From NCBI RefSeq assembly GCF_008727925.1, contig NZ_VTWT01000006.1:310001-374000 (forward strand): a stretch of 64,000 nucleotides of DNA, in the 5' to 3' direction. The notes under the pieces are model-generated. The model saw nothing but the letters and a program-made list of their open reading frames with translations. It was not told the origin of the DNA and did not search any database. Source of the stretch: Adhaeribacter soli. GTDB lineage: Bacteria > Bacteroidota > Bacteroidia > Cytophagales > Hymenobacteraceae. Shown piece by piece: positions 1-64,000 of the stretch. A program made the translations under genes and the position numbers. Each line of letters starts with the position of its first letter. Position 1 is the first letter of the stretch.

Positions 1-417
1 CAGTAGTTCTTCGAAGCGGTCCCGGTAGGAAGCGATCACGAAATGGTGCCAGGTTTTGTACTTGGCCAGCCATTGCTCGGAAAGTTGCTGCGGAATTAAA
101 ACCACATCGGAAGGCTGCACGGCTTTGGCTTTTACCTGGCTGGTTTCGGACCGGGCAGTACACATGATGGAAAGCGCACAGGCGTTGCCGGGCTCCAGGT
201 AATACATTAAAAATTCGTTCCCATCGTCGTCTTCCCGGTACACTTTCAGCAAACCCTTCAGCAACAAAATATTAGACCGGATGTATTGTCCGGTTTCGAT
301 CACTGAATCGCCGGCCTCCAGGTGTTTTACCACGCTTTCCTGCGAAATAGTATCCAGTAAGGGTTGTTCGAACTGCGGGAATTGTTTGTGGATTGCTTCT
401 TTGTTTGGGTTTTCCAT
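1..417 (-). CDS. Crp/Fnr family transcriptional regulator, N-terminal part (cut by window edge)
   Basis: Translating the minus strand from the ATG at 417 gives 139 open codons that run off base 1. The protein begins MENPNKEAIHKQFPQF and has the cyclic-nucleotide-binding beta-roll pattern: a helix, then LEAGDSVIETGQYIRSNILLLKGLLKVYR in sense, then a FLMYYLEPGNACALS turn and a final IPQQL strand. This matches Crp/Fnr effector domains of Bacteroidota. The HTH domain would lie outside the window, so its DNA-binding half is not seen. It lies downstream of the MBL-rhodanese gene on the same strand, separated by a terminator. A Crp-like palindrome at that gene's promoter makes it a plausible regulator of its neighbour (inference). 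No cysteine cluster for an Fe-S centre is visible in this part. TATCTTCA, a weak -7 box, lies just upstream of the start. Confidence 0.85.
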   Translation of the reverse strand, partial: MENPNKEAIHKQFPQFEQPLLDTISQESVVKHLEAGDSVIETGQYIRSNILLLKGLLKVYREDDDGNEFLMYYLEPGNACALSIMCTARSETSQVKAKAVQPSDVVLIPQQLSEQWLAKYKTWHHFVIASYRDRFEELL

Positions 418-469
418 TCGGATTTTTATTTTGAAGATACGAATGTTTTGGAACCTTCGGCTTAAAATA

Positions 470-515
470 AAAACCCAAGCCGGCCCTTTTTAAAAGAACC
501 GGCCTGGGTTTTTGG
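470..515 (-). terminator. Hairpin terminator of the MBL-rhodanese gene
   Basis: A 12-bp stem (472-483 with 499-510, one G-T pair) is followed on the minus strand by a T-rich run. It lies directly downstream of the stop codon at 533 and separates that gene from the Crp/Fnr gene. Confidence 0.75.
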
Positions 516-532
516 GCCTTAAAGCTACCGTT

Positions 533-1873
533 TTACTTTTTAAAATTGTTTACCGCTTCGCTTAGGTCCAGGACCTTGGTATCAGGCAAGGCTTTTTCCA
601 GAATACTGCTTCCGGCAGCTGAGCGGTAACCGCCGGCGCAATGTACCACTACCGGTTTATCGGCAGGCACTTCCTTTGCTCTTTCCCGCAACTCCGGCAG
701 CGGTATGGTTAAGGCGTTTTCGAAGAATTTACCGGTTTTCGTTTCCGATTCGTTCCGGATATCCACGATGGTGTAGTTGTCCGGGTTTTGGAGGAAGGCG
801 TTCAGGTCAATTTCCGGGGTGATAGCAGCGGCTGCTTCGGTTTGTACAAAGGCGCCTTTTATCAGTTGCTCGTACCCGATCTTGGAAGCTTTTTTGATCA
901 GATCATCCAAATCCGCTTCGTTTTCGGCAATCAGGTAAAACTTCTCTTTCGGCGAAACAATGCTGCCCAGCCAGGTTTCGAATTTACCGCCGTTCTGAAT
1001 GTTGATGGCTCCCGGCAAATGACCTTTTTTGAACGTTTTCTCGTTGCGGGCATCTACCACCAGTGCGCCGGCTTCGGGCTTAAAGTTTAAACCTAAACGG
1101 TTTACGCCGGCAATACTGGTTTCGTAAGCCGGAGCGCCCTGCTTGTTCAGGCTTACATCGTAGCCAAAGTATTTCGGAATAAACGGCTGGTCGGACGTGA
1201 TCAGTTTTACGAAAGCATCTTCCGTCATTTCGGCCAGGGCATAATTGCCGATCTTCTCGGCACCAATGGTGCTGCTGTTAGCATTAGAAAGCGATTTGCC
1301 GCAAAGCGAACCTGATCCGTGGGCCGGATAAACCAAAACATCATCAGCTAATTTCATCAGTTTTTCCCGGGTGCTTTGGTACAACTGACGGGCCAGTTCT
1401 TCGCGTTTAGCCGTAATACTACCGGCATTTTCGCGCAAATCCGGCCGGCCAACGTCGCCGATAAACAGCGTATCGCCGGTGAAAACCGCTTTATCTTTGC
1501 CTTCGTGTTCCAGCACAATGCTGATGCCATCGGGCGAGTGACCCGGTGTGTGCAGCGCCTTCAGTTTAATTTTACCGAATTCCAATAATGCGCCTTCGTC
1601 GAAAGCCTGGTGCGGATAATCGGCGCCTACCAGGCTATGCGTGTAAATGGTCGCTCCGGTTTTCCGCTGAATTTCCAGGTGTGAGCTTACAAAGTCGGCA
1701 TGCGGATGCGTTTCGATTACGCCGATAATTTTAGCGCTGTGTTGTTTGGCAAAATCGTAATACGGTTGCGGGTTCCGGGCCGGGTCGATCAGGACCACTT
1801 CTTTCGCACATTCACTTAAAATGGCATAGGCATAGTGGGCTAAACCCTTGTCTTCAAACTGTTCGATTTTCAT
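533..1873 (-). CDS. MBL-fold metallohydrolase with two C-terminal rhodanese domains
   Basis: A 446-residue cytoplasmic enzyme of the persulfide dioxygenase/sulfurtransferase type. The N-terminal metallo-beta-lactamase domain (about 1-240) has HPHAD at 56-60 (the usual last His of HxHxDH is Phe61), then HTPGHS, TGDTLF and PAHGSG, giving the mononuclear-iron ligand set of the ETHE1-like family. The first rhodanese-like domain (about 260-345) has no cysteine at the active loop, so it is probably catalytically dead. The second (about 350-446) has the loop CAGGYRS with the catalytic Cys. The family normally oxidises or transfers sulfane sulfur, in sulfide detoxification. It is monocistronic: its own promoter (TACCTTTG at 1936-1943) and a hairpin terminator. 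A Crp-like site lies 37 bp upstream of the -7 box. Substrate is inferred from the family, not proven. Confidence 0.9.
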   Translation of the reverse strand: MKIEQFEDKGLAHYAYAILSECAKEVVLIDPARNPQPYYDFAKQHSAKIIGVIETHPHADFVSSHLEIQRKTGATIYTHSLVGADYPHQAFDEGALLEFGKIKLKALHTPGHSPDGISIVLEHEGKDKAVFTGDTLFIGDVGRPDLRENAGSITAKREELARQLYQSTREKLMKLADDVLVYPAHGSGSLCGKSLSNANSSTIGAEKIGNYALAEMTEDAFVKLITSDQPFIPKYFGYDVSLNKQGAPAYETSIAGVNRLGLNFKPEAGALVVDARNEKTFKKGHLPGAINIQNGGKFETWLGSIVSPKEKFYLIAENEADLDDLIKKASKIGYEQLIKGAFVQTEAAAAITPEIDLNAFLQNPDNYTIVDIRNESETKTGKFFENALTIPLPELRERAKEVPADKPVVVHCAGGYRSAAGSSILEKALPDTKVLDLSEAVNNFKK

Positions 1874-1935
1874 ATCTTTTATTTTTTAGTTTCCGGTTTC
1901 CGGTAGCTTTTAAAGGCTTCCGGTTAATTATATTA

Positions 1936-1943
1936 CAAAGGTA
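1936..1943 (-). promoter_or_regulatory. -7 box TACCTTTG of the MBL-rhodanese gene
   Basis: A perfect match to the Bacteroidota TAnnTTTG -7 element, 62 bases upstream of the ATG at 1873. No clear TTG -33 element is present, which fits a promoter that needs an activator. Confidence 0.6.
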
Positions 1944-1964
1944 CGGCGGTGAAAAAGGGCTTAC

Positions 1965-1980
1965 AGTGACCTTTATCACA
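1965..1980. promoter_or_regulatory. Crp/Fnr-type operator TGTGA-N6-TCACT
   Basis: Read on the minus strand the site is TGTGATAAAGGTCACT, nine of ten positions of the Crp consensus half-sites. Its centre (1972/1973) is about 41-43 bases upstream of the start site expected from the -7 box, the usual class II activator position. A Crp/Fnr-family gene lies next door at 1-417. Confidence 0.5.
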
Positions 1981-2566
1981 TTGGTGATTTTGGAAAATTT
2001 GTGGCCTCCTGTGGCGCGCAGGGTTGTTTCATTCTAAACTAAATGCGTTTTTTTGGATATTTTTATCCGAAAACTTCCTGCCGCGGATTTATTGATCCCT
2101 GGACTGTGGCATGAAAATGGTCCATGCGGGTTAATAAACCCGCAACAGGATACTTCCGGATCGATAGATCCGAAAGAGCAAACAGCTTATTAACTTAGAC
2201 CAGAAACCTAAACCAGCATTCTTGAGAATAAAACAGCCCTGCTTTGGAGCGGGAGGGAGTGTTTATCTGGATAATGGGTGCATTTCCAGGTGAGCCATCA
2301 GGTAAGCAAAAAAATTTATGACCTTGGCTGAAACCTCTGTGAAATCTACCGGGATCATTCCTTTGAATTTGGTATTCACTTGTCTAAGGTTTGCAAGTAT
2401 TTGCAATTTTTGTTAAACTACCTGGCAAAGGTGGCAAACGGATCAAGCCCGTTCAGTGACAAGAGTTACAGAAGGAAAGGAGTTATTGATTTGCCGCATG
2501 AAGCGATAAAACTCAGGGTGTTCTTAGGGTCTGTGAAAAAGTATTTAAGAAAAATAGTAAAGGAGG
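1981..2566. other. Intergenic spacer, hairpin-rich, no convincing gene
   Basis: No credible coding region. The left part (2050-2172) carries a series of short palindromes, described separately. The rest, up to the IS end at 2567, shows only an unconvincing 69-codon frame at 2380-2589 that resembles nothing I recognise. Confidence 0.6.
2050..2172. repeat. Series of four tetraloop palindromes
   Basis: Four short hairpins, each with a 4-base loop: GGATA/TATCC (2055-2068), GGATT/GATCC (2085-2098, one G-T pair), TGCGGGTT/AACCCGCA (2125-2144) and CGGATC/GATCCG (2157-2172). Centre spacings are 30, 43 and 30 bp. The architecture resembles the array at 46414-46527, though the arm sequences differ. 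Confidence 0.55.
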
Positions 2567-2618
2567 TGTCTCGTCCTGAAATAAGTTGACGTGTTTTAGA
2601 CGAAATTACTTTTAAATT

Positions 2619-3474
2619 TTAGACCTCCAATGCTTTAGTATTGGAGGTTTTCTTTTTCCACTTTTTTACCTGAAGTTTACTTTGCCGGTGCATCTGCTCG
2701 GGTGTGAGATAATGGCATGAAAGATGCGGTCTTTGGCTGTTGTAAATGCCTACTGATTCGCTGATCACAGCCACTGCTTCCAGGTGATGGGCAAAACCCC
2801 GCTCCAAGTCGAACTCATCTTTTAAGATGCCATTCACCCGCTCAGCTACCGCATTCTGGTAAGGATCATATTTTTCAGTCATGCTCGGCTTTATCTGCGC
2901 CCGCTTCAGCAGCAGCTGGTATTCCTCAGAGCAGTACTGCAGGCCCCGGTCGGAATGATGGATCAGCTCATAGCCATTCTTCCTTCTTCCAAAGGCCAAT
3001 CTTAAAGCCACCACCGGGCCGTCTGCCCGCAAATCTGCCCATGATCTTTTTGGAATAAGCATCCGTTACCAGCGAAAGGTAGCTTTGGCCGCTAAAGGCA
3101 GGAATATAGGTGATGTCTGAAACCCAAACCTGCTCGGGGCGGTGGAGGGTAAGGGCTTCCACCAGGTTGCGGTGCTTTTTCATCCAATGCTTTGAATCGG
3201 TGGTTCTATGATAGCTTTTCTTTGGCTTTACCAAAAGGCTCATGTCCCGGAGGATGGAAAAGTGCTTGTCGCGGCCCACCTTCATGGTCTGGCGCTGCTC
3301 ACTGAGCAAGTAGTGGAGCTTACGGGTGCCTAGGCGCGGCATGCGCAGGCGAATCTGCTGCACCATCTCTACTACCTTCTCTTTGAGGGCCTGTCCCTGC
3401 CGGGTCCGTTGCTGGCTTTGGAAATAGGCTTGACCGGAATAGCCAAACAATCTGCAGGCTTGAGCAAGGCTCAT
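2619..3474 (-). pseudogene. IS3-family transposase orfB (DDE integrase), frameshifted
   Basis: The reading frame starts at the ATG at 3474, which overlaps the orfA stop as ATGA, suggesting translational coupling. The first segment holds the HTH_21-type region and the first catalytic Asp (VSDITY). Homology leaves this frame around 3020-3030 and continues in another frame to the stop at 2619, which holds the second Asp (HHSDRG) and the Glu (AVAERVNGILKDE). All three DDE residues survive, but in two frames. Joining DAYSKKIMG to DLRADGPVVAL needs two extra bases or one fewer, so a net 2-base loss near 3024 is the simplest cause. This is not the orfA-orfB overlap where IS3 elements use programmed -1 shifting, so I read it as a broken gene. 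A 2-bp sequencing error is the alternative. Confidence 0.85.
2624..2647. terminator. Hairpin at the end of orfB
   Basis: An 8-bp perfect stem (CCTCCAAT 2624-2631, ATTGGAGG 2640-2647) overlaps the last codons of the transposase. It probably ends transposase transcription or blocks read-through; no long T run follows. Confidence 0.4.
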
Positions 3475-3872
3475 GGCTTTCTCTTTACGGAGCTGGCAGA
3501 CTGTTTGGGCAAAGGATTTTTTCGGATCTGGATGCCCATCTGGCCATCGGCTACGGCAATGGTAGTGTCCAGTTGTTTAGCTTTAAGCTCGGCTTTCTGG
3601 AGCTGTATTTGGGTCGCGGCCAGCTGCGCTTCGAGCGCTTTGATGCGCTGGTTTGGTGTCTGAGACATTGCTGTTGTGTTTAACTGCCAAGTTAAGCGAC
3701 CGTGCTTACGAAGCCAAACCAAAACTGTGCTCCGGCCCTGGATACCGTACTTCCGCTGGGCTTGTTTGTAAGTCAGATCTCCCCGCACTACCTCCGCCAC
3801 AACGGCCAGTTTAAAGCCTAAGTTGTAATCCCGCTGACTGCGCTTACTTTTTTTCTCTGCTAGTTTTTCCAT
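3471..3872 (-). CDS. IS3-family transposase orfA (helix-turn-helix protein)
   Basis: A 133-residue protein. Residues about 15-60 form a helix-turn-helix (LTYKQAQRKYGIQGRSTVLVWLRKHG) typical of IS3 OrfA, which binds the terminal inverted repeats. Residues about 75-105 (QRIKALEAQLAATQIQLQKAELKAKQLD) form the leucine-zipper coiled coil used to dimerise and to contact OrfB. The C-terminus is basic. It ends in the ATGA overlap with orfB. The frame is intact, so OrfA could still be made, but without a functional OrfB it could at most repress or bind related elements. Confidence 0.88.
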   Translation of the reverse strand: MEKLAEKKSKRSQRDYNLGFKLAVVAEVVRGDLTYKQAQRKYGIQGRSTVLVWLRKHGRLTWQLNTTAMSQTPNQRIKALEAQLAATQIQLQKAELKAKQLDTTIAVADGQMGIQIRKNPLPKQSASSVKRKP

Positions 3873-3913
3873 GAAAAGCTGTTTTTTATGTCAGCCTATT
3901 TTAGGATAAGACA

Positions 3914-4291
3914 CAGTCTTAAATAAAGGCGCAAATCTGATTTATTTACGATGGCATATTCAATCGTCTGACTGGTATTTAATGGGTTATAATCGTAAAT
4001 ATTGGAAAAACAAACCGGTTTTAACAATTGTTTAAGGTTGCAGCTCTTTCAGATACCGTTTCCGACTTTATCCGTCCAATACTTTAAAGCGGAACTATTA
4101 GCGTTTTTCATACGGCAGAATCCAAGATTTCAGGCCTTGGGAGTTATAGGTTTTTAAGTAAAATTAACTTTTCAGGGAATTAAATGTTTTTTGATTTTCC
4201 GCGGCATATACGTTCCAGGATCTGTGATGCAGTAGTTTATCCTTACTGCGATCGCAAGTTACTTTTCACAGCAGCTATTAATTGTTTTCAA
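3914..4291. other. Spacer between the IS element and ppsA
   Basis: AT-rich, no gene recognised. It probably holds the ppsA promoter, but no perfect TAnnTTTG box is visible. A 12-base motif TAGCGTTTTTCA at 4099-4110 recurs downstream of ppsA at 6816-6827. Confidence 0.5.
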
Positions 4292-6748
4292 ATGCAATAC
4301 ATCAGGTATTTCAGCCAAATAAGCCGGCACGACCTCGAAAAGGTTGGCGGTAAAAATGCCTCTTTGGGCGAAATGTTTAATCAGCTTGCTGCCGCCGGCA
4401 TAAAAGTGCCCGATGGTTTTGCGACCACTGCAGAAGCTTACCAAACATTTCTGGATCGGAATAATTTACGTGAACCCCTGGAAAATATTTTTGCAAACCT
4501 GGATTTGGAACAATTTAGTAATCTCGGGGAAGTAGGGCAGCAGGCGCGCAATTTATTGCTCAATTCCCCATTTTCAGCTGAACTCGGGGAGGAGATCCAA
4601 AAGGGGTATGATTTACTAATGGAAAAGTATGGGAACGAAATTTCTTTAGCGGTAAGGAGCAGTGCTACTGCCGAAGATCTGCCAAATGTCAGTTTTGCCG
4701 GGCAACAGGAAACTTTTCTGAATGTGAGGGGCCACGATAATCTGCTTCGCGCGTGTCAGGCCTGCTTTGCTTCCCTTTTCACGGATCGTGCTATAAAATA
4801 CCGGGTTGATAATGGTTTCGAGCATATGAAAGTAGCGCTTTCGATTGGCGTACAAATTATGGTTCGTGCCGATCTGGCTAGCTCCGGCGTAATATTTACC
4901 TTAGATCCCGAAACCGGTTTCGACAAAGTGGTAGTAATATCCGGAACCTGGGGTTTAGGCGAAAACGTGGTGCAGGGTTCCGTAATTGCCGATGAGTTTA
5001 TTGTTTTCAAACCTACGCTGGAAACTGCTAAGCAGCCCGTTATCAGCCGTCGTTTAGGTTCCAAAGCAAAGACCATGATCTATACCGAAAATAATGCAAA
5101 TGCGTTAAAGAATCCGCGCGAAGCAGTATTAAACCTGGATACGCCCCTGGAAAAACGCAAACAATTTATTTTGAGGGATAATGAGGTTCTGCAGCTGGCC
5201 AGGTGGGCAGTTATTATTGAAAACCATTATGGCCGGCCAATGGATATTGAATGGGCAAAAGATGGAAATACCGGTGAGTTTTTTATAGTACAGGCCAGAC
5301 CGGAAACAGTGCAGAGTCAGCGGAAAAACCGGGCCGAGTTCGTTCATTATACGCTTAAAGAAAAAGGAAAAGTTCTGTGCTCCGGGGTGGGTTTGAGTAA
5401 CCGGATCGTGTCTGGTACTGCCCGTATTTTAAATTCTCCTTCCTACAGCGAAAAACTTCAGCCCGGCGAGGTGCTGGTAACGCACCGCACGGATCCGGAT
5501 TGGGATCCGATCCTCAAGAAAGCCGCTGCCATAATCACCGACCAGGGTGGCCGCACCAGCCATGCAGCCATTGTGGCCCGGGAGGTGGGCGCGGTGGCGG
5601 TAGTTGGCACCGGAAATGCCACCAGCACCATTCAGGACGGACAAATTGTAACCGTTTCTACGGCAGAAGGTGAAGCAGGATTTGTGTATGAAGGTGCTTT
5701 GAAATGGATTGAAACCAAAACCGATCTTGGCCAGATTCCGAAAACCAAAACGAGGGTAATGCTCATTCTCGGCGATCCTGCTCAAGCGTTTAAATATTCT
5801 TTTCTGCCTTCCGATGGGGTAGGTCTTCTGCGCATGGAATTTATCATTACCAGTGCCGTACAGATTCACCCGATGGCGCTTAAGAATTTTGATAAATTGC
5901 AAGACCTGGAAGTTAAAAAAAAGATCGAAGAACTTACGTATAATTACCCTGACAAGGAAGATTATTTGGTACAGAAACTAGCCGAAGCTACTGCCATGAT
6001 TGCGGCTGCTTTTTACCCAAAGGATGTAATTGTGCGAATGAGCGATTTTAAAACAAACGAGTACGCCAACCTGATTGGTGGTAAACAATTCGAGCCCGAC
6101 GAAGAAAACCCGATGATCGGTTTCCGGGGGGCTTCCCGCTATTATCACCCGCAATACCAAGGCGGTTTTGAACTGGAATGCCGGGCCATGAAGATGGTAC
6201 GCGAAGCTATGGGACTTACCAATGTGAAATTGATGATTCCGTTTTGCCGGACCGTAAAAGAAGGTATAAAAGTAACGGAGCTAATGGCAGGGTTCGGGTT
6301 GAAAAGGGGGGAGAATGATCTGGAAATTTACGTAATGGTGGAAATCCCGAGCAATGCACTCCTGGCCGAAGAATTCGCGCAGCATTTCGATGGTTTTTCG
6401 ATTGGCTCCAACGACCTGACCCAACTGACCTTAGGCGCCGATCGCGATTCCTGCCTGCTTTCAGATATTTTCAGTCCCTTCGATCCGGCGGTGCAGCAAA
6501 TGATCGTAATGACCCTGCAAAAGGCTAAGAAAACCGGCACTAAAACCGGCCTCTGCGGGCAGGCGCCTTCCGATTATCCGGATTATGCCGCCTTCCTGGT
6601 TGAAAATGGCATCGGCAGCGTTTCCTTTAACCCAGATGCTTTATTTACCGGGATCAAAAATATTTACGAAGCGGAAAAGAAACTGGAACAGCAGCGAAGC
6701 AATAATTCACTGGATAAATCTGAGGAAAGTCATGACTTTCCGGGTTGA
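4292..6748 (+). CDS. ppsA: Phosphoenolpyruvate synthase
   Basis: Makes PEP, AMP and phosphate from pyruvate, ATP and water: the gluconeogenic entry step from pyruvate. The frame is open from 4184, but I choose the ATG at 4292 (MQYIRYFSQISRHDLEKVGGKNASLGEM) because the family starts there and the upstream 36 codons look like leader. That gives 818 residues, close to the usual 790-810. Order of domains: N-terminal ATP-grasp nucleotide-binding domain (about 1-350, with AVRSSATAEDLP), swivelling phosphohistidine domain with GGRTSHAAIVARE (phospho-acceptor His427), and C-terminal PEP/pyruvate TIM barrel (RMSDFKTNEYANLIGG, GSNDLTQLTLG, and the catalytic Cys755 in GLCGQAPSDYPDYA). All key residues are present. 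It stands alone, with no PEP synthase regulatory protein gene next to it. Confidence 0.95.
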   Translation: MQYIRYFSQISRHDLEKVGGKNASLGEMFNQLAAAGIKVPDGFATTAEAYQTFLDRNNLREPLENIFANLDLEQFSNLGEVGQQARNLLLNSPFSAELGEEIQKGYDLLMEKYGNEISLAVRSSATAEDLPNVSFAGQQETFLNVRGHDNLLRACQACFASLFTDRAIKYRVDNGFEHMKVALSIGVQIMVRADLASSGVIFTLDPETGFDKVVVISGTWGLGENVVQGSVIADEFIVFKPTLETAKQPVISRRLGSKAKTMIYTENNANALKNPREAVLNLDTPLEKRKQFILRDNEVLQLARWAVIIENHYGRPMDIEWAKDGNTGEFFIVQARPETVQSQRKNRAEFVHYTLKEKGKVLCSGVGLSNRIVSGTARILNSPSYSEKLQPGEVLVTHRTDPDWDPILKKAAAIITDQGGRTSHAAIVAREVGAVAVVGTGNATSTIQDGQIVTVSTAEGEAGFVYEGALKWIETKTDLGQIPKTKTRVMLILGDPAQAFKYSFLPSDGVGLLRMEFIITSAVQIHPMALKNFDKLQDLEVKKKIEELTYNYPDKEDYLVQKLAEATAMIAAAFYPKDVIVRMSDFKTNEYANLIGGKQFEPDEENPMIGFRGASRYYHPQYQGGFELECRAMKMVREAMGLTNVKLMIPFCRTVKEGIKVTELMAGFGLKRGENDLEIYVMVEIPSNALLAEEFAQHFDGFSIGSNDLTQLTLGADRDSCLLSDIFSPFDPAVQQMIVMTLQKAKKTGTKTGLCGQAPSDYPDYAAFLVENGIGSVSFNPDALFTGIKNIYEAEKKLEQQRSNNSLDKSEESHDFPG

Positions 6749-7047
6749 GTTTCAGGTAATTTACCAAATTTATAGCTGAGCAGCAATTCAGTGTTTTATT
6801 TTAGGATCAAAAATATAGCGTTTTTCAGGCAGAATGAACGAAAATGGATTGCCGGATTTTGGCTTCTGTAAAGGATTTGTTTAATGGGGATTGTGGCTGA
6901 AAATTACCATTTTTCTTTAAATATAAGCACTGAAGTGTATCTTTTAACTTTGCAGATATGAATCCAAATAATACGAATGGCAGCAAGTGCGGTCTTATAT
7001 TAATTTCGATTTAATTGTAGATTTTAGCAGGATTCTTCAGTTTAAAA
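6749..7047. other. Spacer between convergent ppsA and ABC exporter genes
   Basis: About 300 AT-rich bases without a gene or a clear hairpin terminator. A copy of TAGCGTTTTTCA lies at 6816-6827, followed by GGCAGAAT, echoing the sequence upstream of ppsA. Confidence 0.5.
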
Positions 7048-8892
7048 TCATTTAATGCCTTCTCCCTGATTATGGTAAAGTGCTGCATAGAGCTCTCCCC
7101 GCTGCAGCAGTTCTTTATGTTTGCCTTCTTCGGCAATTACGCCATCATTTACAACTAATATATTGTCAGCTTTGGTCAGGTTGCAAAGCCGGTGCGTGAT
7201 GGTAATAACCGTTCGGCCTTTCATGAGATTTTCCAGCGCATCCATCACATTTTTTTCAACTTCGGTATCAAGCGAGGCAGTAGGTTCGTCCAGGATCAGG
7301 ATCGGGGAGTTGCGCACCACCGCCCGGGCAATGCCAATGCGCTGGCGTTCGCCGCCTGAAAGCGTTAGCCCTCTTTCGCCTACCAACGTATTGTAGCCTT
7401 GAGGCAAGTGGCTTATAAATTCGTGGGCATTGGCTTTTTGGGCGGCAGAGATAATTTCTTTTTCTGTTGCTTCGGGCCGGCCATAAGCAATATTTTCCTG
7501 GATGGATCCATAAAAGAGAACGGTTTCCTGCAGCACAAAACTGATCTGCATGCGCAGTCCTTCTAAATTATAGTCTTTTATATCCACCCCGTCTATCAGA
7601 ATTCTGCCGGCATCCGGCTCATAAAAACGGGGAATTAGGCTGGCAATGGTGGTTTTACCACTTCCGGTAGGGCCACAAATACCGATGTGTTGCCCGGCAG
7701 CGATCGAAAAACTGATGTCGCGCAGTACTGGGCTATCAGGAGTATAGGCGAAGGCTACATTTTCGAACACAATGTTCCCTTTTAGTCGGCCGGGATCGAA
7801 GGCCCCCGGTTTCTGTTTGATGATGGCATCGGTTTCCAGGATCTGCTGGATGCGTTCCAAAGCCACTAAAGCCTGCGCAATGTTGGTGGTCATCTTTGCA
7901 AGGTCCTTTACCGGGCTGAAAAATTTATTCAGGTAAGAAAGAAATACGGTTAAAGATCCGATTGTCATAGCACCTGCTATAACTAGGTTTGCGCCGCGCC
8001 AGAGTACAAAAGCGGTGCAGACAGAAATAACCAGGGTAATAACCGGCGAAATGATGGATTTTACTTTTCGGGCTTTCAGTGCGGCCGTAATCGTTTCAAA
8101 ACTAACCCGTTTTAATCGGTCTTCTTCTAGGTCCTGGCGGCCGAAAGCGTTTATGGCCCGCACCGATTCTAAACCCTGCTGTAGTACCGCTACCATTTCG
8201 GCCTGGTCTTTCCTTACTTCGTGGGTGGCCTTTTTTACGGCCGTTTTAAACCGGATCACAAACAACAGCAGGAACGGCGAAATGCCCACCAGCATAAGGG
8301 TAAAGTCCCAGTTGAGGTAAAACATTAATCCCAGCATGCCCATAATGGTCAGCGCATCTATGAGAATGCTCAGCAAGGTTTCGGAAGCAAAATCCTGGAT
8401 GGTAGAAACATCGGAAGTAATGGTGCTGAGCAGTTTGCCTACCTGGTGCGTGTCGTAATAGGAAAGGGAAAGCCGGAGCAGGTGGTGGTACATTTTCCGC
8501 CGAAGATCGTTGGCCACATACTGGGCTACGCTTTCGGTAAAATAATTATTGGTATAACTGGCAAGGCCGCCTAAAATAGTAAACACGATCATGGCAATGG
8601 CGGCCAGCGCAGCCAGATACATTTTGTGTTCATTTAGCGATATCCCCTTAATCCAGGCCAGCCAAGCGGGCAAGCGGTGGTCGGCGATCACATTATCTAT
8701 AATTACCTTAAGCGGCCAGGGGGTTGCCAGGCTCATGGCCGTTTCGGCCAGCATGGCGGCAAAAATGATGAGGAGCCATTTATAGTAAGGTTTTACCAGG
8801 CCAAATACCAGCGTGGTCAGGTTCCGGACAGGAGGCAGGGGTTCCGCTTCCGGTTTGGGGGTATTTTGTCTGTTTGGGGAGTTTTTACTCAT
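7048..8892 (-). CDS. ABC exporter half-transporter, ATP-binding/permease protein (MsbA-like)
   Basis: A single polypeptide with an N-terminal six-helix type IV exporter transmembrane domain (about 30-320) and a C-terminal nucleotide-binding domain. The NBD shows Walker A GPTGSGKTT, Q-loop SFVLQETVLF, signature LSGGERQRIGIARA, Walker B ILILDEPTASLD and switch ITHRL. It would act as a homodimer in the inner membrane, exporting a lipid, peptide or drug; substrate cannot be told. I use the ATG at 8892 (MSKNSPNRQ, 614 residues) because the 15 codons above it look like leader and include an AACGGTAG motif; the longer start at 8937 is possible. It is convergent with ppsA and stands alone. Confidence 0.9.
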   Translation of the reverse strand: MSKNSPNRQNTPKPEAEPLPPVRNLTTLVFGLVKPYYKWLLIIFAAMLAETAMSLATPWPLKVIIDNVIADHRLPAWLAWIKGISLNEHKMYLAALAAIAMIVFTILGGLASYTNNYFTESVAQYVANDLRRKMYHHLLRLSLSYYDTHQVGKLLSTITSDVSTIQDFASETLLSILIDALTIMGMLGLMFYLNWDFTLMLVGISPFLLLFVIRFKTAVKKATHEVRKDQAEMVAVLQQGLESVRAINAFGRQDLEEDRLKRVSFETITAALKARKVKSIISPVITLVISVCTAFVLWRGANLVIAGAMTIGSLTVFLSYLNKFFSPVKDLAKMTTNIAQALVALERIQQILETDAIIKQKPGAFDPGRLKGNIVFENVAFAYTPDSPVLRDISFSIAAGQHIGICGPTGSGKTTIASLIPRFYEPDAGRILIDGVDIKDYNLEGLRMQISFVLQETVLFYGSIQENIAYGRPEATEKEIISAAQKANAHEFISHLPQGYNTLVGERGLTLSGGERQRIGIARAVVRNSPILILDEPTASLDTEVEKNVMDALENLMKGRTVITITHRLCNLTKADNILVVNDGVIAEEGKHKELLQRGELYAALYHNQGEGIK

Positions 8893-9245
8893 AAAACCTA
8901 CCGTTTTTATTGAAATGGCCGGTTGCCTTGTTAGCAATGGGGATTTGCGATTTCAAGCGATTGTTTGTGTATACGTTTTTTATAGGAGCCTGGCATATCA
9001 ATTAAATTTCCGGCAATTCATTTTGGGGCCTTCACCAATCAGAAATTAAGGCATTGGCAGGTTAAAAATTTGAAATCAGGAATTGGGGGCTACGCAAGCA
9101 GAATTGTATGAACCCGGTTTATCATTTAAATTGATAGACAGAACTTTATTTCCCCGAAAGATTTGCGAACCTAGCTCGGGCAGCAGTAAAAATGCTATGG
9201 TTTCAGGCTGAAAAAATGCTTAATTTAGGTATCTACCTTCCTTTA
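8893..9245. other. Spacer upstream of the ABC exporter
   Basis: No gene. It contains the leader of the exporter gene, with CTACCGTT at 8898-8905, and AT-rich sequence; no perfect -7 box or terminator hairpin is evident. Confidence 0.45.
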
Positions 9246-11768
9246 TCAGCGCTTTTTTTTAAATTTCTTAAAGCTGGAAGCCCGGAAAAACCAGCGTTTG
9301 AGAAGTTCGGCGGTAAGGCCGTATAGCAGCACAATCCCCGCGATGGCCAAAGCTTCATTAACGTGGGCAATGGTAAGACTAAGTGAGGCAGCAAACGGAG
9401 AAAACGGCAACCAAACGGTAAATGCTACTGCCAGCACGGCAATCAGGAAAAGTAACCGGCCGGGCCTGCTTTTATAGATGGGTTTCCGGGTCCGGATAAT
9501 GAAAATGATGATCAGTTCGGTAATGATCGACTCCAGAAACCAGCCGGTCTGAAAAGGGGTGTCTCGGAGGTTAAAATAAGTATGCAGGGTTAAGAAGGTT
9601 GCAAAATCGAAGAGGGAACTGTGCAGGCCGAAAACCAGCATGAACCGCTGAATTAACCGGATATTCCATTTCAGCGGTTTGGTTAATTGTTCTTTGTCTA
9701 CCCGGTCGTAAGCCACGGCCAGGTAAGGAAAATCGGTTATGAGGTTGGTAAGCAGGATTTGTTGGGGAAGCATGGGCAGAAAGGGTAGCAGCAGCGAGGC
9801 GCCGGCTACGCTGAACATGTTGCCGAAGGTAGCGCCGGTGGTGGCAAAAATATATTTCATGGAATTGGAAAAGGATTTCCGCCCTTCATGCACGCCATCG
9901 GCTAGCACTGCCAGGTCTTTTTCCAGCAACACGAAATCGGCAGCTTCTTTGGCAACATCTACGGCATTGTTCGTAGAAATTCCGGTATCGGCGGCATGGA
10001 TTGCGGCTACATCGTTTATGCCATCACCCAGGTATGCCACCCGGAATTTTGATTTTTTCAGGGCCTGTACGATCTGCTCTTTCTGGTAAGGTTCTATTTC
10101 GGCAAATACTTCGGTCTTCCTGGCTTTTACCACCAACGCTTCCGGCGACATACTGGTCAGTTCCGGGCCGCTAATAAGTTTTAAAGGGTTAATACCTAGT
10201 GTTTTGGCTATATGCATGGCCGCATACCGGTTGTCGCCGGTAATGATCTTTACCTTTATGCCCATTTTTTCCAGCCGGTCTATAGAAGTTATTACGTTTT
10301 CTTTCAGGCGGTCCTGCAGAAGGATAAACCCGGTAAAAACCAGGTCTTGTTCATCTTGCTGCGTAATATCGCTTTTGGGAGTAGCTATACAGGCAAGCCC
10401 CAGCACCCGGAGGCCTTCCCGGCTATAGCTTTCCAGTTTTTCCTGAAATTGCCGGCGTTGCCTTTCTTCCAGTGGTTGCTGCCTGCCAGTTGCGTCTTCA
10501 TAGAAGCTGCAAACTTCCAGAACATTGCGCAAAGCGCCCTTGGTAATGAGCAGGTATTCTTCTTTATGTTTAACCAAAATGGTAAGGCGTTTCCGGATAA
10601 AGTCGTAGGGAATCTCATCGGCTTTTTCGTACCCGGCAGCATCTTCCTGCATGGCCATTACTGCTTCGTCTATCGGGTTGGTGAAACCGTTCTGAAAAGT
10701 AGCATTCAGGTAGGCCAATAATTTTACCTTTGCGGAAGACTTTCCGGCTGGATCTACCATATCAAAGACCTCAACGGAGCCTTCGGTTATAGTGCCCGTT
10801 TTATCGGTGCAGAGCACATTTACTTCGCCAAAGTTAAAAATGGAGGAAAGCCGTTTTACGATCACTTTTTTATCGCGCATGCGCCGGGCGCCGGCCGACA
10901 TGGCAAAAGTCATGATGGCTGGCAGCAGTTCGGGCGCCATGCCAATGGCCAAAGCCAGCGAAAACATGAGCGAGGTGAAAAAGGGCTTGTGAAAATACAG
11001 GTTCGTAACCAATATAAAAGCCGAAAGCAGCACCGTGATGCGGAGCAAAAAATAGCCAAAGCTTTTAAGGCCGGTTTCGAAGGCGGTAGGAGCGAACTGG
11101 GTAAGGCTGTGGGCCATTTGCCCGAAAATGGTATTGTTTCCGGTATAAACAGCCAAACCCCTGGCGGTGCCGCTTACAATGCTGGTTCCCTGCCACAGGC
11201 AATTGCTTTTCTGACTCAATGCGGTTTCTTCTGGAAGAATGCCGGTCGCCTTGGCTACGGGAAATGTTTCTCCGGTCAGGGTGCTTTCGTTTACGTGCAG
11301 TTCGTTGCTTTCTAAAATGCGGCAATCGGCCGGGATCAGGTCGCCGGCGTTAAGCTCCACCACATCGCCGGGCACCACTTCATGCACCGGCACCGTTACC
11401 GCTTGCCCTTCCCGGATAACCTTGTGCTTAACTTCGATGATCTGCAGCAGTTTTTCCACCGCGCGGCCGGCGTTTAGTTCCTGGATAAAACTCAGCAGGC
11501 CGGTAATAAGGAGAATGAAAAAAACGATAAGCGCATCGGACGTTTCGCCCAAAATAGCAGATAAAACCACCACAATAATCAGCAAAAGCATAAGCGGATT
11601 GCTGAATTGCCGGAGAAGCAATTTTAATTCGCGCCGGAACCTGCTTTGGATATTGGCACTGCTCTTTTGTGTAGCTACCCTTTGCCTGGCCGTGGCGGCA
11701 GAGAGGCCCATGGCACCGGAGTGAAGTTGTGCAAAAAGTTGCTCTGGGCTGTCGGAGGAAAGATTCAC
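9246..11768 (-). CDS. mgtA: Magnesium-translocating P-type ATPase (P3B, MgtA/MgtB type)
   Basis: An 840-residue inner-membrane cation pump. N-terminal cation-ATPase region, actuator domain with LTGETFPV (TGE motif), transmembrane helices with PELLPAIMTFAMS, phosphorylation site CTDKTGTITEG, nucleotide-binding domain, hinge TGDNRYA and GDGINDVAAIHAADTGIS, then the C-terminal helices (about 660-830). The VKRLSSIFNFG stretch before CTDKTGT and the helix 4 PE motif point to the MgtA subgroup, which imports Mg2+. The reading frame starts with GTG at 11768 (protein MNLSSDSPEQ); no better ATG lies upstream in frame. No leader with a recognisable Mg2+ riboswitch is visible. The C-terminus is strongly basic. 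It lies alone, divergent from the alcohol dehydrogenase. Confidence 0.92.
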   Translation of the reverse strand: MNLSSDSPEQLFAQLHSGAMGLSAATARQRVATQKSSANIQSRFRRELKLLLRQFSNPLMLLLIIVVVLSAILGETSDALIVFFILLITGLLSFIQELNAGRAVEKLLQIIEVKHKVIREGQAVTVPVHEVVPGDVVELNAGDLIPADCRILESNELHVNESTLTGETFPVAKATGILPEETALSQKSNCLWQGTSIVSGTARGLAVYTGNNTIFGQMAHSLTQFAPTAFETGLKSFGYFLLRITVLLSAFILVTNLYFHKPFFTSLMFSLALAIGMAPELLPAIMTFAMSAGARRMRDKKVIVKRLSSIFNFGEVNVLCTDKTGTITEGSVEVFDMVDPAGKSSAKVKLLAYLNATFQNGFTNPIDEAVMAMQEDAAGYEKADEIPYDFIRKRLTILVKHKEEYLLITKGALRNVLEVCSFYEDATGRQQPLEERQRRQFQEKLESYSREGLRVLGLACIATPKSDITQQDEQDLVFTGFILLQDRLKENVITSIDRLEKMGIKVKIITGDNRYAAMHIAKTLGINPLKLISGPELTSMSPEALVVKARKTEVFAEIEPYQKEQIVQALKKSKFRVAYLGDGINDVAAIHAADTGISTNNAVDVAKEAADFVLLEKDLAVLADGVHEGRKSFSNSMKYIFATTGATFGNMFSVAGASLLLPFLPMLPQQILLTNLITDFPYLAVAYDRVDKEQLTKPLKWNIRLIQRFMLVFGLHSSLFDFATFLTLHTYFNLRDTPFQTGWFLESIITELIIIFIIRTRKPIYKSRPGRLLFLIAVLAVAFTVWLPFSPFAASLSLTIAHVNEALAIAGIVLLYGLTAELLKRWFFRASSFKKFKKKR

Positions 11769-12130
11769 AGCTACATATATTTATTTTTTCGGTGAATGCT
11801 GAAACCGGGATAGTAGATGGATTTATCAAGCCATGATCTGCACTTGGTTTTTCTGGTTTTTTGTCTGCTGATCAGGGGTTCTTTATGCATACCTGCAGCA
11901 GCTTCAACCTTTTTTTCAAAAAGCAGCATTCATGAAATATTTTTCGCTCAATTCCTGCTGTTTCTTAAGAACAAATAGTTTTTCTTTTAGTTATTAACCA
12001 CAAGAAGCATCACTAAACTCATCTTCGGAATAAAAAACACAGCGGAAATTCCCCGAAAAAATTTTGAGGACTGGAGGATTCTGACGTGATCTATTATACT
12101 TTTTTTCTTAAAACTATACCGTTTCTGCCA
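11769..12130. other. Divergent spacer between mgtA and the alcohol dehydrogenase
   Basis: About 360 bases with no coding signal. It must carry both promoters, yet no perfect TAnnTTTG box stands out on either strand, and I see no riboswitch-like fold. Confidence 0.45.
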
Positions 12131-13138
12131 ATGGAAATACCGGAAAACATGCAGGCCATGGTGCTGGAGAAGCAGGGGCAGCCACTGGTTTTTAAAACGG
12201 TTCCGGTACCTGTGCCGTCGGCCCGGCAGGTATTAGTAAAAGTGCTGGCCTGCGGAGTTTGCCGCACCGATCTGCACGTGCTGGATGGCGAGCTTACCGA
12301 CCCGAAACTCCCCCTGATCCCAGGACATGAGATCATTGGAAAAGTGGTGTGCAAAGGTCCGGAAGCAAGCGGATTGCAGGAAGGCGATTTTGTGGGAATA
12401 CCCTGGCTTGGCTATACTTGTGGCACCTGCAAATATTGCCGGAAAAACCAGGAAAACCTGTGCGAAAACGCCAGGTTCACCGGTTATACCCTGGATGGCG
12501 GTTACGCCGGATACACCGTTGCCGATGCGCGTTATTGTTTCCCGATTGATGCTGCGTTTGCCAATGCCTCTTCAGCGCCCTGGCTTTGCGCCGGACTGAT
12601 TGGTTACCGTTCATTTAAATTGACGGGCGAACAAACGGAAAGTTTAGGGATTTATGGTTTTGGGGCTGCCGCGCATATCGTTATTCAGCTGGCAATTTAT
12701 CGTCAAAAGAAAGTCTTTGCTTTCACCCGCGTTGGGGATGTTGCCACGCAAAGTTTTGCTTTAAAGCTGGGGGCTGTATGGGCCGGCAATGCTTCTGAAA
12801 CCCCGCCGCAATTGTTGGATGCCGCCATTATTTTTGCGCCGGTAGGCAGCCTGGTTCCCAAAGCATTGAAAGACGTAGATAAAGGCGGAACGGTAGTTTG
12901 CGGCGGCATCCACATGAGCGATATTCCGGGGTTTCCTTATATAGACTTATGGGGAGAGCGCATGATCCGTTCCGTAGCCAACTTAACCCGGCAGGACGGG
13001 GTGGAATTCCTGGCGCTGGCGCCCAAAATACCGGTAAAAACGGAAACGCATTTATTCCCGCTTTCACAGGCCAACGAGGCTTTGGAAGCTTTACGGAACG
13101 GCAAATTTCAGGGCGCTGCGGTGCTGGTAATGGAGTAA
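12131..13138 (+). CDS. Zinc-dependent alcohol dehydrogenase (MDR superfamily)
   Basis: A 335-residue cytoplasmic oxidoreductase that interconverts alcohols and aldehydes with NAD(P). The start at 12131 (MEIPENMQAMVLEKQGQP) is preferred over the upstream 12086 ATG because the conserved beta-strand begins just after it. Catalytic zinc ligands: Cys in CGVCRTDLH and the GHE motif; structural zinc: four cysteines of CGTCKYCRKNQENLC. The Rossmann loop is GFGAAAHI, slightly unlike the usual GxGxxG. The LDGGYAGYTVADARYCFPI region and overall length resemble the AdhP/YogA type group of zinc-binding alcohol dehydrogenases. Physiological substrate is unknown. It is monocistronic. Confidence 0.9.
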   Translation: MEIPENMQAMVLEKQGQPLVFKTVPVPVPSARQVLVKVLACGVCRTDLHVLDGELTDPKLPLIPGHEIIGKVVCKGPEASGLQEGDFVGIPWLGYTCGTCKYCRKNQENLCENARFTGYTLDGGYAGYTVADARYCFPIDAAFANASSAPWLCAGLIGYRSFKLTGEQTESLGIYGFGAAAHIVIQLAIYRQKKVFAFTRVGDVATQSFALKLGAVWAGNASETPPQLLDAAIIFAPVGSLVPKALKDVDKGGTVVCGGIHMSDIPGFPYIDLWGERMIRSVANLTRQDGVEFLALAPKIPVKTETHLFPLSQANEALEALRNGKFQGAAVLVME

Positions 13139-13244
13139 TTTAATGGAAGGTGTATTTAATTCCGTAAGAAGCATCCTTCAGGTCTTTAGCGGGCCTCTCA
13201 AGCGCTTTGCTTAAGCCGAAATAGAATTATGGTTCCAGCCGTAA

Positions 13245-13292
13245 AACTGCTAATAAATTCAACTGCTAATAAATTCAACTGCAAATAAATTC
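13245..13292. repeat. Three tandem 16-mers AACTGCTAATAAATTC
   Basis: Units at 13245-13260, 13261-13276 and 13277-13292; the third has one change (AACTGCAAATAAATTC). They lie in the spacer between convergent genes (13139-13416), which otherwise shows nothing recognisable. Confidence 0.8.
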
Positions 13293-13416
13293 ATTTGGTC
13301 TTACTTTGTAGCGCCCGCTTTTGGCAGCCGGCACTGGCTAAGCCGCCTTGATGTTTTACGTAAGGTATTTTTTGCATGCACCGGTCTTTTTAGTTTTTAG
13401 CAGAAAAATCATAGCG

Positions 13417-14172
13417 TTACTGAGCTACCCAGCCGCCGTCTACTACCAGAGCATGGCCGGTGGTAAACGAGCTTGCATCGGAGCAAAGCCAGATAGCGGC
13501 TTCGGCAATTTCTTCGGGGTTTCCGCTGCGCCCAATCGGTTCGCCGCTGATCATGGCTTCTTTGGTAGTCCTGTTTTTTTCCACGAAACGGTCGATCATG
13601 GCGGTCTGGATAACGCCAGGGCAGACAGCATTTACCCGCAAACCGGTTTTGGCGTATTCCAGGGCAGCCGTTTTGGTCAGGCCGATAACGCCGTGCTTAG
13701 ATGCTGTATAAATTGGGATACCAGGAAAACCAATCAAGCCGGCAATGGAGGAACAGTTCACAATGGCGCCTTTGCCGGTTTTAAGCATTTCCGGAATCTC
13801 GTACTTCATGCAGAGCCATACGCCTTTCAGGTTTATGCCGATCACCTTGTCGAAATTTTCTTCGGTAACGTCAGCGGTAGGTGCTGATTCGCCTTCGATG
13901 CCGGCGTTGTTGAATGCATAATCGAGGCGGCCGAAAGTTTTTACCGTTTCCGCTACCATATTCTTTACATCGGCATCTTTCGAAACATCGCATTTAATGA
14001 AAATGGCTTCGCCGCCGGCAGCTTTAATGGTATTCACGGTTTCCGGATCTTCTTTCCAGTCTGCTACGGCCACTTTGGCGCCGCGCTGCGCAAACATAAT
14101 AGCGGTAGCGCGGCCAATACCGAAACTGGCGCCGGTTACAAGGGCTACTTTATTTTCGTATGGTTTTTCCAT
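13417..14172 (-). CDS. SDR family NAD(P)-dependent oxidoreductase
   Basis: A 251-residue classical short-chain dehydrogenase. Cofactor motif TGASFGIG near residue 14, NNAG near 90, and catalytic Ser (NCSSIAG), Tyr and Lys (YTASK near 155-159) are all present, as is the C-terminal GHALVVDGGW typical of the glucose 1-dehydrogenase/FabG-like group. The acidic residue after beta-2 (VADWKED) suggests NAD over NADP. Substrate unknown; such proteins oxidise many alcohols and sugars. It stands alone, convergent with the alcohol dehydrogenase. Confidence 0.9.
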   Translation of the reverse strand: MEKPYENKVALVTGASFGIGRATAIMFAQRGAKVAVADWKEDPETVNTIKAAGGEAIFIKCDVSKDADVKNMVAETVKTFGRLDYAFNNAGIEGESAPTADVTEENFDKVIGINLKGVWLCMKYEIPEMLKTGKGAIVNCSSIAGLIGFPGIPIYTASKHGVIGLTKTAALEYAKTGLRVNAVCPGVIQTAMIDRFVEKNRTTKEAMISGEPIGRSGNPEEIAEAAIWLCSDASSFTTGHALVVDGGWVAQ

Positions 14173-14561
14173 GATGGTTCAGGTTTCGTGTAAGAGCACA
14201 GTATGAAGAACAATTTTAATTCCGAACTGTTTTTGTGATAAGCTTAAAATGTTAGGAATAATATGTAAAGTGTCCTGTTCAGGAGCCCATTTTAATTGTA
14301 TTTTCCGGAATCCCGCTGTTTTCTTTCGGTTCTAAATCGGGATATAGATTTTTCCTGTAAAAACCTGCTTTCTGGAGCTATTAACTTAAAAACCTGCTGA
14401 GCTGAAAATATTCTGCTGTTTCGCTACTTTATCAATTTAGCAGGGTGGTAAACAGACCAGTACATTCAACTCCCGCACCCATTCATTTCTGGCAGTTCCG
14501 TTTTTTTTTTCAAATTTTTTACAGCCCGGCCCAACGGTTCATTTAAAAAACAGGAAGAGTA
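14173..14561. other. Divergent spacer upstream of the SDR and DUF1254 genes
   Basis: About 390 AT-rich bases with no gene. A run of T followed by CAAATTTTTTAC sits near 14500-14521. No clear -7 box was found on either strand. Confidence 0.45.
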
Positions 14562-15989
14562 ATGAAGAACACAACCCCAGTTCCACCGGGCATTGCCTCA
14601 CCCGATAAGGTCGAAACCCGCCTTGGCACACTCAACTTTTTCGACGGCTTCCCTGACGATGAAAGCGTGAAAAAATTGTACGACAGTCTCGACTTCCAAC
14701 GTGGGGTCCAGGCGTATTTGCTGGGATTGCCGGCGGTTAGCCAGGTTGCCGCGCGCAAGGCGCTAACCCAATGGGGACCTGCAAACACCACTATGCTCAT
14801 CTGGGAGAACATGATCACTCCCCGTACCGTTGCCCTGACGGCAAACAACAATACGCCTTACTTTTTTATGTGGATCGATCTCAAAGAGGGGCCGCTCGTG
14901 ATAGAAGTCCCTCCTAAAGTACTCGGCGTCATTGATGATATGTGGTGTCGCTGGGTAGTGGATGTAGGCTTCCTGGGAGTTGACAAAGGTGAAGGGGGCA
15001 AGTACCTTTTCGTTCCTCCGGGCTACGAAGAAGAGGTACCCGAAGGCTACATAGTAGTTAAGCCCAGAACGTTCGGGATGTACATGTTTTGGCGGAGTTT
15101 CCTAAACGAAAAAGGAGACCCTAAACCCCAGGTACACCTCATTAAGCAAACGGCACGCGTTTACCCGTTCTCCAGGGCCGATAAACCTCCAACGCTTACC
15201 TTCATCGACGCGACCGACAAGCCCTTTTGCCAGGTACCCCCGGCAGACTACACCTTCTGGGAATACCTGAACGAGGTTGTGCAGGAAGAGCCCTCTAACT
15301 CACTCGATACGGTAACTCTAGGCTTCTTTCGATCGATAGGCAGCAAAAGGGGAGTGCCTTTCGCTCCGGATGAGCGAATGAAAGCCATTCTCAGGGAAGC
15401 GGCAGCGGTAGGCCATGCAACTGCAAGAGCAATCACCTACCGGTTGCGGGAAAAAGACGCTTACTTTTATGAGAATAGCGCGTGGCGAAGCTTCTTCGCC
15501 GGCGGCTATGAGTTCCTGGATAATGGCGCCCTTATTCTTGACGCCTACGTGCAGAATTTCTTTCACGTCACGGGCATATCCCCGGCCGAGGAGCAGAAAA
15601 TGATAGGCCAGGGTTCGCAGTACGCGGAGGCTTATGTAGATGCAGACGGCAGGCCGTTCGATGGTTCCAAAAACTATAAGCTCCACCTGCCGCCCAACAT
15701 CCCCGTCAACAATTTCTGGTCAGCAATTATCCACGATACCCAGACCCGTTCCCAATTGCAGACCGACCAGCACTGGCCGGCGGTAAGCAGCCAGGACAAG
15801 AATTTCCGCCTGAACGAGGATGGCTCTGCTGATGTCTATTTCGGGCCGCAGCCACCTGCAGGCAAGGAAAACAACTGGATACAGACTATTCCCGGCAAAG
15901 GATGGTTCATCATGCTGCGCTTGTACGGTCCTCTGGAGCCGTGGTTTAATAAGACTTGGCGTCCGGGAGAGATCGAACTGGTTAAATAG
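14562..15989 (+). CDS. DUF1254 and DUF1214 domain protein, copy 1
   Basis: 475 residues. The N-terminal half (about 15-190, with FFDGFPDDESVKKLYD, RGVQAYLLGLPAV and NNNTPYF) fits DUF1254, the C-terminal part (about 350-470, with PPNIPVNNFWSAIIHD and the end GPLEPWFNKTWRPGEIE) fits DUF1214. Such two-domain proteins are common in bacteria, and no enzymatic activity is established that I can name. There is no signal peptide at this start, unlike many relatives, so it may be cytoplasmic. A close copy follows 98 bases downstream on the same strand. The coding sequence looks richer in GC-ending codons than its neighbours, which may mean transfer. Confidence 0.85.
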   Translation: MKNTTPVPPGIASPDKVETRLGTLNFFDGFPDDESVKKLYDSLDFQRGVQAYLLGLPAVSQVAARKALTQWGPANTTMLIWENMITPRTVALTANNNTPYFFMWIDLKEGPLVIEVPPKVLGVIDDMWCRWVVDVGFLGVDKGEGGKYLFVPPGYEEEVPEGYIVVKPRTFGMYMFWRSFLNEKGDPKPQVHLIKQTARVYPFSRADKPPTLTFIDATDKPFCQVPPADYTFWEYLNEVVQEEPSNSLDTVTLGFFRSIGSKRGVPFAPDERMKAILREAAAVGHATARAITYRLREKDAYFYENSAWRSFFAGGYEFLDNGALILDAYVQNFFHVTGISPAEEQKMIGQGSQYAEAYVDADGRPFDGSKNYKLHLPPNIPVNNFWSAIIHDTQTRSQLQTDQHWPAVSSQDKNFRLNEDGSADVYFGPQPPAGKENNWIQTIPGKGWFIMLRLYGPLEPWFNKTWRPGEIELVK

Positions 15990-16087
15990 CGGGAAGGTGG
16001 CGTACAGACCATAGCTGCCAGGCTGGGAAAGAGCTAATTACCTTTTGCCTTAGTAAACAAATTTTATAAAATAAACCGGAAGAGCAA

Positions 16088-17518
16088 ATGAAAAATACTA
16101 CCCCAATTCCGCCGGGCATTGCCTCTCCTGACAAGGTCGATACCCGCCTTGGCACACTCAATTTTTTTGACGGCTTTCCCGACGATGAAAGCGTGAAAAA
16201 ATTGTATGACAACCTGGACTACCAGCGGGCGGTCCAGGCATATTTGCTGGCCTTGGCTGCCGTAAGCCAGGTAGGCATGAAAAAGGCACTCCTTCAGTGG
16301 GGGCCCGCAAACTTTACCCTCCTGATCTGGGAAAACAGGATCACGCCCAAAACAATTTTCTGGATGACCCAAAACGTTACCCCCTACAGCAATGTTTGGA
16401 TCGATCTTAATGCGGGTCCGCTGGTTGTTGTGATCCCTCCTAAGGTACTTGGCATCATAAATGATATCTGGGCTCACTGGATTTCGGATGTGGGATTTAC
16501 CGGACCAGATAAAGGGGATGGCGGTAAATACCTGTTGCTTCCCCCGGGCTATGCAGATGAAATACCCGAAGGCTACATCGTGGTAAGGCCAAAAACCTTC
16601 GGGATGTTTATCTTTTGGCGCAGTTTCCTGGACGAGAAAGGAGACCCCAAACCCGGGGTTGAGGTAATCAGACAGATGACGCAGATCTACCCGCTCACCC
16701 AGGCCGATAATCCACCAAAGCTAAACTTCGTGGATGTAACCGACAAGTACTTTTGCCTGGTACAGCCGGCAGACTACGCCTTCTGGGAGTACCTGAACGA
16801 GATAGTGCAGGCGGAGCCCTCCGACTCACTCGACCCGGTTACACTTGGCTTCTTCCGTTCTATTGGCATCAGCAAAGGTAAGCCCTTTTCCCCAGACGAC
16901 CGTATGAAAGCCATTCTCAGGGAAGCGGCAGCGGTTGGTGATGCTACCGCCCGGGCTCTTACCTTCCGGATGCGGGAAAAGGAAGCATACCTCTACGGGA
17001 ACAGCTCCTGGCGAAGCTTCTTCGTCGGTAATTATGCATTTTTAGAGGACGGCGTCCTCGTTCTTGACGCTTACACGCAGGCTTTTTTCATTGGCGGAGC
17101 GGGCACGACCCCGGCTATTGAGCAGAAGATGATAGGCCAGGGATCGCAGTACGTCGGGGCATTCGTGGATTCTGAGGGAAGGCCTTTCGATGGGGCCAAA
17201 ACCTACAAGCTTCACCTTCCGCCCAACATCCCGGTAAAAAACTTCTGGTCGATCACGGTCTACGACAATCAGACCCGCTCTCAGCTACAAACCGACCAAC
17301 CCTGGCCGGCTATAAACAGCCACGATAAAGGTTTTGGCCTGAACGAGGACGGCTCTGCCGATGTATACTTCGGGCCAGAGGCCCCGGCAGGGAAGGAGAA
17401 TAACTGGATCCAAACTATCCCCGGCAAGGGTTGGAATACTGCTCTCCGCCTTTATGGACCACTGGAGCCTTGGTTCGAGAAAAACTGGCGTCCGGGAGAG
17501 ATCGAACTGGTTAAATAG
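16088..17518 (+). CDS. DUF1254 and DUF1214 domain protein, copy 2
   Basis: 476 residues, colinear with copy 1 and highly similar along the whole length: same N-terminus (MKNTTPIPPGIASPDKV), same central and C-terminal motifs (PPNIPVKNFWSITVYDNQ, GPLEPWFEKNWRPGEIE). The last 30 or so bases of the two genes are identical. The pair therefore arose by tandem duplication, followed by divergence, mostly in residues 55-110 and 130-330. Function is unknown, as for copy 1. A DUF202 membrane protein gene follows 120 bases downstream and may be cotranscribed. Confidence 0.85.
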   Translation: MKNTTPIPPGIASPDKVDTRLGTLNFFDGFPDDESVKKLYDNLDYQRAVQAYLLALAAVSQVGMKKALLQWGPANFTLLIWENRITPKTIFWMTQNVTPYSNVWIDLNAGPLVVVIPPKVLGIINDIWAHWISDVGFTGPDKGDGGKYLLLPPGYADEIPEGYIVVRPKTFGMFIFWRSFLDEKGDPKPGVEVIRQMTQIYPLTQADNPPKLNFVDVTDKYFCLVQPADYAFWEYLNEIVQAEPSDSLDPVTLGFFRSIGISKGKPFSPDDRMKAILREAAAVGDATARALTFRMREKEAYLYGNSSWRSFFVGNYAFLEDGVLVLDAYTQAFFIGGAGTTPAIEQKMIGQGSQYVGAFVDSEGRPFDGAKTYKLHLPPNIPVKNFWSITVYDNQTRSQLQTDQPWPAINSHDKGFGLNEDGSADVYFGPEAPAGKENNWIQTIPGKGWNTALRLYGPLEPWFEKNWRPGEIELVK

Positions 17519-17638
17519 GTGCTTGGTGGTGCGGCGGCGAAGTGTCATCGCCGCTGAGTTCCGGAAAGTAACAGGGTGGGAGATTCCGGTATTTAGGAAC
17601 AGCCTACCTGATAAATAATTTAAAGGAATTCAGGGAAA

Positions 17639-18031
17639 ATGGATGGTAAAAAACCACCGGTTGACGATTTAGCGGTTGAACGCACCCTTTTTGCGGCGGA
17701 GCGTACCCTTATGGCCTGGATCCGGACTGCACTCTCCATGATCAGTTTCGGATTTACGATCTACAAGTTCCTGAATATTTTCCTGTTAGAGGCAAATAAT
17801 ACCATAATCAGGCCCCACGAACCGCGTAATGTGGGGCTTTTCCTTATTGGCCTGGGAAGCTTTGCGCTTGTCATAGCAGTTATTCAACATTTCAGATATA
17901 TAAAAAGAATAAATCCAGACAAACGTTACAAGTTTTGGACTGACTTGTCGTTCCTCACGGCTAGCTTACTAATTATTCTTGGCTTTCTGATGTTCGGAAG
18001 CATAATTCTCAATACAGGTCCGTTTAGCTAA
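17639..18031 (+). CDS. DUF202 (YidH-type) membrane protein
   Basis: 130 residues. The N-terminal signature LAVERTLFAAERTLMAWIRTALSMISFGF is characteristic of DUF202, a small inner-membrane family with three predicted helices: about 35-55, 75-95 and 105-125. Between helices 2 and 3 lies a basic loop (YIKRINPDKRYK). No biochemical role is established for the family in bacteria; eukaryotic SPX-associated relatives belong to the VTC/phosphate context. It may form an operon with the DUF1254 pair (120 bp gap, same strand). Confidence 0.88.
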   Translation: MDGKKPPVDDLAVERTLFAAERTLMAWIRTALSMISFGFTIYKFLNIFLLEANNTIIRPHEPRNVGLFLIGLGSFALVIAVIQHFRYIKRINPDKRYKFWTDLSFLTASLLIILGFLMFGSIILNTGPFS

Positions 18032-18238
18032 AAGTATTAAGCGAAAGAAATAAATTCAAACATCGTAAATGATACTGAACCTGTTTTAGTTAAGGCCATT
18101 TCTGCATTTACCTTAGTTTTTTAATTAGTTTTCTTCCTTACATCCAGGCGGCTATTGGCTACCTGGTTTTTACCTAAACCACTTACCCGATCATAAAAAA
18201 CTGCTGTAGCTTTCAGGACCAGCAATTCTTTATTGAAT

Positions 18239-19609
18239 TTACTTTCCGATACAGAACTTGCTGAAAATATTCTCCAGCAAATCGTCGGTCGTAATTTCAC
18301 CCGTAATTTCGCCGAGCGCATGTAAAGAGCGGCGGATGTCGGAAGCTACCAGTTCGCTGCTGATGCCCAGCGCAATACCGTTCAGGACATCGTCTAAGGC
18401 GGCGTAGGTTTTTTCGAGGCTGGCCACGTGCCGGAGATTCGTTACGATGGTTTGGCTCCGGTCTTGTAAGCCGGCAGTTTTTACCTGCGAAAGAATAGCC
18501 TTTTTCAGTTCCGGAATGTTCTGGTGCCGGGAGGCTGAAATGCCTATCAGGTTCTCGAAACTGCCAAAGTCTATAAGTTTATCGGCAGCGGCATCGAGTT
18601 TATTGGCTACCAGCAATACGGGTTTTCCGGCAGTTTTCAGATCTTCTACTTCGGCTTTTAATTCTTCCGGTGAAGTCGTGTTTACATCGAAAAGGTAAAG
18701 CACCAGGGCCGCTTCTTCCACTTTCTGACGGGTGCGTTCTACGCCCAGGGCTTCCACTTTGTCTTCGGTTTCGCGGAGGCCGGCGGTGTCGATGAAGCGG
18801 AAACGGATGCCTTCGATGCTTACTTCGTCTTCAATGAAATCGCGGGTCGTGCCGGGAATGTCGGATACAATAGCTTTTTCTTCGTTCAGCAGCACGTTGA
18901 GCAAAGTAGATTTTCCGGCATTCGGTTTCCCGACAATTACGGTGGGCACCCCGTTCTTCAGTACGTTGCCCAGTTCGAAGCTTTGGAGTAAATGGCGGAG
19001 CAGTTTCTGGATTTCGTGAATTAAATTACGCAAGGCGGTGCGGTCGGCAAATTCTACGTCTTCTTCGGCAAAATCCAGTTCCAGTTCTATCATGGAAGCA
19101 AAATGCACGAGTTGAGCCCGCAGGTTTTTTATTTCCGCCGAAAAGCCGCCACGCATCTGCTTCATGGCAACCTCGTGACTTATGCGGGAGTTGGAAGAAA
19201 TAAGGTCGGCTACGGCTTCGGCTTGCGCTAAATCCATTTGCCCGTTCAGAAAAGCACGCTTGGTAAATTCACCGGCTTCGGCCAGGCGGGCGCCTTCACG
19301 AAGCAGGATCTTGATGATCTCGGCTACAATGTATTCGGAACCGTGGCAGGAAATTTCTACTACGTTTTCTTTGGTGTAGGAGTGAGGCGCTACAAATAAG
19401 CTTACCAGCACTTCGTCGATCAGTCTTTCGCAGTCGCGGATGGTGCCGAAGTGAAGCGTATGGCTTGCTTGCTGCTCCAGGTTTTTGCCCCGGAAAACTT
19501 TATTCGTAATGGAAATGGCTTCCGGACCGGAAAGCCGGATAACGGCAATGGCGCCGGGACCTTGAGCAGTCGCCAGCGCCACAATGGTATCTTGAGAAAG
19601 GAAATTCAA
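18239..19609 (-). CDS. mnmE: tRNA modification GTPase MnmE
   Basis: 456 residues, normal length. With MnmG it installs the 5-carboxymethylaminomethyl or related group at wobble U34 of certain tRNAs. N-terminal tetrahydrofolate-binding domain (1-120, with DTIVALATAQGPGAIAVIRLSG), a helical domain (120-215) with an inserted Ras-like G domain (about 215-375): P-loop GKPNAGKSTLLN, switch DIPGTTRDFIEDE, DTAGLRET and NKLD. The C-terminal motif CIGK (C-x-G-K) is intact, including the catalytic Cys. Upstream lie direct repeats of the type GTGATTAG (19612-19645). No mnmG is seen in the window. Confidence 0.95.
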   Translation of the reverse strand: MNFLSQDTIVALATAQGPGAIAVIRLSGPEAISITNKVFRGKNLEQQASHTLHFGTIRDCERLIDEVLVSLFVAPHSYTKENVVEISCHGSEYIVAEIIKILLREGARLAEAGEFTKRAFLNGQMDLAQAEAVADLISSNSRISHEVAMKQMRGGFSAEIKNLRAQLVHFASMIELELDFAEEDVEFADRTALRNLIHEIQKLLRHLLQSFELGNVLKNGVPTVIVGKPNAGKSTLLNVLLNEEKAIVSDIPGTTRDFIEDEVSIEGIRFRFIDTAGLRETEDKVEALGVERTRQKVEEAALVLYLFDVNTTSPEELKAEVEDLKTAGKPVLLVANKLDAAADKLIDFGSFENLIGISASRHQNIPELKKAILSQVKTAGLQDRSQTIVTNLRHVASLEKTYAALDDVLNGIALGISSELVASDIRRSLHALGEITGEITTDDLLENIFSKFCIGK

Positions 19610-19978
19610 ACTAGTGATTAGGGATTAATGATTAGTGATTAGTAATTCCGGGTTTTTGGGGCCGTATTTGATTAACTGATCTTACGTAAATTCTTTGAGG
19701 TCCCCCTTTGGAGGGGGTAGGGGGAGGACAGGAGATTAAACTGATAAAAATTTTGATCAAATAATGTAATCCTCCCCCTGCCCCCTCCAAAGGGGGACTT
19801 TCATCTTTCCTGCCTTCGTCAGTTAATTAAGTATTAACCAGGGAAAATGCAGGTTAATTCAAATCCAGCATTTCCCGGTACGGAAATATTTTCCAAACCA
19901 ACCTGATTCCAAGCCATGCAATTTTTAAGCTGGTGCCGGAAGTACTGGTTCAGGTTTTTCGGCCGGAAAGGTACGGTT
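19610..19978. other. Spacer with low-complexity repeats and a long inverted repeat
   Basis: No gene. It contains TGATTAG-type direct repeats next to the mnmE start (19612-19645) and the 29-bp inverted repeat at 19700-19798. Confidence 0.6.
19700..19798. repeat. 29-bp inverted repeat (CCCCCTTTGGAGGGGG type)
   Basis: Arms 19700-19728 and 19770-19798 are reverse complements apart from one T/G change that still allows a G-U pair. The loop is 41 bases. Each arm itself contains the pair CCCCCTTTGGAGGGGG, a self-complementary block. It looks like a dispersed palindromic repeat of the REP type and could act as a strong RNA hairpin. Confidence 0.8.
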
Positions 19979-20506
19979 TTACTTCTGAGCTTTGAATTCT
20001 TCGTAGGCCATTTTCTTGTGGTGGTCTTCGCCGTAGTAGCGCAACAGTTTCTCGAATTCCTTAGAGTCGTAGTAGCCCATTACCGGCGTGAGCATGTTGA
20101 ATTTTTCGTCGAGGTAAATGGTGCTCGGGTAACCCATTTTGCCCTGCAACAGCTCCACGGCTAATTCATGGGCCTTGTATCTGGGGTTGAAACGGTACGT
20201 TTTGCCGTTCAGCACGATGTCTTCCTTCGATTCGGCATCCAGTTTTACGGCGTAGAAATTCTTGTTCACGTACTTGGCAACCTTTTCGTCGGCGAAGGTT
20301 GACTGGTCCATTTTCTTGCACCAGCCGCACCAGTCGGTATACACATCGATCACAATTTTGCGGGGCTGCTTTTTCGAAAGCTTTTCCGCCTCCTCGATCG
20401 AGATCCAGTTTATCGGGTCTTTCTCTTTTTTATCTTTATCGGAAAACCGGAAGGCTGCCAGCGTTAGCACCAGCAACAGCAAAGCGGGTAAATGGTATCG
20501 TTTCAT
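19979..20506 (-). CDS. Exported thioredoxin-like protein
   Basis: 175 residues with a hydrophobic N-terminal signal segment (KRYHLPALLLLVLTLAAF) and no lipobox. The mature part is a thioredoxin fold with the redox motif CGWC (Cys60 and Cys63) in TDWCGWCKKMD, and YPSTIYLDE holding the conserved cis-Pro equivalent. It resembles the periplasmic DUF255/Thioredoxin_7-type family that reduces or isomerises disulfides. The charged C-terminus is HHKKMAYEEFKAQK. It has its own promoter, TTG-N19-TATATTTG, just upstream. Confidence 0.85.
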   Translation of the reverse strand: MKRYHLPALLLLVLTLAAFRFSDKDKKEKDPINWISIEEAEKLSKKQPRKIVIDVYTDWCGWCKKMDQSTFADEKVAKYVNKNFYAVKLDAESKEDIVLNGKTYRFNPRYKAHELAVELLQGKMGYPSTIYLDEKFNMLTPVMGYYDSKEFEKLLRYYGEDHHKKMAYEEFKAQK

Positions 20507-20525
20507 AATCAGAAGTTAAGCTTTA

Positions 20526-20555
20526 CAAATATAACGAAACAGGCATTAGGAACAA
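20526..20555 (-). promoter_or_regulatory. Promoter TTG-N19-TATATTTG of the thioredoxin gene
   Basis: Minus strand: TTG at 20555-20553, 19 bases, then TATATTTG at 20533-20526, ending 20 bases above the ATG at 20506. It matches the Bacteroidota -33/-7 architecture well. Confidence 0.65.
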
Positions 20556-20636
20556 TACCCAAACTTCAGAACAACTTCCCCTGATCTATTCAGGTAATTA
20601 GAGTCAATTCAGAGTGAGCTAAATTATTGCTACTCT

Positions 20637-22523
20637 TTACTTTACGATCAGGACCGGAATATCCACACTGTGCCTTACCGAATCGATCGTTTCGCCGTAG
20701 ATCAGGTCTTTAACCATTTTATGCCCGTGCGAGCCCATTACCAGCAGGTCGGCATTGTACGCTTTTACCAGTTCCGGAATGCGCCTTTTCGGGTTGCCGA
20801 AACCTAACTGAATGGTAACCTGATAGCCCTGAAGGCGGAGTTGCTCGGCGTACTTATTCAGGTTCAGTTGGTCGCTGGAAGTTTCCTGGTCTTCAATGTC
20901 CTGGCCCATTACCAGGGCGCCGGCGCTTTCCACAATGTGAATCAGCAGGTATTCCGCTTCGTGGTGGCCAAACGTAACCGCATTCTTTATTGCCACCCGG
21001 TCCGATTTCGAAAAGTCTATCGGAACGGCAATGCGGGTGTAAGTCGGTTTTTTCAGGTTTAGCAAAGTTGCCGGTTCGCCATGGGGTGCCGGGGAAACCG
21101 GCTTTAAAATAGTGGATATAAAAGGTTGAAAAGTTATGTAAAGCAGAAGGAAAGCTGCTCCCGCCAGAACCGGTACTACGGTGGTCCAGATCAGGGTAGG
21201 ATGTTCCGAGGTTTGAAGTAGTTCCACCACTGCCTCGTACACCAGTTTTCCGTTCAGCGCCACAATAATGGTGGTGCAAACCCAGGCGGCCACTTTAATA
21301 ACCGGGCCAATGGCAAAGGTGCCCATCCGGGTTTTGCTGCTTACAAAGTGAATGAGGGGAATAACGGCAAAACCCAGCTGCATGCTCAAAATAACCTGGC
21401 TGAAAACCAGCATCTTTCCAGTTTCATCTTCCCCAAAATAATAGATCACGAACAATGCCGGCAACACCGCGATCAGGCGGGTGATCATGCGGCGGAGCCA
21501 GGGTTGGATGCGCAAGTTCAGATAACCTTCCATTACGATCTGCCCGGCCAGGGTTCCCGTTAAGGTAGAGCTTTGGCCGGCCGCGATCAGGGCCACGGCA
21601 AACAGAATAGGCGCCCACTTGGTGCCCAGCAACGGCGCCAGGAATTTATGGGCGTCCTGAATTTCCGATACCTCGAACATGCCGTTCCGGTAAAAAGCGG
21701 CGGCAGCCAGGATCAGGATGGCGGCATTCACGAACAACGCCAGGTTCAGGGCAATGGCCGAATCGATGAAGTTGAATTTCAGGGCTCGCCGGATACCTTC
21801 TTCGGTTCTCTCAAATTTCCGGGTTTGCACCAGCGAGGAGTGGAGGTAAAGGTTGTGGGGCATTACCGTTGCCCCGATGATACCTATGGCAATGTAAAGG
21901 GCGGTGTTGTTAGGCAGGTTGGGTACCAGGCCCTGAGCCAGCGCCGGAAGATCAGGTTTGGCAAAGATCATCTGCAGGAAAAAGGCGCCCCCGATAATGG
22001 TTATTAATACCAGAATAAAAGCTTCCATTTTCCGCATGCCTTTGTTTATCAGGAAAAGCAGCAGGAAGGTATCGAGTACGGTAAGGGCCACGCCCCAGAA
22101 CAAGGGAATGTCGAAAAGCAGCTGTAAACCGATGGCCATGCCGAGCACTTCGGCCAGGTCGGTAGCCGCGATGGCAATTTCTGCCAGAAAGTAAAGCGGG
22201 TAATTCACCCAGCTCGGGTACGATTCCCGCGAAGCTTGGGCCAGGTCTTTGCCCCGCACTACGCCCAATCGAGCACTTAAACTTTGCAACAGCAAGGCAA
22301 TTAGGTTCGACATCACCAGCACCCAGATCAGTTTGTAACCGAACTGGCTGCCGCCGGCAATATCCGTCGCCCAGTTGCCCGGGTCCATGTAACCCACGCT
22401 CACCAGGTAAGCCGGACCCATAAACGCCAGCAGTTTTCGAAAGAATCCCTTATGAGCAGTAGTGTCTACTGAGGAGTGGACTTCTTCTAAAGACCTCGAG
22501 GCATGTGTGTTTTCTCTGAACAT
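20637..22523 (-). CDS. mntH: Nramp-family divalent metal transporter fused to a universal stress protein domain
   Basis: 628 residues from the ATG at 22523 (the longer start at 22568 seems unlikely because its first codons overlap the spacer). Residues about 30-440 form the proton-coupled Mn2+/Fe2+ importer of the inner membrane, with the metal-site motifs DPGNWATD (helix 1) and MPHN (helix 6). The last 133 residues (496-628) form a complete Usp domain: TRIAVPIDFS, then the nucleotide-binding loop GSHGHKMVKDLIYGETIDS. The MntH family usually ends after helix 11, so the Usp domain is an extra regulatory module (inference), perhaps sensing ATP. It lies 63 bases downstream of a DtxR-type regulator gene on the same strand. 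Confidence 0.92.
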   Translation of the reverse strand: MFRENTHASRSLEEVHSSVDTTAHKGFFRKLLAFMGPAYLVSVGYMDPGNWATDIAGGSQFGYKLIWVLVMSNLIALLLQSLSARLGVVRGKDLAQASRESYPSWVNYPLYFLAEIAIAATDLAEVLGMAIGLQLLFDIPLFWGVALTVLDTFLLLFLINKGMRKMEAFILVLITIIGGAFFLQMIFAKPDLPALAQGLVPNLPNNTALYIAIGIIGATVMPHNLYLHSSLVQTRKFERTEEGIRRALKFNFIDSAIALNLALFVNAAILILAAAAFYRNGMFEVSEIQDAHKFLAPLLGTKWAPILFAVALIAAGQSSTLTGTLAGQIVMEGYLNLRIQPWLRRMITRLIAVLPALFVIYYFGEDETGKMLVFSQVILSMQLGFAVIPLIHFVSSKTRMGTFAIGPVIKVAAWVCTTIIVALNGKLVYEAVVELLQTSEHPTLIWTTVVPVLAGAAFLLLYITFQPFISTILKPVSPAPHGEPATLLNLKKPTYTRIAVPIDFSKSDRVAIKNAVTFGHHEAEYLLIHIVESAGALVMGQDIEDQETSSDQLNLNKYAEQLRLQGYQVTIQLGFGNPKRRIPELVKAYNADLLVMGSHGHKMVKDLIYGETIDSVRHSVDIPVLIVK

Positions 22524-22565
22524 TTTAAAATTATTCGGTGCTGAAAACTTAACTGTTTTTAAGGG

Positions 22566-22581
22566 CAAAACCCTACTGTTT
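22566..22581. promoter_or_regulatory. Candidate metalloregulator box, copy 1
   Basis: CAAAACCCTACTGTTT lies in the gap between dtxR stop and mntH start. The same 16 bases occur inverted at 23413-23428, upstream of the dtxR-type gene. No -7 box is visible around it. Confidence 0.35.
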
Positions 22582-22586
22582 TACCT

Positions 22587-23243
22587 TTACCGCGATACGA
22601 AAATATTCTTCGAAACTTCGGCCGAAACGGATAATTGTTTTTTATGGTCGATGCTGATCTCCAGAGAATTATCGTATTCCATTTTATCGGTTACTTTAAG
22701 TTTTGCGCCCAGGTAAATGCCCACTTTGTCGAGGTATTGCAGGAAGAGGGGTTGCGAATCTTTTACCCCCATTACCAGACCCGATTCCCCCGGCGCTAAT
22801 TCGGAAAGCAGTACCTGTTGCTTCACCGCCATAAAGCCATCTTCGGTCGGGATCGGGTCGCCGTGCGGATCGTATTTCGGGTAACCCAGGAACTCGTCGA
22901 GGCGGCGGATGAGCAGGTCGGAGGTGATGTGTTCCAGTTCTTCGGCCACTTCGTGCACTTCATCCCAGTTAAACTTCAGCTTGTCTACCAGGAAAACTTC
23001 CCAGAGCCGGTGCTTCCGGACCAGCTGCAACGCCGTTTTCTGGCCGCTATTGGTTAAGGTAACGCCCCGGTACTTTACGTAATTGATGATCTCTTTTTCG
23101 TTCAGGCGGCGCAACATATCGCTTACCGAGGCCGCTTTGGTTTGCATTACTTCCGCAATCGCATTGGTAGTTACCGCCCCGTCGCCATCTTCCGAAAGCT
23201 TATAGATCGCCTTTATGTAATTCTCCTCGGTAAAGCTTAGCAT
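22587..23243 (-). CDS. DtxR/MntR-family metal-dependent transcriptional regulator
   Basis: 218 residues with the family's three parts: N-terminal winged HTH (1-70; EENYIKAIYKLSEDGDGAVTTNAIAEVMQTKAASVSDMLRRLNEKEII), metal-binding and dimerisation domain (70-140; HRLWEVFLVDKLKFNWDEVHEVAEELEHI with conserved His and Glu ligands) and a C-terminal FeoA/SH3-like domain (about 150-218; LAPGESGLVMGV). It is the probable Mn2+- or Fe2+-sensing repressor of the transporter just downstream, consistent with the pair seen in other Bacteroidota. Its leader is packed with TTAATTG heptamers, and a candidate operator lies about 170 bases upstream. Exact metal is not decidable from sequence. Confidence 0.92.
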   Translation of the reverse strand: MLSFTEENYIKAIYKLSEDGDGAVTTNAIAEVMQTKAASVSDMLRRLNEKEIINYVKYRGVTLTNSGQKTALQLVRKHRLWEVFLVDKLKFNWDEVHEVAEELEHITSDLLIRRLDEFLGYPKYDPHGDPIPTEDGFMAVKQQVLLSELAPGESGLVMGVKDSQPLFLQYLDKVGIYLGAKLKVTDKMEYDNSLEISIDHKKQLSVSAEVSKNIFVSR

Positions 23244-23245
23244 TT

Positions 23246-23317
23246 TAATTGCTGATTGTTAATTGCTGATTGTTAATTGTTAATTGTTAATTGTTAATTG
23301 TTAATTGTTAATTGTTT
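23246..23317. repeat. Tandem TTAATTG heptamers upstream of the dtxR-type gene
   Basis: The spacer begins with alternating TTAATTGCTGATTG units and runs into at least six copies of TTAATTG. A shorter block at 23461-23491 carries the same units in inverted orientation, so the two can pair across 145 bases. Confidence 0.8.
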
Positions 23318-23412
23318 TTTATTCTTACTACTCTATCATGGCTTGTGCCTGCCAACTAAACTTGCTGCGTTTTTTACCCAGTATTTCCCTTTAAACATTG
23401 AACAGCCTTGAT

Positions 23413-23428
23413 AAACAGTAGGGTTTTG
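23413..23428. promoter_or_regulatory. Candidate metalloregulator box, copy 2
   Basis: AAACAGTAGGGTTTTG, the inverted copy of the 16-mer at 22566-22581. It continues into an imperfect palindrome: TAGGG (23419-23423) and CCCTA (23440-23444) with TTTT and AAAA inside them. Confidence 0.35.
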
Positions 23429-23494
23429 GCCTGAAAACTCCCTAAACATAATTCCTTCAATCAGCAATTAACAATCAACAATCAACAATTTAAA

Positions 23495-24508
23495 TTACCA
23501 GCGAATGAGGGCGGAGGCCCAGGTGAATCCGGAGCCGAAGGCGGCTAAACAAACCAGGTCGCCTTTTTTGATCTTGCCTTCGCTGTAGGCTTCGCTTAAG
23601 GCGATTGGTACGGAAGCGGCGGTGGTATTGCCGTAGCGCTGGATGTTGCTGTATACTTTATCTTCAGGTAAGCCCATTTTTTGCTGAATGAAACTTGTAA
23701 TCCGGAGGTTTGCCTGATGGGGGATAAGCATGTCAATATCACCGGGTTTATAGCCGTTTGCTTCAAGTGCTTCGTTAATTACTTCCGGGAATCGTTGCAC
23801 GGCGTGTTTGAAAACCGTACTGCCGTTCATGTAAGGGTAAATGCTGCCTTCGTCGATCATCTGGTGGGTAAGGCGTTCTTTCTTGATGCTTCCCGGATCG
23901 ATCACGGCCAGCTCTTCCGCAAATTCGCCCTGGGCGTGTAAGTGAGTGGAAAGAATGCCGGTTTCTTGGTTGTTGGCAGGGGTGAGGACTGCCGCGCCGG
24001 CGCCGTCGCCGAAGATCACCGAAACGGCCCGGCCGCGGGTCGAAAAATCCAGGCCGGAGGAATGGATCTCGGAACCTACTACCAGCACGTTGTTGTACAT
24101 GCCGGTTTTAATGAACTGATCGCCTACCGACAAGGCATAGACAAAACCGGAGCACTGGTTCCGTACGTCCAGCGCCGGAATGTTGTTCAGGCCGAGTTCG
24201 CGCTGTAAGAGCACGCCCGAGCCAGGGAAGGTATAATCCGGGCTAAGAGTGGCAAAGATGATCATGTCTACGTCTTGCGGCTTCAGGCCGGCCATTTCCA
24301 GGGCTTTTACCGCGGCTTTGGCGCCCATGTTGGCCGTGGTATCCTTTCCTTCTTCAAAGTAGCGACGTTCCTTGATACCGGTCCGTTCCTGGATCCAGGC
24401 ATCGGTGGTGTCCATGATCTTTTCGAGGTCGAAGTTGGTAACTACCTTTTCCGGTACATAATGCCCGATGCCGGCAATTTTAGAGTTTCGAAGCGCTTTC
24501 GTTTCCAT
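23495..24508 (-). CDS. fabH: Beta-ketoacyl-ACP synthase III (FabH)
   Basis: 337 residues. It starts fatty-acid elongation by condensing acetyl-CoA (or a branched acyl-CoA) with malonyl-ACP. The catalytic triad is visible: Cys119 in NQCSGFVYAL, His in PHQANLRI (about 258) and Asn in GNTTAAS (about 288). The N-terminus SKIAGIGHYVPEKVVTNFDLEKI and WIQERTGI are hallmarks. Many Bacteroidota carry more than one KAS III, so this copy may serve either primary synthesis or a secondary pathway; no fab genes flank it. A glycosyltransferase gene lies 77 bases upstream on the same strand and might be cotranscribed. Confidence 0.93.
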   Translation of the reverse strand: METKALRNSKIAGIGHYVPEKVVTNFDLEKIMDTTDAWIQERTGIKERRYFEEGKDTTANMGAKAAVKALEMAGLKPQDVDMIIFATLSPDYTFPGSGVLLQRELGLNNIPALDVRNQCSGFVYALSVGDQFIKTGMYNNVLVVGSEIHSSGLDFSTRGRAVSVIFGDGAGAAVLTPANNQETGILSTHLHAQGEFAEELAVIDPGSIKKERLTHQMIDEGSIYPYMNGSTVFKHAVQRFPEVINEALEANGYKPGDIDMLIPHQANLRITSFIQQKMGLPEDKVYSNIQRYGNTTAASVPIALSEAYSEGKIKKGDLVCLAAFGSGFTWASALIRW

Positions 24509-24585
24509 ATTGCAAGTATAGTTGATTTTATTGAAAGTTTAGATAAGTCTAAAAATAAATTTATATTGAATTATAAGCTTGCTGG

Positions 24586-25722
24586 TTAAGTGGTTATGGG
24601 TTTTTGCGTGAAAATTGATAGCAATTTCTGTTCTTCATTCGCCCAAAACACATCCTGTGGTATTTTTCCATCAGGGTAGAACGTGTCGGAGTATATCCGG
24701 GTTAACATCTTTTCTGCAGATTCCTTTTCGAAGTTAACCTGCAGGCCGGCGCGGTTTCTGTTAACAATTTCTTCCCATAGCGGGTTTTCCGGTATAATAA
24801 CGACTAAACCGTTCGCCAGGTATTCGAACAGCTTGGTGGGGATGCAATTTTGCGTGCTCCGGTTCAGCCGGTAGGGCAGCAACCCGATCTTCGCTTTCCT
24901 GATTTGGGCTACGATCTCTGGGTGCGGTACCAGGGTATTTCCCCCGATCAGGGTAATGTAAGGTTTATCGCTTATGCGGTCTTTTAATTCCTGGTAAGTG
25001 GTTTCTTTGGGGCAATACCCTATTATGGTCAGCTTTACTTTGTTTTCCAGGCTATGTAGCCGTTCGATAAACGAAATTGCTTCCCAGATGCCATATACCG
25101 GGGAGATTGTGCCGGAATAAAGAAAATGCAGGTTGTCGGGTTGAAGTTGAACCGGGATTTTAGTTAAAACATTTTCACCGGCTGCCTGGTTATATTTATT
25201 CTCCAGTACGGTATAGTTTTTACCGATAAAAGGAAGTTCGGCTTCATAGGCTTTTTCGGCCAAAAAATAGTGGGAGATAAAAGGGCTCCCCAGTCTCTCG
25301 AGCAACCGGACGCCGTTGGCTAAAAACCAGCGCAAGGGTCTGGGGAAAGTTGGCTGAAACCGGATGTTGGCGTAATAGTTCTCCCGTACGTCGTATAAAA
25401 TTACCGTTCTGAAAAATATCCTATAAAGAATCGTAACCGGCAGTAATTCATAGGTGCTGGCTATAATTACCTCCGGCTTTACTTGAAGCAATAATTTATA
25501 ATAATTCCTTTGTGCGGCTATTCTTTTAAAACTCAGGCGGCGGAAGTTGAAAATAGGATGAAACCAGATATTATTGGATGTGCTAACGGCATTAGCAGCA
25601 AATCCGGCAATATGAATTTCCGTTTCGGGTAGTTTTGCCAGCGACTGTCCCAGCTTTTCAAACATACGGGTATCGTTTACCGGCTTCAGGACCGAGGCAA
25701 TTAAGATCTTGGTTTTTTGCAT
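24586..25722 (-). CDS. Glycosyltransferase, GT4-like
   Basis: 378 residues from the ATG at 25722 (MQKTKILIASVLKPVNDTRMFEKLG). The open frame extends to 25977, but that extension overlaps the divergent dapD gene and codes for nothing family-like, so the shorter start is chosen. The N-terminal Rossmann-like donor-binding pattern, a central EKAYEAELPFIGKNYTVLENKYN linker, and a C-terminal part with LLPYRLNRSTQNCIPTKLFEYLANGLVVIIPENP (GT-B Glu-containing nucleotide-sugar motif) support a GT4-type retaining transferase. It probably builds an envelope glycan or glycolipid; donor and acceptor are unknown. It is divergent from dapD (46 bp). Confidence 0.85.
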   Translation of the reverse strand: MQKTKILIASVLKPVNDTRMFEKLGQSLAKLPETEIHIAGFAANAVSTSNNIWFHPIFNFRRLSFKRIAAQRNYYKLLLQVKPEVIIASTYELLPVTILYRIFFRTVILYDVRENYYANIRFQPTFPRPLRWFLANGVRLLERLGSPFISHYFLAEKAYEAELPFIGKNYTVLENKYNQAAGENVLTKIPVQLQPDNLHFLYSGTISPVYGIWEAISFIERLHSLENKVKLTIIGYCPKETTYQELKDRISDKPYITLIGGNTLVPHPEIVAQIRKAKIGLLPYRLNRSTQNCIPTKLFEYLANGLVVIIPENPLWEEIVNRNRAGLQVNFEKESAEKMLTRIYSDTFYPDGKIPQDVFWANEEQKLLSIFTQKPITT

Positions 25723-25744
25723 CGGTCGAAATTTAATACTTTTG
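25716..25744 (+). promoter_or_regulatory. Promoter TTTG-N17-TACTTTTG of dapD
   Basis: TTTG at 25716-25719 and the perfect -7 box TACTTTTG at 25737-25744, 24 bases above the dapD ATG. The -33 part overlaps the start codon of the divergent glycosyltransferase. Confidence 0.65.
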
Positions 25745-25768
25745 GCCTTAAATCCATTTAACGCTACT

Positions 25769-26581
25769 ATGAGCTTGCAAACTATTATAGAAAATGCCTG
25801 GCAGGACCGGAGCCTGCTGCAGGATATAAATACCCAGGAAGCGATCCGCAACGTGCTGGAAGAACTGGACAAAGGCCGCATCCGGGTTGCCGAACCGGAA
25901 GGCAATGCCTGGAAAGTAAACGAATGGGTGAAGAAAGCGGTGCTGATGTATTTCCCGATCCAGAAAATGGAAACCATAGAAGTAGGGCCGTTCGAATTCC
26001 ACGATAAAATTGCTTTAAAGAAAAACTACGCCCAACTCGGGGTGAGAGTAGTTCCTCATGCCATTGCCCGTTACGGTTCTTTTGTAGCCAAAGGCGTAAT
26101 CATGATGCCTTCCTACGTAAACATTGGCGCTTACGTAGATGAAGGAACCATGGTAGATACCTGGGCTACGGTAGGTTCATGCGCCCAGGTGGGCAAGAAT
26201 GTTCACCTGAGTGGCGGCGTAGGTTTGGGCGGCGTATTAGAGCCCGTGCAGGCCGCTCCGGTTATTATCGAAGACGGCGCGTTCATTGGTTCCAGAAGCA
26301 TTCTGGTAGAAGGCGTACGGATTGGGAAAGAAGCTGTGATCGGGGCGAACGTTTGCATTACGGCCAGCACCAAAATTATCGACGTTACCGGCTCCGAGCC
26401 AAAAGAATTCAAAGGCTACGTGCCGGAGCGTTCGGTGGTAATTCCGGGTAGCTACGCCAAGAAATTTGCTGCCGGCGAATACCAGGTTCCTTGCGCCCTG
26501 ATCATCGGTCAGCGGAAAGAAAGCACCGACCTGAAGACTTCGCTCAACGATGCTTTGCGCGAGCATGCGGTGGCGGTTTAA
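25769..26581 (+). CDS. dapD: 2,3,4,5-tetrahydropyridine-2,6-dicarboxylate N-succinyltransferase
   Basis: 270 residues, standard length. It succinylates tetrahydrodipicolinate using succinyl-CoA in the lysine and meso-diaminopimelate pathway, which supplies peptidoglycan precursors. The start at 25769 (MSLQTIIENAWQDRSLL) follows the promoter; the frame is open further upstream but has no homology there. The N-terminal helical domain leads into a left-handed parallel beta-helix of hexapeptide repeats (about 100-230: VVPHAIARYGSFVAKGVIMMPS, VNIGAYVDEGTMVDTWATVGSCAQVGKNVHLSGGVGLGGV). It is followed by a strong hairpin terminator. No other dap genes are nearby. Confidence 0.95.
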   Translation: MSLQTIIENAWQDRSLLQDINTQEAIRNVLEELDKGRIRVAEPEGNAWKVNEWVKKAVLMYFPIQKMETIEVGPFEFHDKIALKKNYAQLGVRVVPHAIARYGSFVAKGVIMMPSYVNIGAYVDEGTMVDTWATVGSCAQVGKNVHLSGGVGLGGVLEPVQAAPVIIEDGAFIGSRSILVEGVRIGKEAVIGANVCITASTKIIDVTGSEPKEFKGYVPERSVVIPGSYAKKFAAGEYQVPCALIIGQRKESTDLKTSLNDALREHAVAV

Positions 26582-26607
26582 GATTGCTTTCGGAAGAAAA
26601 TGCTATG

Positions 26608-26637
26608 AAAAAGGCTGCCAAAACTGGCAGCCTTTTT
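26608..26637 (+). terminator. Rho-independent terminator of dapD
   Basis: Perfect 12-bp stem, AAAAAGGCTGCC (26608-26619) and GGCAGCCTTTTT (26626-26637), with a 6-base loop and a U run. Confidence 0.9.
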
Positions 26638-26669
26638 ATTTAAGGGAAAATATCCATTTATAAGTTTTT

Positions 26670-26695
26670 TTCATTGCCGTCTGCTTTCGCTGACG
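26670..26695. repeat. Half-copy of the TTCATTGCCGTCTGCTTT palindrome
   Basis: Forward copy of the motif seen as a full palindrome at 35050-35107. The inverted half-copy lies at 27746-27773. Together they bracket the uraH gene and the repeat-rich spacer. Confidence 0.8.
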
Positions 26696-26757
26696 ATTTT
26701 ATGGGGTAGACAACTGGCTAAAATAGTCTGGCCGGTTTTCAGGTGTTTCTGCTGATC

Positions 26758-27168
26758 TCAACTTCCCCGGTAAGTAGAATAACCATATGGCGACAAGGTG
26801 ATAGGCACGTGATAATGCTGATCATCTTTGAGCTCAAACACTACTTCAATGAAGGGATAAAAGGTTGGCTGGTTTTTTTTCGCAAAATAAGGGTTCACGT
26901 GGTAGGTCATTTTGTAGATACCCGTTTTGGTTTTGCCGTCCTGTTTCAGAAAGTCTTTGATCCGGCCATTGTCATCGGTGAATTTTTCTTCCAGTACGGC
27001 CCAGTTTCCTTTAGGATCTTGTTTGGAGAGCGTAATTTTTACGTTTGGGGCAGGTTTGCCGTTGGTAATATCCAAAATATGGCTCGAAAGCTGATATTGA
27101 GTTTCCTGAGCCTGACAAATTCCGGTGGCTGCCAGTAAAATGGCCAGCATAAAAAGGTAATGCTTCAT
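26758..27168 (-). CDS. uraH: Exported 5-hydroxyisourate hydrolase (transthyretin-like)
   Basis: 136 residues. It hydrolyses 5-hydroxyisourate to OHCU in uric-acid breakdown. A signal peptide (MKHYLFMLAILLAATGICQA, about 20 residues) predicts export, which differs from the classic cytoplasmic enzyme. The transthyretin fold is plain: SSHILDITNGKPAPNVKITL at the start, HYHVPITLSPYGYSTYRGS at the end, with the invariant C-terminal YRGS signature. No urate oxidase, OHCU decarboxylase or allantoinase gene lies nearby, so its in vivo substrate supply is unclear. It is convergent with dapD, which ends in a terminator. Confidence 0.92.
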   Translation of the reverse strand: MKHYLFMLAILLAATGICQAQETQYQLSSHILDITNGKPAPNVKITLSKQDPKGNWAVLEEKFTDDNGRIKDFLKQDGKTKTGIYKMTYHVNPYFAKKNQPTFYPFIEVVFELKDDQHYHVPITLSPYGYSTYRGS

Positions 27169-27340
27169 GGTAAGAGAATGGATTGTTTAAGGGTTAATAG
27201 TTAAAGCCTCTTTATGAACCTTAATTCGAAGTGAGGTAATTCGTTCTATTCAATCAAATATTCGGTTTCATAAATATTAGCCAAAGCATTAACCAACCAA
27301 CAGCCAAATTGTTTTGATCTGGTTTAAAATATCAGCCTTA

Positions 27341-27501
27341 GAGCATGTTTAAAATTCATCCTTTGCGCTGCAAATTTCCATTACCGGAACCTGAGTTTGT
27401 CTTTTTCTCGCACCATAGCGCTGCTATGCTGCTCCAAAAAGCCTTCCACAGAACCCGGTACTGAAAATTTTCGCTTGCAAAAATGAAATTTAAACATGCT
27501 C
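27341..27501. mobile_element. MITE-like element with full-length inverted arms
   Basis: The ends GAGCATGTTTAAA and its complement TTTAAACATGCTC are at 27341 and 27501, and the sequence can be aligned against its own reverse complement almost to the centre (about 27421, ATAGCGCTGCTAT). A direct TTA flanks both ends (27338-27340, 27502-27504), a possible 3-bp target duplication. It has no open frame, so it would depend on a transposase elsewhere. Confidence 0.65.
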
Positions 27502-27554
27502 TTACTTAGGTTTTGTTGGTAAAGGAGAACTAGCAATAAAAACAACCTTCCACC

Positions 27555-27701
27555 CCGGCCTGTCCCCTGACAGGCCGGAAGCACTGCCGCCATGCGCATT
27601 GTTCAGAAGCTTCCATAAAGCGGTTAATTAAGGTAAAATGTCTGGTGGGTTGGCTACCTGAAGGGAGCGGCGATAGTCCGGCCTGTCGGGGGACAGGCCG
27701 G
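27555..27701. repeat. Two perfect CCGGCCTGTC/GACAGGCCGG palindromes
   Basis: Hairpin 1 spans 27555-27578 (loop CCCT) and hairpin 2 spans 27678-27701 (loop GGGG). The 10-bp arms are identical and perfect. They are 123 bases apart, in a REP-doublet arrangement. Confidence 0.8.
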
Positions 27702-27745
27702 GGGTAGAAAATGTTAGGCCAAAGCAAAAAGTCTGTTTCTGAAAA

Positions 27746-27773
27746 CCGTCAGCTAAAGCAGACGGCAATGAAT
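27746..27773. repeat. Inverted half-copy of the 35050 palindrome
   Basis: CCGTCAGCTAAAGCAGACGG continuing into CAATGAAT: the reverse complement of the motif at 26670-26695 and the right half of the palindrome at 35050-35107. Confidence 0.8.
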
Positions 27774-27835
27774 AATTAATTATAGATCGAGATACACCTT
27801 GGGTGATTAGAACCTAAAGGTTAAAGCAGCAAAGC

Positions 27836-28813
27836 TTATTCCCGGCCATCTCCGATTATCCTGAACACCACATTGCCGGTTTTTTGTCCGCTTTCCACGT
27901 ATCTATGCGCTTCTACAATTTGATCCAGGTTGTAGTACCGGTCAATTACGGGACTGAACTTGCCGGCTTCGGCTAATGCTTTAAGGAAAAGCAGGTCTTC
28001 TTTTTTTAGAATCGGAATCGGAAACAAAATCTTTTTACCGCTTTTGAATGGTCCTATTAGTCCCTTCCAGAGGTTCTCTCCCTTTTTGCCCAATTCCGTA
28101 GAAATGTAAGTGCCTTCTGAAGTAAGCAGGGGTTTGCACTGTCCGAAAGAGCTTTTACCAACCGCATCAAAGATAAAACTGTAAGTCTGCCTGGTTTGGG
28201 TGAAGTCTTCCTTTTCATAATTAATGACCACATCCGCACCTAAGCTTTTTACCATGTCAACGCGCGCGGTATTGCAAACGGCCGTTACGTGGGCGCCGAA
28301 ATGCTTCAGCAATTGCACGGCTGCCGAACCGATGGCGCCGGTTGCGCCGTAAACGAGCACGTTTTGCCCCCGGGTAACTTTCGCTGCCCGGATATTATTC
28401 AAAGCGTAGTGGGCGCCTTCGGTTAAGGGAGCAGCTTGTTCGTAGGTGAAATTTGCCGGAAGGGTGGTAAAAGTATCGTTTTCATTCAGCGTAAGGTATT
28501 CGGCGTGGCCGCCGAACTTTTTCGTGTTAAAGCCGAAAACCTTATCGCCCACTTTGAAGGAAGTTACCCTATTGCCAATGGCTTCCACCTGACCGGCAAA
28601 CTCACAACCCAAGGCTAAATAATTCGGGTTAATGAGGCCGCTCCATAACCGGTTTAAAACGTATTCCGCGCTCCGGAAACCACAATCGGTCCGGTTAACG
28701 GTGGAAGCAAAGACCTTTATTAGTACTTCATTTTCCTTAGGTACCGGTTTGGTTACTTCTTTTATGCTTATAACTTCGGGAGGACCATATTGCGTGTTGA
28801 CGGCTGCTTTCAT
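27836..28813 (-). CDS. MDR-family NAD(P)-dependent oxidoreductase (quinone reductase-like)
   Basis: 325 residues of the zinc-independent branch of medium-chain dehydrogenases: N-terminal GroES-like domain (VLIKVFASTVNRTDCGFR) without the Zn cysteines, and a Rossmann domain with YGATGAIGSAAVQLLKHFG and the ESGQKTGNVVFRI C-terminal pattern. It resembles quinone oxidoreductase (Qor), and may reduce quinones or enoyl substrates with NADPH. Substrate is not identifiable. It stands alone, on the minus strand, with no obvious -7 box immediately upstream. Its relation to the neighbouring 3-hydroxyacyl-CoA dehydrogenase is only proximity: a terminator lies between them. Confidence 0.88.
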   Translation of the reverse strand: MKAAVNTQYGPPEVISIKEVTKPVPKENEVLIKVFASTVNRTDCGFRSAEYVLNRLWSGLINPNYLALGCEFAGQVEAIGNRVTSFKVGDKVFGFNTKKFGGHAEYLTLNENDTFTTLPANFTYEQAAPLTEGAHYALNNIRAAKVTRGQNVLVYGATGAIGSAAVQLLKHFGAHVTAVCNTARVDMVKSLGADVVINYEKEDFTQTRQTYSFIFDAVGKSSFGQCKPLLTSEGTYISTELGKKGENLWKGLIGPFKSGKKILFPIPILKKEDLLFLKALAEAGKFSPVIDRYYNLDQIVEAHRYVESGQKTGNVVFRIIGDGRE

Positions 28814-28953
28814 AGGGCGGAAGAATAGGGAGCTGTTTAACGGCTTGGGGAAAGTGAAATGATAAGGCCGAAGTAACGGAATATTTTCGGGTTAACCATG
28901 CAATTTAAAAGTGTTATTTGCTGAACATGCCTTTGTTTGATCAGGGCCAATAA

Positions 28954-28983
28954 AAAAAGCACAGCGGAATGGCTGTGCTTTTT
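28954..28983 (-). terminator. Terminator of the 3-hydroxyacyl-CoA dehydrogenase gene
   Basis: Perfect stem AAAAAGCACAGC (28954-28965) and GCTGTGCTTTTT (28972-28983), 6-base loop, with T runs on both strands, so it may work in both directions. Confidence 0.88.
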
Positions 28984-29031
28984 GTGTTAATAAAGAGAAA
29001 ATGCTATCCTTTTCAGTAACAAAAGTGCTTT

Positions 29032-29946
29032 TTAGGCAATTGCTACCTCACCGGACTTTTTTTTAAAACGGTTGGCAACTACCAGGTCTTTGGTGCCGTG
29101 CGTCCAGGAATAGAAACCTTCGCCGGATTTTACGCCTTTGTGGCCGGCCTGTACCATGTTTACCAGCAGCGGGCAAGGAGCATATTTCGGGTTGCCGAAG
29201 CCATCATGCAGTACATTCAGAATAGAAAGGCAAACGTCCAGACCTATAAAATCGGCCAGCTGCAACGGACCCATCGGGTGCGCCATTCCTAGTTTCATAA
29301 CCGTATCGATCTCTTCTACTCCGGCTACGCCTTCATATAAGGAATAAATGGCTTCGTTGATCATCGGCATTAAAATACGGTTGGCAATAAAGCCCGGATA
29401 GTCGTTTACTTCCGTCGGGGTTTTGCCTAGCTTCAGGGAAGTTTCCATGATGGCCCGGGTCGTTTCGTCGGAAGTGGAGTACCCGCGGATAATTTCCACC
29501 AGTTTCATTACCGGCACCGGGTTCATAAAGTGCATGCCGATCACTTTTTCCGGACGGCTGGTTACCGAAGCAATTTTAGTAATGGAAATAGAAGAAGTGT
29601 TCGAGGCAAGAATAGCTTCCGGTTTGGCATGTGCATCCAGGTCGCGGAAGATTTTCAGTTTCAGGTCTACGTTTTCCGTAGCGGCTTCTACCACCAGGTC
29701 CGCTTCTTTTACGCCATCGGCCAGACTGGTAAAGGTGGTGATATTGTTCAGGGTTTCCTGCTTCTGGGCTTCGGTTAAATTGCCTTTTGCCACGATCCGA
29801 TCCAGGTTTTTGGAAATAGTGGAAAGGGCTTTGTCTAAAGCAGCCTGCGAAATGTCGATTAAAGCCACTTTGTAATTACTCTGAGCAAACACGTGGGCAA
29901 TACCGTTGCCCATGGTGCCAGAGCCAATAACTGCTACCTGATTCAT
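29032..29946 (-). CDS. 3-hydroxyacyl-CoA (3-hydroxybutyryl-CoA) dehydrogenase
   Basis: 304 residues. It oxidises or reduces short 3-hydroxyacyl-CoAs with NAD(H), in beta-oxidation or butyrate-type metabolism. The Rossmann motif is GSGTMGNGIAHVFAQS; the catalytic region is GMHFMNPVPVMKLVEII (His-Asn pair of the HAD family), followed by the C-terminal dimerisation domain with NDYPGFIANRILMPMINEA and MGPLQLADFIGLDVCL. This is the classic Hbd/PaaH-type single-domain enzyme, not the fused FadB type. No thiolase or crotonase genes are nearby. The gene has its own terminator. Confidence 0.93.
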   Translation of the reverse strand: MNQVAVIGSGTMGNGIAHVFAQSNYKVALIDISQAALDKALSTISKNLDRIVAKGNLTEAQKQETLNNITTFTSLADGVKEADLVVEAATENVDLKLKIFRDLDAHAKPEAILASNTSSISITKIASVTSRPEKVIGMHFMNPVPVMKLVEIIRGYSTSDETTRAIMETSLKLGKTPTEVNDYPGFIANRILMPMINEAIYSLYEGVAGVEEIDTVMKLGMAHPMGPLQLADFIGLDVCLSILNVLHDGFGNPKYAPCPLLVNMVQAGHKGVKSGEGFYSWTHGTKDLVVANRFKKKSGEVAIA

Positions 29947-30315
29947 GTATGAGAAAGTTAAAATATGTTTCGGAAGGTAAAACTACTTTAAATTGAGTAA
30001 AGTTTTAAGGTTTCCGGACCGAAAATGATGCAATAATCTGAAATTTTTTAACAAGGCAGAAAACCCCCTAAACGGTAGGGGAAGGGCCAAAAAAAGGAAT
30101 GGAAAGTAACATTTCCGCTGGTTAATTGTTGCAGTTGGGCATCCCGATAAGGTTCAATATAAATCTTTTGCAATATTTCTGCGTACAAAACATCATTACA
30201 AGAAAAAACTGGTTTAACGGCCTTAAATCAGCTTTCGGGCCGTAAAATTTAAATCCGCTAAACCGGTGGTTTCAAATTAAAGTACAAAGATTTAAAACTA
30301 AACAAACGTGTAACC
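29947..30315. other. Divergent spacer upstream of the small membrane proteins
   Basis: No gene. It contains a small hairpin CCCCTA (30065-30070) with TAGGGG (30076-30081), which includes an AACGGTAG motif, and otherwise AT-rich sequence. No perfect -7 box. Confidence 0.45.
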
Positions 30316-30468
30316 ATGGGAAATCTGCTTTATATAATTGCGGTAATTCTGGTAATTTTTTGGCTCATTGGCTTCCTGGGCTTTCCTAACGAAGTTGGTG
30401 GCATCATTCACATATTGCTTGTAATTGCAATTATAGCCGTAGTGCTCCGGCTCATCCGCCGGGCCTGA
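30316..30468 (+). CDS. lmo0937-family small membrane protein, copy 1
   Basis: Fifty residues, MGNLLYIIAVILVIFWLIGF, then LGFPNEVGGIIHILLVIAIIAVVLRLIRRA. Two hydrophobic segments (3-22, 30-46) flank a Gly-Phe-Pro turn, the pattern of lmo0937/DUF5670-type proteins, which are often stress-induced. Too short for automatic calling, but the ATG is well placed, the frame has a TGA stop, and a second copy with silent and conservative changes follows. Function unknown. Confidence 0.85.
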   Translation: MGNLLYIIAVILVIFWLIGFLGFPNEVGGIIHILLVIAIIAVVLRLIRRA

Positions 30469-30524
30469 CCTTTGCGTAATACTTTACATTAATACAAATT
30501 TCTAACTCTAAACTTAATAAAACT

Positions 30525-30680
30525 ATGGGAAATTTATTGTATATCATCGCTTTAGTGCTGGTAATTCTGTGGCTCATCGGCTTTCTGGGCTTTCCAAACC
30601 AGGTAGGTGGCATCATCCACATTTTATTAGTGCTTGCCGTTATTGCGGTAATCCTGCGCCTGATACGCGGAAATGCTTAA
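30525..30680 (+). CDS. lmo0937-family small membrane protein, copy 2
   Basis: 51 residues, nearly the same protein as copy 1: MGNLLYIIALVLVILWLIGF, then LGFPNQVGGIIHILLVLAVIAVILRLIRGNA. Nucleotide differences are mostly third positions, so both copies appear to be under protein-level selection. It lies 56 bases downstream of copy 1, and the pair is closed by a strong bidirectional hairpin. Role unknown; inner membrane location. Confidence 0.85.
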   Translation: MGNLLYIIALVLVILWLIGFLGFPNQVGGIIHILLVLAVIAVILRLIRGNA

Positions 30681-30695
30681 CGCATTTTTAATATA

Positions 30696-30736
30696 AAAAA
30701 GAAGCCAGCCTGAAATTTTCAGGCCGGCTTCTTTTT
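30696..30736. terminator. Bidirectional terminator
   Basis: Twenty-base arms 30696-30715 and 30717-30736 pair with one mismatch around GCC(A/C)GCCTGAAA, with A and T runs on both sides. It separates the two small membrane genes (plus) from the beta-barrel gene (minus). Confidence 0.88.
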
Positions 30737-30754
30737 ATGGGCTTCTTTATCAGA

Positions 30755-31429
30755 TCAGAATAAGTTGATGATCAAGCCGCCCCGGAAGATGGGGTTGGAA
30801 TAAAGCGAGCGGGAATTCTGGTTCAGGTCTATTAAAAGCATCAGGTCGAAGCCAACCCGGTCGGAAACCATTTGCCGGTAACCGGCGCCTGTCAGTAAAG
30901 CCGCCACGTTGTTGCTGAAATCCTTAATGTCGCTCAGCTTTTCGTATTCCACGTGGGCAAAAAACTCCTTATAGACCATCGCCTGGGCAAAAGCTTTTCC
31001 GCCAAGCAAAGTGGCATCATAAGGGCCGCTGCTGAAATAAAAATAGCTCATGCCTAAACCCGCCGAAAACCGCTCGGAGATCCGGTAACCCAGAATAGGA
31101 GATACCTGTACATTGCTGGTCTGATTGCCGAACGATAAGCCGAAACCGCCGCCGGTAAACAGTTTTTTCCGGAAAGGAGTCTCATCCTTTTCTTTGATTT
31201 TTACCTTTTCTTTTACTACCGTATCGGCCGGCGCTTTTTTAACGGCCGGTGGCGGGGGAGGCGTAACGATTACCGGTTGCGGAACAGAAGCCGGCGGCAT
31301 ACCGGTATTCAGTTCCTGCTTCTGGTATGTTGAGTCGGTAACCTGGGCTTGGGCCGTTGTGGCAAATAAGCAAAGGGCCATAACCAGCAGGCCAGCCGCT
31401 TTCCAGGTAAGTTGCGAATTAGAGTTCAT
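30755..31429 (-). CDS. Outer-membrane beta-barrel-like protein with Pro-rich linker
   Basis: 224 residues. A signal peptide of about 28 residues (WKAAGLLVMALCLFATTAQA) is followed by a low-complexity linker rich in Pro, Val and Lys (about 45-80). The rest (85-224) is a chain of short amphipathic strands with Gly/aromatic turns (FSFGNQTSNVQVSPILGYRISERFSAGLGMSYFYFSSGP, ending FRGGLIINLF), the profile of an eight-strand outer-membrane barrel. No conserved family is recognisable to me; many Bacteroidota have such OmpW/porin-like proteins. It is convergent with the small membrane genes. Confidence 0.75.
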   Translation of the reverse strand: MNSNSQLTWKAAGLLVMALCLFATTAQAQVTDSTYQKQELNTGMPPASVPQPVIVTPPPPPAVKKAPADTVVKEKVKIKEKDETPFRKKLFTGGGFGLSFGNQTSNVQVSPILGYRISERFSAGLGMSYFYFSSGPYDATLLGGKAFAQAMVYKEFFAHVEYEKLSDIKDFSNNVAALLTGAGYRQMVSDRVGFDLMLLIDLNQNSRSLYSNPIFRGGLIINLF

Positions 31430-31487
31430 CCGTTTCAGGCAGTTTCAGAACAAAACGATTTGGTACGTATAATCTTGTAAAGCCCCC

Positions 31488-33197
<1,710 letters not shown>

Positions 33198-33381
33198 TTA
33201 AGGAATAGTTCCAGGCGTAAAATGCTGGTCATTAGGCAATAATTTGAGCTGAAAGGAAAAAAAAGAAAGGAAAGCACAACACTCGCACTAAAAAATAAGT
33301 ATAGTAAAAGAGAAATATTCCTGAGCGTTTGGCTTTGGAAAACGTAAATAAAGTTTAACTCATTTTCTTAACGATAAAATT

Positions 33382-33846
33382 ATGGCTTTAAATTCTGTTT
33401 CAATTGAAAAAACCGGGGGCTGGTACGGGTTTCTGAATGGACTGGCTCTTATTGCCTATGCCCTTATTCTGCAGATCACCCACCTGGCTGATGTGCCCAT
33501 TCTGAGGTTCGGCTTCCTGGTCATATCCGTAATCTTTATCTGCATGTCTATTTCCAGTTTAAAACAGGCAAGAGGCGGCATGGTCCGATACTTGCAGGGG
33601 ATAGCCGTTGGCTCGGTTACTTCCATTGTGGCTACGGTTATGTTTGCCTTTTTTACCGTGATCAATATTCAGTTCTTCGGTTCCAACATCATCGAAATTC
33701 TTCAGAGTGAGAATACGATGGGTGAACATCTGACCCTGACCTCAGTCTTTTTAGTAATTACCATGATTGGTATTCCGGGCGGGGTCTTAACTTCCTTCAT
33801 TGTCATGCAGTACTTTAAACGACCAGATCATAAGTTTTCCCAATAA
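33382..33846 (+). CDS. Four-helix membrane protein, DUF4199-like
   Basis: 154 residues with four hydrophobic helices at about 16-32, 40-58, 70-95 and 118-148, and a loop between 2 and 3 that starts SSLKQARGGMVRYLQGI. The order (helix, helix, GG-x-Y-x-QG loop, helix, helix with SQTM-like C-terminal charges) resembles DUF4199 proteins of Bacteroidota, a family with no known role. The end (YFKRPDHKFSQ) is basic. It is followed by a clear terminator. I call the family with reservation; the membrane topology is firm. Confidence 0.7.
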   Translation: MALNSVSIEKTGGWYGFLNGLALIAYALILQITHLADVPILRFGFLVISVIFICMSISSLKQARGGMVRYLQGIAVGSVTSIVATVMFAFFTVINIQFFGSNIIEILQSENTMGEHLTLTSVFLVITMIGIPGGVLTSFIVMQYFKRPDHKFSQ

Positions 33847-33881
33847 AAAATCTGAATAAATTAAACTATCCATTCCCTTAT

Positions 33882-33912
33882 AAAAAGCAGGCTTTTAACA
33901 GGCCTGCTTTTT
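33882..33912 (+). terminator. Rho-independent terminator
   Basis: Stem AAAAAGCAGGC (33882-33892) with GCCTGCTTTTT (33902-33912), 9-base loop and a run of T. It closes the four-helix membrane protein gene. Confidence 0.88.
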
Positions 33913-34057
33913 TTTGCCCGGCAAGTATTGGATTGATAATGAAGAAATAACGGTAAAATGCAAATCAATTAAAAGTGGCTTTCGTTATATAGTTATAAAA
34001 AATCGCTTAGTAAATAATAAAAACATTTGTTTAATAATATTATTGCGTTTTATAATT

Positions 34058-34831
34058 ATGAAAAAAGTTTTACTTGCCTTGTTTTTTGCTTCCGGTTTCC
34101 TGCAGGTTCAGGCCCAGGAAACGTCGTCTCCGATCGAATTTAATCAGCTTGCCTTCAAACCAGCTGCCGATTCCGTTTCTGCCGATTCGCTGGCAGCGGC
34201 ACCCATCGAAATTGTTATTCCGGATATTCCGGCCATTGTAAACCGCAAAACCGTGGAAGAAGAAAGCCGGGATCTGCAACGCAACCTGCTTTTGAACGAA
34301 GCGCAATACGAGCAAGTAAAAGAAATAAATAAAGAACGCCGCCAGATGATCGATGCCGTGATCAGCATGTACCCGCATGAACCGAAGAAACGCAACGACC
34401 GGATTATAGAACTGGAAAAGCAGTATGATCAGGAATTTGCTACGGTATTAAATAGTAATCAGCTGAACGAATACCTTGCGCTGCACAACCGGCAGGAAGA
34501 TGCTCCGGTAAAACCAAAAACGCCTGAGGGCCCTTCGTTTAACAGCCAGATCCACACATTTATTGAACGCGCCCTTACCCAGGTAGATACCAGCAGGGTA
34601 GAAGTGGTTAATATTTCGGTCCGGAACGCGTTGCCGAAACTTGAATCCGCTTTAGGCGGCCGCACCTTTAAGAAAACGCTAACGCCTGTTGAGATAAAGC
34701 AGGAAGATTTGAATCAGCTGGAAGTAAAAGAGGAAGTTGCTTTATCTGAAAACGAAGAACCCGGGAAACAATCCAATAAAGCTGCAACTGATAAAAAACT
34801 AAACCTGGCCATAGCTGCGGAAGATAAATAG
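34058..34831 (+). CDS. Exported protein with helical, charged C-terminus (unknown)
   Basis: 257 residues from the ATG at 34058 (MKKVLLALFFASGFLQVQA signal peptide, probable cleavage before QETSS). The frame is open from 33914, but the upstream part lies in an AT-rich leader. After a Ser/Ala-rich linker, residues about 70-160 (ESRDLQRNLLLNEAQYEQVKEINKERRQMIDAV, RNDRIIELEKQYDQEFATVLNSNQLNEYLALHNRQED) are heptad-rich and likely helical, like the DUF4168/Spy-type sensing helices of periplasmic proteins. The C-terminus is rich in Glu and Lys. I do not recognise a family. It is not obviously in an operon. Confidence 0.7.
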   Translation: MKKVLLALFFASGFLQVQAQETSSPIEFNQLAFKPAADSVSADSLAAAPIEIVIPDIPAIVNRKTVEEESRDLQRNLLLNEAQYEQVKEINKERRQMIDAVISMYPHEPKKRNDRIIELEKQYDQEFATVLNSNQLNEYLALHNRQEDAPVKPKTPEGPSFNSQIHTFIERALTQVDTSRVEVVNISVRNALPKLESALGGRTFKKTLTPVEIKQEDLNQLEVKEEVALSENEEPGKQSNKAATDKKLNLAIAAEDK

Positions 34832-35049
34832 TTCAATGGCGGTTTGGCAACTCCGGCTTCCGGTCAGCAACCGTAAACACCTGGAAAGAAGCATCTGGAT
34901 ATTTGTATCCAGACCAAAGCCTTGGAAGTTTGTGATTCCGGAAAATACAAAATTATTTACCTTTTCAGCTTTTGCGATTATTAAGGGCCTTTTTCCTCAG
35001 GAAGGAAATGTATTAATATTCGATGTCCTGCAACAATTCTAGTGGATCT

Positions 35050-35107
35050 ATTCATTGCCGTCTGCTTTAGCTGACGGATCCGTTAGCTAAAGCAGACGGC
35101 AATGAAT
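35050..35107. repeat. 58-bp near-perfect palindrome
   Basis: 23-bp perfect arms (ATTCATTGCCGTCTGC and TTTAGCT, then their complement) separated by GACGGATCCGTT, itself almost palindromic: only one G-T mismatch in 58 bases. Half-copies lie at 26670-26695 and 27746-27773. It behaves like a BIME-type double REP. Confidence 0.9.
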
Positions 35108-35180
35108 TGGTGAAAAGGTTAGTTTCCGGCCTGAAATTATTATCTTTTTGTTTAAGGCTTCGTCAGATAAGAAAGGTTGG

Positions 35181-35205
35181 AACTGCACTGGTAAACGGTG
35201 CAGTT
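35181..35205. terminator. Hairpin AACTGCAC/GTGCAGTT
   Basis: An 8-bp stem (35181-35188, 35198-35205) followed on the plus strand by TTATTTTTTT. On the minus strand, downstream of the lipoprotein gene, there is no U run, so it best terminates plus-strand read-through. Confidence 0.45.
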
Positions 35206-35652
35206 TTATTTTTTTACCGGCACCTCAAAACGCACTTCTTTTACAAAGCCCAGTCCGTTAACGGTAACCAGTAATTTGTTGGCGCCGGAAAGGTGGCTTT
35301 TATCCTGGCATTGCAAACCAGGCTCCACGTAGTACGTGTAAATATTTTCGTTTTTATCTGTCAGGCTGTTGGCTTCGGGAATGCCGAATAATTCTTTGGC
35401 GTCCCGGAAGGTGGTGCCAGCCAGTTCGCCGCGCATTTTTTCCAGTTCCGGTAACAGGTTTTTACGCTCGCCTTTGCAGCCGTATGGGTCCGCTTTCCAG
35501 GCGGCCGAATCGAAATTATTTTCCGGGGTCGATTTGCCACAGCCTGGTAAAAAAGAAAGAAATAGTATAAAGATCGTGGTTCTCAGGAAGATAACTGGTA
35601 AAAAAAGCTTTTTTTTTCGTGAATATACTTTCAAAAAAGAAACGAATTTCAT
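35206..35652 (-). CDS. Small lipoprotein, BamE-like pattern
   Basis: 148 residues. After a basic start, a hydrophobic stretch ends in the lipobox LPGC (about residues 35-38), so the mature protein would begin at Cys and be lipid-anchored in the periplasm. The mature part has LAGTTFRDAKELFGIPEANSLTDKNENIYTYYVEPGLQC, which recalls the SmpA/BamE-type structure (a short helix, GxP turn, beta strands) but I cannot assign the family. Two cysteines (CKG, QCQ) could form a disulfide. The divergent neighbour at 35698 is an L,D-transpeptidase. Function unknown. Confidence 0.75.
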   Translation of the reverse strand: MKFVSFLKVYSRKKKLFLPVIFLRTTIFILFLSFLPGCGKSTPENNFDSAAWKADPYGCKGERKNLLPELEKMRGELAGTTFRDAKELFGIPEANSLTDKNENIYTYYVEPGLQCQDKSHLSGANKLLVTVNGLGFVKEVRFEVPVKK

Positions 35653-35697
35653 AATTTCAATTGTTCAAGGGGCTAATTTATAAAAACCAGTTAACGT

Positions 35698-36474
35698 ATG
35701 CACAAATTTACTTTTATTATTGCAGGTTTATTTTTTCTCAACACTTCCTCGCCTGCCGTTAGCAATTCCTCTTTGGAGAATGATCGTAAAATAAGCGTAG
35801 AGTCGGCCCGGATCGCCACTTTTGAGCTTAATATGAATAACACCTATAACGGGGCGCATCTCCAGGATTCCGGCCTTGATTATGAAATATTCCGCAAAGC
35901 GCTGATCGGCTATTATAATTTAAAAAGAACCAGCCCTGTAACCATTAAGAAATCCGTTCTCAGCATCATCGATTTCAACAAAGCCAGCTCCGAAAACCGT
36001 TTGTGGATCATCGATATCAAATCGAAAAAACTTTTATACAATACTTTGGTAGCGCACGGGAAAAACTCCGGCGAAAACTATGCCCGCAAATTCTCGAACG
36101 TACCGCAATCGGAAATGAGCAGCCTGGGTTTTTATGCCACCAACCAGACTTACATCGGCAAACACGGCCTTTCCCTGAAATTAACCGGCCTGGACAAAGG
36201 CTTTAACCATAATGCTTTCCAGCGGGCCATTGTAATTCACGGCGCCAATTACGTAAGCAAAAGTTTTGTAAACCAGCATGGCCGTCTGGGCCGGAGCCAG
36301 GGTTGCCCGGCTTTACCGGTTGCCCAGTCTTCCGACATCATCAATACCATTAAGAATAATTCCTGCCTGTTTATTGTCGGACCGGAGCCAAAATACAATT
36401 CCAGTTTTCTGAAGCTGGAACCGGCGCTGGCCACGTTCGCTTTGGAGATGGAGAAGGCCCAGGAAAATATCTAA
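35698..36474 (+). CDS. Murein L,D-transpeptidase catalytic domain protein
   Basis: 258 residues with an N-terminal signal peptide (HKFTFIIAGLFFLNTSSPAVS), so it acts in the periplasm. The catalytic YkuD_2-type domain shows IHGANYVSKSFVNQHGRLGRSQGCPAL, with the conserved His and the nucleophilic Cys in GCPAL, preceded by KNSGENYARKFSNVPQSEMSSLGFY. Such enzymes form 3-3 crosslinks in peptidoglycan or attach lipoproteins to it, giving resistance to some beta-lactams. It fits the DapD/MtgA cell-wall genes of this window only by theme. It is closed by a terminator. The ATG at 35698 is 11 bases inside the divergent spacer. Confidence 0.9.
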   Translation: MHKFTFIIAGLFFLNTSSPAVSNSSLENDRKISVESARIATFELNMNNTYNGAHLQDSGLDYEIFRKALIGYYNLKRTSPVTIKKSVLSIIDFNKASSENRLWIIDIKSKKLLYNTLVAHGKNSGENYARKFSNVPQSEMSSLGFYATNQTYIGKHGLSLKLTGLDKGFNHNAFQRAIVIHGANYVSKSFVNQHGRLGRSQGCPALPVAQSSDIINTIKNNSCLFIVGPEPKYNSSFLKLEPALATFALEMEKAQENI

Positions 36475-36505
36475 GCCAGCTTTATCCGGATTTAAGCTGA
36501 AAAGC

Positions 36506-36532
36506 AAAAGCCCCGCAAATAGCGGGGCTTTT
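36506..36532 (+). terminator. Terminator of the L,D-transpeptidase gene
   Basis: Perfect stem AAAAGCCCCGC (36506-36516) and GCGGGGCTTTT (36522-36532) with 5-base loop and T run. Confidence 0.92.
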
Positions 36533-36554
36533 TTCGTTTATTTCCTACCGTTTT

Positions 36555-36758
36555 TCAGGCCCGGTCGCCGGTGTGTTTAATTAAGCTTATTCCGGAAAAG
36601 AAAAAGATCATGCCAACTATGAAGGGAACCAGGGCCGTGATCTGGTTGGTGCCCAGGCCGGCCACTTTGCCACCGTTCATAAAAGCGTATGCGCCCATAA
36701 TTATTCCGATTATACCCAGAACCGTAAGGATGGCGCCGAAGGTGCGTTTTAAGTTCAT
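36555..36758 (-). CDS. Small two-helix membrane protein (unknown)
   Basis: 67 residues from the ATG at 36758 (MNLKRTFGAILTVLG); a longer start at 36800 adds 14 charged residues with no strong support. Two hydrophobic segments (about 8-25, 42-60) flank GGKVAGLGTNQITAL. The family is not recognised. Many Bacteroidota have such proteins with no role assigned. It shares no obvious operon with its neighbours: the plus-strand L,D-transpeptidase terminator sits 22 bases past its stop. Confidence 0.65.
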   Translation of the reverse strand: MNLKRTFGAILTVLGIIGIIMGAYAFMNGGKVAGLGTNQITALVPFIVGMIFFFSGISLIKHTGDRA

Positions 36759-36948
36759 ATACCGTTTAGATTTCGTAAAAACCTTCTTACGCATTTCCAT
36801 GCGCTCAGTTATATTCTGCCGCTAATCCTGAATCCTCTAACCACCAATACGGCAACCCAAACTAAAAAAAAGCGTTCATTCAACATATTTAGCGGCAGGG
36901 GAGTGCAATGATCCTGAAGCTGTATTTACCTACTAAATCATTTAACTA

Positions 36949-37761
36949 ATGCGCGGATCTTTAAGATATGTTGCAGCCTTACTAATTGCACTTTTTTCGG
37001 TAGTTAGTTATTTATGCAAACGCCAGCACAACGAAATTACCGGCGAAACTCAGCACATTGACATGACGGCCGAACAGGAAATTGCCCTCGGCCTTCAGGC
37101 AGCGCCCGAAATGGCGCAGCAATACGGCGGCCTGCACCCGGACCAGGAAGCAGCAGCCAGGGTAAAAGAGATCGGGCAGCGGATCGTGGCGCAAACCAAG
37201 GCCGGTCAATCGGCCTATAAATTCGATTTCCATTTGCTTGCCGATGAAAACACGGTTAATGCGTTTGCCTTGCCTGGCGGACAGATCTTTATAACGGCCG
37301 GCCTGCTGAAAAACCTGCAAACCGAAGGCCAGCTTGCCGGCGTGCTGGGCCATGAGATTGGCCACGTAGTAGCCCGCCATTCCGCCGAACAGATCGCAAA
37401 ATCGCAACTAACCCAAGGCCTGACGGGGGCCGCCGCTGTTGCTGCCTACGATCCGGATCGCCCAAGTTCGGCCGGTACCGCTGCTGCTGCTGCCATGATC
37501 GGGAAACTGATGACATTGAAATACGGGCGGGACGATGAACTGGAATCGGACCGGTTGGCGGTGCGGTTTACTGCCGAGGCCGGCTATGATCCGAATGCCA
37601 TGATCCAGGTGATGGAGATTCTCGATCGGGCTTCTGGCGGCGGCAGCAGAGGACCCGATTTCTTCCAAACTCACCCAAACCCCGGCAACCGGATCGGGGA
37701 AATTCAGCGCGCCATTCAAAACGAATTCCCGAACGGATTACCGCCAGGACTGGTGCCGTAA
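36949..37761 (+). CDS. M48-family metalloprotease, copy 1
   Basis: 270 residues with an N-terminal hydrophobic anchor (YVAALLIALFSVVSYLC), so probably membrane-bound or periplasmic. The zinc motif is HEIGHVVARH (about residue 135) with the third ligand Glu in DDELESDRLAVRF; NTVNAFALPGGQIFITAGLL precedes it, as in the BepA/LoiP (YfgC/YggG) group of outer-membrane quality-control proteases. It lacks the TPR tail of BepA. Its FLLADENTVNAF start is the classic M48B. The C-terminal FFQTHPNPGNRIGEIQRA is also conserved. No operon partner; a second M48 gene lies at 43624. Confidence 0.9.
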   Translation: MRGSLRYVAALLIALFSVVSYLCKRQHNEITGETQHIDMTAEQEIALGLQAAPEMAQQYGGLHPDQEAAARVKEIGQRIVAQTKAGQSAYKFDFHLLADENTVNAFALPGGQIFITAGLLKNLQTEGQLAGVLGHEIGHVVARHSAEQIAKSQLTQGLTGAAAVAAYDPDRPSSAGTAAAAAMIGKLMTLKYGRDDELESDRLAVRFTAEAGYDPNAMIQVMEILDRASGGGSRGPDFFQTHPNPGNRIGEIQRAIQNEFPNGLPPGLVP

Positions 37762-37856
37762 ATTATTTGCGTCCTTTTCCCGAAGGATAAAACCTTATCG
37801 GCCTAACTTCGAAAACGGTAGAGATTTAAACCAAAAAGCCAGGCTTCTGCATTTTT

Positions 37857-38774
37857 ATGGGCGCTAAAAAGCTTCACCATATCCTGTTTGTCATAAACCC
37901 TATTTCCGGCGGCATCGATAAGGAAACTGTTATCTCCGAAATTGAAACGTTTTGTGCAGCGGAAGGAATTTTACTCTCATTTTTTGACACCACCGGCGAA
38001 AACGACCTGGAAAACCTGAAAGAAGCGCTCCGGCAGAAAGACTACAACGCTGTGGTAGCCGTAGGCGGCGACGGCACGGTGCACTTGGTAGGCAACGCCC
38101 TGATCCATTCCGAAACGCCCATGGGCATTATTCCCATGGGTTCCGGCAACGGCCTTTCGAAAGATGTGGGAATACCACAGGACCTGCCCGGGGCCTTAGG
38201 AGTACTGGTGAATTACACCATCCGGCCCATCGATACGCTGGCAGTAAACAATTACATTTCCGTGCATATTACCGACCTTGGTTTTAATGCGCTGGTGGTA
38301 AAACTTTTCAGCGAAGCCAGTACCCGCGGCCCCGGCACCTACGCGTTTGTAGCCATGCAGCAATACCTATCTTATGAATGCCGGGAATACAAAATCGAAA
38401 CCGATAACGGTACTTTTTCCGGACCGGCGTTTATGGTAACTATTACCAATGCCAACGCCTTCGGAAGCAACGCTACTATAAACCCGACCGGCATTATAGA
38501 CGACGGGAAGTTTGAAATTTGCCTCATCGAACCCTTCCCCAAAACGGCTGCCCTTGGCTTATTGTACCGGCTCTACCACGAATCTATTGGCGCTTCCGAT
38601 TATACCCACATCATCAGCTGCCGCGAAGCCACCATTTATAATCCCAACCAGGAAGTAGGCCACATCGATGGCGAACCGATCGATCTGGGGGAAAGAGTGA
38701 TCATTAAGATCCTGCCGAAAAGCCTTCGCCTATTATTGCCAAAGCAAATTCCGGATTCCTCGGAAAATGATTAA
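37857..38774 (+). CDS. Diacylglycerol kinase-family lipid kinase (YegS-like)
   Basis: 305 residues. It phosphorylates a lipid head group such as diacylglycerol or sphingoid base, at the inner face of the membrane. The DAGK catalytic signature GGDGTVHLVGNAL and the MGSGNGLSKDVGIP loop are complete, followed by the YegS-like C-terminal beta domain (ITNANAFGSNATINPTGIIDDGKFEICLIEP and GHIDGEP). It has no membrane helices. The gene is preceded by 95 bases with AACGGTAG at 37814-37821. It seems monocistronic and is followed by a long dispersed repeat. Confidence 0.9.
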   Translation: MGAKKLHHILFVINPISGGIDKETVISEIETFCAAEGILLSFFDTTGENDLENLKEALRQKDYNAVVAVGGDGTVHLVGNALIHSETPMGIIPMGSGNGLSKDVGIPQDLPGALGVLVNYTIRPIDTLAVNNYISVHITDLGFNALVVKLFSEASTRGPGTYAFVAMQQYLSYECREYKIETDNGTFSGPAFMVTITNANAFGSNATINPTGIIDDGKFEICLIEPFPKTAALGLLYRLYHESIGASDYTHIISCREATIYNPNQEVGHIDGEPIDLGERVIIKILPKSLRLLLPKQIPDSSEND

Positions 38775-38790
38775 AAGCTGATTTGAAAAT

Positions 38791-38904
38791 GGTTGTCATG
38801 TTGAGCGACAGCGAAACAACTTGTTGGCTAGTAGCAGTACCGTTATTTCTGGCTATTCTGCTGTTAGCCGACGAGGTCCTTCGCTGGCGCTCAGGATGAC
38901 AACC
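38791..38904. repeat. Inverted repeat of the TCATCCTGAGCG type
   Basis: Arms of about 47 bases (38791-38837 and 38858-38904) pair with about 80% identity: GGTTGTCATGTTGAGCGACA against GGTTGTCATCCTGAGCGCCA. The same style of imperfect hairpin occurs at 49139-49236 and 53430-53559. Confidence 0.75.
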
Positions 38905-38981
38905 TTTTTTTAAGGCTGACTTGGAAATGACTTATTAAATTGAATAACTTAAAATGGGATACCCTAAGTTGAGAAAGGAGT

Positions 38982-40208
38982 TTACCTAGTCTCCGGTTCC
39001 TGACCTTTCAATTTTTCACCCGAAATTTCCTTCGCATCCCAAATCTTCCAGCGGAAAGCTTCGGTAGTTTCTGCGTTTGAATCCGGTTCCAGCACTCTGA
39101 GCCAGGTTTGGTCTTCGTAAAAATCGATCACAAAAAAGCCTTTGTGTTCGTGGGTGAAGGTGGCTTTCCGGCCTTTTTTTACGAAGGTGGTTTTGCTGCC
39201 GGAGCCACTGATAATAAAGTGATTGTTCTTTAAATTGAAGTATTGCAGGTTATGGTCGTGGCCGGCCGCGTAGATTATATTTTCGTGCACCTGCAAAATG
39301 TTTAGCAATTTCTTGCGCATTTTCCGGTAACGCGGGTGCGACATGTCTTCGTTAGCGCCGAAATATTTGCGGTACAGCGGGTACAAGGAACCTACCACCG
39401 GAAAAGGGATGTACATTTTTTTATGGGCGGCCGTTAGCGGAAACAGGTGCTGCTTCACGGTGAATTTTCCGCCGTGCAGGGCGTTGCTGTAAAGCGGGTG
39501 GTGCGCCGCAATAATGATGCGTTTATCCTGATTTTGTTTCAGCAGGGCAGCCAGTTCGGTAAAGAAGTCTGTTGGTTTTTCCTGATGACAGCCGCCCGTT
39601 TTGCCAATCGGTTTTTTCCCGCTTTGCACCCACCATTGCGTATTCAGCACGATCATTAAAAGGCCGGGAGCCAGGTCTACTACACAGGGACCCAGACAAC
39701 TGTTTTGCGGCAGAAAAGCTTCGGGATAATTGAACCAGCTAAGTATGTATTGTTCCTGCCGTAGAATGTAAGTGTAACCGTCGGAGCGGCCTTTATTCCA
39801 GTCGTGGTTGCCGCCGATAAAGGTTACTTTGCCTTCGTAATTGTCGAAAATCTGAAGCTGGGCCTGAAGTTTTTCTTCCGCGCTTTGCCTTTTCCGGTCC
39901 TGCACCGGCGGTATGCCTTTGGGGTAAACGTTATCGCCCAGAAATACTGTCCAGCTGTTTTTGCCGGCCTGCTGTACCCAGTTTTCCAAAAGCTTTAATA
40001 CCGGGTCGGATCCTTCGGTGGCTATGTTGCCGGTATCGCCGATCAGGGCTACGGAAAATAACGGTTTTTGGGCGGGCGGCACTTTTTCCTGCCAGTTCCT
40101 TACCGATTTCCGATAATAGGGCTGGTGCCGGTATTTTCTTTCACGGAGGTAGGTAATTAAAAACCACAGGAAAAACAAACCAAAAACGAACAGCAGGAAA
40201 TTCAACAT
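38982..40208 (-). CDS. Membrane-anchored metallophosphoesterase
   Basis: 408 residues. One N-terminal helix (FLLFVFGLFFLWFLITYL) anchors a calcineurin-type phosphoesterase. All metal-binding blocks are there: LIGDTGN, GDNVYPKG, GGNHDWNKG, AAHHPLYSNA and AAGHDHNLQYF. It resembles Bacteroidota metallophosphoesterases of unknown specificity, whose larger relatives continue into an outer-membrane barrel; this one is the short form. The gene follows the LON-domain gene by 51 bases on the same strand and may be cotranscribed with it. Confidence 0.88.
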   Translation of the reverse strand: MLNFLLFVFGLFFLWFLITYLRERKYRHQPYYRKSVRNWQEKVPPAQKPLFSVALIGDTGNIATEGSDPVLKLLENWVQQAGKNSWTVFLGDNVYPKGIPPVQDRKRQSAEEKLQAQLQIFDNYEGKVTFIGGNHDWNKGRSDGYTYILRQEQYILSWFNYPEAFLPQNSCLGPCVVDLAPGLLMIVLNTQWWVQSGKKPIGKTGGCHQEKPTDFFTELAALLKQNQDKRIIIAAHHPLYSNALHGGKFTVKQHLFPLTAAHKKMYIPFPVVGSLYPLYRKYFGANEDMSHPRYRKMRKKLLNILQVHENIIYAAGHDHNLQYFNLKNNHFIISGSGSKTTFVKKGRKATFTHEHKGFFVIDFYEDQTWLRVLEPDSNAETTEAFRWKIWDAKEISGEKLKGQEPETR

Positions 40209-40259
40209 CAGGCGGTACTATTTTTAAAGCCTATACGTAAACTTTCCGGCCGTTGCCGA

Positions 40260-40895
40260 TTAAAAATTAGGCGGGATCAGGTTTTTAAAATGACCGTTCA
40301 GTTTTACCCGTTCTTTCAGTTTTTCGGTTTCCAGCACTACTGGCACTACTTTCATTAAATGCTCCAGCACAATTTCCTGCCGGGTGCTTTCGCTTTCGGC
40401 CGTCAGCAATTCAAATTCCTGGTCGGTGGTAAGGCCTATCTGGTGCCCGATATCGAAAATTTTATAGTCTTCCGTAAGGGTGGTGATCAGTTTATTTAAA
40501 CCGAGGGCTTCGTATAACTGGTGTAGCAATTCTGTAATCTTCAGCTTGATCACCACATCCTCGTCTTCAATATTTTCTACGTCGTTTATTTTGCCGCCGG
40601 CGTAATCTTTCCCGGGCAGTTTGTTGTAAAACTCTTCGATCCGGATAATGTTCAGGCCCTTGGTTTTGATGTCCATTTCCCCGCCTTCGTATTCCTTTTC
40701 AATGCTTAACACCTGCAATTTGGTGCCCACCGAGCTCAGGCCGTCTTTCAGGAAAGGCGGAATGCCGAAAGCGCCTTCTCCGGCTAGGCTGTCTTTAATG
40801 AGTTTTTTATAGCGGGGCTCGAAAATGTGCAGGTTCAGTTTCTCACCGGGGAAAACCACCAGGTTCAGCGGAAATAAAGGAAGCGTGTAGGCCAT
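40260..40895 (-). CDS. LON substrate-binding domain protein
   Basis: 211 residues comprising only the LON N-terminal domain: LPLFPLNLVVFPGEKLNLHIFEPRYKKLIKDSLAGEGAFGI is the classic start, followed by KLQVLSIEKEYEGGEMDIKTKGLNIIRIEEF, then helices. There is no ATPase or protease domain, so it is the standalone type common in bacteria, perhaps binding protein substrates. It starts a probable two-gene unit with the metallophosphoesterase. Confidence 0.9.
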   Translation of the reverse strand: MAYTLPLFPLNLVVFPGEKLNLHIFEPRYKKLIKDSLAGEGAFGIPPFLKDGLSSVGTKLQVLSIEKEYEGGEMDIKTKGLNIIRIEEFYNKLPGKDYAGGKINDVENIEDEDVVIKLKITELLHQLYEALGLNKLITTLTEDYKIFDIGHQIGLTTDQEFELLTAESESTRQEIVLEHLMKVVPVVLETEKLKERVKLNGHFKNLIPPNF

Positions 40896-41205
40896 AAAAT
40901 TAGGTTAAGAGTAAATTTAAAAAGGTGAATACAACTTACTTTCGGTTGCAAGTTAAACAATGAAGCTTTTAACGCTTTACATAAACACGTTTCAAGCCTG
41001 CCAATGTTGGTGTTTTCACTAAATTTATCCAGTAGCCGTAGCAACTTCTTACTGCTCTCAAGCGAAAACGCCACTAAGGACTTTTCCCGGATGCTTATAA
41101 GAAATAGTAGACCAGGTTTTTTCCAAAAAAGGATGCGGCAACCATTTCGGTGTTTTTCCGGCGGAATTGGCTTAACTTTGTACATTCGTTTAAAACAACC
41201 TGGTT
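40896..41205. other. Divergent spacer between the LON-domain gene and mtgA
   Basis: 310 bases without a gene. The mtgA -7 box TAACTTTG lies at 41173-41180. No box was found for the leftward gene. Confidence 0.5.
41173..41180 (+). promoter_or_regulatory. -7 box TAACTTTG of mtgA
   Basis: Perfect TAnnTTTG, 26 bases above the mtgA ATG; no clear TTG at the -33 distance. Confidence 0.6.
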
Positions 41206-41937
41206 ATGTCCCGCTTTAGCAATGAATTACGTATTGCCCGCACGCTTTTCCTGAGGCTGGTACTTACGCTTTTCCTCATAAGCATTCTCTGGGTGTTGAT
41301 TTACCGTTGGTTTTCGCCACCGGCCACCTTGCTCATGCTGCAACGCCGCGCGGCCCCGGCCCAGCTGGATGAAACCGGAAAAACCAAGATCCGCTACGAC
41401 TTTGTAGCCCTGGAAGACGTTTCGTACCACGTACCGCTTGCCCTGGTTGCCGCCGAAGACCAGCTTTTTACCCACCACAACGGTTTCGATTACGATGCCA
41501 TATTCAAAGCTTTTCAGAAGAACAGGAAGGGGCGCAAAATTGTTGGCGGCAGCACCATCAGCCAGCAGGTTGCCAAGAACGTTTTTCTCTGGCACGGCCG
41601 GAGCTACATCCGCAAAGTGGCGGAAGCTTATTTCACCATGCTTATAGAATTGCTGTGGAGCAAGCACCGCATCATGGAAGTTTACCTCAATATTGCTGAA
41701 ATGGGCGATAAGGTTTTCGGTATTGAAGAAGCGGCGCAAAAGTACTTTAAGAAATCAGCCAAAGACCTGAATGCCTACGAAGCAGCAGCCATTGCAGCCG
41801 TACTGCCCAATCCGATAAAGTTCTCGGTTACCAATCCATCCGGCTACATCACGCGTAAAAGGGCGAAAATCCGCAAAAATATGAACAATTTAGGCGGCAA
41901 AGTGTTTATTAAACCTCTGATCAATAATGAGATATAA
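41206..41937 (+). CDS. mtgA: Monofunctional biosynthetic peptidoglycan transglycosylase
   Basis: 243 residues. It polymerises lipid II into glycan strands. An N-terminal helix (LFLRLVLTLFLISILWVLIY) anchors it in the inner membrane; the GT51 domain has the catalytic Glu in AAEDQLFTHHNGFDYDAI, then GGSTISQQVAKNVFLWHGRS (the second conserved Glu region follows as RKVAEAYFTMLIELLWSK), then VYLNIAEMGD. No transpeptidase domain, so it is the mono-functional type. The stop overlaps the next gene by 11 bases. Confidence 0.93.
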   Translation: MSRFSNELRIARTLFLRLVLTLFLISILWVLIYRWFSPPATLLMLQRRAAPAQLDETGKTKIRYDFVALEDVSYHVPLALVAAEDQLFTHHNGFDYDAIFKAFQKNRKGRKIVGGSTISQQVAKNVFLWHGRSYIRKVAEAYFTMLIELLWSKHRIMEVYLNIAEMGDKVFGIEEAAQKYFKKSAKDLNAYEAAAIAAVLPNPIKFSVTNPSGYITRKRAKIRKNMNNLGGKVFIKPLINNEI

Positions 41938-42367
41938 CTTTCTTTGCCTTGTATTTGCTATTTTCTGGTTATCAGGCTGTATCTCGTCCCGGCTCCAATC
42001 TCAAAACGCGAAGACCGGCACCCGAACGGTTTTAGACCAGCAGGTTATCAGCTGGAATAAAGGCGATCTGAATGGGTACATGCAGGGCTACTGGAAATCG
42101 GACTCGCTGCAGTTTATCGGCAAGAACGGGGTTACCTACGGCTGGGAGAAAACGCTGCAGAATTACCAGCGCGCTTACCCGAACCCCCAAGCCATGGGCA
42201 AGCTGGCCTTCACCGTTCTGCACGTAAACGACATAAACCCGACGGCAGCTTACGTAACGGGTAAGTGGAGCTTAACCCGGACCATCGGCAACCTGGAAGG
42301 TTACTTTACCTTACTTTTCCGGAAAATAGATAATGAATGGAAAATTGTAGCTGACCACTCCAGTTAA
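41927..42367 (+). CDS. NTF2-like (DUF4440-type) lipoprotein
   Basis: 146 residues. N-terminal signal with lipobox LSGC (cleavage before Cys18), so an inner or outer membrane lipoprotein. The mature domain QVISWNKGDLNGYMQGYWKSDSLQFIGKNGVTYGWEKTLQNYQRAYP and the end YFTLLFRKIDNEWKIVADHSS match the DUF4440/SnoaL-like NTF2 fold, which may bind a small ligand; function unknown. Start overlaps mtgA by 11 bases, implying coupling. Its TAA overlaps the stop codon of the convergent gene (42364-42367). Confidence 0.85.
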   Translation: MRYNFLCLVFAIFWLSGCISSRLQSQNAKTGTRTVLDQQVISWNKGDLNGYMQGYWKSDSLQFIGKNGVTYGWEKTLQNYQRAYPNPQAMGKLAFTVLHVNDINPTAAYVTGKWSLTRTIGNLEGYFTLLFRKIDNEWKIVADHSS

Positions 42368-43536
42368 GCTTGCGGGCCGGCTAAAGTGGCGTCTACTTTG
42401 CCTGGTATCTCGCCTTTGTCCTGGGCTTTTTCTTCTGCAATTTCCGGAATGGTTTCGGTATAGATGAGGCCGGCTTTGGCGGCATGTTCCGCGGCATTCA
42501 CCGTGTTTTCTACCAGCACCATTTCCACTTTGCTTTCTTTTAGTCCTTCCGAAATGCCTACTACAATTTCGGCCCGCTCCGCCAGCTTCACATCGCGAAT
42601 GTAAATTGCCAGAATGCGGCCGGGATGGTTTTTTACCACCGTTTCATAAATGCGCGCATCTTCCTGTCCGCTGTCGCCAACCAGCACAAAGTTTAGTTTC
42701 GGGTAGGTGATCAGGAGGTTCTCGATCTCCTTTAGCTTGTGGCTCATGTGGTCGCTTTTTATGAACTTGTCCTGATCTATTCCTAAGTCGCGCAATAAGA
42801 TGGGGCCGGCCGGAATTTCATTCAAGTCCAGAAAATCGTGCAGCAAATCATAGGTATTCCAGGGACTGCTCGAAACGTAGAAAAAAGGGTTGTTTCGTTT
42901 TCCGTTCCGGCCTAATTGCAACGATTTGTAAAAAGCGGAAACACCAGCAAAGGGCAATCTGGTGCGCGCATTATTAAAGAATACGTTGCGGGCGGTTGCC
43001 AGCATACTCGTAGCTCCGGTCTCCACAATAGTATCGTCTATGTCGCTGATAATGCCGTATTCGGCGTCCGGCGGCGGAACCAGTACCTGAGCGTTGGTTT
43101 TAATCTCGTGGTTCAGGGGAACGGGCGAGTCTACCAGTTTAATTTCTACCTGGTGCCAGATGCTGCTGAGTTTAAGCGGGGCGGCAGGCTGGAGGTTTAA
43201 GGTAAAATAGCCTTCTTCGTCAGTATAAACGTCGATTTCCTGGTCTTCGAAACATATCTTTAAATGGGCATTCGGAATTTCGTCGCTTTCGAACCGCTTG
43301 TACATGTTCCAGAGGTTGTCCCACAGGGAATCTTCCTGCTCCGGGCCGGTTATGCCTTTATCTACCAGTACGCGGCCCTTCACGTAAAGCCTTTCCGGGG
43401 TGCCGTAACTCCGGTAAGTAACCACTTGTACCGGTTCAAATAAACCAAAACGGTTGCGGAAATCGAAGATCAGGCCGTCGAGTTTGTCTTCTACTTTGTC
43501 GCCGGTCTTTAACAGGTATTTCTTCCAGTCTGCCAT
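42364..43536 (-). CDS. APP1-family phosphatidate phosphatase-like protein
   Basis: 390 residues. The C-terminal half (about 150-340) has the HAD-type catalytic motif SDIDDTIVETG (DxDxT) and ends with GDSGQEDARIY and RVLAIYIRDV-like, the marks of the APP1 (DUF2183) phosphatidate phosphatase catalytic domain. The N-terminal 150 residues form the beta-rich region common in this family (YVKGRVLVDKGITGPEQED). It probably dephosphorylates phosphatidic acid or another phosphorylated substrate. No signal peptide. The last part (360-390) is a low-complexity Glu/Lys tail. Its stop overlaps that of the convergent lipoprotein gene. Confidence 0.88.
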   Translation of the reverse strand: MADWKKYLLKTGDKVEDKLDGLIFDFRNRFGLFEPVQVVTYRSYGTPERLYVKGRVLVDKGITGPEQEDSLWDNLWNMYKRFESDEIPNAHLKICFEDQEIDVYTDEEGYFTLNLQPAAPLKLSSIWHQVEIKLVDSPVPLNHEIKTNAQVLVPPPDAEYGIISDIDDTIVETGATSMLATARNVFFNNARTRLPFAGVSAFYKSLQLGRNGKRNNPFFYVSSSPWNTYDLLHDFLDLNEIPAGPILLRDLGIDQDKFIKSDHMSHKLKEIENLLITYPKLNFVLVGDSGQEDARIYETVVKNHPGRILAIYIRDVKLAERAEIVVGISEGLKESKVEMVLVENTVNAAEHAAKAGLIYTETIPEIAEEKAQDKGEIPGKVDATLAGPQA

Positions 43537-43572
43537 AAGGTAAGGGGATGCTTGAATATGCCCCTAAACGAA

Positions 43573-43599
43573 ATCAGCCTGCAAAGGGTGCAGGCTGAT
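43573..43599 (-). terminator. Hairpin after the second M48 protease gene
   Basis: Perfect 11-bp stem ATCAGCCTGCA (43573-43583) and TGCAGGCTGAT (43589-43599), 5-base loop, with a weak T-rich run (TTTCGTTT) on the minus strand. Confidence 0.6.
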
Positions 43600-43623
43600 C
43601 GTTAAAATGGTACCGTTTAGCGC

Positions 43624-44454
43624 TTAAAAAGTAAGGTTTCTTATAAGCGTCTGGTAATTGGTTTCGGAAGCAGGCGCTACCGGTTTAATACAGTTGTCGG
43701 CGGTGGCTTTATCGGTAATGGCTTTAATGCGTTGCTCATCGCCCGGGTGCGTGCTTAAGAAAACCGGCGGTTTACCGGCTTGTTCTTCCTGCTGCATTTT
43801 CTTGAAGAATTCCGCTGCACCATCACAGGTATAATGCGTATCGCCTAAGTATTCCACGGAATAAGAATCCGCTTCTGTTTCAGCATCACGGCCAAATTTC
43901 AGGGTAGCCAGACCGGCGCCGATCTGCACCAACTGGTTCTGGTTTTCGCCTAACAGAATGGAAAGTAGTACGCTTAAACCGTATTCCCGTTCCAGGGCTT
44001 TGGACGTGTGGCGGCGGTCGGCGTGGGCAATTTCGTGACCCAGTACGCCGGCCAGTTGGTCTTCGTTGTCGAGTTTTTTAATAAGGCCGGTGAAAACGTA
44101 AATATGGCCGCCAGGCGTGGCAAAAGCATTCAGGGTATTATCGTCTTTAATGATCTTTACATTGTAGTTGAATTCCTGCCGGTAGCTGATTTTGTCGGAG
44201 CTCAGGATCTTCTGCACAATGCCATTGATTTGCGCGTAAGCATCCTTTACATTCTGGCGGGAATCAGTTGGTAGTAAAAGCTTGTCCTGGTAAATGGAGT
44301 CGGTTTGGGCAGCTACCTGGTTGCCCAGGGCTATGTCATCTTCGATGGAAAAAATAATGCGTTCGCCGTTTTTGTCTTTGGCGCAACCCGAAAATAAAAG
44401 GGCGGAAGCCACGCAAAGCGATGCAATGAAGTTAAAAGAAAACAATCGTTTCAT
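43624..44454 (-). CDS. M48-family metalloprotease, copy 2 (lipoprotein)
   Basis: 276 residues from the ATG at 44454, giving a clean lipoprotein signal with lipobox LFSGC; the longer start at 44490 is less likely. The zinc site is HEIAHADRRH, with NTLNAFATPGGHIYVFTGLI ahead and the third ligand Glu in DAETEADSYSVEYL. It belongs to the M48B peptidase family of the BepA/LoiP group (outer-membrane quality control, no TPR repeats). It shares the family with the 36949 gene but not close sequence. A potential terminator follows. Confidence 0.92.
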   Translation of the reverse strand: MKRLFSFNFIASLCVASALLFSGCAKDKNGERIIFSIEDDIALGNQVAAQTDSIYQDKLLLPTDSRQNVKDAYAQINGIVQKILSSDKISYRQEFNYNVKIIKDDNTLNAFATPGGHIYVFTGLIKKLDNEDQLAGVLGHEIAHADRRHTSKALEREYGLSVLLSILLGENQNQLVQIGAGLATLKFGRDAETEADSYSVEYLGDTHYTCDGAAEFFKKMQQEEQAGKPPVFLSTHPGDEQRIKAITDKATADNCIKPVAPASETNYQTLIRNLTF

Positions 44455-44704
44455 ATTCAGATAAGTTTGTTTTTGTAGTGTAGCACTCATTAGAAAATAG
44501 CGTGCCAGTTCTGTTTTTATTGTTAGGTCCGGTAATTAAACTGAAGGCGTTTACGCAATCCGGCCGAAATTTGATAAGTTTTTTTCAAATAAACTATAGC
44601 ATTTCCGGCGGAAGAAGCACTTTTAAGTTCAGATCTGCCTTCAAATATGAAGGCTTATGGTGTTAAAGCCTTCCCTTCCAAACGGTAGCTTTCAGGGAAA
44701 AAAA

Positions 44705-45085
44705 CTAAAGCAATTCCCGTTTAATTTTTTCGGCACTGGAAGCGGAAACTAAAAGCAAAACAACCGTTAAAGCAAACAGGCTGCCGTAAAGCATCAGGCC
44801 ATTTTCATTCAGCATTCCGGGAGTAAAGCCAGTGCCTTTGATGCGGAAAAAGGCCAGTACGTTCCAGGCCAGGGCCGCCGCATTCAGAAACAATTGCCCG
44901 ACCATGGCCGAAAATCCCCAGTAATGGCGGCGGTTCATAAAGTGTGACCAGGTCATTACCCCGAAACCGAACGCACCTAACCAGAAGGAATTGGTAAGGC
45001 TGTTGGCCCGGAAACAGAAAGCGGCGCTGCCAAGTAAGATCAGGCCGTAGAAAGCAAATCCAAACGATAAATTTTTCGAATTCAT
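44705..45085 (-). CDS. Four-helix membrane protein (unknown)
   Basis: 126 residues with four hydrophobic segments at about 7-28, 32-48, 62-85 and 100-118. The loop between helices 2 and 3 is MTWSHFMNRRHYWGFS. The end is SSAEKIKRELL. I do not recognise the family. It is divergent from topoisomerase IB, with a spacer of 105 bases, and has no close operon partner. Confidence 0.7.
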   Translation of the reverse strand: MNSKNLSFGFAFYGLILLGSAAFCFRANSLTNSFWLGAFGFGVMTWSHFMNRRHYWGFSAMVGQLFLNAAALAWNVLAFFRIKGTGFTPGMLNENGLMLYGSLFALTVVLLLVSASSAEKIKRELL

Positions 45086-45190
45086 GCGGCAAAGTTCGGA
45101 AATTTCCGGGGCATTATTTTCCTGCCGCCCGTTAAAAGTAACCCTTTTGGCAGAATGTAAGTTTCAGGAAAGAAATACATCCCGATTACC

Positions 45191-46261
45191 ATGTCCGTTA
45201 AAACTCTCGATGCAGATGTTCACAACCTGTATGCCGACCCAACCTTATCTGCAAATTCCGCCGGGCTCCGTTACATTCCCGATACCAAACCCGGCATCTC
45301 CCGCACGCAAAGGAAAGACGGTTTTGTGTACACTGATGCTAAAGGCAATCCGGTAACTGATGAACGAACATTAGCCCGAATAAAAAAACTGGTTATTCCC
45401 CCGGCCTGGATTGATGTCTGGATCTGTGCTTCGCCCAACGGCCATTTGCAGGCTACTGGCCGCGACACGAAAGGGCGGAAGCAATATATTTATCACCCCG
45501 AATGGAACCAGTCCCGCAACCAAACCAAATTCGGCCGGATGCTGGCTTTCGGCAGCATGCTGCCCCAGATCCGCCAGGCCATAGAAGCCGACTTGCGTTC
45601 GCACGGGCTTAGCCGCCGCAAAATTACCGCCATTGCCCTTAACCTGATGGACCAATCGTTGATCCGGGTCGGGAACCGGTATTATGCGCAATCGAATCAA
45701 TCGTACGGTTTAACTACTTTGCGCGACAAGCATGTGAAAATTTCGGGCGCGGAAATAAAGTTCGAATTTGTGGGAAAAAAAGGCGTGGCGCATACCATTT
45801 CCATTAAAGATAAGCGCCTGGCGCAACTGGTAAAAAAATGCCGCGATATTCCGGGCTACGACCTTTTTCAGTACTACGATGAGAACGGCGACCGCCGCAC
45901 CTTAGAATCCGGCGACATCAACCATTACCTGAAGGAAGTGACCCAAACCGATTTCTCAGCCAAAGATTTCCGGACTTGGGGCGGTACGGTGCGCATGGTA
46001 GAATGCTTGGAAAGCAAACTGCACGAAAGCCCGGAAACAGACAAAGAAAAACTGGTAAAGGAAGCCTTTAAAACAGTAGCAAAAGGCTTGGGAAACACGC
46101 CCAGCGTGTGCAGCAAATACTACGTGCACCCCCAGGTAATAGACCTTTTCAAAACCGACAAACTGGTAAATTTCCTGAAAAAACACGATGCTACTAAACC
46201 ACAAAATAAATACCTGAGCGGCACGGAAGAGCTGGTTATAAAAATGCTGAAAAGCCTTTGA
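45191..46261 (+). CDS. DNA topoisomerase IB (poxvirus-type)
   Basis: 356 residues, usual length. It relaxes supercoils by a 3'-phosphotyrosine intermediate. N-terminal domain with GLRYIPDTKPGISRTQRKDGFVYTDAKG, then the catalytic Arg/Lys/His set (RVGNRYYAQSNQSYGLTTL, RTWGGTVRMVE) and the catalytic Tyr at 310 or 311 in CSKYYVHPQVID. The C-terminus is EELVIKMLKSL. This family is typical in Bacteroidota and mycobacteria. The last codons form one arm of a 19-bp inverted repeat shared with the convergent gene at 46729. Confidence 0.95.
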   Translation: MSVKTLDADVHNLYADPTLSANSAGLRYIPDTKPGISRTQRKDGFVYTDAKGNPVTDERTLARIKKLVIPPAWIDVWICASPNGHLQATGRDTKGRKQYIYHPEWNQSRNQTKFGRMLAFGSMLPQIRQAIEADLRSHGLSRRKITAIALNLMDQSLIRVGNRYYAQSNQSYGLTTLRDKHVKISGAEIKFEFVGKKGVAHTISIKDKRLAQLVKKCRDIPGYDLFQYYDENGDRRTLESGDINHYLKEVTQTDFSAKDFRTWGGTVRMVECLESKLHESPETDKEKLVKEAFKTVAKGLGNTPSVCSKYYVHPQVIDLFKTDKLVNFLKKHDATKPQNKYLSGTEELVIKMLKSL

Positions 46262-46728
46262 TAATGTGCTAATTGTTTAATGTGCTATTGTGCTAATTTG
46301 GTAAGGTGGTAATTTGGAAATTGGGTAATGATTGATTCGAATAATCCCTTTAGCCTATTAGCGAAGTAGCGTAGGGTTTAAACCCAATGCTGTCAACTTA
46401 AGGAATTATTGCTCTTTCAGACATCTATGTCTGAAAGTAACTGCCGGGGACATCCTTGTCCCCGTATCCATACACGCGGACAAGGATGTCCGCATCAGAT
46501 TTCGTTTCGGACATAGTTGTCCGAAACAGCGATACCAGTTAATATAAATACTTAAGTTGATGGCATTGGTTTTAAACCCTATGGTACTGAGAAAATTTAT
46601 GATCTTATTCCATTTTCCGATTAACCTACGACTCCTGAAATAATAATTAAATTAATCATTTAACCCATTCACCCTATTTACAACTCCAACACATTATCAC
46701 ATTACCATATTAAGAAATTAGCACATTA
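46262..46728. other. 467-base spacer between topoisomerase IB and the kinase-like gene
   Basis: No gene; entirely made of nested inverted repeats and palindromes. The left edge has AATGTGCTAATT-type direct repeats and the right edge their inverted copies. Confidence 0.75.
46414..46527. repeat. Array of four palindromes with shared GACA-N4-TGTC core
   Basis: Hairpins at 46414-46437 (10-bp stem, loop TCTA), 46445-46464 (8 bp, TCCT), 46476-46493 (7 bp, AGGA) and 46504-46527 (10 bp, TAGT). All keep GACA before and TGTC after the loop, while the outer arm bases differ from copy to copy and remain perfectly complementary. Centre spacings are 29, 30 and 31 bp. No open frame crosses it. Confidence 0.9.
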
Positions 46729-48318
46729 TCAAAGTCCTTCCCGGTCATAAGCATGAATGGCTACGTCTTTGCTGAGTTTCTTTTTGATCTCTGGCGTTAG
46801 CTCCATCTGGATGCCGCGCTTGGTGTCGTAAACTTTAATATTCCGGTTGGAGCCGGAAATCTTAGAAGTATCGGTTAACTCATCTTCGCCTTCGCCGCCG
46901 TATACGTTCAGGCGGATTGCTTTCCGGGCCTGGCCGCTTATTTCAAATTCATCGTTTCCGCCGAGGCCGTGCAGGGTAATGGCATCGGTTTCATCCGGGT
47001 GAAAGGTGCGGCTGTAAAAAGGTTCTTTCTCTTTGGAGCCTTTGCGAAATACTTCCACTTTGGTTTCGCCGGAAGGCAGGCGGGTCGCCTTAAATATTTC
47101 CGGTTCGTCGCTGCCGGCCACGGTTACATCCTCGGCCAGGATCTCGTAAATTTTAGCGGCGGCTTGCGGAAGTTTATCACGGCGACTCTTCAATCGGAAA
47201 ATGGTAACCGGGCCGGTTTTGGCGTAGATCGGAGCCGGCAATTCCCTGAAAGCCCGCTCAATTACGTCATCGGTTAAAGCAGCTTTTATTTCTTCAGCAT
47301 GCCGGACCCATTCGGCTTGGGTAACCTCATTTAAGGCGCGGGCATCGATGAAACGCGCGTTAAAAAGCCAGCCGGGCAGGTAGCCGTAATCTTCATGAAA
47401 AGTCTGGAATTTTTTAAGCAGCAGGCGGTTACTGGCCAGCCAGGTAATAATGCCGTCCTCGAAACGGTAAAAAGTCTGGTCGCGGTCTTTGGGTACCGGT
47501 TTGTACAGGGTTTGGCCGTCATTTTTATACACCGCCCATTGCCACTGGCCTTCGTGCCGGTCCCAGTCACCGATCAGGACATCGAAGAGGCGGCTCCGGG
47601 CAAAAAGGCTTTGGTCGATCTGGTAATTATTCTTTTCGAAGCGGTTCAGCAGCATTTCTTCGCTGTCTACCAGATCGGTGGCATTGCCGAACATCGGCGT
47701 CAGGTTTTGCTTGCCGTCGAATTTTTCTTCCAGCAGCATCACTTTCCCGTTTATGCGTGGAGAAAATTTTCCGAAGGTGCTGTCGTTTTCGGTTACATAG
47801 TAGATTGCCGGACTGGTGTAAAAGATACCGGCTGCTTTGGAAAGGTCAGGTAATACCAACGGAGCAAACGGATTGGCAGCGGAGGTCTGGTCGCGGACCA
47901 CATTTACCACGAAGGATTTGCGAAGCCCTTTGGGCAGCGTTTTCTGGGGATCTTTGTCCAGGGAGCGGAGTACGTATTGCTTGCCGGTTTCTGTTTTTAA
48001 CGTAAGGCTGGTGGTCTGAAAGCCGCCGCCAAGCGAAACCGGCGAGAGGCCGCCCTGCGCTTCCTGCATCCGGAAAACCGGAAGCTTTACCGGGGTAGCC
48101 CAAAGTTCGCGGTAATGTTTGCCGAAGAAAAGCCGTTGTAAAAAGCCCTTGTCATAATGGCGGCCAACGGTTACAGTTACGCTGTCGGGAATATTTCCGG
48201 AGGCAATTTTTTCTTTTTCAGCCTGATCCACAAGGGCTGTTTTCTGAAAAAAATTAGACCGGGCACAGCTTAGGCAAAAACTCGAAACAAGAAATAAGAT
48301 AAGGATGGACCTTGGCAT
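46729..48318 (-). CDS. Exported kinase-like protein (unknown family), copy 1
   Basis: 529 residues. The N-terminal hydrophobic segment ends in CLSC (possible lipobox), so it is probably exported. The core carries, in order, motifs like those of atypical kinases of the HipA/Fam20C group: GGGFQT loop (97-102), VLRSLDKD (116-123), hinge-like VMLLEEKFDG (193-202), GDWDRHEGQW (250-259; Asp253, His255) and KDRDQTF (277-283). After residue 300 it has a helical region (RRDKLPQAAAKIYEI) and a C-terminal beta part with GGNDEF and GGEGEDEL repeats. I infer a kinase fold from these motifs; I do not recognise a named family. A paralogue lies at 51867-53405, where the DRH of the loop is changed. Monocistronic, convergent with topoisomerase IB. 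Confidence 0.75.
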   Translation of the reverse strand: MPRSILILFLVSSFCLSCARSNFFQKTALVDQAEKEKIASGNIPDSVTVTVGRHYDKGFLQRLFFGKHYRELWATPVKLPVFRMQEAQGGLSPVSLGGGFQTTSLTLKTETGKQYVLRSLDKDPQKTLPKGLRKSFVVNVVRDQTSAANPFAPLVLPDLSKAAGIFYTSPAIYYVTENDSTFGKFSPRINGKVMLLEEKFDGKQNLTPMFGNATDLVDSEEMLLNRFEKNNYQIDQSLFARSRLFDVLIGDWDRHEGQWQWAVYKNDGQTLYKPVPKDRDQTFYRFEDGIITWLASNRLLLKKFQTFHEDYGYLPGWLFNARFIDARALNEVTQAEWVRHAEEIKAALTDDVIERAFRELPAPIYAKTGPVTIFRLKSRRDKLPQAAAKIYEILAEDVTVAGSDEPEIFKATRLPSGETKVEVFRKGSKEKEPFYSRTFHPDETDAITLHGLGGNDEFEISGQARKAIRLNVYGGEGEDELTDTSKISGSNRNIKVYDTKRGIQMELTPEIKKKLSKDVAIHAYDREGL

Positions 48319-48567
48319 TCAATTCTGATTTTTTCCTGTTAACGGAAATTTTCAGGAAAGTTTCAGGAATAACGATATTTCTATATTACCTGCCGTCGGA
48401 TTTCTCCAATCAATGCTGAAATTTCAGGCGAAGGGTAGTGGTGAAAAACTTCCCTGCAACCGGCAGCTTCCGGAATTGATTTGTATGTGATAAGATTTTA
48501 ACTTGAAGCGATGGGCCTTCTTTACTGCCTTATAATCTTTTAACGGTAGGTTATCAGCCTGAAAAAA
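48319..48567. other. Spacer downstream of DUF1801 gene
   Basis: 250 bases with no gene; AACGGTAG at 48542-48549 lies 19 bases past the DUF1801 stop. Nothing else noted. Confidence 0.45.
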
Positions 48568-48993
48568 CTAAGGAGTAACCTCAAGCCACTTTTTAATAAT
48601 TACCTTCAACTGATCTTGTTTCCTTTTCACATCCGCCATATCCTTAAAAGTGGCAGTAGCACGATCGGGAGCCACCCAGGTAAGTAAACCGCTTTCGTCC
48701 TGAAATAACTGTTCTTTTGTGCCGGTTTTCTTTACGCCGCAATGGAAAATTAGCCTGAAGCAATCTTTTCCGTGCAGGTTGAAGGTTATCCGGTCGTCGC
48801 CCTGCAGGCAGAAGCTCGGCGCATTCCATTTTATGTGCTCGGTTAACTGGCTATTGGTGTTTAAAATGATCTTCCGTACTTCCTCTATTTCCGGTTTTAA
48901 AGGATGTACCAGATTTTCCAGGAACGCAGCAACCTGCTCCGGACCGGTCTTCTTTTCAGGTTTTGCTTTTTTAGTGGGTAAAGTCGTGCTCAT
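48568..48993 (-). CDS. DUF1801 (YdhG-like) domain protein
   Basis: 141 residues. The conserved core is VAAFLENLVHPLKPEIEEVRKIILNTNSQLTEHIKWNAPSFCLQG, then HCGVKKT and LLTWVAPDRATATFKDMADVKRKQDQLKVIIKKWLEV, which fits the DUF1801/YdhG family of small cytoplasmic proteins. The family fold is known to be alpha/beta but its function is not. Start at 48993, after a basic leader (TTLPTKKAKPEKKTG). It is monocistronic; the upstream spacer has an inverted repeat at 49139. Confidence 0.85.
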   Translation of the reverse strand: MSTTLPTKKAKPEKKTGPEQVAAFLENLVHPLKPEIEEVRKIILNTNSQLTEHIKWNAPSFCLQGDDRITFNLHGKDCFRLIFHCGVKKTGTKEQLFQDESGLLTWVAPDRATATFKDMADVKRKQDQLKVIIKKWLEVTP

Positions 48994-49015
48994 AATTGCT
49001 GGTTATAAGTTTTAA

Positions 49016-49331
49016 ATGCTGACCAAGTAGTAATTCTCACTTTTAAGTCCCCTTTTGAAGCTAATCTTAAAAGGAAAAAATCCGGACCGGTTTTTAATGA
49101 TAAAAACCTTGGATTTAAAGCAGTTTTATACGCTAGCGGTCATCTCGACGCCAGGAGAGATCTCCGAAATAAGGTAGAAAAGCCAGAATAAAAGACACTA
49201 CCAACTTGATGAGATCTCTATTGGCGTCGAGATGACTTAAAATTTTCACCCTACAAGATTAGCCTCAGGCGGACGCATGCTTCGCGCAATTAACCTTCGT
49301 AATTTAATAACAAGCTGCTTTACACGCTACA
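49016..49331. other. Spacer with a dispersed inverted repeat
   Basis: No gene. An imperfect inverted repeat at 49139-49236 fills the middle; the rest is AT-rich and unremarkable. Confidence 0.5.
49139..49236. repeat. Inverted repeat, GTCATCTCGACGCCA type
   Basis: Arms GTCATCTCGACGCCAGGAGA (from 49139) and, on the other strand from 49236, GTCATCTCGACGCCAATAGA, continuing into GATCTC; about 26 bases with two or three mismatches, 45-base loop. Same style as 38791-38904 and 53430-53559. Confidence 0.8.
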
Positions 49332-49760
49332 TTAATTTTGAAAAGAAGCATTAGGTGCCGGTACCGGCTTGCTGAGGGCTAACCTTAAACTGAAAACAGC
49401 AAGCAGGAACGTAAGCGGCGTGAAGATCATTCTTTCATATTCGTTCACCGCCAATAAGTTGCCGGCAGTGTTGAGCGCGAACAAAACGAACATAACCCAG
49501 AAAGCAAACCTCAGCATTTTCCGGTTCACGTTTAAGGGCAACAATCCGGCATAAATGGCTACCACCGCAATCATGAGCGTATTCAGGATAATAGAAACGG
49601 ATTCAAACACGCGCATTTCTTCCGCACTTTTCAACCTGCCGCCCCAAACAATTTCAAACGGAACTACCCCGAAAAGCACCAGAAAGTGAAATACCAGTAC
49701 CAAACTCTGAATAAGAATGAGGCCGTAAGCAGCAGTGCGGGTGGATAGAAGTTTGATCAT
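49332..49760 (-). CDS. Four-helix membrane protein (unknown)
   Basis: 142 residues from the ATG at 49760 (MIKLLSTRTAAYGLILIQSL); an upstream ATG at 49796 would add 12 residues. Four hydrophobic helices at about 9-30, 50-75, 80-105 and 110-128. The C-terminal SKPVPAPNASFQN is polar. No family recognised; small inner-membrane proteins of this type are frequent in Bacteroidota. It lies between DUF1801 and fhs, same strand as both, without obvious coupling. Confidence 0.7.
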   Translation of the reverse strand: MIKLLSTRTAAYGLILIQSLVLVFHFLVLFGVVPFEIVWGGRLKSAEEMRVFESVSIILNTLMIAVVAIYAGLLPLNVNRKMLRFAFWVMFVLFALNTAGNLLAVNEYERMIFTPLTFLLAVFSLRLALSKPVPAPNASFQN

Positions 49761-49893
49761 AGCAGGAGGTTGGTTTTTTTTAAGAATGTGGAGCAATATT
49801 TATTTTAAATCAGTCGGGTTTTCCGGCGAAGTAGCAAATATTTTTTTACAGCTATTTCCTACCGTTTGCCGAATAGCCCGCTGATCGATTTAC

Positions 49894-51564
49894 TTAACTC
49901 AGTCCTTCAATTTCGCCGTCCTTTAAAAAAATGCGTTCCGCTTGCGGTGATTTTGGCAATCCCGGCATGCGCATCATTTCGCCGGCCACGGCCACAATAA
50001 AACCGGCGCCGGAATTAATTATCAGGTCGGCAATTTTAAATTCGAAATCCTGCGCTACGCCCAGGTGGGCCGGGTTGTCGGAGAAAGAGTACTGGGTTTT
50101 TGCAATGCAGATCGGCAATTTATCGAAACCTAAGCGGTTTATCCGTTTCAGCATTAAAGCGGCCTTCGGGCTGAAGGAAATGAATTTGCCGCCGTAAACA
50201 TTCACCACTACTTTCCGGATCTTGTCTTCAATACTGTCTTCCAGGTCGTAGGCAAATTTTACGTCTGCAGAAGGCGCTTTTTCGATGAGATCCAGTACCG
50301 TTTGGGCAAGTTCAACCGCGCCTTTTCCGCCTTGGGTAAAACCGTTGTTCAGCGCAAAAGCGGCTTTATGGCCTTCGCACCAATGCCGCACAATGGCAAT
50401 TTCTTCTTCGGTATCGAAGTGGTACTGGTTAAACGCCACTACTACCGATTGCCCGAACTGCTGCAGGTTTTTCAGGTGCTCGCCTACGTTCAGCAAGCCC
50501 AGTTTCAGGCCTTCCTCGTTCGGTTTGGAAATATCCGCTACCTCTACACCGCCGTGCAGTTTCAGCGCCTGGGAAGTAACCACCAGCACGCTGGCTTTCG
50601 GATTCAGGCCGGCTACCCGGCATTTTATATCGAAGAATTTTTCCGCTCCCAGATCGGCCCCGAATCCCGCTTCCGTAATTACAAAATCGCCGGTGCTCAT
50701 GGCCATGCGCGTAGCCATTAAAGAGTTGCAGCCATGGGCAATATTGGCAAACGGTCCGCCATGCACAAAAGCGCCGCCGCCTTCCATGGTTTGTACCAGG
50801 TTCGGGTGAATGGCATCTTTCAGCAACACCGTTATGGCGCCGCCTACGCCCAGGTCACGTACGAAGAAAGGCTCGTTATCGGTAGTATACCCCAGCAGAA
50901 TATTATTGATGCGGTTTTCAAGGTCTTCCAGGTCTTTGGCCAGACAAAGTATCGCCATGATCTCGGAGGCCGGCGTAATATCAAAACCGGTTTCCGCCGG
51001 AATGCCATTGGCGCTGCCGCCCAGGCCGCTGACCATTTGCCGGAGGCTGCGGTCGTTTACGTCCAGCACGCGGCGCCACAAAACCTGCTTCAGTTGCGGC
51101 TTGTCGGAGTTTCGGTTGTGGTAAATGTAATTGTCGAGAAGGGCCGCCAGCATGTTGTTGGCCGAGGTAATGGCGTGAAAATCGCCGGTAAAATGCAGGT
51201 TAATTTCATCCATAGGCAGTACCTGCGAGTAACCGCCGCCGGTTGCGCCGCCTTTCATGCCGAAGCACGGCCCCAGCGAAGGTTCGCGTAAAGCAAGCAC
51301 CGCTTTTTTGCCTAATTGCTGCAGGCCCTGCGCAAGGCTAATTGAGGTAGTGGTTTTGCCAATACCGGCTTTGGTAGGCGTAATGGCCGTTACCAGGATC
51401 AGGCTGCTTTGCTTTATTTTTTCGTCGGAAATAACCCGGTAATCTACTTTCGCTTTAAATTTGCCGTAAGGAATCAGATTTTCTTCGTCAATGTGCAGGT
51501 CGGCAGCAATTCGGGCGATCGGTTGCAGCTTGGTTTCGCGGGCCAGTTCGATATCGGGTTTCAT
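49894..51564 (-). CDS. fhs: Formate-tetrahydrofolate ligase
   Basis: 556 residues, full length. It joins formate to tetrahydrofolate using ATP, giving 10-formyl-THF for purine and formyl-methionine synthesis. P-loop near residue 67: [34 protein letters not shown] and the following [14 protein letters not shown] belong to the N-terminal domain; the C-terminal [14 protein letters not shown] and [17 protein letters not shown] match the family. No other folate genes sit beside it. The stop is followed by an AACGGTAG motif at 49859-49866. Confidence 0.95.
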
Positions 51565-51866
51565 TTCGGGGAAAGTAGGGTTAGGTAAGAGAATGAATGC
51601 TTTTTGTTCGGCGATGCCGTTGGCGTGAAATTAGGTAAAAAGCCCGGAATAATGGTAGGAAAAAGCTGGTGAAAACTGCCTGCTTTTTTTATGTTTTTGA
51701 AAGGAACCACACGAATTGATTTTCCGGATACGCGGGAATGTAAATCATTCCAGGAATTACCGGTTCGTTTTCGGGCAGGCAACTATATTTTGAAACGGCG
51801 CTTTCGGACAAGCAAAAACTTTTCAGACTATTTACGTAAAAATACGGAAGTAAACATTTATCCTGC
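51565..51866. other. Divergent spacer between fhs and the kinase-like paralogue
   Basis: About 300 bases, no gene and no clear -7 box on either strand. AT-rich near 51780-51860. Confidence 0.45.
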
Positions 51867-53405
51867 TTGACAAAATTCGTACAGTTTTTATTCCTCGCCT
51901 TTTTTATCAGTTTCCCTGCCGTTATTGCCCGCGCGTTTCCCGCCGATACTACGGTAGTGGCAGGGAAGAAATATGATAAAAGCTTTCTGCATCACCTCTT
52001 CTTTGGCAAGCACTACCGCAAGGCCTGGGCCGAACCGGTAACGGTAACATTTCTGAACCTGCAAACCGAAGCGGGTGGCTTAAAACCGTTTCTGAAAGGA
52101 GGTTCCTACCAAACCAAAAATCTGCGCATGGTCAATCCGGAAGGGCGCGAATATGTGCTGCGTTCTATCGATAAAGATCCGAGCCAAAGCCTTTCGCCGG
52201 AGGTCCGGAATTCGATAATTGGCCGGCTTGTCCGCGACCAGACCAGCGTGATCCATCCGTATGGCGCTTTTATTGTTCCGCCCTTGGCCAAAGCGGCCGG
52301 TATTTACCATACCAACCCAAAGCTTTTTGTGGTTCCCGACGATCCGGCTTTGGGGGAGTTCCGGACGGAGTTTGCCAACATGTTGGTATTGCTGGAGGAA
52401 CGGCCCGAAGGTGACCAACGGAATGCGGAGAATTTCGGCAATTCGGAAGAAGTGGTAAGCTCCCGGAAAATGTTCGGTAAACTGGTAGCCGACAACAAGA
52501 ACCGGGTAGATGCCCGGGCGTATTTGCGGGCGCGGTTATTCGACATGTGGATCGGGGATTGGAGCCGGCGCGAAGACCAATGGCGCTGGGCTTCTTATGA
52601 ATTGCCCGGAAAAGGCCGGAAATATGTGGGAATTCCCCGCGACCGGGACCACGCTTTTTTCAAGTTCGACGACGGCATCATTACCTGGCTGGCCAGTAAA
52701 TATTCCAATAACCTGCAGTCGTTCGGGAAAAATATTAAAAACCTGGACGGCCTGAATAAAACCGCGGCACCCATGGATAATTCCTTACTGGTTTTCCTTA
52801 CGCGCGAAGATTTTAAGCAGATCGGCGACAGCCTGAAAATGCAGCTTACGGACGAAGTGATCGAAAACGCCGTTCGGAGCTGGCCGCCTAATATTTACGC
52901 CTTAACCGGAAAAGAATTTGAAAAGAAGCTGAAAAACCGCCGGGATCAGTTACCTAAAGTGGCGGAAAAGTATTACGAAATACTGGCCAAGGACGTAAAA
53001 ATTCCCGGAACCGACGAAGAAGAGATTTTCCGGCTGACTTATAAAGGCAAAGAGCTTTTAGTGGAAATGCTGCGGCCGGCCAAAAAAGATAAACCGGAAC
53101 AGTTAATTGCCAGCCGCACCTTTAAACGTTCCGAAACCAAAAAACTGAAAATCTATGGCTTAGGCGACGAAGACCTTTTTGAAATAAGGGGAGAAGGTAA
53201 AACGGTAAAAAGAGTGCGCCTTTACGACGGCGAAGACCAGGATAGCGTGAGTTTCAGTGCCACGAAGATCCGGAGAATTAAATTTATGGATTCCGGCGAC
53301 GGCAACATGGTTCCAAATGCCAAACTGCTGAAAGTAATCCCGTACGATCCCAAAGCCGACGAATTCAGCGGCGATGGCTGGTTGCTCCGCCATAGACTTT
53401 ATTAG
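51867..53405 (+). CDS. Exported kinase-like protein (unknown family), copy 2, degenerate loop
   Basis: 512 residues; translation starts with TTG at 51867, placing a Sec signal peptide (KFVQFLFLAFFISFPAVIARA) at the N-terminus. It aligns over its whole length with the 46729-48318 protein: GGSYQT (78-83), VLRSIDKD (97-104), MLVLLEERPEG (172-182), PRDRDHAFF (257-265) and DGIITWLAS. Unlike copy 1, the loop is GDWSRREDQW (230-239), replacing DRH by SRR, so a catalytic role is doubtful. The rest ends with the beta-rich GLGDEDLFEIRGEG and YDGEDQDSVSF. Same unknown family as copy 1; it could be an inactive partner or a binding protein. Monocistronic, divergent from fhs. Confidence 0.75.
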   Translation: MTKFVQFLFLAFFISFPAVIARAFPADTTVVAGKKYDKSFLHHLFFGKHYRKAWAEPVTVTFLNLQTEAGGLKPFLKGGSYQTKNLRMVNPEGREYVLRSIDKDPSQSLSPEVRNSIIGRLVRDQTSVIHPYGAFIVPPLAKAAGIYHTNPKLFVVPDDPALGEFRTEFANMLVLLEERPEGDQRNAENFGNSEEVVSSRKMFGKLVADNKNRVDARAYLRARLFDMWIGDWSRREDQWRWASYELPGKGRKYVGIPRDRDHAFFKFDDGIITWLASKYSNNLQSFGKNIKNLDGLNKTAAPMDNSLLVFLTREDFKQIGDSLKMQLTDEVIENAVRSWPPNIYALTGKEFEKKLKNRRDQLPKVAEKYYEILAKDVKIPGTDEEEIFRLTYKGKELLVEMLRPAKKDKPEQLIASRTFKRSETKKLKIYGLGDEDLFEIRGEGKTVKRVRLYDGEDQDSVSFSATKIRRIKFMDSGDGNMVPNAKLLKVIPYDPKADEFSGDGWLLRHRLY

Positions 53406-53728
53406 TATTATGGAACAGGAGAAAAGCAAGTCATTCCGAGCGAAGCCGAGGAAACTTATGGAAATTACAATGGCAAAACGAGCGTAGCAAGATTTGTCTT
53501 ACCGGTTAAATTGCAGAAAAGTGGCTTGATAAGATCCCTCGGCTGGCGCTCGGGATGACGCAATAATTTTGCTTAACCTGACCTATTCCAGATTCCGTTC
53601 TACCGACAAACCTTGTAATTTCCAGATTCAATCCGCTTAGTTGGTTTCCTTCAAAGGACAGAACCCGGAAATACCGAAAAATCACAGGAATCACAAAAAT
53701 CCCATAAATCATAGTTCAGACAAAGAAG
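53406..53728. other. Spacer with a dispersed inverted repeat
   Basis: No gene. The repeat at 53430-53559 takes up the first part; ATCACAGGAATCACAAAAATC-type short direct repeats lie at about 53680-53712. Confidence 0.5.
53430..53559. repeat. Inverted repeat, GTCATTCCGAGCG type
   Basis: Arms GTCATTCCGAGCGAAGCCGA (from 53430) and, on the other strand from 53559, GTCATCCCGAGCGCCAGCCG. About 30 bases with a small bulge, 70-base loop. The GTCAT..CGAGCG core is shared with 38791-38904. Confidence 0.8.
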
Positions 53729-55150
53729 TTACTCAAAAACGATCAGCTTATCGCTGGTTTTGGTGCGGAGGTGGTTGCGGATGATCTGCATGATATCCTT
53801 GTTGTCGTTGTAGCGTTTGATGCCGGATTTGAAATCTTCCAGCGAACTGGCCGAAAAACTGTCGTCTACAAAACCGAAGCCCAGATAACGACCATTCTCC
53901 ACCACCACGATCGATTTTTCCGCGGCTTCGCGTCCCTTGCCGATGATCACAAAACTGCTGTGCTGGTAGGTGAACGATTCGATGGCTTTCTCTACGCGGG
54001 CATTATATTCCTCCGGGCTTTCCTTGCCGATGCAGGCGCCTTTGCATTGGTGCACCTGGTAATCGAAGCAGGAACCAGCGCTTTTGTACAGGTCGCAAAG
54101 TTTCTGGCACAAATTGTATTTCCCGACCATGTGATAAAGAAATCCCTTGGCCTTGAAATGGTTCGATAAAGCAATAAGTGGCACCCGTTCGTCGTTGATC
54201 CGGCCGAAACTCAGGCGTTTGTAGCCCTTGTCGTCTACCGTAGCAAAAATGCCGGTATTGAACACGCTCCGGCGCTGCTGCCGGTTATAATGCGGCTTCA
54301 TCCGTTTAATTTCGTCCGATTCGAAAAGCAAGGCGATCAGTTCATTCCCCATTAACTCGTAGGTAATATAGGCGATCTGGTTTTTGAACTCGATGGACTT
54401 TTTGCTTTTGTAATCGATGTTGAAGTGCTGAATGATGCGCTTGCGGATGTTGATGCTTTTGCCCACGTAGATCACTTCGCCTTTCTCATCGTGGAAATAA
54501 TACACGCCGGGTTTATCGGGCAGTGCATCTACCTGGTCTTTCTTAATGGCTGGTGGCAGCAGCGAGGTTTTTACTTCATTTTTCAGCGCCTTCTGGCTTT
54601 CCGTAACGATATCTTCCGATCCCGATACCGCCTTCTCGTTCAGCTTTATCAGCTTATCGAAAAGTTTGGCCGTGGCTTCCGCATCGCCAATAGCGCGGTG
54701 GCGCAATTCCAGCGGAATATTGATGCTTTTACAAAGTTTTCCTAAACTGTAAGAAGGCAAACCCGGAATTAAGCTCCGGCTCAGACGAACGGTGCAAAGC
54801 GTTTTGCGCTGGTAGGTATACCCCAGATCGGCAAATTCTTTTTTCACGAAGGAATAATCGAAACGCACGTTGTGGGCCACAAAGATCTTGCCTTCGGTAA
54901 ACTGCACGATTTCCTTCGCCACCTCGTGAAATTTCGGCGCATCCTTCACCATATCGTCGGTAATGCCGGTAAGGTTGGAAATGAAGTAGGGGATAGGGCG
55001 CTGAGGATTTACCAGCGTATGAAACTTATCGGTGATCTGGTAGCCATCATGAATAAAAATGGCGATCTCCGTAATACGGTCCTGTGCCGGCTGGCCGCCC
55101 GTAGTTTCAATATCGATAATGGCGTACAAAGGAAGTGCGTTGCGTTTCAA
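53729..55150 (-). CDS. DnaQ-type exonuclease fused to a UvrC-like GIY-YIG domain
   Basis: 473 residues. N-terminal DEDDh exonuclease (1-170): ExoI motif IIDIETTGG, ExoII VAHNVRFDYSF, ExoIII HRAIGDAEAT. Middle GIY-YIG nuclease (about 205-285): DKPGVYYFHDEKGEVIYVGKSINIRKRIIQHF, the start of a UvrC/Cho catalytic domain. The rest has the cysteines of CQKLCDLYKSAGSCFDYQVHQCKGACIGKE, as in other DnaQ-Cho fusions of Bacteroidota. It may act in DNA repair incision or resection (inference). The start at 55150 lies only 3 bases from a perfect -7 box (55153-55160), so initiation may be leaderless or later. Confidence 0.9.
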   Translation of the reverse strand: MKRNALPLYAIIDIETTGGQPAQDRITEIAIFIHDGYQITDKFHTLVNPQRPIPYFISNLTGITDDMVKDAPKFHEVAKEIVQFTEGKIFVAHNVRFDYSFVKKEFADLGYTYQRKTLCTVRLSRSLIPGLPSYSLGKLCKSINIPLELRHRAIGDAEATAKLFDKLIKLNEKAVSGSEDIVTESQKALKNEVKTSLLPPAIKKDQVDALPDKPGVYYFHDEKGEVIYVGKSINIRKRIIQHFNIDYKSKKSIEFKNQIAYITYELMGNELIALLFESDEIKRMKPHYNRQQRRSVFNTGIFATVDDKGYKRLSFGRINDERVPLIALSNHFKAKGFLYHMVGKYNLCQKLCDLYKSAGSCFDYQVHQCKGACIGKESPEEYNARVEKAIESFTYQHSSFVIIGKGREAAEKSIVVVENGRYLGFGFVDDSFSASSLEDFKSGIKRYNDNKDIMQIIRNHLRTKTSDKLIVFE

Positions 55151-55152
55151 AG

Positions 55153-55160
55153 CAAAGATA
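55153..55160 (-). promoter_or_regulatory. -7 box TATCTTTG next to the exonuclease start
   Basis: Perfect TAnnTTTG on the minus strand; it ends 3 bases before the ATG at 55150. If used, the transcript would start at or inside the annotated start codon. No TTG at -33 was found. Confidence 0.35.
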
Positions 55161-55261
55161 ACTAAAAATTTTAGCTAACCGGTAGGAATAGCTGCTTTGA
55201 AACAGAAGGGAAAGGATAAAAGTGCCTTTTTGCTAAAGAAGGGGGAAAACCTTGAAATGGA

Positions 55262-55876
55262 TTATAAAAAATATAAATCTCTGATAGCCTTACCCAAACT
55301 AATAATTTGATGCATTACTCTTGTATTGAATTCGCAGCCAATAAACGATGAGTTAGGGCTAATACTGCCCATATATTCATCTATCAATATTTTAGTTGAA
55401 TCTCCTTTATCATTTTTTGCATAATAGGGGAAATATTTTTTATCACAAAGAGTGATTTTTTTTGTTTCATTTTCTTTTGAGAGAAATATATAATTCAATT
55501 CTCTACAACCATATTTACTGATTCCAATTGAATCAAAAGTGGCCTCTCCAATGAATTCATTTTCACTATTGAAGTATTTAATACTTTTAATTGTTGAACT
55601 ATCCAGCATTGCTGAAATGGAGAATTTGCAGTCAAGATTCAAATCATCATAAACTATCAAGTGATTAGTTGAAAAATTAATTGTTTGGACAGGAGGATTA
55701 AGACCAAATCCACATATCCAGCGGTGTCGAAAGGATTTAGTAACATCCTGTCCATATTTTAAAAAGATCAATCTTTTTCCATTTCTAGTAAGATTATTAT
55801 CTCTGATTAATTCATATTGTACGAATTCTGTGATTAAATTCGAGATGAGTGACCCATTTGTTCTATATTTTTCCAA
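55262..55876 (-). CDS. AT-rich orphan protein (unknown)
   Basis: 204 residues, no signal peptide or clear membrane segment. The sequence has many Asn, Ile, Lys and Ser residues and a very AT-rich, A/T-ending codon set, unlike the neighbours. It ends GKAIRDLYFL. Nothing in it matches a family I recognise. The next gene upstream (55916-56284), also AT-rich, encodes an exported protein, so the two may have been acquired together. Whether they form an operon is uncertain (31-base gap on the same strand). Confidence 0.65.
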   Translation of the reverse strand: MEKYRTNGSLISNLITEFVQYELIRDNNLTRNGKRLIFLKYGQDVTKSFRHRWICGFGLNPPVQTINFSTNHLIVYDDLNLDCKFSISAMLDSSTIKSIKYFNSENEFIGEATFDSIGISKYGCRELNYIFLSKENETKKITLCDKKYFPYYAKNDKGDSTKILIDEYMGSISPNSSFIGCEFNTRVMHQIISLGKAIRDLYFL

Positions 55877-55915
55877 ATATTCACTATTATCCTTATTAAA
55901 TTGAATACTAAACTC

Positions 55916-56284
55916 CTAAGGTATTAGAGACCTTTCTAGAGTTTTCTGATTTAATTGTTTGTAGTTGAAATTTGGATAAATAGAAGCTAAAGTTTGGCTT
56001 ATAGGGTTAGTCGGGGTTGTAAGGTTTTTTATTTCATAAATAGAATATCTCGTTTTAACTTTATCCTTTGGATTAAGGAGTTGCTTTTGTAAATATTCAT
56101 ATATTATTACATATGGTTGATTGTTTACTTTTACTTTATGACGAATTACTTCTATCTTATACCCATCAGGATAAGTTTGGAAAAATGTTGAATCTTGCTT
56201 AATCTCAACCTTCTGCCCTAATGAATTCAAAGCAAAAGAGAAGCATACTATCACAACCGAAACAAAAGTTTTCAGAAATCCCAT
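55916..56284 (-). CDS. AT-rich exported orphan protein (unknown)
   Basis: 122 residues from the ATG at 56284 (MGFLKTFVSVVIVCFSFALNSLG signal peptide, probable cleavage before QKVEIKQ). The mature part has YPDGYKIEVIRHKVKVNNQPYVIIYEYLQKQ, a beta-rich look, with no cysteine. Family unknown. It shares the unusual AT-rich composition of 55262-55876 and lies 39 bases upstream of it. Probable recent arrival or a fast-evolving accessory pair. Confidence 0.65.
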   Translation of the reverse strand: MGFLKTFVSVVIVCFSFALNSLGQKVEIKQDSTFFQTYPDGYKIEVIRHKVKVNNQPYVIIYEYLQKQLLNPKDKVKTRYSIYEIKNLTTPTNPISQTLASIYPNFNYKQLNQKTLERSLIP

Positions 56285-56355
56285 AACCAACAAGTCAGAA
56301 TTTCATTAAAGTTAACAAATCCTGACAAAACAAAAAACACTACCCTAAACCACAA

Positions 56356-56387
56356 AAAAAGCAGCCCGTTTCCACAGGCTGCTTTTT
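56356..56387 (-). terminator. Terminator of the DUF2383 gene
   Basis: Stem AAAAAGCAGCC (56356-56366) and GGCTGCTTTTT (56377-56387), 10-base loop, A/T runs on both sides. Confidence 0.88.
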
Positions 56388-56408
56388 CTTTTTCCGGGAA
56401 GGAAATTA

Positions 56409-56879
56409 TTACAATACGGTATTTTTAAGCGAGGCGACAGCCGCTTTGGCTGCTTCAATTTCGTCGTGTTGCTTCTGGATAACGGTTTTTACGTTCACCG
56501 GCAGGTCCGGGCTTTTCATTACTTTTTCGTAAGTTTCTATAGCTACCGCATCGCCGTTTTCGCATTCGTTCAGAATAGCTTTGGCATTGTGGCCGGTAAT
56601 GGCAGATTTCAAGTTGATCCAGCCCCGGTGCACGGCGCCTACAGCATCCATGGCTGCCCCGGTTACCGAAGTGGTATTTTCTATCGAACCGCCCAGTTGC
56701 CGGGCACAGGTTTCGAGTTCGCTCCGGAAGTCGGCCCGCTGCTGGGCAAACCGGATGAGCTCAGATTTTATTTGCGGATTATCTACATTTTCGGCGGCGG
56801 ACTTAAAACCTTTTTCACCGTCTTTACAGGTTTCTACCAAATCGTTTATTGCTTTTAAAGCATCCTTTTTCATTTCCAT
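56409..56879 (-). CDS. PA2169-type four-helix-bundle protein (DUF2383)
   Basis: 156 residues from the ATG at 56879 (MEMKKDALKAINDLVETCKDGEKGFKSAAENV). The frame is open to 56951, but that leader is AT-rich and unlike the family. The family signature of conserved helices and the GGSIENTTSVTGAAMDAVGAVHRGWINLKSAITGHNAKAILNECENGDAVAIETYEK stretch identifies DUF2383/PA2169. These are ferritin-like four-helix bundles linked to stress in several bacteria; no metal ligand set is obvious. Terminator follows. Confidence 0.88.
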   Translation of the reverse strand: MEMKKDALKAINDLVETCKDGEKGFKSAAENVDNPQIKSELIRFAQQRADFRSELETCARQLGGSIENTTSVTGAAMDAVGAVHRGWINLKSAITGHNAKAILNECENGDAVAIETYEKVMKSPDLPVNVKTVIQKQHDEIEAAKAAVASLKNTVL

Positions 56880-57042
56880 AGTATTAAGATTTAGGTTGTT
56901 GAAAATCAATTTTCTGTGAACCTCCACAGGCTTTATATACTCGGAAACCAATTTACTGGTTGCAACTAATAAGTTAACATAAGAATGTCAGGGTAAAGGA
57001 TAGAAAAGTGTATGATTCTGGTTAACAGGTTCTTTGGCTGAT

Positions 57043-58191
57043 TTAAGATTGCTGGTTATTGTTCTTGTCCGGTTTGGCTTCCAGACCTAAAAGCCGCCGT
57101 ATTTTCAGGATAAATTTATTTAAAATCCCGGGCCCTTCGGTTGGGTCATGAATATCGCCTAATAAAAAGCCCAGCGGTTCGGTAGGGGCATACGCATCGA
57201 AGAGCACTTTCAGAATGGCAATGATCGGAATGGAGAGGATCATACCCACGGCCCCCCAGATCTCGCCGCCCACAATCAAAGCCACGATGGCAGCAAACGG
57301 GTTTATGGAAACTTTGGAACCGGTAATATAAGGAGTAATGAAATTGCCTTCCAGGAACTGCACAAAAGCAAAAATACCCACCACAATCAGGGCATCTACC
57401 ACCGAGCCGGTTTCCACCAGGGTAAACAAAGCCGGTAAGGTTGCCCCGATTAGAATGCCGATATATGGAATAATGGTAAGAATGGCGGCGAAAACCCCGA
57501 AGAAGAACGCGTATTTCACGCCCATGATCAGCAAACCCAGGGAGTTCAGCATCGAAACGATAATGATCACGGTTATGAGGCCGGTAATGTAGCTGGCCAC
57601 TACGCCCTGAATGGTGCCTACCGTGTCCATAACGTGGATGCGGCTGTTCGGGGTAACAAATTTGAACATAAACTGCCGCATGTGGTTGCGGTAATACAGC
57701 ATACAGAAAATGTAGATCGGAATTAAGCCAAACACGGCCAGCGCCCCTGTGGTGGTAGAAATGGTGTTGCCGATGATCTGGGTGCCCCGTTCCTGTAAAT
57801 TTCCCAGGCTGCTCCGGATAAGCTCGGCATTGTTGCGGGGCTCGATCCCGAATTTTTCCTGCAGAAACAGTTGTACCCGCATCAGTAGCTCGCTTAATTT
57901 GCCGGTAATGTTGTTCAGTTCGCCGGTAAAGCTCATCAGTTGCGCCGATAAAAACCAGATGATGCCGCCCAAAACAAGCATAATGGTAATGATGCAGATC
58001 AGGATGGCCAGCGGCCGGGGCACTTTAAATTTTTCCAGGCTACGGCAAAGCGGCAAAAGCAGGAACGCAAATAAAGCCGAAAAGAGGATCGGTACCAGTA
58101 CGGCCTTAAAAAGTTGCAGGAACCAGATGGTTAAAGCTAATCCTATTAGCAAAAAGACGTAACGAAGGTAAGCGGGTAATTTTAATTCCAT
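57043..58191 (-). CDS. AI-2E family transporter
   Basis: 382 residues with eight hydrophobic helices in the family's pattern: paired helices at the N-terminus (YVFLLIGLALTIWFLQLF, PILFSALFAFLLLPL), a periplasmic part with VQLFLQEKFGIEPRNNAELIRSSLGNLQERG, then VASYITGLITVIIIVSMLNSLGLLIMGVKYAFFFGVFAAILTIIPYIG and the end GGEIWGAVGMILSIPIIAILKVLFD. Family members exchange small organic solutes or ions; autoinducer-2 export is only one proposed function. The promoter TTG-N19-TACTTTTG is 80 bases upstream. Cytosolic C-terminus is basic. Confidence 0.9.
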   Translation of the reverse strand: MELKLPAYLRYVFLLIGLALTIWFLQLFKAVLVPILFSALFAFLLLPLCRSLEKFKVPRPLAILICIITIMLVLGGIIWFLSAQLMSFTGELNNITGKLSELLMRVQLFLQEKFGIEPRNNAELIRSSLGNLQERGTQIIGNTISTTTGALAVFGLIPIYIFCMLYYRNHMRQFMFKFVTPNSRIHVMDTVGTIQGVVASYITGLITVIIIVSMLNSLGLLIMGVKYAFFFGVFAAILTIIPYIGILIGATLPALFTLVETGSVVDALIVVGIFAFVQFLEGNFITPYITGSKVSINPFAAIVALIVGGEIWGAVGMILSIPIIAILKVLFDAYAPTEPLGFLLGDIHDPTEGPGILNKFILKIRRLLGLEAKPDKNNNQQS

Positions 58192-58271
58192 GAAATAAAA
58201 GGGATTGCTCTGGCTAAACGGGGAAAATAGCCATTAAGATATATTTATTAAAATCGTATCGTTTTATGCTT

Positions 58272-58301
58272 CAAAAGTAAAACTAAAAAACTACGAAACA
58301 A
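58272..58301 (-). promoter_or_regulatory. Promoter TTG-N19-TACTTTTG of the AI-2E transporter gene
   Basis: TTG at 58301-58299 and TACTTTTG at 58279-58272 on the minus strand, with 19 bases between: a full Bacteroidota promoter. Confidence 0.65.
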
Positions 58302-58444
58302 GCGCAATTAAACGGTTTTTTCTGAACTTTGATACCGTCTTATAGGTTAAGAAAAAGCCGGAAGCCGCTAAGGTTATGGCCGCAATTTCAAGACTGGCAT
58401 TTGCCACTGAGAATGAAATGATTAAGGTGTTTTGCTAAAATTTA

Positions 58445-58452
58445 TAGCTTTG
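58445..58452 (+). promoter_or_regulatory. -7 box TAGCTTTG of parE
   Basis: Perfect TAnnTTTG, 76 bases above the parE start; no TTG at the right distance. Confidence 0.5.
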
Positions 58453-58528
58453 TGCCGCGTGTTTTATTTCCGGAAATTGCGTTATTTTACAAATTGATTC
58501 AGCGATTAAGACAGACAGATAGATAAAA

Positions 58529-60394
58529 ATGGCAGAAGTTAATTACACCGAAGATTCCATCCGCTCTCTCGACTGGCGTGAGCACATCCGCCTCCGGCCG
58601 GGTATGTACATCGGTAAGCTCGGCGACGGTTCTTCCACCGACGATGGTATTTACATCCTCGTGAAAGAGATTATCGATAACTCCATCGATGAATACGTGA
58701 TGGGGAACGGAAAGACCATTGAAATTAAAGTTTCCGACCATAAGGTGGTAGTACGCGATTACGGCCGCGGCATTCCGCTGGGAAAGGTAATCGATTGCGT
58801 TTCCAAAATAAACACCGGCGGTAAGTACGATTCCAAAGCCTTCCAGAAATCGGTTGGTCTGAACGGGGTGGGTACCAAAGCGGCCAACGCCTTGTCGAGC
58901 TATTTTAAAGTGCAGTCGGTGCGCGACGGCCAGATGAAAACCGCCGAATTTGAGCAGGGTATTTTAACGGTAGATCATCCGGTAACGGAAACTTCCCAAC
59001 GCAACGGTACTCTGGTGACCTTTGTACCCGACGATACCATTTTCCGCAATTACCACTTTATTCCGGAATACCTCGAAAACCTGATCTGGAATTACGTTTA
59101 CCTGAACGCCGGGTTGACCATCCATTTCAACGGCCAGAAATACTACTCCGAGAATGGTTTAAAAGATCTCTTAGCCCGGAAAATAGACGCCGAAAGCCAG
59201 CGTTACCCGATCGTTCACCTGAAAGGCGACGACATTGAAGTAGCCTTGACCCACGGCAATGAATACGGCGAAGAATATTATTCCTTCGTGAACGGCCAGT
59301 ACACCACGCAAGGCGGTACGCACTTAGCCGCTTTCCGAGAAGCAGTGGTAAAAACGGTACGCGAATTCTATAAAAAAGACTACGATGCTTCCGACGTGCG
59401 GGCTTCCATTGTGGGCGCTATTTCCGTTCGGGTACAGGAACCGGTTTTTGAATCTCAGACCAAAACCAAACTGGGTTCCCAAACCATCGGTCCGGATCTG
59501 CCAACGGTGCGGGCCTTCGTTAACGATTTCCTGAAGGAGCATTTAGATAATTACCTGCACAAGAACCCGGCTGCCGCCGATGCCCTGAAACGGAGAATTG
59601 AGCAAAGCGAACGGGAACGTAAGGACATGGCCGGCATTAAAAAGCTGGCAAACCAACGGGCTAAAAAAGCAAACCTGCACAACCGCAAACTCCGCGACTG
59701 CCGCATTCACTTCGACGCCGATAAGTCTGAAAAAGCTTTATTAACGACCTTGTTCATTACCGAGGGCGACTCGGCTTCAGGTTCTATTACCAAGAGCCGG
59801 AACGTGGAAACGGAAGCGGTATTTTCCTTACGCGGAAAACCCCTGAACTGCTTTGGCCTGAAGAAAAAGGTAGTTTACGAAAACGAAGAGTTCAACCTGC
59901 TGCAGCACGCCTTAAACATTGAAGAAGGCATAGAAGATTTGCGCTACAACCGCGTGGTAATTGCTACCGATGCCGACGTAGACGGCATGCACATTCGTTT
60001 GCTGCTGCTCACGTTCTTCCTGCAATTCTTCCCCGATCTGGTAAAGAACGGTCACGTGTTCATTCTGGAAACGCCGCTGTTCCGGGTGCGCAACAAGAAA
60101 GAAACCATTTACTGCTACAACGAAACCGAAAAGCAACAGGCCATGCGCAAACTGGGCAAAAATCCGGAGATCACGCGCTTTAAAGGTTTGGGTGAAATTT
60201 CGCCGGATGAGTTCGGCAAATTCATCGGCGACAACATTCGGCTGGAACCGGTAATTCTGAGAAATGAAACCAGCATCCAGAAGATCCTGACCTATTACAT
60301 GGGCAAAAACACCCCGGAACGGCAGCAGTTTATTATTGAGAATTTAAAGATAGAGAAAGACCTCGTAGAGGAAGAAGTAGAAGTTTATGCTTAA
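58529..60394 (+). CDS. parE: DNA topoisomerase IV subunit B (ParE)
   Basis: 621 residues. With ParC it decatenates chromosomes and relaxes supercoils using ATP. The N-terminal GHKL ATPase has DNSIDEY (Mg-binding), [14 protein letters not shown] and the ATP lid [15 protein letters not shown]; the transducer domain and TOPRIM domain follow, with ITEGDSASG and [11 protein letters not shown]. The length and neighbouring ParC favour ParE over GyrB, which is longer and usually elsewhere in this phylum. Its last 8 bases overlap parC (60387-60394), so the pair is translationally coupled. Confidence 0.93.
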
Positions 60395-63113
60395 CGATAA
60401 CGAACTGGAAAACGAAGAAACCAACCTCGAAAACCTGGAAGCTGAAGAAGTCATTCACGACATAATTCCGGTTTCCGGCCTTTATGAGAACTGGTTCCTG
60501 GAATATGCCTCCTACGTAATTCTGGAGCGTGCCGTGCCGGCCATTGAAGACGGTTTAAAGCCGGTTCAGCGCCGCATTCTGCACGCTATGAAAGTGATCG
60601 ACGACGGCCGCTTCAACAAGGTAGCCAACGTGATCGGCCAGACCATGCAATACCACCCGCACGGTGATGCTTCCATTGGCGACGCGATCGTGAACCTGGG
60701 CCAGAAAGATCTTTTAATTGAAACCCAGGGTAACTGGGGTGACGTGCGCACCGGCGACTCGGCAGCAGCGCCGCGTTACATCGAAGCGCGCCTTTCGAAG
60801 TTTGCGTTAGATGTAGCCTTCAACGGCGACACTACCATCTGGCAGGCTTCTTACGACGGCCGGAAAAACGAGCCGGTTACGTTGCCGGTAAAATTCCCGT
60901 TGCTGTTAGCGCAGGGCGTAGAAGGTATTGCGGTAGGTCTTTCAACGAAGATCATGCCGCACAACTTCAAGGAACTGATCAAAGCTTCCATCGAAATCCT
61001 GAAAGGCCGCAAAACCCAGATCGTACCCGATTTCCCGACGGGCGGTATGGTAGACGTAAGCAATTACAACGGCGGTTTGCGGGGTAGCCGGATTCGCGTG
61101 CGCGCCACCATCGAGAAGGTAGATAAAACCCTGCTCATTATCCGCGACGTGCCTTACGGATCGACTACTACTGGCCTGATGGATTCGATCGTGAAAGCGA
61201 GCGAGAACAACAAGATCAAGATCAAGAAGGTAGTCGATAATACGGCGAAAGACGTAGAAATTCAGGTGCACCTGCCGGCCGGCGTTTCCCCGGATCTGAC
61301 TATCGATGCGCTCTATGCCTTTACCGATTGCGAAGTTTCGATCTCTCCGAACACGTGCGTGATCATCGACGACAAGCCGCATTTTATGAATGTGGACGAT
61401 GTGCTTCGTATCTCAACTTTTAAAACCCAGGAACTGCTTCGTCAGGAACTCGAGATCCGCAAAGCCGAACTCGACGAGAAATGGCACATGTCTTCCCTGG
61501 AAAAGATCTTCATCGAAAACCGCATTTACCGCGACATCGAAGAAGCCACCACCTGGGAAGAAGTAATTGCGAAGATCGATTCTGGTCTGGATCCGTTCAA
61601 AAAGCTGTTGCGCCGCGAAGTTACCGAAGACGACATCGTGCGTTTGACCGAGATCAAAATTAAACGGATCTCGAAATACGATGCCTTCAAGGCCGAGGAA
61701 TACATTAAGAACCTGGAAAACGAAATGGCTGAGGTTGCTGATAATTTAGCGAACCTGACCCGCTACGCGATAGCTTATTTCGAGAACCTGCTGAAGAAAT
61801 ACGGTGCCGGCCGCGACCGCAAAACCCAGATCCGTACTTTCGATGTAATTACGGCTCAAAAGGTAGCGATTGCAAACCAGAAACTGTACGTGAACCGCAA
61901 AGACGGTTTCGTGGGTTATGGTTTGAAGAAAGACGAATTCGTATGCGATTGCTCCGACATGGACGACATCATTGCGTTCACCAAAGAAGGTAAATTCCAG
62001 GTAAGCAAGATCTCCGATAAAGTGTTCATGGGCAAAGACCTGATCTACGTGGGCGTGTACAACAAGAACGACGAACACATGGTCTACAACATGATCTATG
62101 TAGATGGCAAATCGGGCCTGAGCATGGCCAAGCGTTTCAACGTAACCGGCATTACCCGCGACAAAGAATACGAATTGACCAAAGGCAACAAAGGCTCTAA
62201 AGTGCTTTACTTTACGGCCAACCCGAACTCGGAATCGGAAGTAGTAACCGTAACGCTTACGCCAACGGCGCCGGCCCGGAACAAGATCTTCGATTTCGAT
62301 TTTGCAGAACTGCTTATTAAAGGAAAAGGCTCGCAAGGCAATATCGTTACCAAGTATCCGGTAAAGAAAATTGTGCAGAAAAGCCTGGGAGAAAGCACCT
62401 TAGGTGGTCGCGAAATATACTACGACGAAGTAATTGGTCGTTTAAATACCGAAAGCCGCGGGCGGTACCTGGGTTCTTTCAATACCGACGATACCATTCT
62501 GGTGATCTTCAAGGACGGTTCTTACGAGCTGACTTCCTTCGAGATTTCAAATCACTACGACGTAGCGAATATTGAAATTCTGCAGAAGTTCGATCCGGAA
62601 CGCGTTATCTCGGTGGTGCACATGGATGGTGAAACGAAGACCTATTATGTGAAACGCTTTAAGGTCGAAACCAGCACCGTTGGCAAGCGCTTCTCGTTCA
62701 TAAACGAAAGCAAAGGCTCGAAAATGGTTGCCGTTTCCACGCACGAAGCGCCACAGGTAGAAATTAAAATGCAGCGCGAAAAGAAAAGCGAGAAGGAAAC
62801 GGAAAGCATTCTGCTCAGCGCATTCATCGATGTAAAAGGCTGGAAAGCCACCGGTAATAAATTAAATTATTACAAGGTAATTGACGTAGATGTACTTACG
62901 CCGGAACCGGTAGCAGAAGAACCAAAAGCCGCCGGGAAAGGAGGAAAGCTGACCAGATTGCCCAAAACGGCCGAAGTAAAGCTGCCTTCGGAGCAACCCG
63001 GAGGAATAGAACTTAGCAAAGAAAGTTTTGATTTAGAACTGATTGAAACAGAAGGCGTAGAAGCTAATAAAGAAGGAGTGAAGCCGAAGAAAAAACAGCT
63101 GAACCTCTTCTAA
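60387..63113 (+). CDS. parC: DNA topoisomerase IV subunit A (ParC)
   Basis: 908 residues. The winged-helix/tower catalytic domain has the active Tyr in [37 protein letters not shown] and [15 protein letters not shown] are standard. Residues about 500-780 form the beta-pinwheel C-terminal domain with [19 protein letters not shown] and similar blades. The last 100 residues ([17 protein letters not shown] and the end [13 protein letters not shown]) are a low-complexity tail with charged residues, longer than E. coli ParC. It is the second gene of the parE-parC unit. Confidence 0.94.
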
Positions 63114-63188
63114 AGGAACGGCAACTTTTTTCTGTTATATAAGTACCGTTTCTGAAGCAAAATTACTATATTTAATTTTCACGATCAG

Positions 63189-63971
63189 ATGCGGAAACGA
63201 ATAACGCAAATATTGTTCACCTATATCTTTTGGATGGTTGCCGGCCAGGCAGTGCTGGCCGGCAACTCCAAAACCGAAACCCTCCTGCAGGAAGCAAACG
63301 AATTATTTGCTTCTGCCAAAGACAACCTGGCCCTGCAAAAGTTCGAACAAGCCCTGGAACTGGAACCCGATTGCTACGAAGCCCTCTGGAAATCCAGCCT
63401 GCTGAACTCCCGCATTGGCCTCCGGTATTCCGATCTGTTAACCCAGCAAAAGTATTTCGAAAAAGCCTGGAGTTATGCCGATGCCGCCCTTTGCGTAAAC
63501 CCGGAAGATGCCGAAAGCAATTACGTAATGGCACTGGCGGTTTACAACAAGGCCAATGTGTTGGGCGTGAAAGAAAGAATGCTCCGTTCCAAAGTAATTA
63601 AATTCCACCTCGATGCCGCTTTAAATGCCGATCCGGCACATGCCGATGCCTGGCAACTGATGGGGCGCTGGAATTTCAAAAATGCCAACCTGAGTAAACC
63701 GGAAAAAGCTGCCGTCAATATGTTCTTTGGGGGCGTTTCGCTGGATGCCTCGAACGAAAAAGCCGTAGAAGCCCTTCAGAAAGCCATTAGTTACAACCCT
63801 GCCAACATTTCTTATTACTACGACCTGGCATGTGTTTACCGGGAACTGCAGAAAATGGATCTGGTAGAAGTAACCTTACTGGAAGCTTCCGAACTTAAAA
63901 TTTTAACCACCGAAGAGCTGGAAGTCAGCAGGCGCTGCCAGGCCATGCTCCGGGAAATTCAGAAAGCGTAG
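63189..63971 (+). CDS. TPR-repeat exported protein
   Basis: 260 residues with a signal peptide (KRITQILFTYIFWMVAGQAVLA). The mature protein is helical with tetratricopeptide-type repeats: ANELFASAKDNLALQKFEQALELEPDCYEALWKSSLL, YADAALCVNPEDAESNYVMALAVY, HLDAALNADPAHADAWQLMGRW and ALQKAISYNPANISYYYDLACVYREL. Periplasmic location is inferred. Probably a scaffold or partner-binding protein. It is 75 bases downstream of parC and may be cotranscribed. The gene ends in the window. Confidence 0.85.
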   Translation: MRKRITQILFTYIFWMVAGQAVLAGNSKTETLLQEANELFASAKDNLALQKFEQALELEPDCYEALWKSSLLNSRIGLRYSDLLTQQKYFEKAWSYADAALCVNPEDAESNYVMALAVYNKANVLGVKERMLRSKVIKFHLDAALNADPAHADAWQLMGRWNFKNANLSKPEKAAVNMFFGGVSLDASNEKAVEALQKAISYNPANISYYYDLACVYRELQKMDLVEVTLLEASELKILTTEELEVSRRCQAMLREIQKA

Positions 63972-64000
63972 CGTAAGCTTCGCTTTTTTTATGTCCTTTT

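Follow-up and report, generated by a model that had tools for sequence, protein, structure and literature searches.

What is the regular array of four hairpins that lies between two convergent genes of Adhaeribacter soli, and what could have placed it there? We analysed it within a window of 64,000 nucleotides, the whole stretch of DNA under study (G000:C13:310001-374000), which is part of a genome of 4.97 Mb. On one side is a bacterial topoisomerase IB gene (45191..46261, plus strand; Topoisom_I, Top1B_N_bact), and on the other a minus-strand gene of 529 aa (46729..48318) for which searches of Pfam and NCBIfam gave no match; both neighbours are outside the element. An earlier, sequence-only reading had placed four hairpins at 46414-46527, their centres separated by 29, 30 and 31 bp, and the sequence, read directly, bears this out. 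The array is one copy of a dispersed small mobile element, which we call a tetrad.

The complete element spans about 120 bp from GCTC to CAGC on the plus strand (46411..46530, the boundaries of the dispersed unit; covariance-model match 139.7 bits), with two forward hairpins, A and B, followed by two reversed ones, C and D, in the order A+ B+ C- D-. Hairpin A (46414..46437, plus strand; CTTTCAGACA-TCTA-TGTCTGAAAG) has the tag GCTC at 46411-46414, and hairpin B (46445..46464, plus strand; CGGGGACA-TCCT-TGTCCCCG) the tag CTG at 46441-46443. On the minus strand, hairpin C (46476..46493; GCGGACA-AGGA-TGTCCGC) has the tag CAG, the minus-strand CTG, at 46496-46498, and hairpin D (46504..46527; GTTTCGGACA-TAGT-TGTCCGAAAC) has CAGC at 46527-46530. 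The layout of the unit is GCTC-[A]-CTG-[B]-spacer-[C]-CAG-[D]-CAGC, every hairpin being preceded on its own strand, at a constant distance, by CTC or CTG, and the oriented motif, GACATCNNTGTC, reads ++--. Because hairpins 3 and 4 are oppositely oriented, loop 3 is the reverse complement of loop 2; the relation noticed earlier as a complement holds in this form, and orientation explains it. The sequence GACANNNNTGTC occurs four times in the window, always in the tetrad, against an expectation of 0.42 (0 of 100 shuffles reach four), and GGACANNNNTGTCC occurs three times against 0.01 expected. The core of hairpin D carries one substitution in the window copy (GACATAGTTGTC versus GACATAGATGTC in the close copies L003 and L004). 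Folded as single-stranded DNA, both strands are far more stable than shuffles (z about -9.9). A and D, the outer hairpins, form by themselves; B and C, the inner ones, can pair as one long hairpin.

BLAST with the region returned many dispersed matches, partial and full, whose common core is window 46411-46530. Counting BLAST and covariance-model matches, an iterated profile search found about 30 full tetrads and about ten partial ones in the genome. Spacings of 30, 30 and 31 bp are kept in 25, 25 and 24 of the 27 measurable copies, respectively. By a simple ORF rule, 27 of 28 checked copies are confined to the gaps that separate neighbouring ORFs, clear of any ORF of at least 100 aa, and the gap contexts of the 28 are 11 convergent, 14 codirectional and 3 divergent. 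Within the genome, the core is common to all four hairpins and the four arms (A CTTYC, B CGG, C GCG, D GTTTC) are position-specific and reproducible over the roughly 30 copies. The array is neither unique to this locus nor irregularly spaced elsewhere, the two outcomes that the sequence-only reading had set against its own proposal; its view that this is not a CRISPR array also stands, given the alternating orientation, the four different arms and a unit dispersed in about 30 copies. In two collapsed tetrads (L058:1436-1527 and L068:1459-1485), one hairpin joins a D arm to an A arm, the product that a deletion running from one outer core to the other would leave. A degraded array adjoins one tetrad at L012:1280-1410; its layout is similar, its cores differ (GGGTCTATCGATCC and others), and it possibly represents a third core family.

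The arms vary in a coordinated manner. Among distinct hairpins from the genome and its relatives, 96% of cells pair in hairpin A, with 48 double-change cells where 500 column shuffles give at most 19, and 94% pair in hairpin D, with 32 versus a shuffle maximum of 15; these column shuffles ignore relatedness. A consensus fold of the copies from this genome alone has seven pairs with compensatory changes. Such patterns of substitution indicate that the hairpin structure is maintained. A search of Rfam gave no relevant family, the one sub-threshold hit being a chance miRNA match.

The genome has seven Y1_Tnp matches. A RAYT gene at C12:56405-56950 (181 aa) has tetrads on both sides (L052/L072), and a second, 90% identical, at C12:58269-58814 has half a tetrad upstream. 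The product of the first matches NCBIfam NF047646 REP_Tyr_transpos with 113 bits (cut-off 80) and Pfam Y1_Tnp; it lies above the RAYT cut-off, not the IS200 cut-off, and contains the motifs NHLH, WQ, YIHQNP and SS. A search of PDB sequences gave only weak IS200-type matches. A Pontibacter homologue was modelled (mean pLDDT 90.7), and among PDB folds the model is closest to 4er8 (E 1.9e-8, Foldseek), a complex of the E. coli RAYT and a REP hairpin. The sequence-only reading had supposed that a dedicated enzyme selects or copies the palindromes, and had advised looking for a Y1/HUH transposase near arrays; a RAYT-type Y1/HUH transposase does stand beside them, and the arms do covary within hairpins. 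The association extends to family relatives, in which a tetrad or part of one lies at most 1.5 kb from the RAYT in 26 of 30 RAYT loci, and 8 of the 22 upstream tetrads measured end exactly 27 bp from the matched RAYT start. On plasmids, a search found only distant RAYT relatives, on seven records, and so there is no sign of recent plasmid spread.

Not every RAYT of this genome is associated with tetrads. The RAYT on C5 (51% identity) was considered as a tetrad-linked gene and rejected, its flanks being other palindromes with no tetrads. At L053:8186-8746 (G000:C5), the palindromes beside the RAYT are GCCAATCTCCCGATTGGC and GCGTAGAG..CTCTACGC, and a RAYT at L054:14577-15122 (G000:C2) has ACGAGCCGGAGGCTCG.

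A gene-containing form of the element is also present. At G000:C2:40157-40910, a distinct RAYT (70% identical) lies between an A+B+ half and a C-D- half, and about 140 bp downstream is a gene-less tetrad in which 47/52 bases of the AB half (90%) and 53/55 of the CD half (96%) match. The core family of this element is GGATTTG, which is dispersed in the genome too. The loci L078, L096 and L110 likewise have the layout AB-[RAYT]-CD. With a RAYT inside AB and CD ends beside a gene-less copy whose ends are nearly identical, tetrads look like gene-less derivatives of RAYT elements. The simplest reading of these sequences, in which we infer the direction of change, is that tetrads would descend from AB-[RAYT]-CD elements via gene loss.

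We then asked how far tetrads and RAYTs travel together in 150 genomes of the family, which includes Pontibacter-, Rufibacter- and Hymenobacter-like relatives as judged from the named RAYT relatives. Tetrads occur in 35 of 36 genomes with a close RAYT (E up to 1e-80) versus 26 of 114 without one (Fisher p 1.8e-16, calculated without phylogenetic correction). The 26 could contain relics, use another RAYT or have a RAYT that was missed. The tetrad architecture is found in Pontibacter, Rufibacter, Hymenobacter and a Chlorobiota MAG, with the A-B and C-D pitch at about 29-31 bp throughout. The regular pitch that the sequence-only reading had advised searching for recurs across the genome and in relatives' arrays as well. 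The B-C distance is variable: most loci have about 27-34 bp, two have 38-39, and those of Rufibacter and Hymenobacter type have 44-59.

That reading had described an invariant core with diversified arms, and here the comparison reverses it: the arms are fixed by position in the tetrad, and it is the core that changes between lineages. Cores of different genomes include GGACATC.., GGAYTTCC.., GGATTTATC.., GGAGTTA.. and GGATTTG.., whereas the arms CTTYC / CGG / GCG / GTTTC and the CTC/CTG tags stay mostly constant. With core labels assigned by eye, core type clusters on the RAYT tree, with 7 changes versus 24.6 when shuffled (0 of 200 shuffles as low), and core and RAYT have co-evolved. The match is not one-to-one, as in Pontibacter the similar cores GGACATC and GGAYTTCC are intermixed on the tree.

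In G001, a species of the same genus, a genome-wide search found no match to the C12 RAYT, and the gaps orthologous to the window site (flanking genes about 72-75% identical) and to L021 have no tetrad. Its genome gave four weak tetrad matches: two badly degraded, one barely recognisable and one, L166, with intact hairpins and a core of another type. At this species distance (about 75% identity), the comparison is consistent with a tetrad insertion at the window site, and the absences in themselves would fit insertion or loss. A third candidate comparison, L009, was set aside, as only one of its flanks is conserved in G001.

The tetrad of the window is itself bracketed by a 45-bp inverted repeat, with the left arm (GTAGCGTAGGGTTTAAACCCAATGCTGTCAACTTAAG...) at 46365..46409 on the plus strand and the right arm at 46544..46588 on the minus strand, 84% complementary. 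This outer repeat, GTAGCGTAGGGTTTAAACCC(AATGCCGTCAACTTAAG), brackets a subset of tetrads, and its motifs are about 166-168 bp apart in several of these. It also surrounds an unrelated insert (L061:1693-1930), forms a stand-alone palindrome at L066:1480-1508, and occurs in pieces without tetrads in G001; an exact-match search of G000 and G001 found no closed outer palindrome without an insert, which lends no support to the idea of a palindrome serving as insertion target. We treat it as a separate repeat and not as part of the tetrad. According to the text of PMC3733652, some other bacteria have palindromes into which REP dimers have inserted, and tetrads inside the outer repeat may be a parallel case.

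Several other repeats were seen in the window. An inverted repeat of TGTGCTAATTTG type (46251-46317 / 46673-46739, 76% complementary) surrounds the whole region, and sequence of this type is scattered over G000 and G001 independently of tetrads. At 49139-49236 is an inverted repeat with a 20-nt spacer (GTCATCTCGACGCCAGGAGAGATCTC...), probably another dispersed palindrome; similar sequence flanks the L005 tetrad. Inverted copies of GCCGTCTGCTTTMGCTGACGG type lie about 1 kb apart (26667-26700 / 27742-27775), with similar sequence flanking L002 and L061. Finally, a direct duplication at 14561-17529 (period about 1.53 kb, 75-79% identity) probably represents tandem paralogous genes.

These observations bear unequally on the other accounts of the array that we considered. 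That it arose by chance clustering of REPs, or by local tandem duplication of one hairpin, is suggested by the likeness of the four cores, but about 30 dispersed copies and the other genera keep order, orientation, arms and pitch, and none arises in shuffles; we regard this account as refuted. A larger mobile unit, in which the tetrad is cargo and the outer repeat GTAGCGTAGGGTTTAAACCC-AATGCCGTCAACTTAAG is moved by a classical DDE transposase, would fit the near-constant distance at which the repeat brackets tetrads in several copies and its survival in internally deleted ones (L004, L058). Most tetrads, however, lack the outer repeat, including those beside RAYTs, the repeat encloses another insert at L061 or stands alone at L066, and in other genera tetrads end in GCTC...CAGC with no outer repeat, making such a unit very improbable.

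Somewhat less improbable, though still unlikely, is that the tetrad is a domesticated structural or regulatory element whose hairpins act at the RNA or DNA level, the RAYT linkage being historical. It could be a terminator between convergent genes, stabilise mRNA 3' ends, or bind a nucleoid- or gyrase-type protein; roles of this kind are reported for REPs elsewhere in the text of PMC3733652. Such a role would agree with the position of the copies in intergenic gaps, of which 11 are convergent and only 3 divergent, and with the strong folding of the single strands. Half of the copies are codirectional, however, and the two orthologous G001 sites without a tetrad argue against a conserved positional role. 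The core, moreover, co-varies with the RAYT, and in G001, which lacks this RAYT, the matches are only degraded or divergent.

The account that we favour with considerable confidence is that the tetrad is a gene-less, MITE-like mobile element of the Bacteroidota RAYT/TnpA-REP system, moved by a RAYT and derived from an AB-[RAYT]-CD element. The RAYT whose genes bear tetrad flanks is very probably the one that moves tetrads. Each half (A+B, and C+D inverted) would be a two-hairpin transposon end and, in single-stranded DNA such as the lagging-strand template, would fold into two hairpins 30 nt apart. We infer that a RAYT encoded elsewhere in the genome would recognise the hairpin core together with a 5' CTC/CTG guide, cleave at this tag in the manner of a Y1 HUH nuclease, and move the AB...CD unit by single-strand transposition into intergenic sites. 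Loss of the gene from AB-[RAYT]-CD would then leave a tetrad.

How does such an element relate to known systems? According to the main text of PMC6006769, RAYT subclass 2.6 (group 5), mostly from Bacteroidetes, has the motifs NH[LIV]H, WQ, YIH[QN]NP and SS and about 179 aa, and its genes are flanked by manually found, non-GTAG 'atypical secondary structures' with copies elsewhere in the genome. Compared with the published motif table, the C12 RAYT fits in motifs, size (181 aa), Bacteroidetes host and lack of GTAG. The four-hairpin unit, 30-bp pitch, positional arms, core switching and gene-less tetrads, in contrast, do not appear in that main text, although its supplement may include individual hairpins. 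TIRtrons or TIRYTs, as presented in the text of PMC3733652, are RAYT-like genes between long, sometimes double-palindromic TIRs, of which repeat families are made. The element at C2:40157-40910, a RAYT between inverted double palindromes with dispersed tetrads, gene-less end dimers, of the same core family, agrees with this description; the text of that paper does not mention a pitch fixed at 30 bp, CTC/CTG as the tag, four arms that can be told apart, or cores that track the lineage.

A REPIN pairs two inversely oriented REPs, and its tag is of GTAG type (PMC3116915, PMC8266576). Like REPINs and BIMEs, tetrads are short, intergenic, inverted palindromes, non-autonomous, with proposed mobilisation by a RAYT elsewhere in the genome (PMC3116915, PMC8266576). 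Unlike a REPIN, in which exactly two inverse REPs make up one hairpin, a tetrad has four hairpins per unit, ++--, each half being two direct hairpins 30 bp apart with the tag CTC/CTG. The ends of IS200/IS605 elements (IS608, ISDra2) share the Y1 HUH fold and subterminal hairpins, but a tetrad has two hairpins per half and its enzyme is assigned by the RAYT cut-off, not the IS200 one. As in a REPtron, the transposase is a Y1 HUH enzyme belonging to the RAYT family, and its gene is flanked by palindromes of which the genome has further, dispersed copies. The GTAG/GTGG found 5' to the foot of canonical REP hairpins is replaced by GCTC or CTG, and we propose CTC/CTG as a candidate guide in its place. 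As in MITEs, gene-less copies share ends with a gene-bearing element, and two orthologous sites in G001 have no tetrad.

The RAYT-palindrome link and double-palindrome ends are thus already known in kind. The main text of these papers, as far as we found, describes neither a unit of four hairpins nor its pitch, the placing of its arms or the switching of its core, and a literature search for tetrads of Pontibacter or other Bacteroidetes gave nothing specific. The tetrad is a regular, poorly described variant of REP/RAYT elements.

More tentatively, and with the balance somewhat against it, tetrads may form a RAYT substrate class of their own. The rigid end of two hairpins would be read in two parts, with a lineage-specific core as the password of its RAYT, families that coexist without cross-reacting, and AB-[gene]-CD forms and tetrads that interconvert. 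The 30-nt pitch would be about three helical turns if duplex, the conserved positional arm and CTC/CTG tag would mark the element end and strand, and the GGACATC and GGATTTG core families would, if this is true, coexist in one genome without cross-reaction.

RAYTs are usually viewed as domesticated transposases that have lost self-mobility and propagate short REPs or REPINs. Here, one genome has a RAYT inside its own paired-hairpin ends beside gene-less copies that share these ends, which may connect IS-like elements with REP populations. The A+B+C-D- order, 30-bp pitch and GCTC...CAGC ends give an annotation definition for an 'atypical' repeat family, and the swaps of core on a fixed scaffold, tracking the RAYT tree, provide a natural series for how these enzymes read hairpin DNA.

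Follow-up and report, generated by a model that had tools for sequence, protein, structure and literature searches.

A predicted kinase-fold lipoprotein of Adhaeribacter soli, its degenerate paralogue and their Omp85-fused relatives

What might a protein with kinase-like motifs do outside the cytoplasm of a bacterium, and is it a kinase at all? This question is raised by W1, a gene in a window of 64,000 nucleotides (the whole stretch of DNA analysed here) from Adhaeribacter soli. W1 (46729 to 48318, minus strand, ATG start) encodes 529 residues, and the original prediction described it as an exported protein with HipA/Fam20-like kinase motifs in an unrecognised family. From the open reading frame, an AlphaFold2 model and fold matches, it is described here as a kinase-fold lipoprotein. 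Taken as a whole, our explanation is that W1 would be an atypical kinase outside the cytoplasm with a pseudokinase as its partner, and would descend from a system of kinase, phosphatase and barrel; we give this slightly better than even chances.

Export signal and predicted fold

The N-terminus of W1, MPRSILILFLVSSFCLSC, is a signal peptide (residues 1-18; 48265 to 48318, minus strand) that ends in CLSC with a lipobox-like Cys18, in agreement with the claim of export. The 33 distinct W1-type N-termini listed all have the pattern C-A/V-R/K/H at the identical place, and acidic residues that would mark surface export, as they do in Bacteroidetes lipoproteins, are absent from them. Given this pattern without acidic residues, the simplest guess is a periplasm-facing outer-membrane lipoprotein, and the sequence makes the periplasmic side a likely location.

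W1 matched none of the Pfam families at E 10 and no NCBIfam model, and a search of 65 aligned members against Pfam gave no meaningful match (best E 0.015, scattered); as far as Pfam and NCBIfam are concerned, the family is indeed an unrecognised one. Its kinase-fold domain, of about 320 residues, is widespread in Bacteroidota without having a Pfam model. Of 395 Bacteroidota genomes sampled, 142, about a third, contain a relative (E 1e-5 or better); in the window's own family, Hymenobacteraceae, every one of 45 sampled genomes does. Copy numbers in both samples are lower bounds. Thirty relative loci were found, mainly in Adhaeribacter, Rufibacter and Hymenobacter. Four of the five plasmid records with a relative call the protein "hypothetical protein", and in the fifth it is unannotated. 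A phage or viral origin was considered and rejected: among 38 pattern matches in viral_contigs there were no relatives. The window's genome also holds a further paralogue (L035, G000:C13:147199-148263), which keeps DRH, has one in-frame TAG and lacks the C-terminal part. No paper on the W1 domain was among those listed from the PMC literature, a coverage outside which most subscription-journal papers and preprints lie. As far as the literature searched shows, three things are new: the family, its occurrence within Omp85 proteins and a conserved pair of intact and degenerate copies; the fold is already known.

Structure prediction followed by a fold search had been suggested as a check on the kinase reading, and the result is a confident, kinase-like fold, not an unrelated one. 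The AlphaFold2 model, based on a 65-sequence alignment, reaches a pLDDT of 90.8 and a pTM of 0.91. Its strands and helices follow a kinase-like order: strands 92-97 and 104-108 flank the glycine-rich loop, and are followed by strand 114-119, helix 136-145, strand 193-198, helix 236-248, the catalytic loop, two strands and the DRD segment. The kinase-fold domain comprises residues 78-396 (47131 to 48087, minus strand), the range covered in the alignments with CotH, CtkA and PI4KII. Foldseek against the PDB placed CtkA first (E 3e-5), followed by PI4KII-alpha (1.1e-3), the HipA/HipT-type structure 7vkb (2.1e-3) and other kinases. In VIA-align, PI4KII-beta (Z 14.6, 255 residues, rmsd 4.7) and CotH (Z 14.4, 256 residues, rmsd 4.1; model residues 78-392 against residues 1-358 of 5jd9, nearly the whole chain) are tied as the best folds, CtkA has a Z of 13.3 and HipA of 10.6-11.3, and essentially all of the matches listed are kinase-type folds. 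By sequence, a PDB profile search with the family gave CtkA as third match, in the register GNFDRHNGNW (E 0.58). Structure comparison on the predicted model thus finds a two-lobed protein-kinase-like fold, and we regard it as almost certain that W1 carries one. Of the two families named at the outset, HipA is among the nearest folds, together with PI4KII, CotH and CtkA; Fam20C, like all Fam20 structures, is absent among the 50 Foldseek and VIA-align matches listed.

A shared fold alone is no proof of function, and W1 differs from each of these known systems. CotH (PF08757) resembles it over the whole chain, and the D-x-D metal segments align. However, neither W1 nor the 65 members match PF08757, the catalytic loop reads DWDRHxxQW, and relatives of W1 are fused to a phosphoesterase and an Omp85 barrel; no CotH was found in the window's own genome. 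CtkA and HipA are kinases that phosphorylate proteins. The HipA/HipT/CtkA group (PF07804 and relatives; Z about 10.5-13.3) has an N-x-D-x-H type loop, a hinge and a +5 Asn/Gln in register with W1, but a HipA_C match is absent for W1 (at E 10) and for the 65 members, and W1 is an exported lipoprotein rather than a cytoplasmic protein. No toxin-antitoxin setting was seen for W1, and no HipA was found in its genome. Type II phosphatidylinositol 4-kinases have the highest Z, yet W1 is a bacterial envelope protein, PF00454 (PI3_PI4_kinase) is matched neither by it nor by the 65 members, and that family was found in none of 198 Bacteroidota genomes. As for substrates, CotH phosphorylates spore-coat proteins, according to the pertinent part of PMC7821199.

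The C-terminal all-beta domain (residues 397-529; 46732 to 47130, minus strand) gave a pLDDT of 78.8 when modelled alone, and had no confident match among solved structures (best Foldseek E 0.29; best VIA Z 4.1). It contains two GG-(x)-D turns, HGLGGNDEF and VYGGEGEDE, which recall calcium-binding RTX repeats, and in an alignment of 129 rows its columns 456 and 479 are conserved as Asp.

The putative active site

The five motif strings on which the original prediction was built are present in W1 in the order it gave, and its numbering of Asp253, His255, Asp278 and Asp280 is correct. GGGFQT opens the glycine-rich loop GGGFQTTSLTLK (residues 97-108; 47995 to 48030), and VLRSLDKD (116-123) lies in the beta-3 strand YVLRSLDKD (115-123; 47950 to 47976), with Arg118 at the position of the VAIK lysine. 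These are followed by the hinge segment LLEEKFDG (195-202; 47713 to 47736), the catalytic loop GDWDRHEGQW (250-259; 47542 to 47571) and the metal-binding segment KDRDQTF (277-283; 47470 to 47490), all on the minus strand.

Do these segments fall where a kinase would need them? Profiles of the family were aligned by HHalign with those of three kinase families, from which short sequences had been dropped (28 of 30 CotH, 29 of 30 HipA and 19 of 24 APH sequences were kept). Each score exceeded those of all 40 column shuffles: 39.0 against at most 23.0 for Bacteroidota HipA, 30.5 against at most 22.6 for CotH and 27.9 against at most 21.7 for APH. The corresponding probabilities are modest or low despite the shuffle test (50.6, 10.6 and 7.4 percent), and that for CotH shifts with the alignment, from 21.2 to 7.4 after cleaning and realignment and to 10.6 in the shuffle test. 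In these alignments LLEEKFDG lies on the HipA hinge (FMTKRFDR) and DWDRHEGQW on N-x-D-x-H-x-x-N, PKDRDQTF lies on PYDYDNTL of CotH, and in APH the nucleotide loop and the basic residue of beta-3 are matched by GGGFQT...YVLR. Asp253, Gln258, Asp278/280, Arg118 and the LEEK segment thus come to stand on active-site positions, that is, on the HipA, CotH and APH residues that we take to be catalytic. This also answers the doubt about where the aspartates lie, which are found in the catalytic-loop and metal-site columns. The register with HipA points to Asp253 as the catalytic aspartate and to Gln258 as the +5 metal ligand, and the usual kinase set is present in W1: a catalytic Asp, an Asn/Gln at +5, a downstream metal Asp and a basic residue on beta-3. 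The pocket geometry itself is inferred from alignments. In W1, Asp253 and Asp278 are 25 residues apart; in CotH, as given in part of PMC7821199, Asp228 and Asp251 are 23 residues apart and both are required.

Conservation was counted over aligned domain rows of more than 300 residues (129 rows, at least 7 of them the same gene fetched twice; rows of less than 300 residues were dropped). Asp251, Asp278 and Arg279 are present in all 129 rows, Asp280 in 128, Glu197 in 126, and Arg118 and Lys122 in 127 of 128; when the 493 columns are ranked by conservation, Asp251, Asp278, Arg279, Asp280, Arg118 and Lys122 are all within the first 17. Position 258 is Gln in 120 rows and Asn in 9. Such near-invariant columns across 129 rows argue that the motifs exceed chance. 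Position 253 has D in 88 rows and S in 39, and at position 255 there are 95 rows with H and 33 with R; in the tree these replacements are restricted to defined clades. Asp251 occupies the position that is usually Asn in N-x-D, and it might take part in catalysis, in which case the paralogue described next might be active too.

A degenerate paralogue

W2 (51867 to 53405, plus strand, TTG start) encodes an exported protein of 512 residues with 41 percent identity to W1, from which it is separated by 3.5 kb containing other genes. Its catalytic loop, GDWSRREDQW (52554 to 52583), reads SRR instead of DRH, so that the catalytic Asp and His are replaced, while the glycine-rich loop, the Arg, the Lys and the DRDH segment (in PRDRDHAF, 52635 to 52658) are retained. 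W2 alone had no match in the PDB, and a dGTPase or TraG identity, suggested by weak NCBIfam matches far below the cut-offs, was rejected.

The pairing of the two genes is a constant feature. A W2-type copy lies upstream on the opposite strand in all 28 standalone loci fetched (L001-L028), and at least 33 of the 45 own-family genomes have a W2-like copy, each adjoining a W1-like copy, divergently in 29 cases and in tandem in 4 (a count read by eye from listed matches, with some sequences checked). The four tandem copies read DWSRH, an intermediate state. At L159 the W2-like copy is broken, and at L157 there is only a remnant. In some Hymenobacter-type loci (L021-L024 and L168) there is a third copy, also standalone, which reads DWDRHxGQW and has GGGFN for GGGFQ, so that their clusters comprise two intact copies and one degenerate copy.

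How did the pair arise? A tree was computed without the catalytic columns from the 80 rows that remained once closely similar copies at 19 loci, repeat entries of a gene and rows with more than 45 percent gaps had been set aside. The SRR rows form one clade (support 99), the SRH rows another (100), both together a third (93), and the W1-type rows a clade of their own (100), in which DRH is kept in 26 of 26 rows. This structure points to one ancient duplication that gave an intact copy and a Ser253 copy; judging from these sequences, the loss of the His in the W2 line is later than the Ser253 change in most lineages. Where it can be measured, pairwise omega lies at about 0.06-0.22 for W2-type genes, comparable with that of W1-type genes; many of the pairs have saturated synonymous sites. 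From the low omega, the W2 copies are therefore to be seen as working genes under purifying selection and not as debris. A kinase homologue without catalytic residues that is kept by selection is a pseudokinase by definition; W2 has these properties, and is a probable pseudokinase partner of W1.

The Fam20 proteins, which contributed to the first reading of W1, return here in another role. Fam20C and Fam20A resemble W1 and W2 in the idea of an atypical kinase that is exported and whose paralogue is a pseudokinase, and section 13 of PMC7948968 states that Fam20A activates Fam20C and that its residue loss is a change of Glu to Gln. W2 is unlike Fam20A in that it lacks the catalytic Asp and His, not a Glu, and W1 has neither a Fam20C match in Pfam at E 10 nor any sequence match to it. 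That W1 and W2 form a regulatory pair is a reasoned guess from the gene pairing and the Fam20A-Fam20C precedent, perhaps a little short of an even chance. The conserved pair could offer a bacterial model for pseudokinase regulation.

Fused relatives and possible function

What company does the domain keep elsewhere? Long relatives (1247-1376 residues) contain Metallophos PF00149, the kinase-fold domain and an Omp85 barrel in that order (6 of 6 scanned), those of 880-934 residues have the kinase-fold domain and Omp85 and no PF00149 (2 of 2 scanned), and L029 and L030 agree in part with these layouts. Among 150 matches listed, 95 have at least 1100 residues, 43 have 800-1099, one has 622 and 11 have fewer than 600; with architecture tallied by length, most proteins that contain the W1 domain have the metallophosphoesterase-kinase-Omp85 layout. 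One genus is different: at L166 and L170, from two of its genomes, the kinase-fold lipoprotein, Metallophos and Omp85 are encoded by three separate genes in a row. Those of L166 share 41.5, 23.7 and 30.6 percent identity with their parts of the fused L040, and those of L170 match the L166 genes. Fused in most and split yet adjacent in one genus, the three modules provide a natural test of partnership. Asp253 is absent from two fused copies, L034 in the genome of the window and one copy at L029, and both have lost the phosphoesterase core GNHD too, which is kept in 24 of 26 other distinct fused copies. The two lie in one clade (97 support), so that the joint loss counts as a single event. Whether kinase and phosphatase are coupled in this envelope system is, in our estimate, evenly balanced.

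The fused relatives share their PF00149 and Omp85 layout with the "Metallo" and "noNterm" classes of Omp85 proteins (Heinz and Lithgow 2014), to which they were matched by architecture; W1 and W2 differ, with neither PF00149 nor the barrel found in either chain by Pfam. PF00149 of Omp85 proteins was taken for a metalloprotease in the portion of PMC4104836 that deals with it, and the word "kinase" is absent from that paper's main text. The kinase fold of the part of about 500 residues between PF00149 and Omp85 is new.

Putting these points together, W1 would carry its protein-kinase-like domain on an outer-membrane lipoprotein and hold a nucleotide between the glycine-rich loop, Arg118/Lys122 and the DRD segment. 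Asp253 would serve as the catalytic aspartate, with Gln258 and Asp278 (or Asp280) as metal ligands, and a phosphoryl group would be moved onto an envelope target. The kinase module would act as writer and a calcineurin-like phosphoesterase as eraser, both attached to an Omp85 barrel of the outer membrane, whether in one fused chain or from neighbouring genes. From this system W1 and W2 may derive: in the window's bacterial family the standalone duplicate would have split, W1 keeping and W2 losing the catalytic residues, and W2 would most likely bind and tune W1 or the target of W1, in the manner of Fam20A with Fam20C. Since no expected residue is missing from the W1 clade, catalysis is likely, and phosphotransfer by W1 may be called fairly probable. 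All of this suggests phosphorylation outside the cytoplasm in these bacteria. If the enzymes are active, such phosphorylation would be routine in Bacteroidota, a phylum to which gut symbionts belong, and it could then be tested what donates the phosphate there. More speculative, and on balance doubtful, is a phylum-wide system with kinase, phosphatase and Omp85 in one chain, writing and erasing phosphate at the outer membrane, to which one lineage has added a kinase-pseudokinase pair as an independently evolved counterpart of Fam20C-Fam20A.

Could the acceptor be a small molecule or a lipid instead? W1 would then be a phosphotransferase or nucleotidyl-transferase acting on a phosphoinositide-like lipid, lipid A or a glycan, or would scavenge phosphate together with the phosphoesterase. 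That PI4KII is the top Z match, tied with CotH, fits this idea, but the protein kinases CotH, CtkA and HipA are equally or nearly as close in fold. One relative is divergent from a PAP2-CotH-Porin_O_P gene row, and the phosphatidate phosphatase APP1 is a conserved neighbour of W1, occurring near the relative L167 of another bacterial family as well. Around W1, topoisomerase IB (26 of 29 loci), APP1 (25 of 29; the window is counted in both), an M48 peptidase and others recur; however, these neighbours, APP1 included, belong to the general synteny of related genomes, an operon logic was therefore rejected, and the neighbourhood is given little weight. This alternative is rather improbable.

The chief difficulty for a kinase reading of W1 is the phosphate donor, as the periplasm is not known to contain ATP. 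An extracytoplasmic place without a known ATP supply would suit a protein in which the kinase fold is kept to bind a ligand or to act as a scaffold within an outer-membrane Omp85 machine, with no phosphate transfer by W1 or W2, and so would the conservation of W2-like copies without the catalytic Asp and the barrel, not the phosphatase, as constant partner in the members of about 900 residues. For a pure scaffold, however, DRH in 26 of 26 W1-clade rows and the other near-invariant active-site columns would be superfluous, and we consider it improbable, at roughly one chance in a handful. Chance motifs in an unrelated fold are very improbable: the sole single-sequence PDB matches of W1 were HDAC6 chains (best E 0.0027, residues 240-284, probably via the DWDxH string of HDACs), but an HDAC6 identity was rejected when the match was lost with the family profile, and the predicted fold and all structural matches listed are of kinase type.

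Some further observations around these genes may be recorded. Downstream of W1, the window contains repeated inverted segments at 46440-46545 (GGGGACATCCTTGTCCCC, GCGGACAAGGATGTCCGC and TTTCGGACATAGTTGTCCGAAA), seen by eye. The gene row mentioned above lies in genome G019 (L154, 3664-6669, minus strand), where a PAP2 phosphatase, a CotH kinase and the phosphate-selective porin Porin_O_P stand divergent from a kinase-fold and Omp85 gene. In two bacterial families, HD and PycTM (Pycsar effector) genes lie beside or near kinase-fold Omp85 genes (L161, 2967-4262; L154, 9933-11162).
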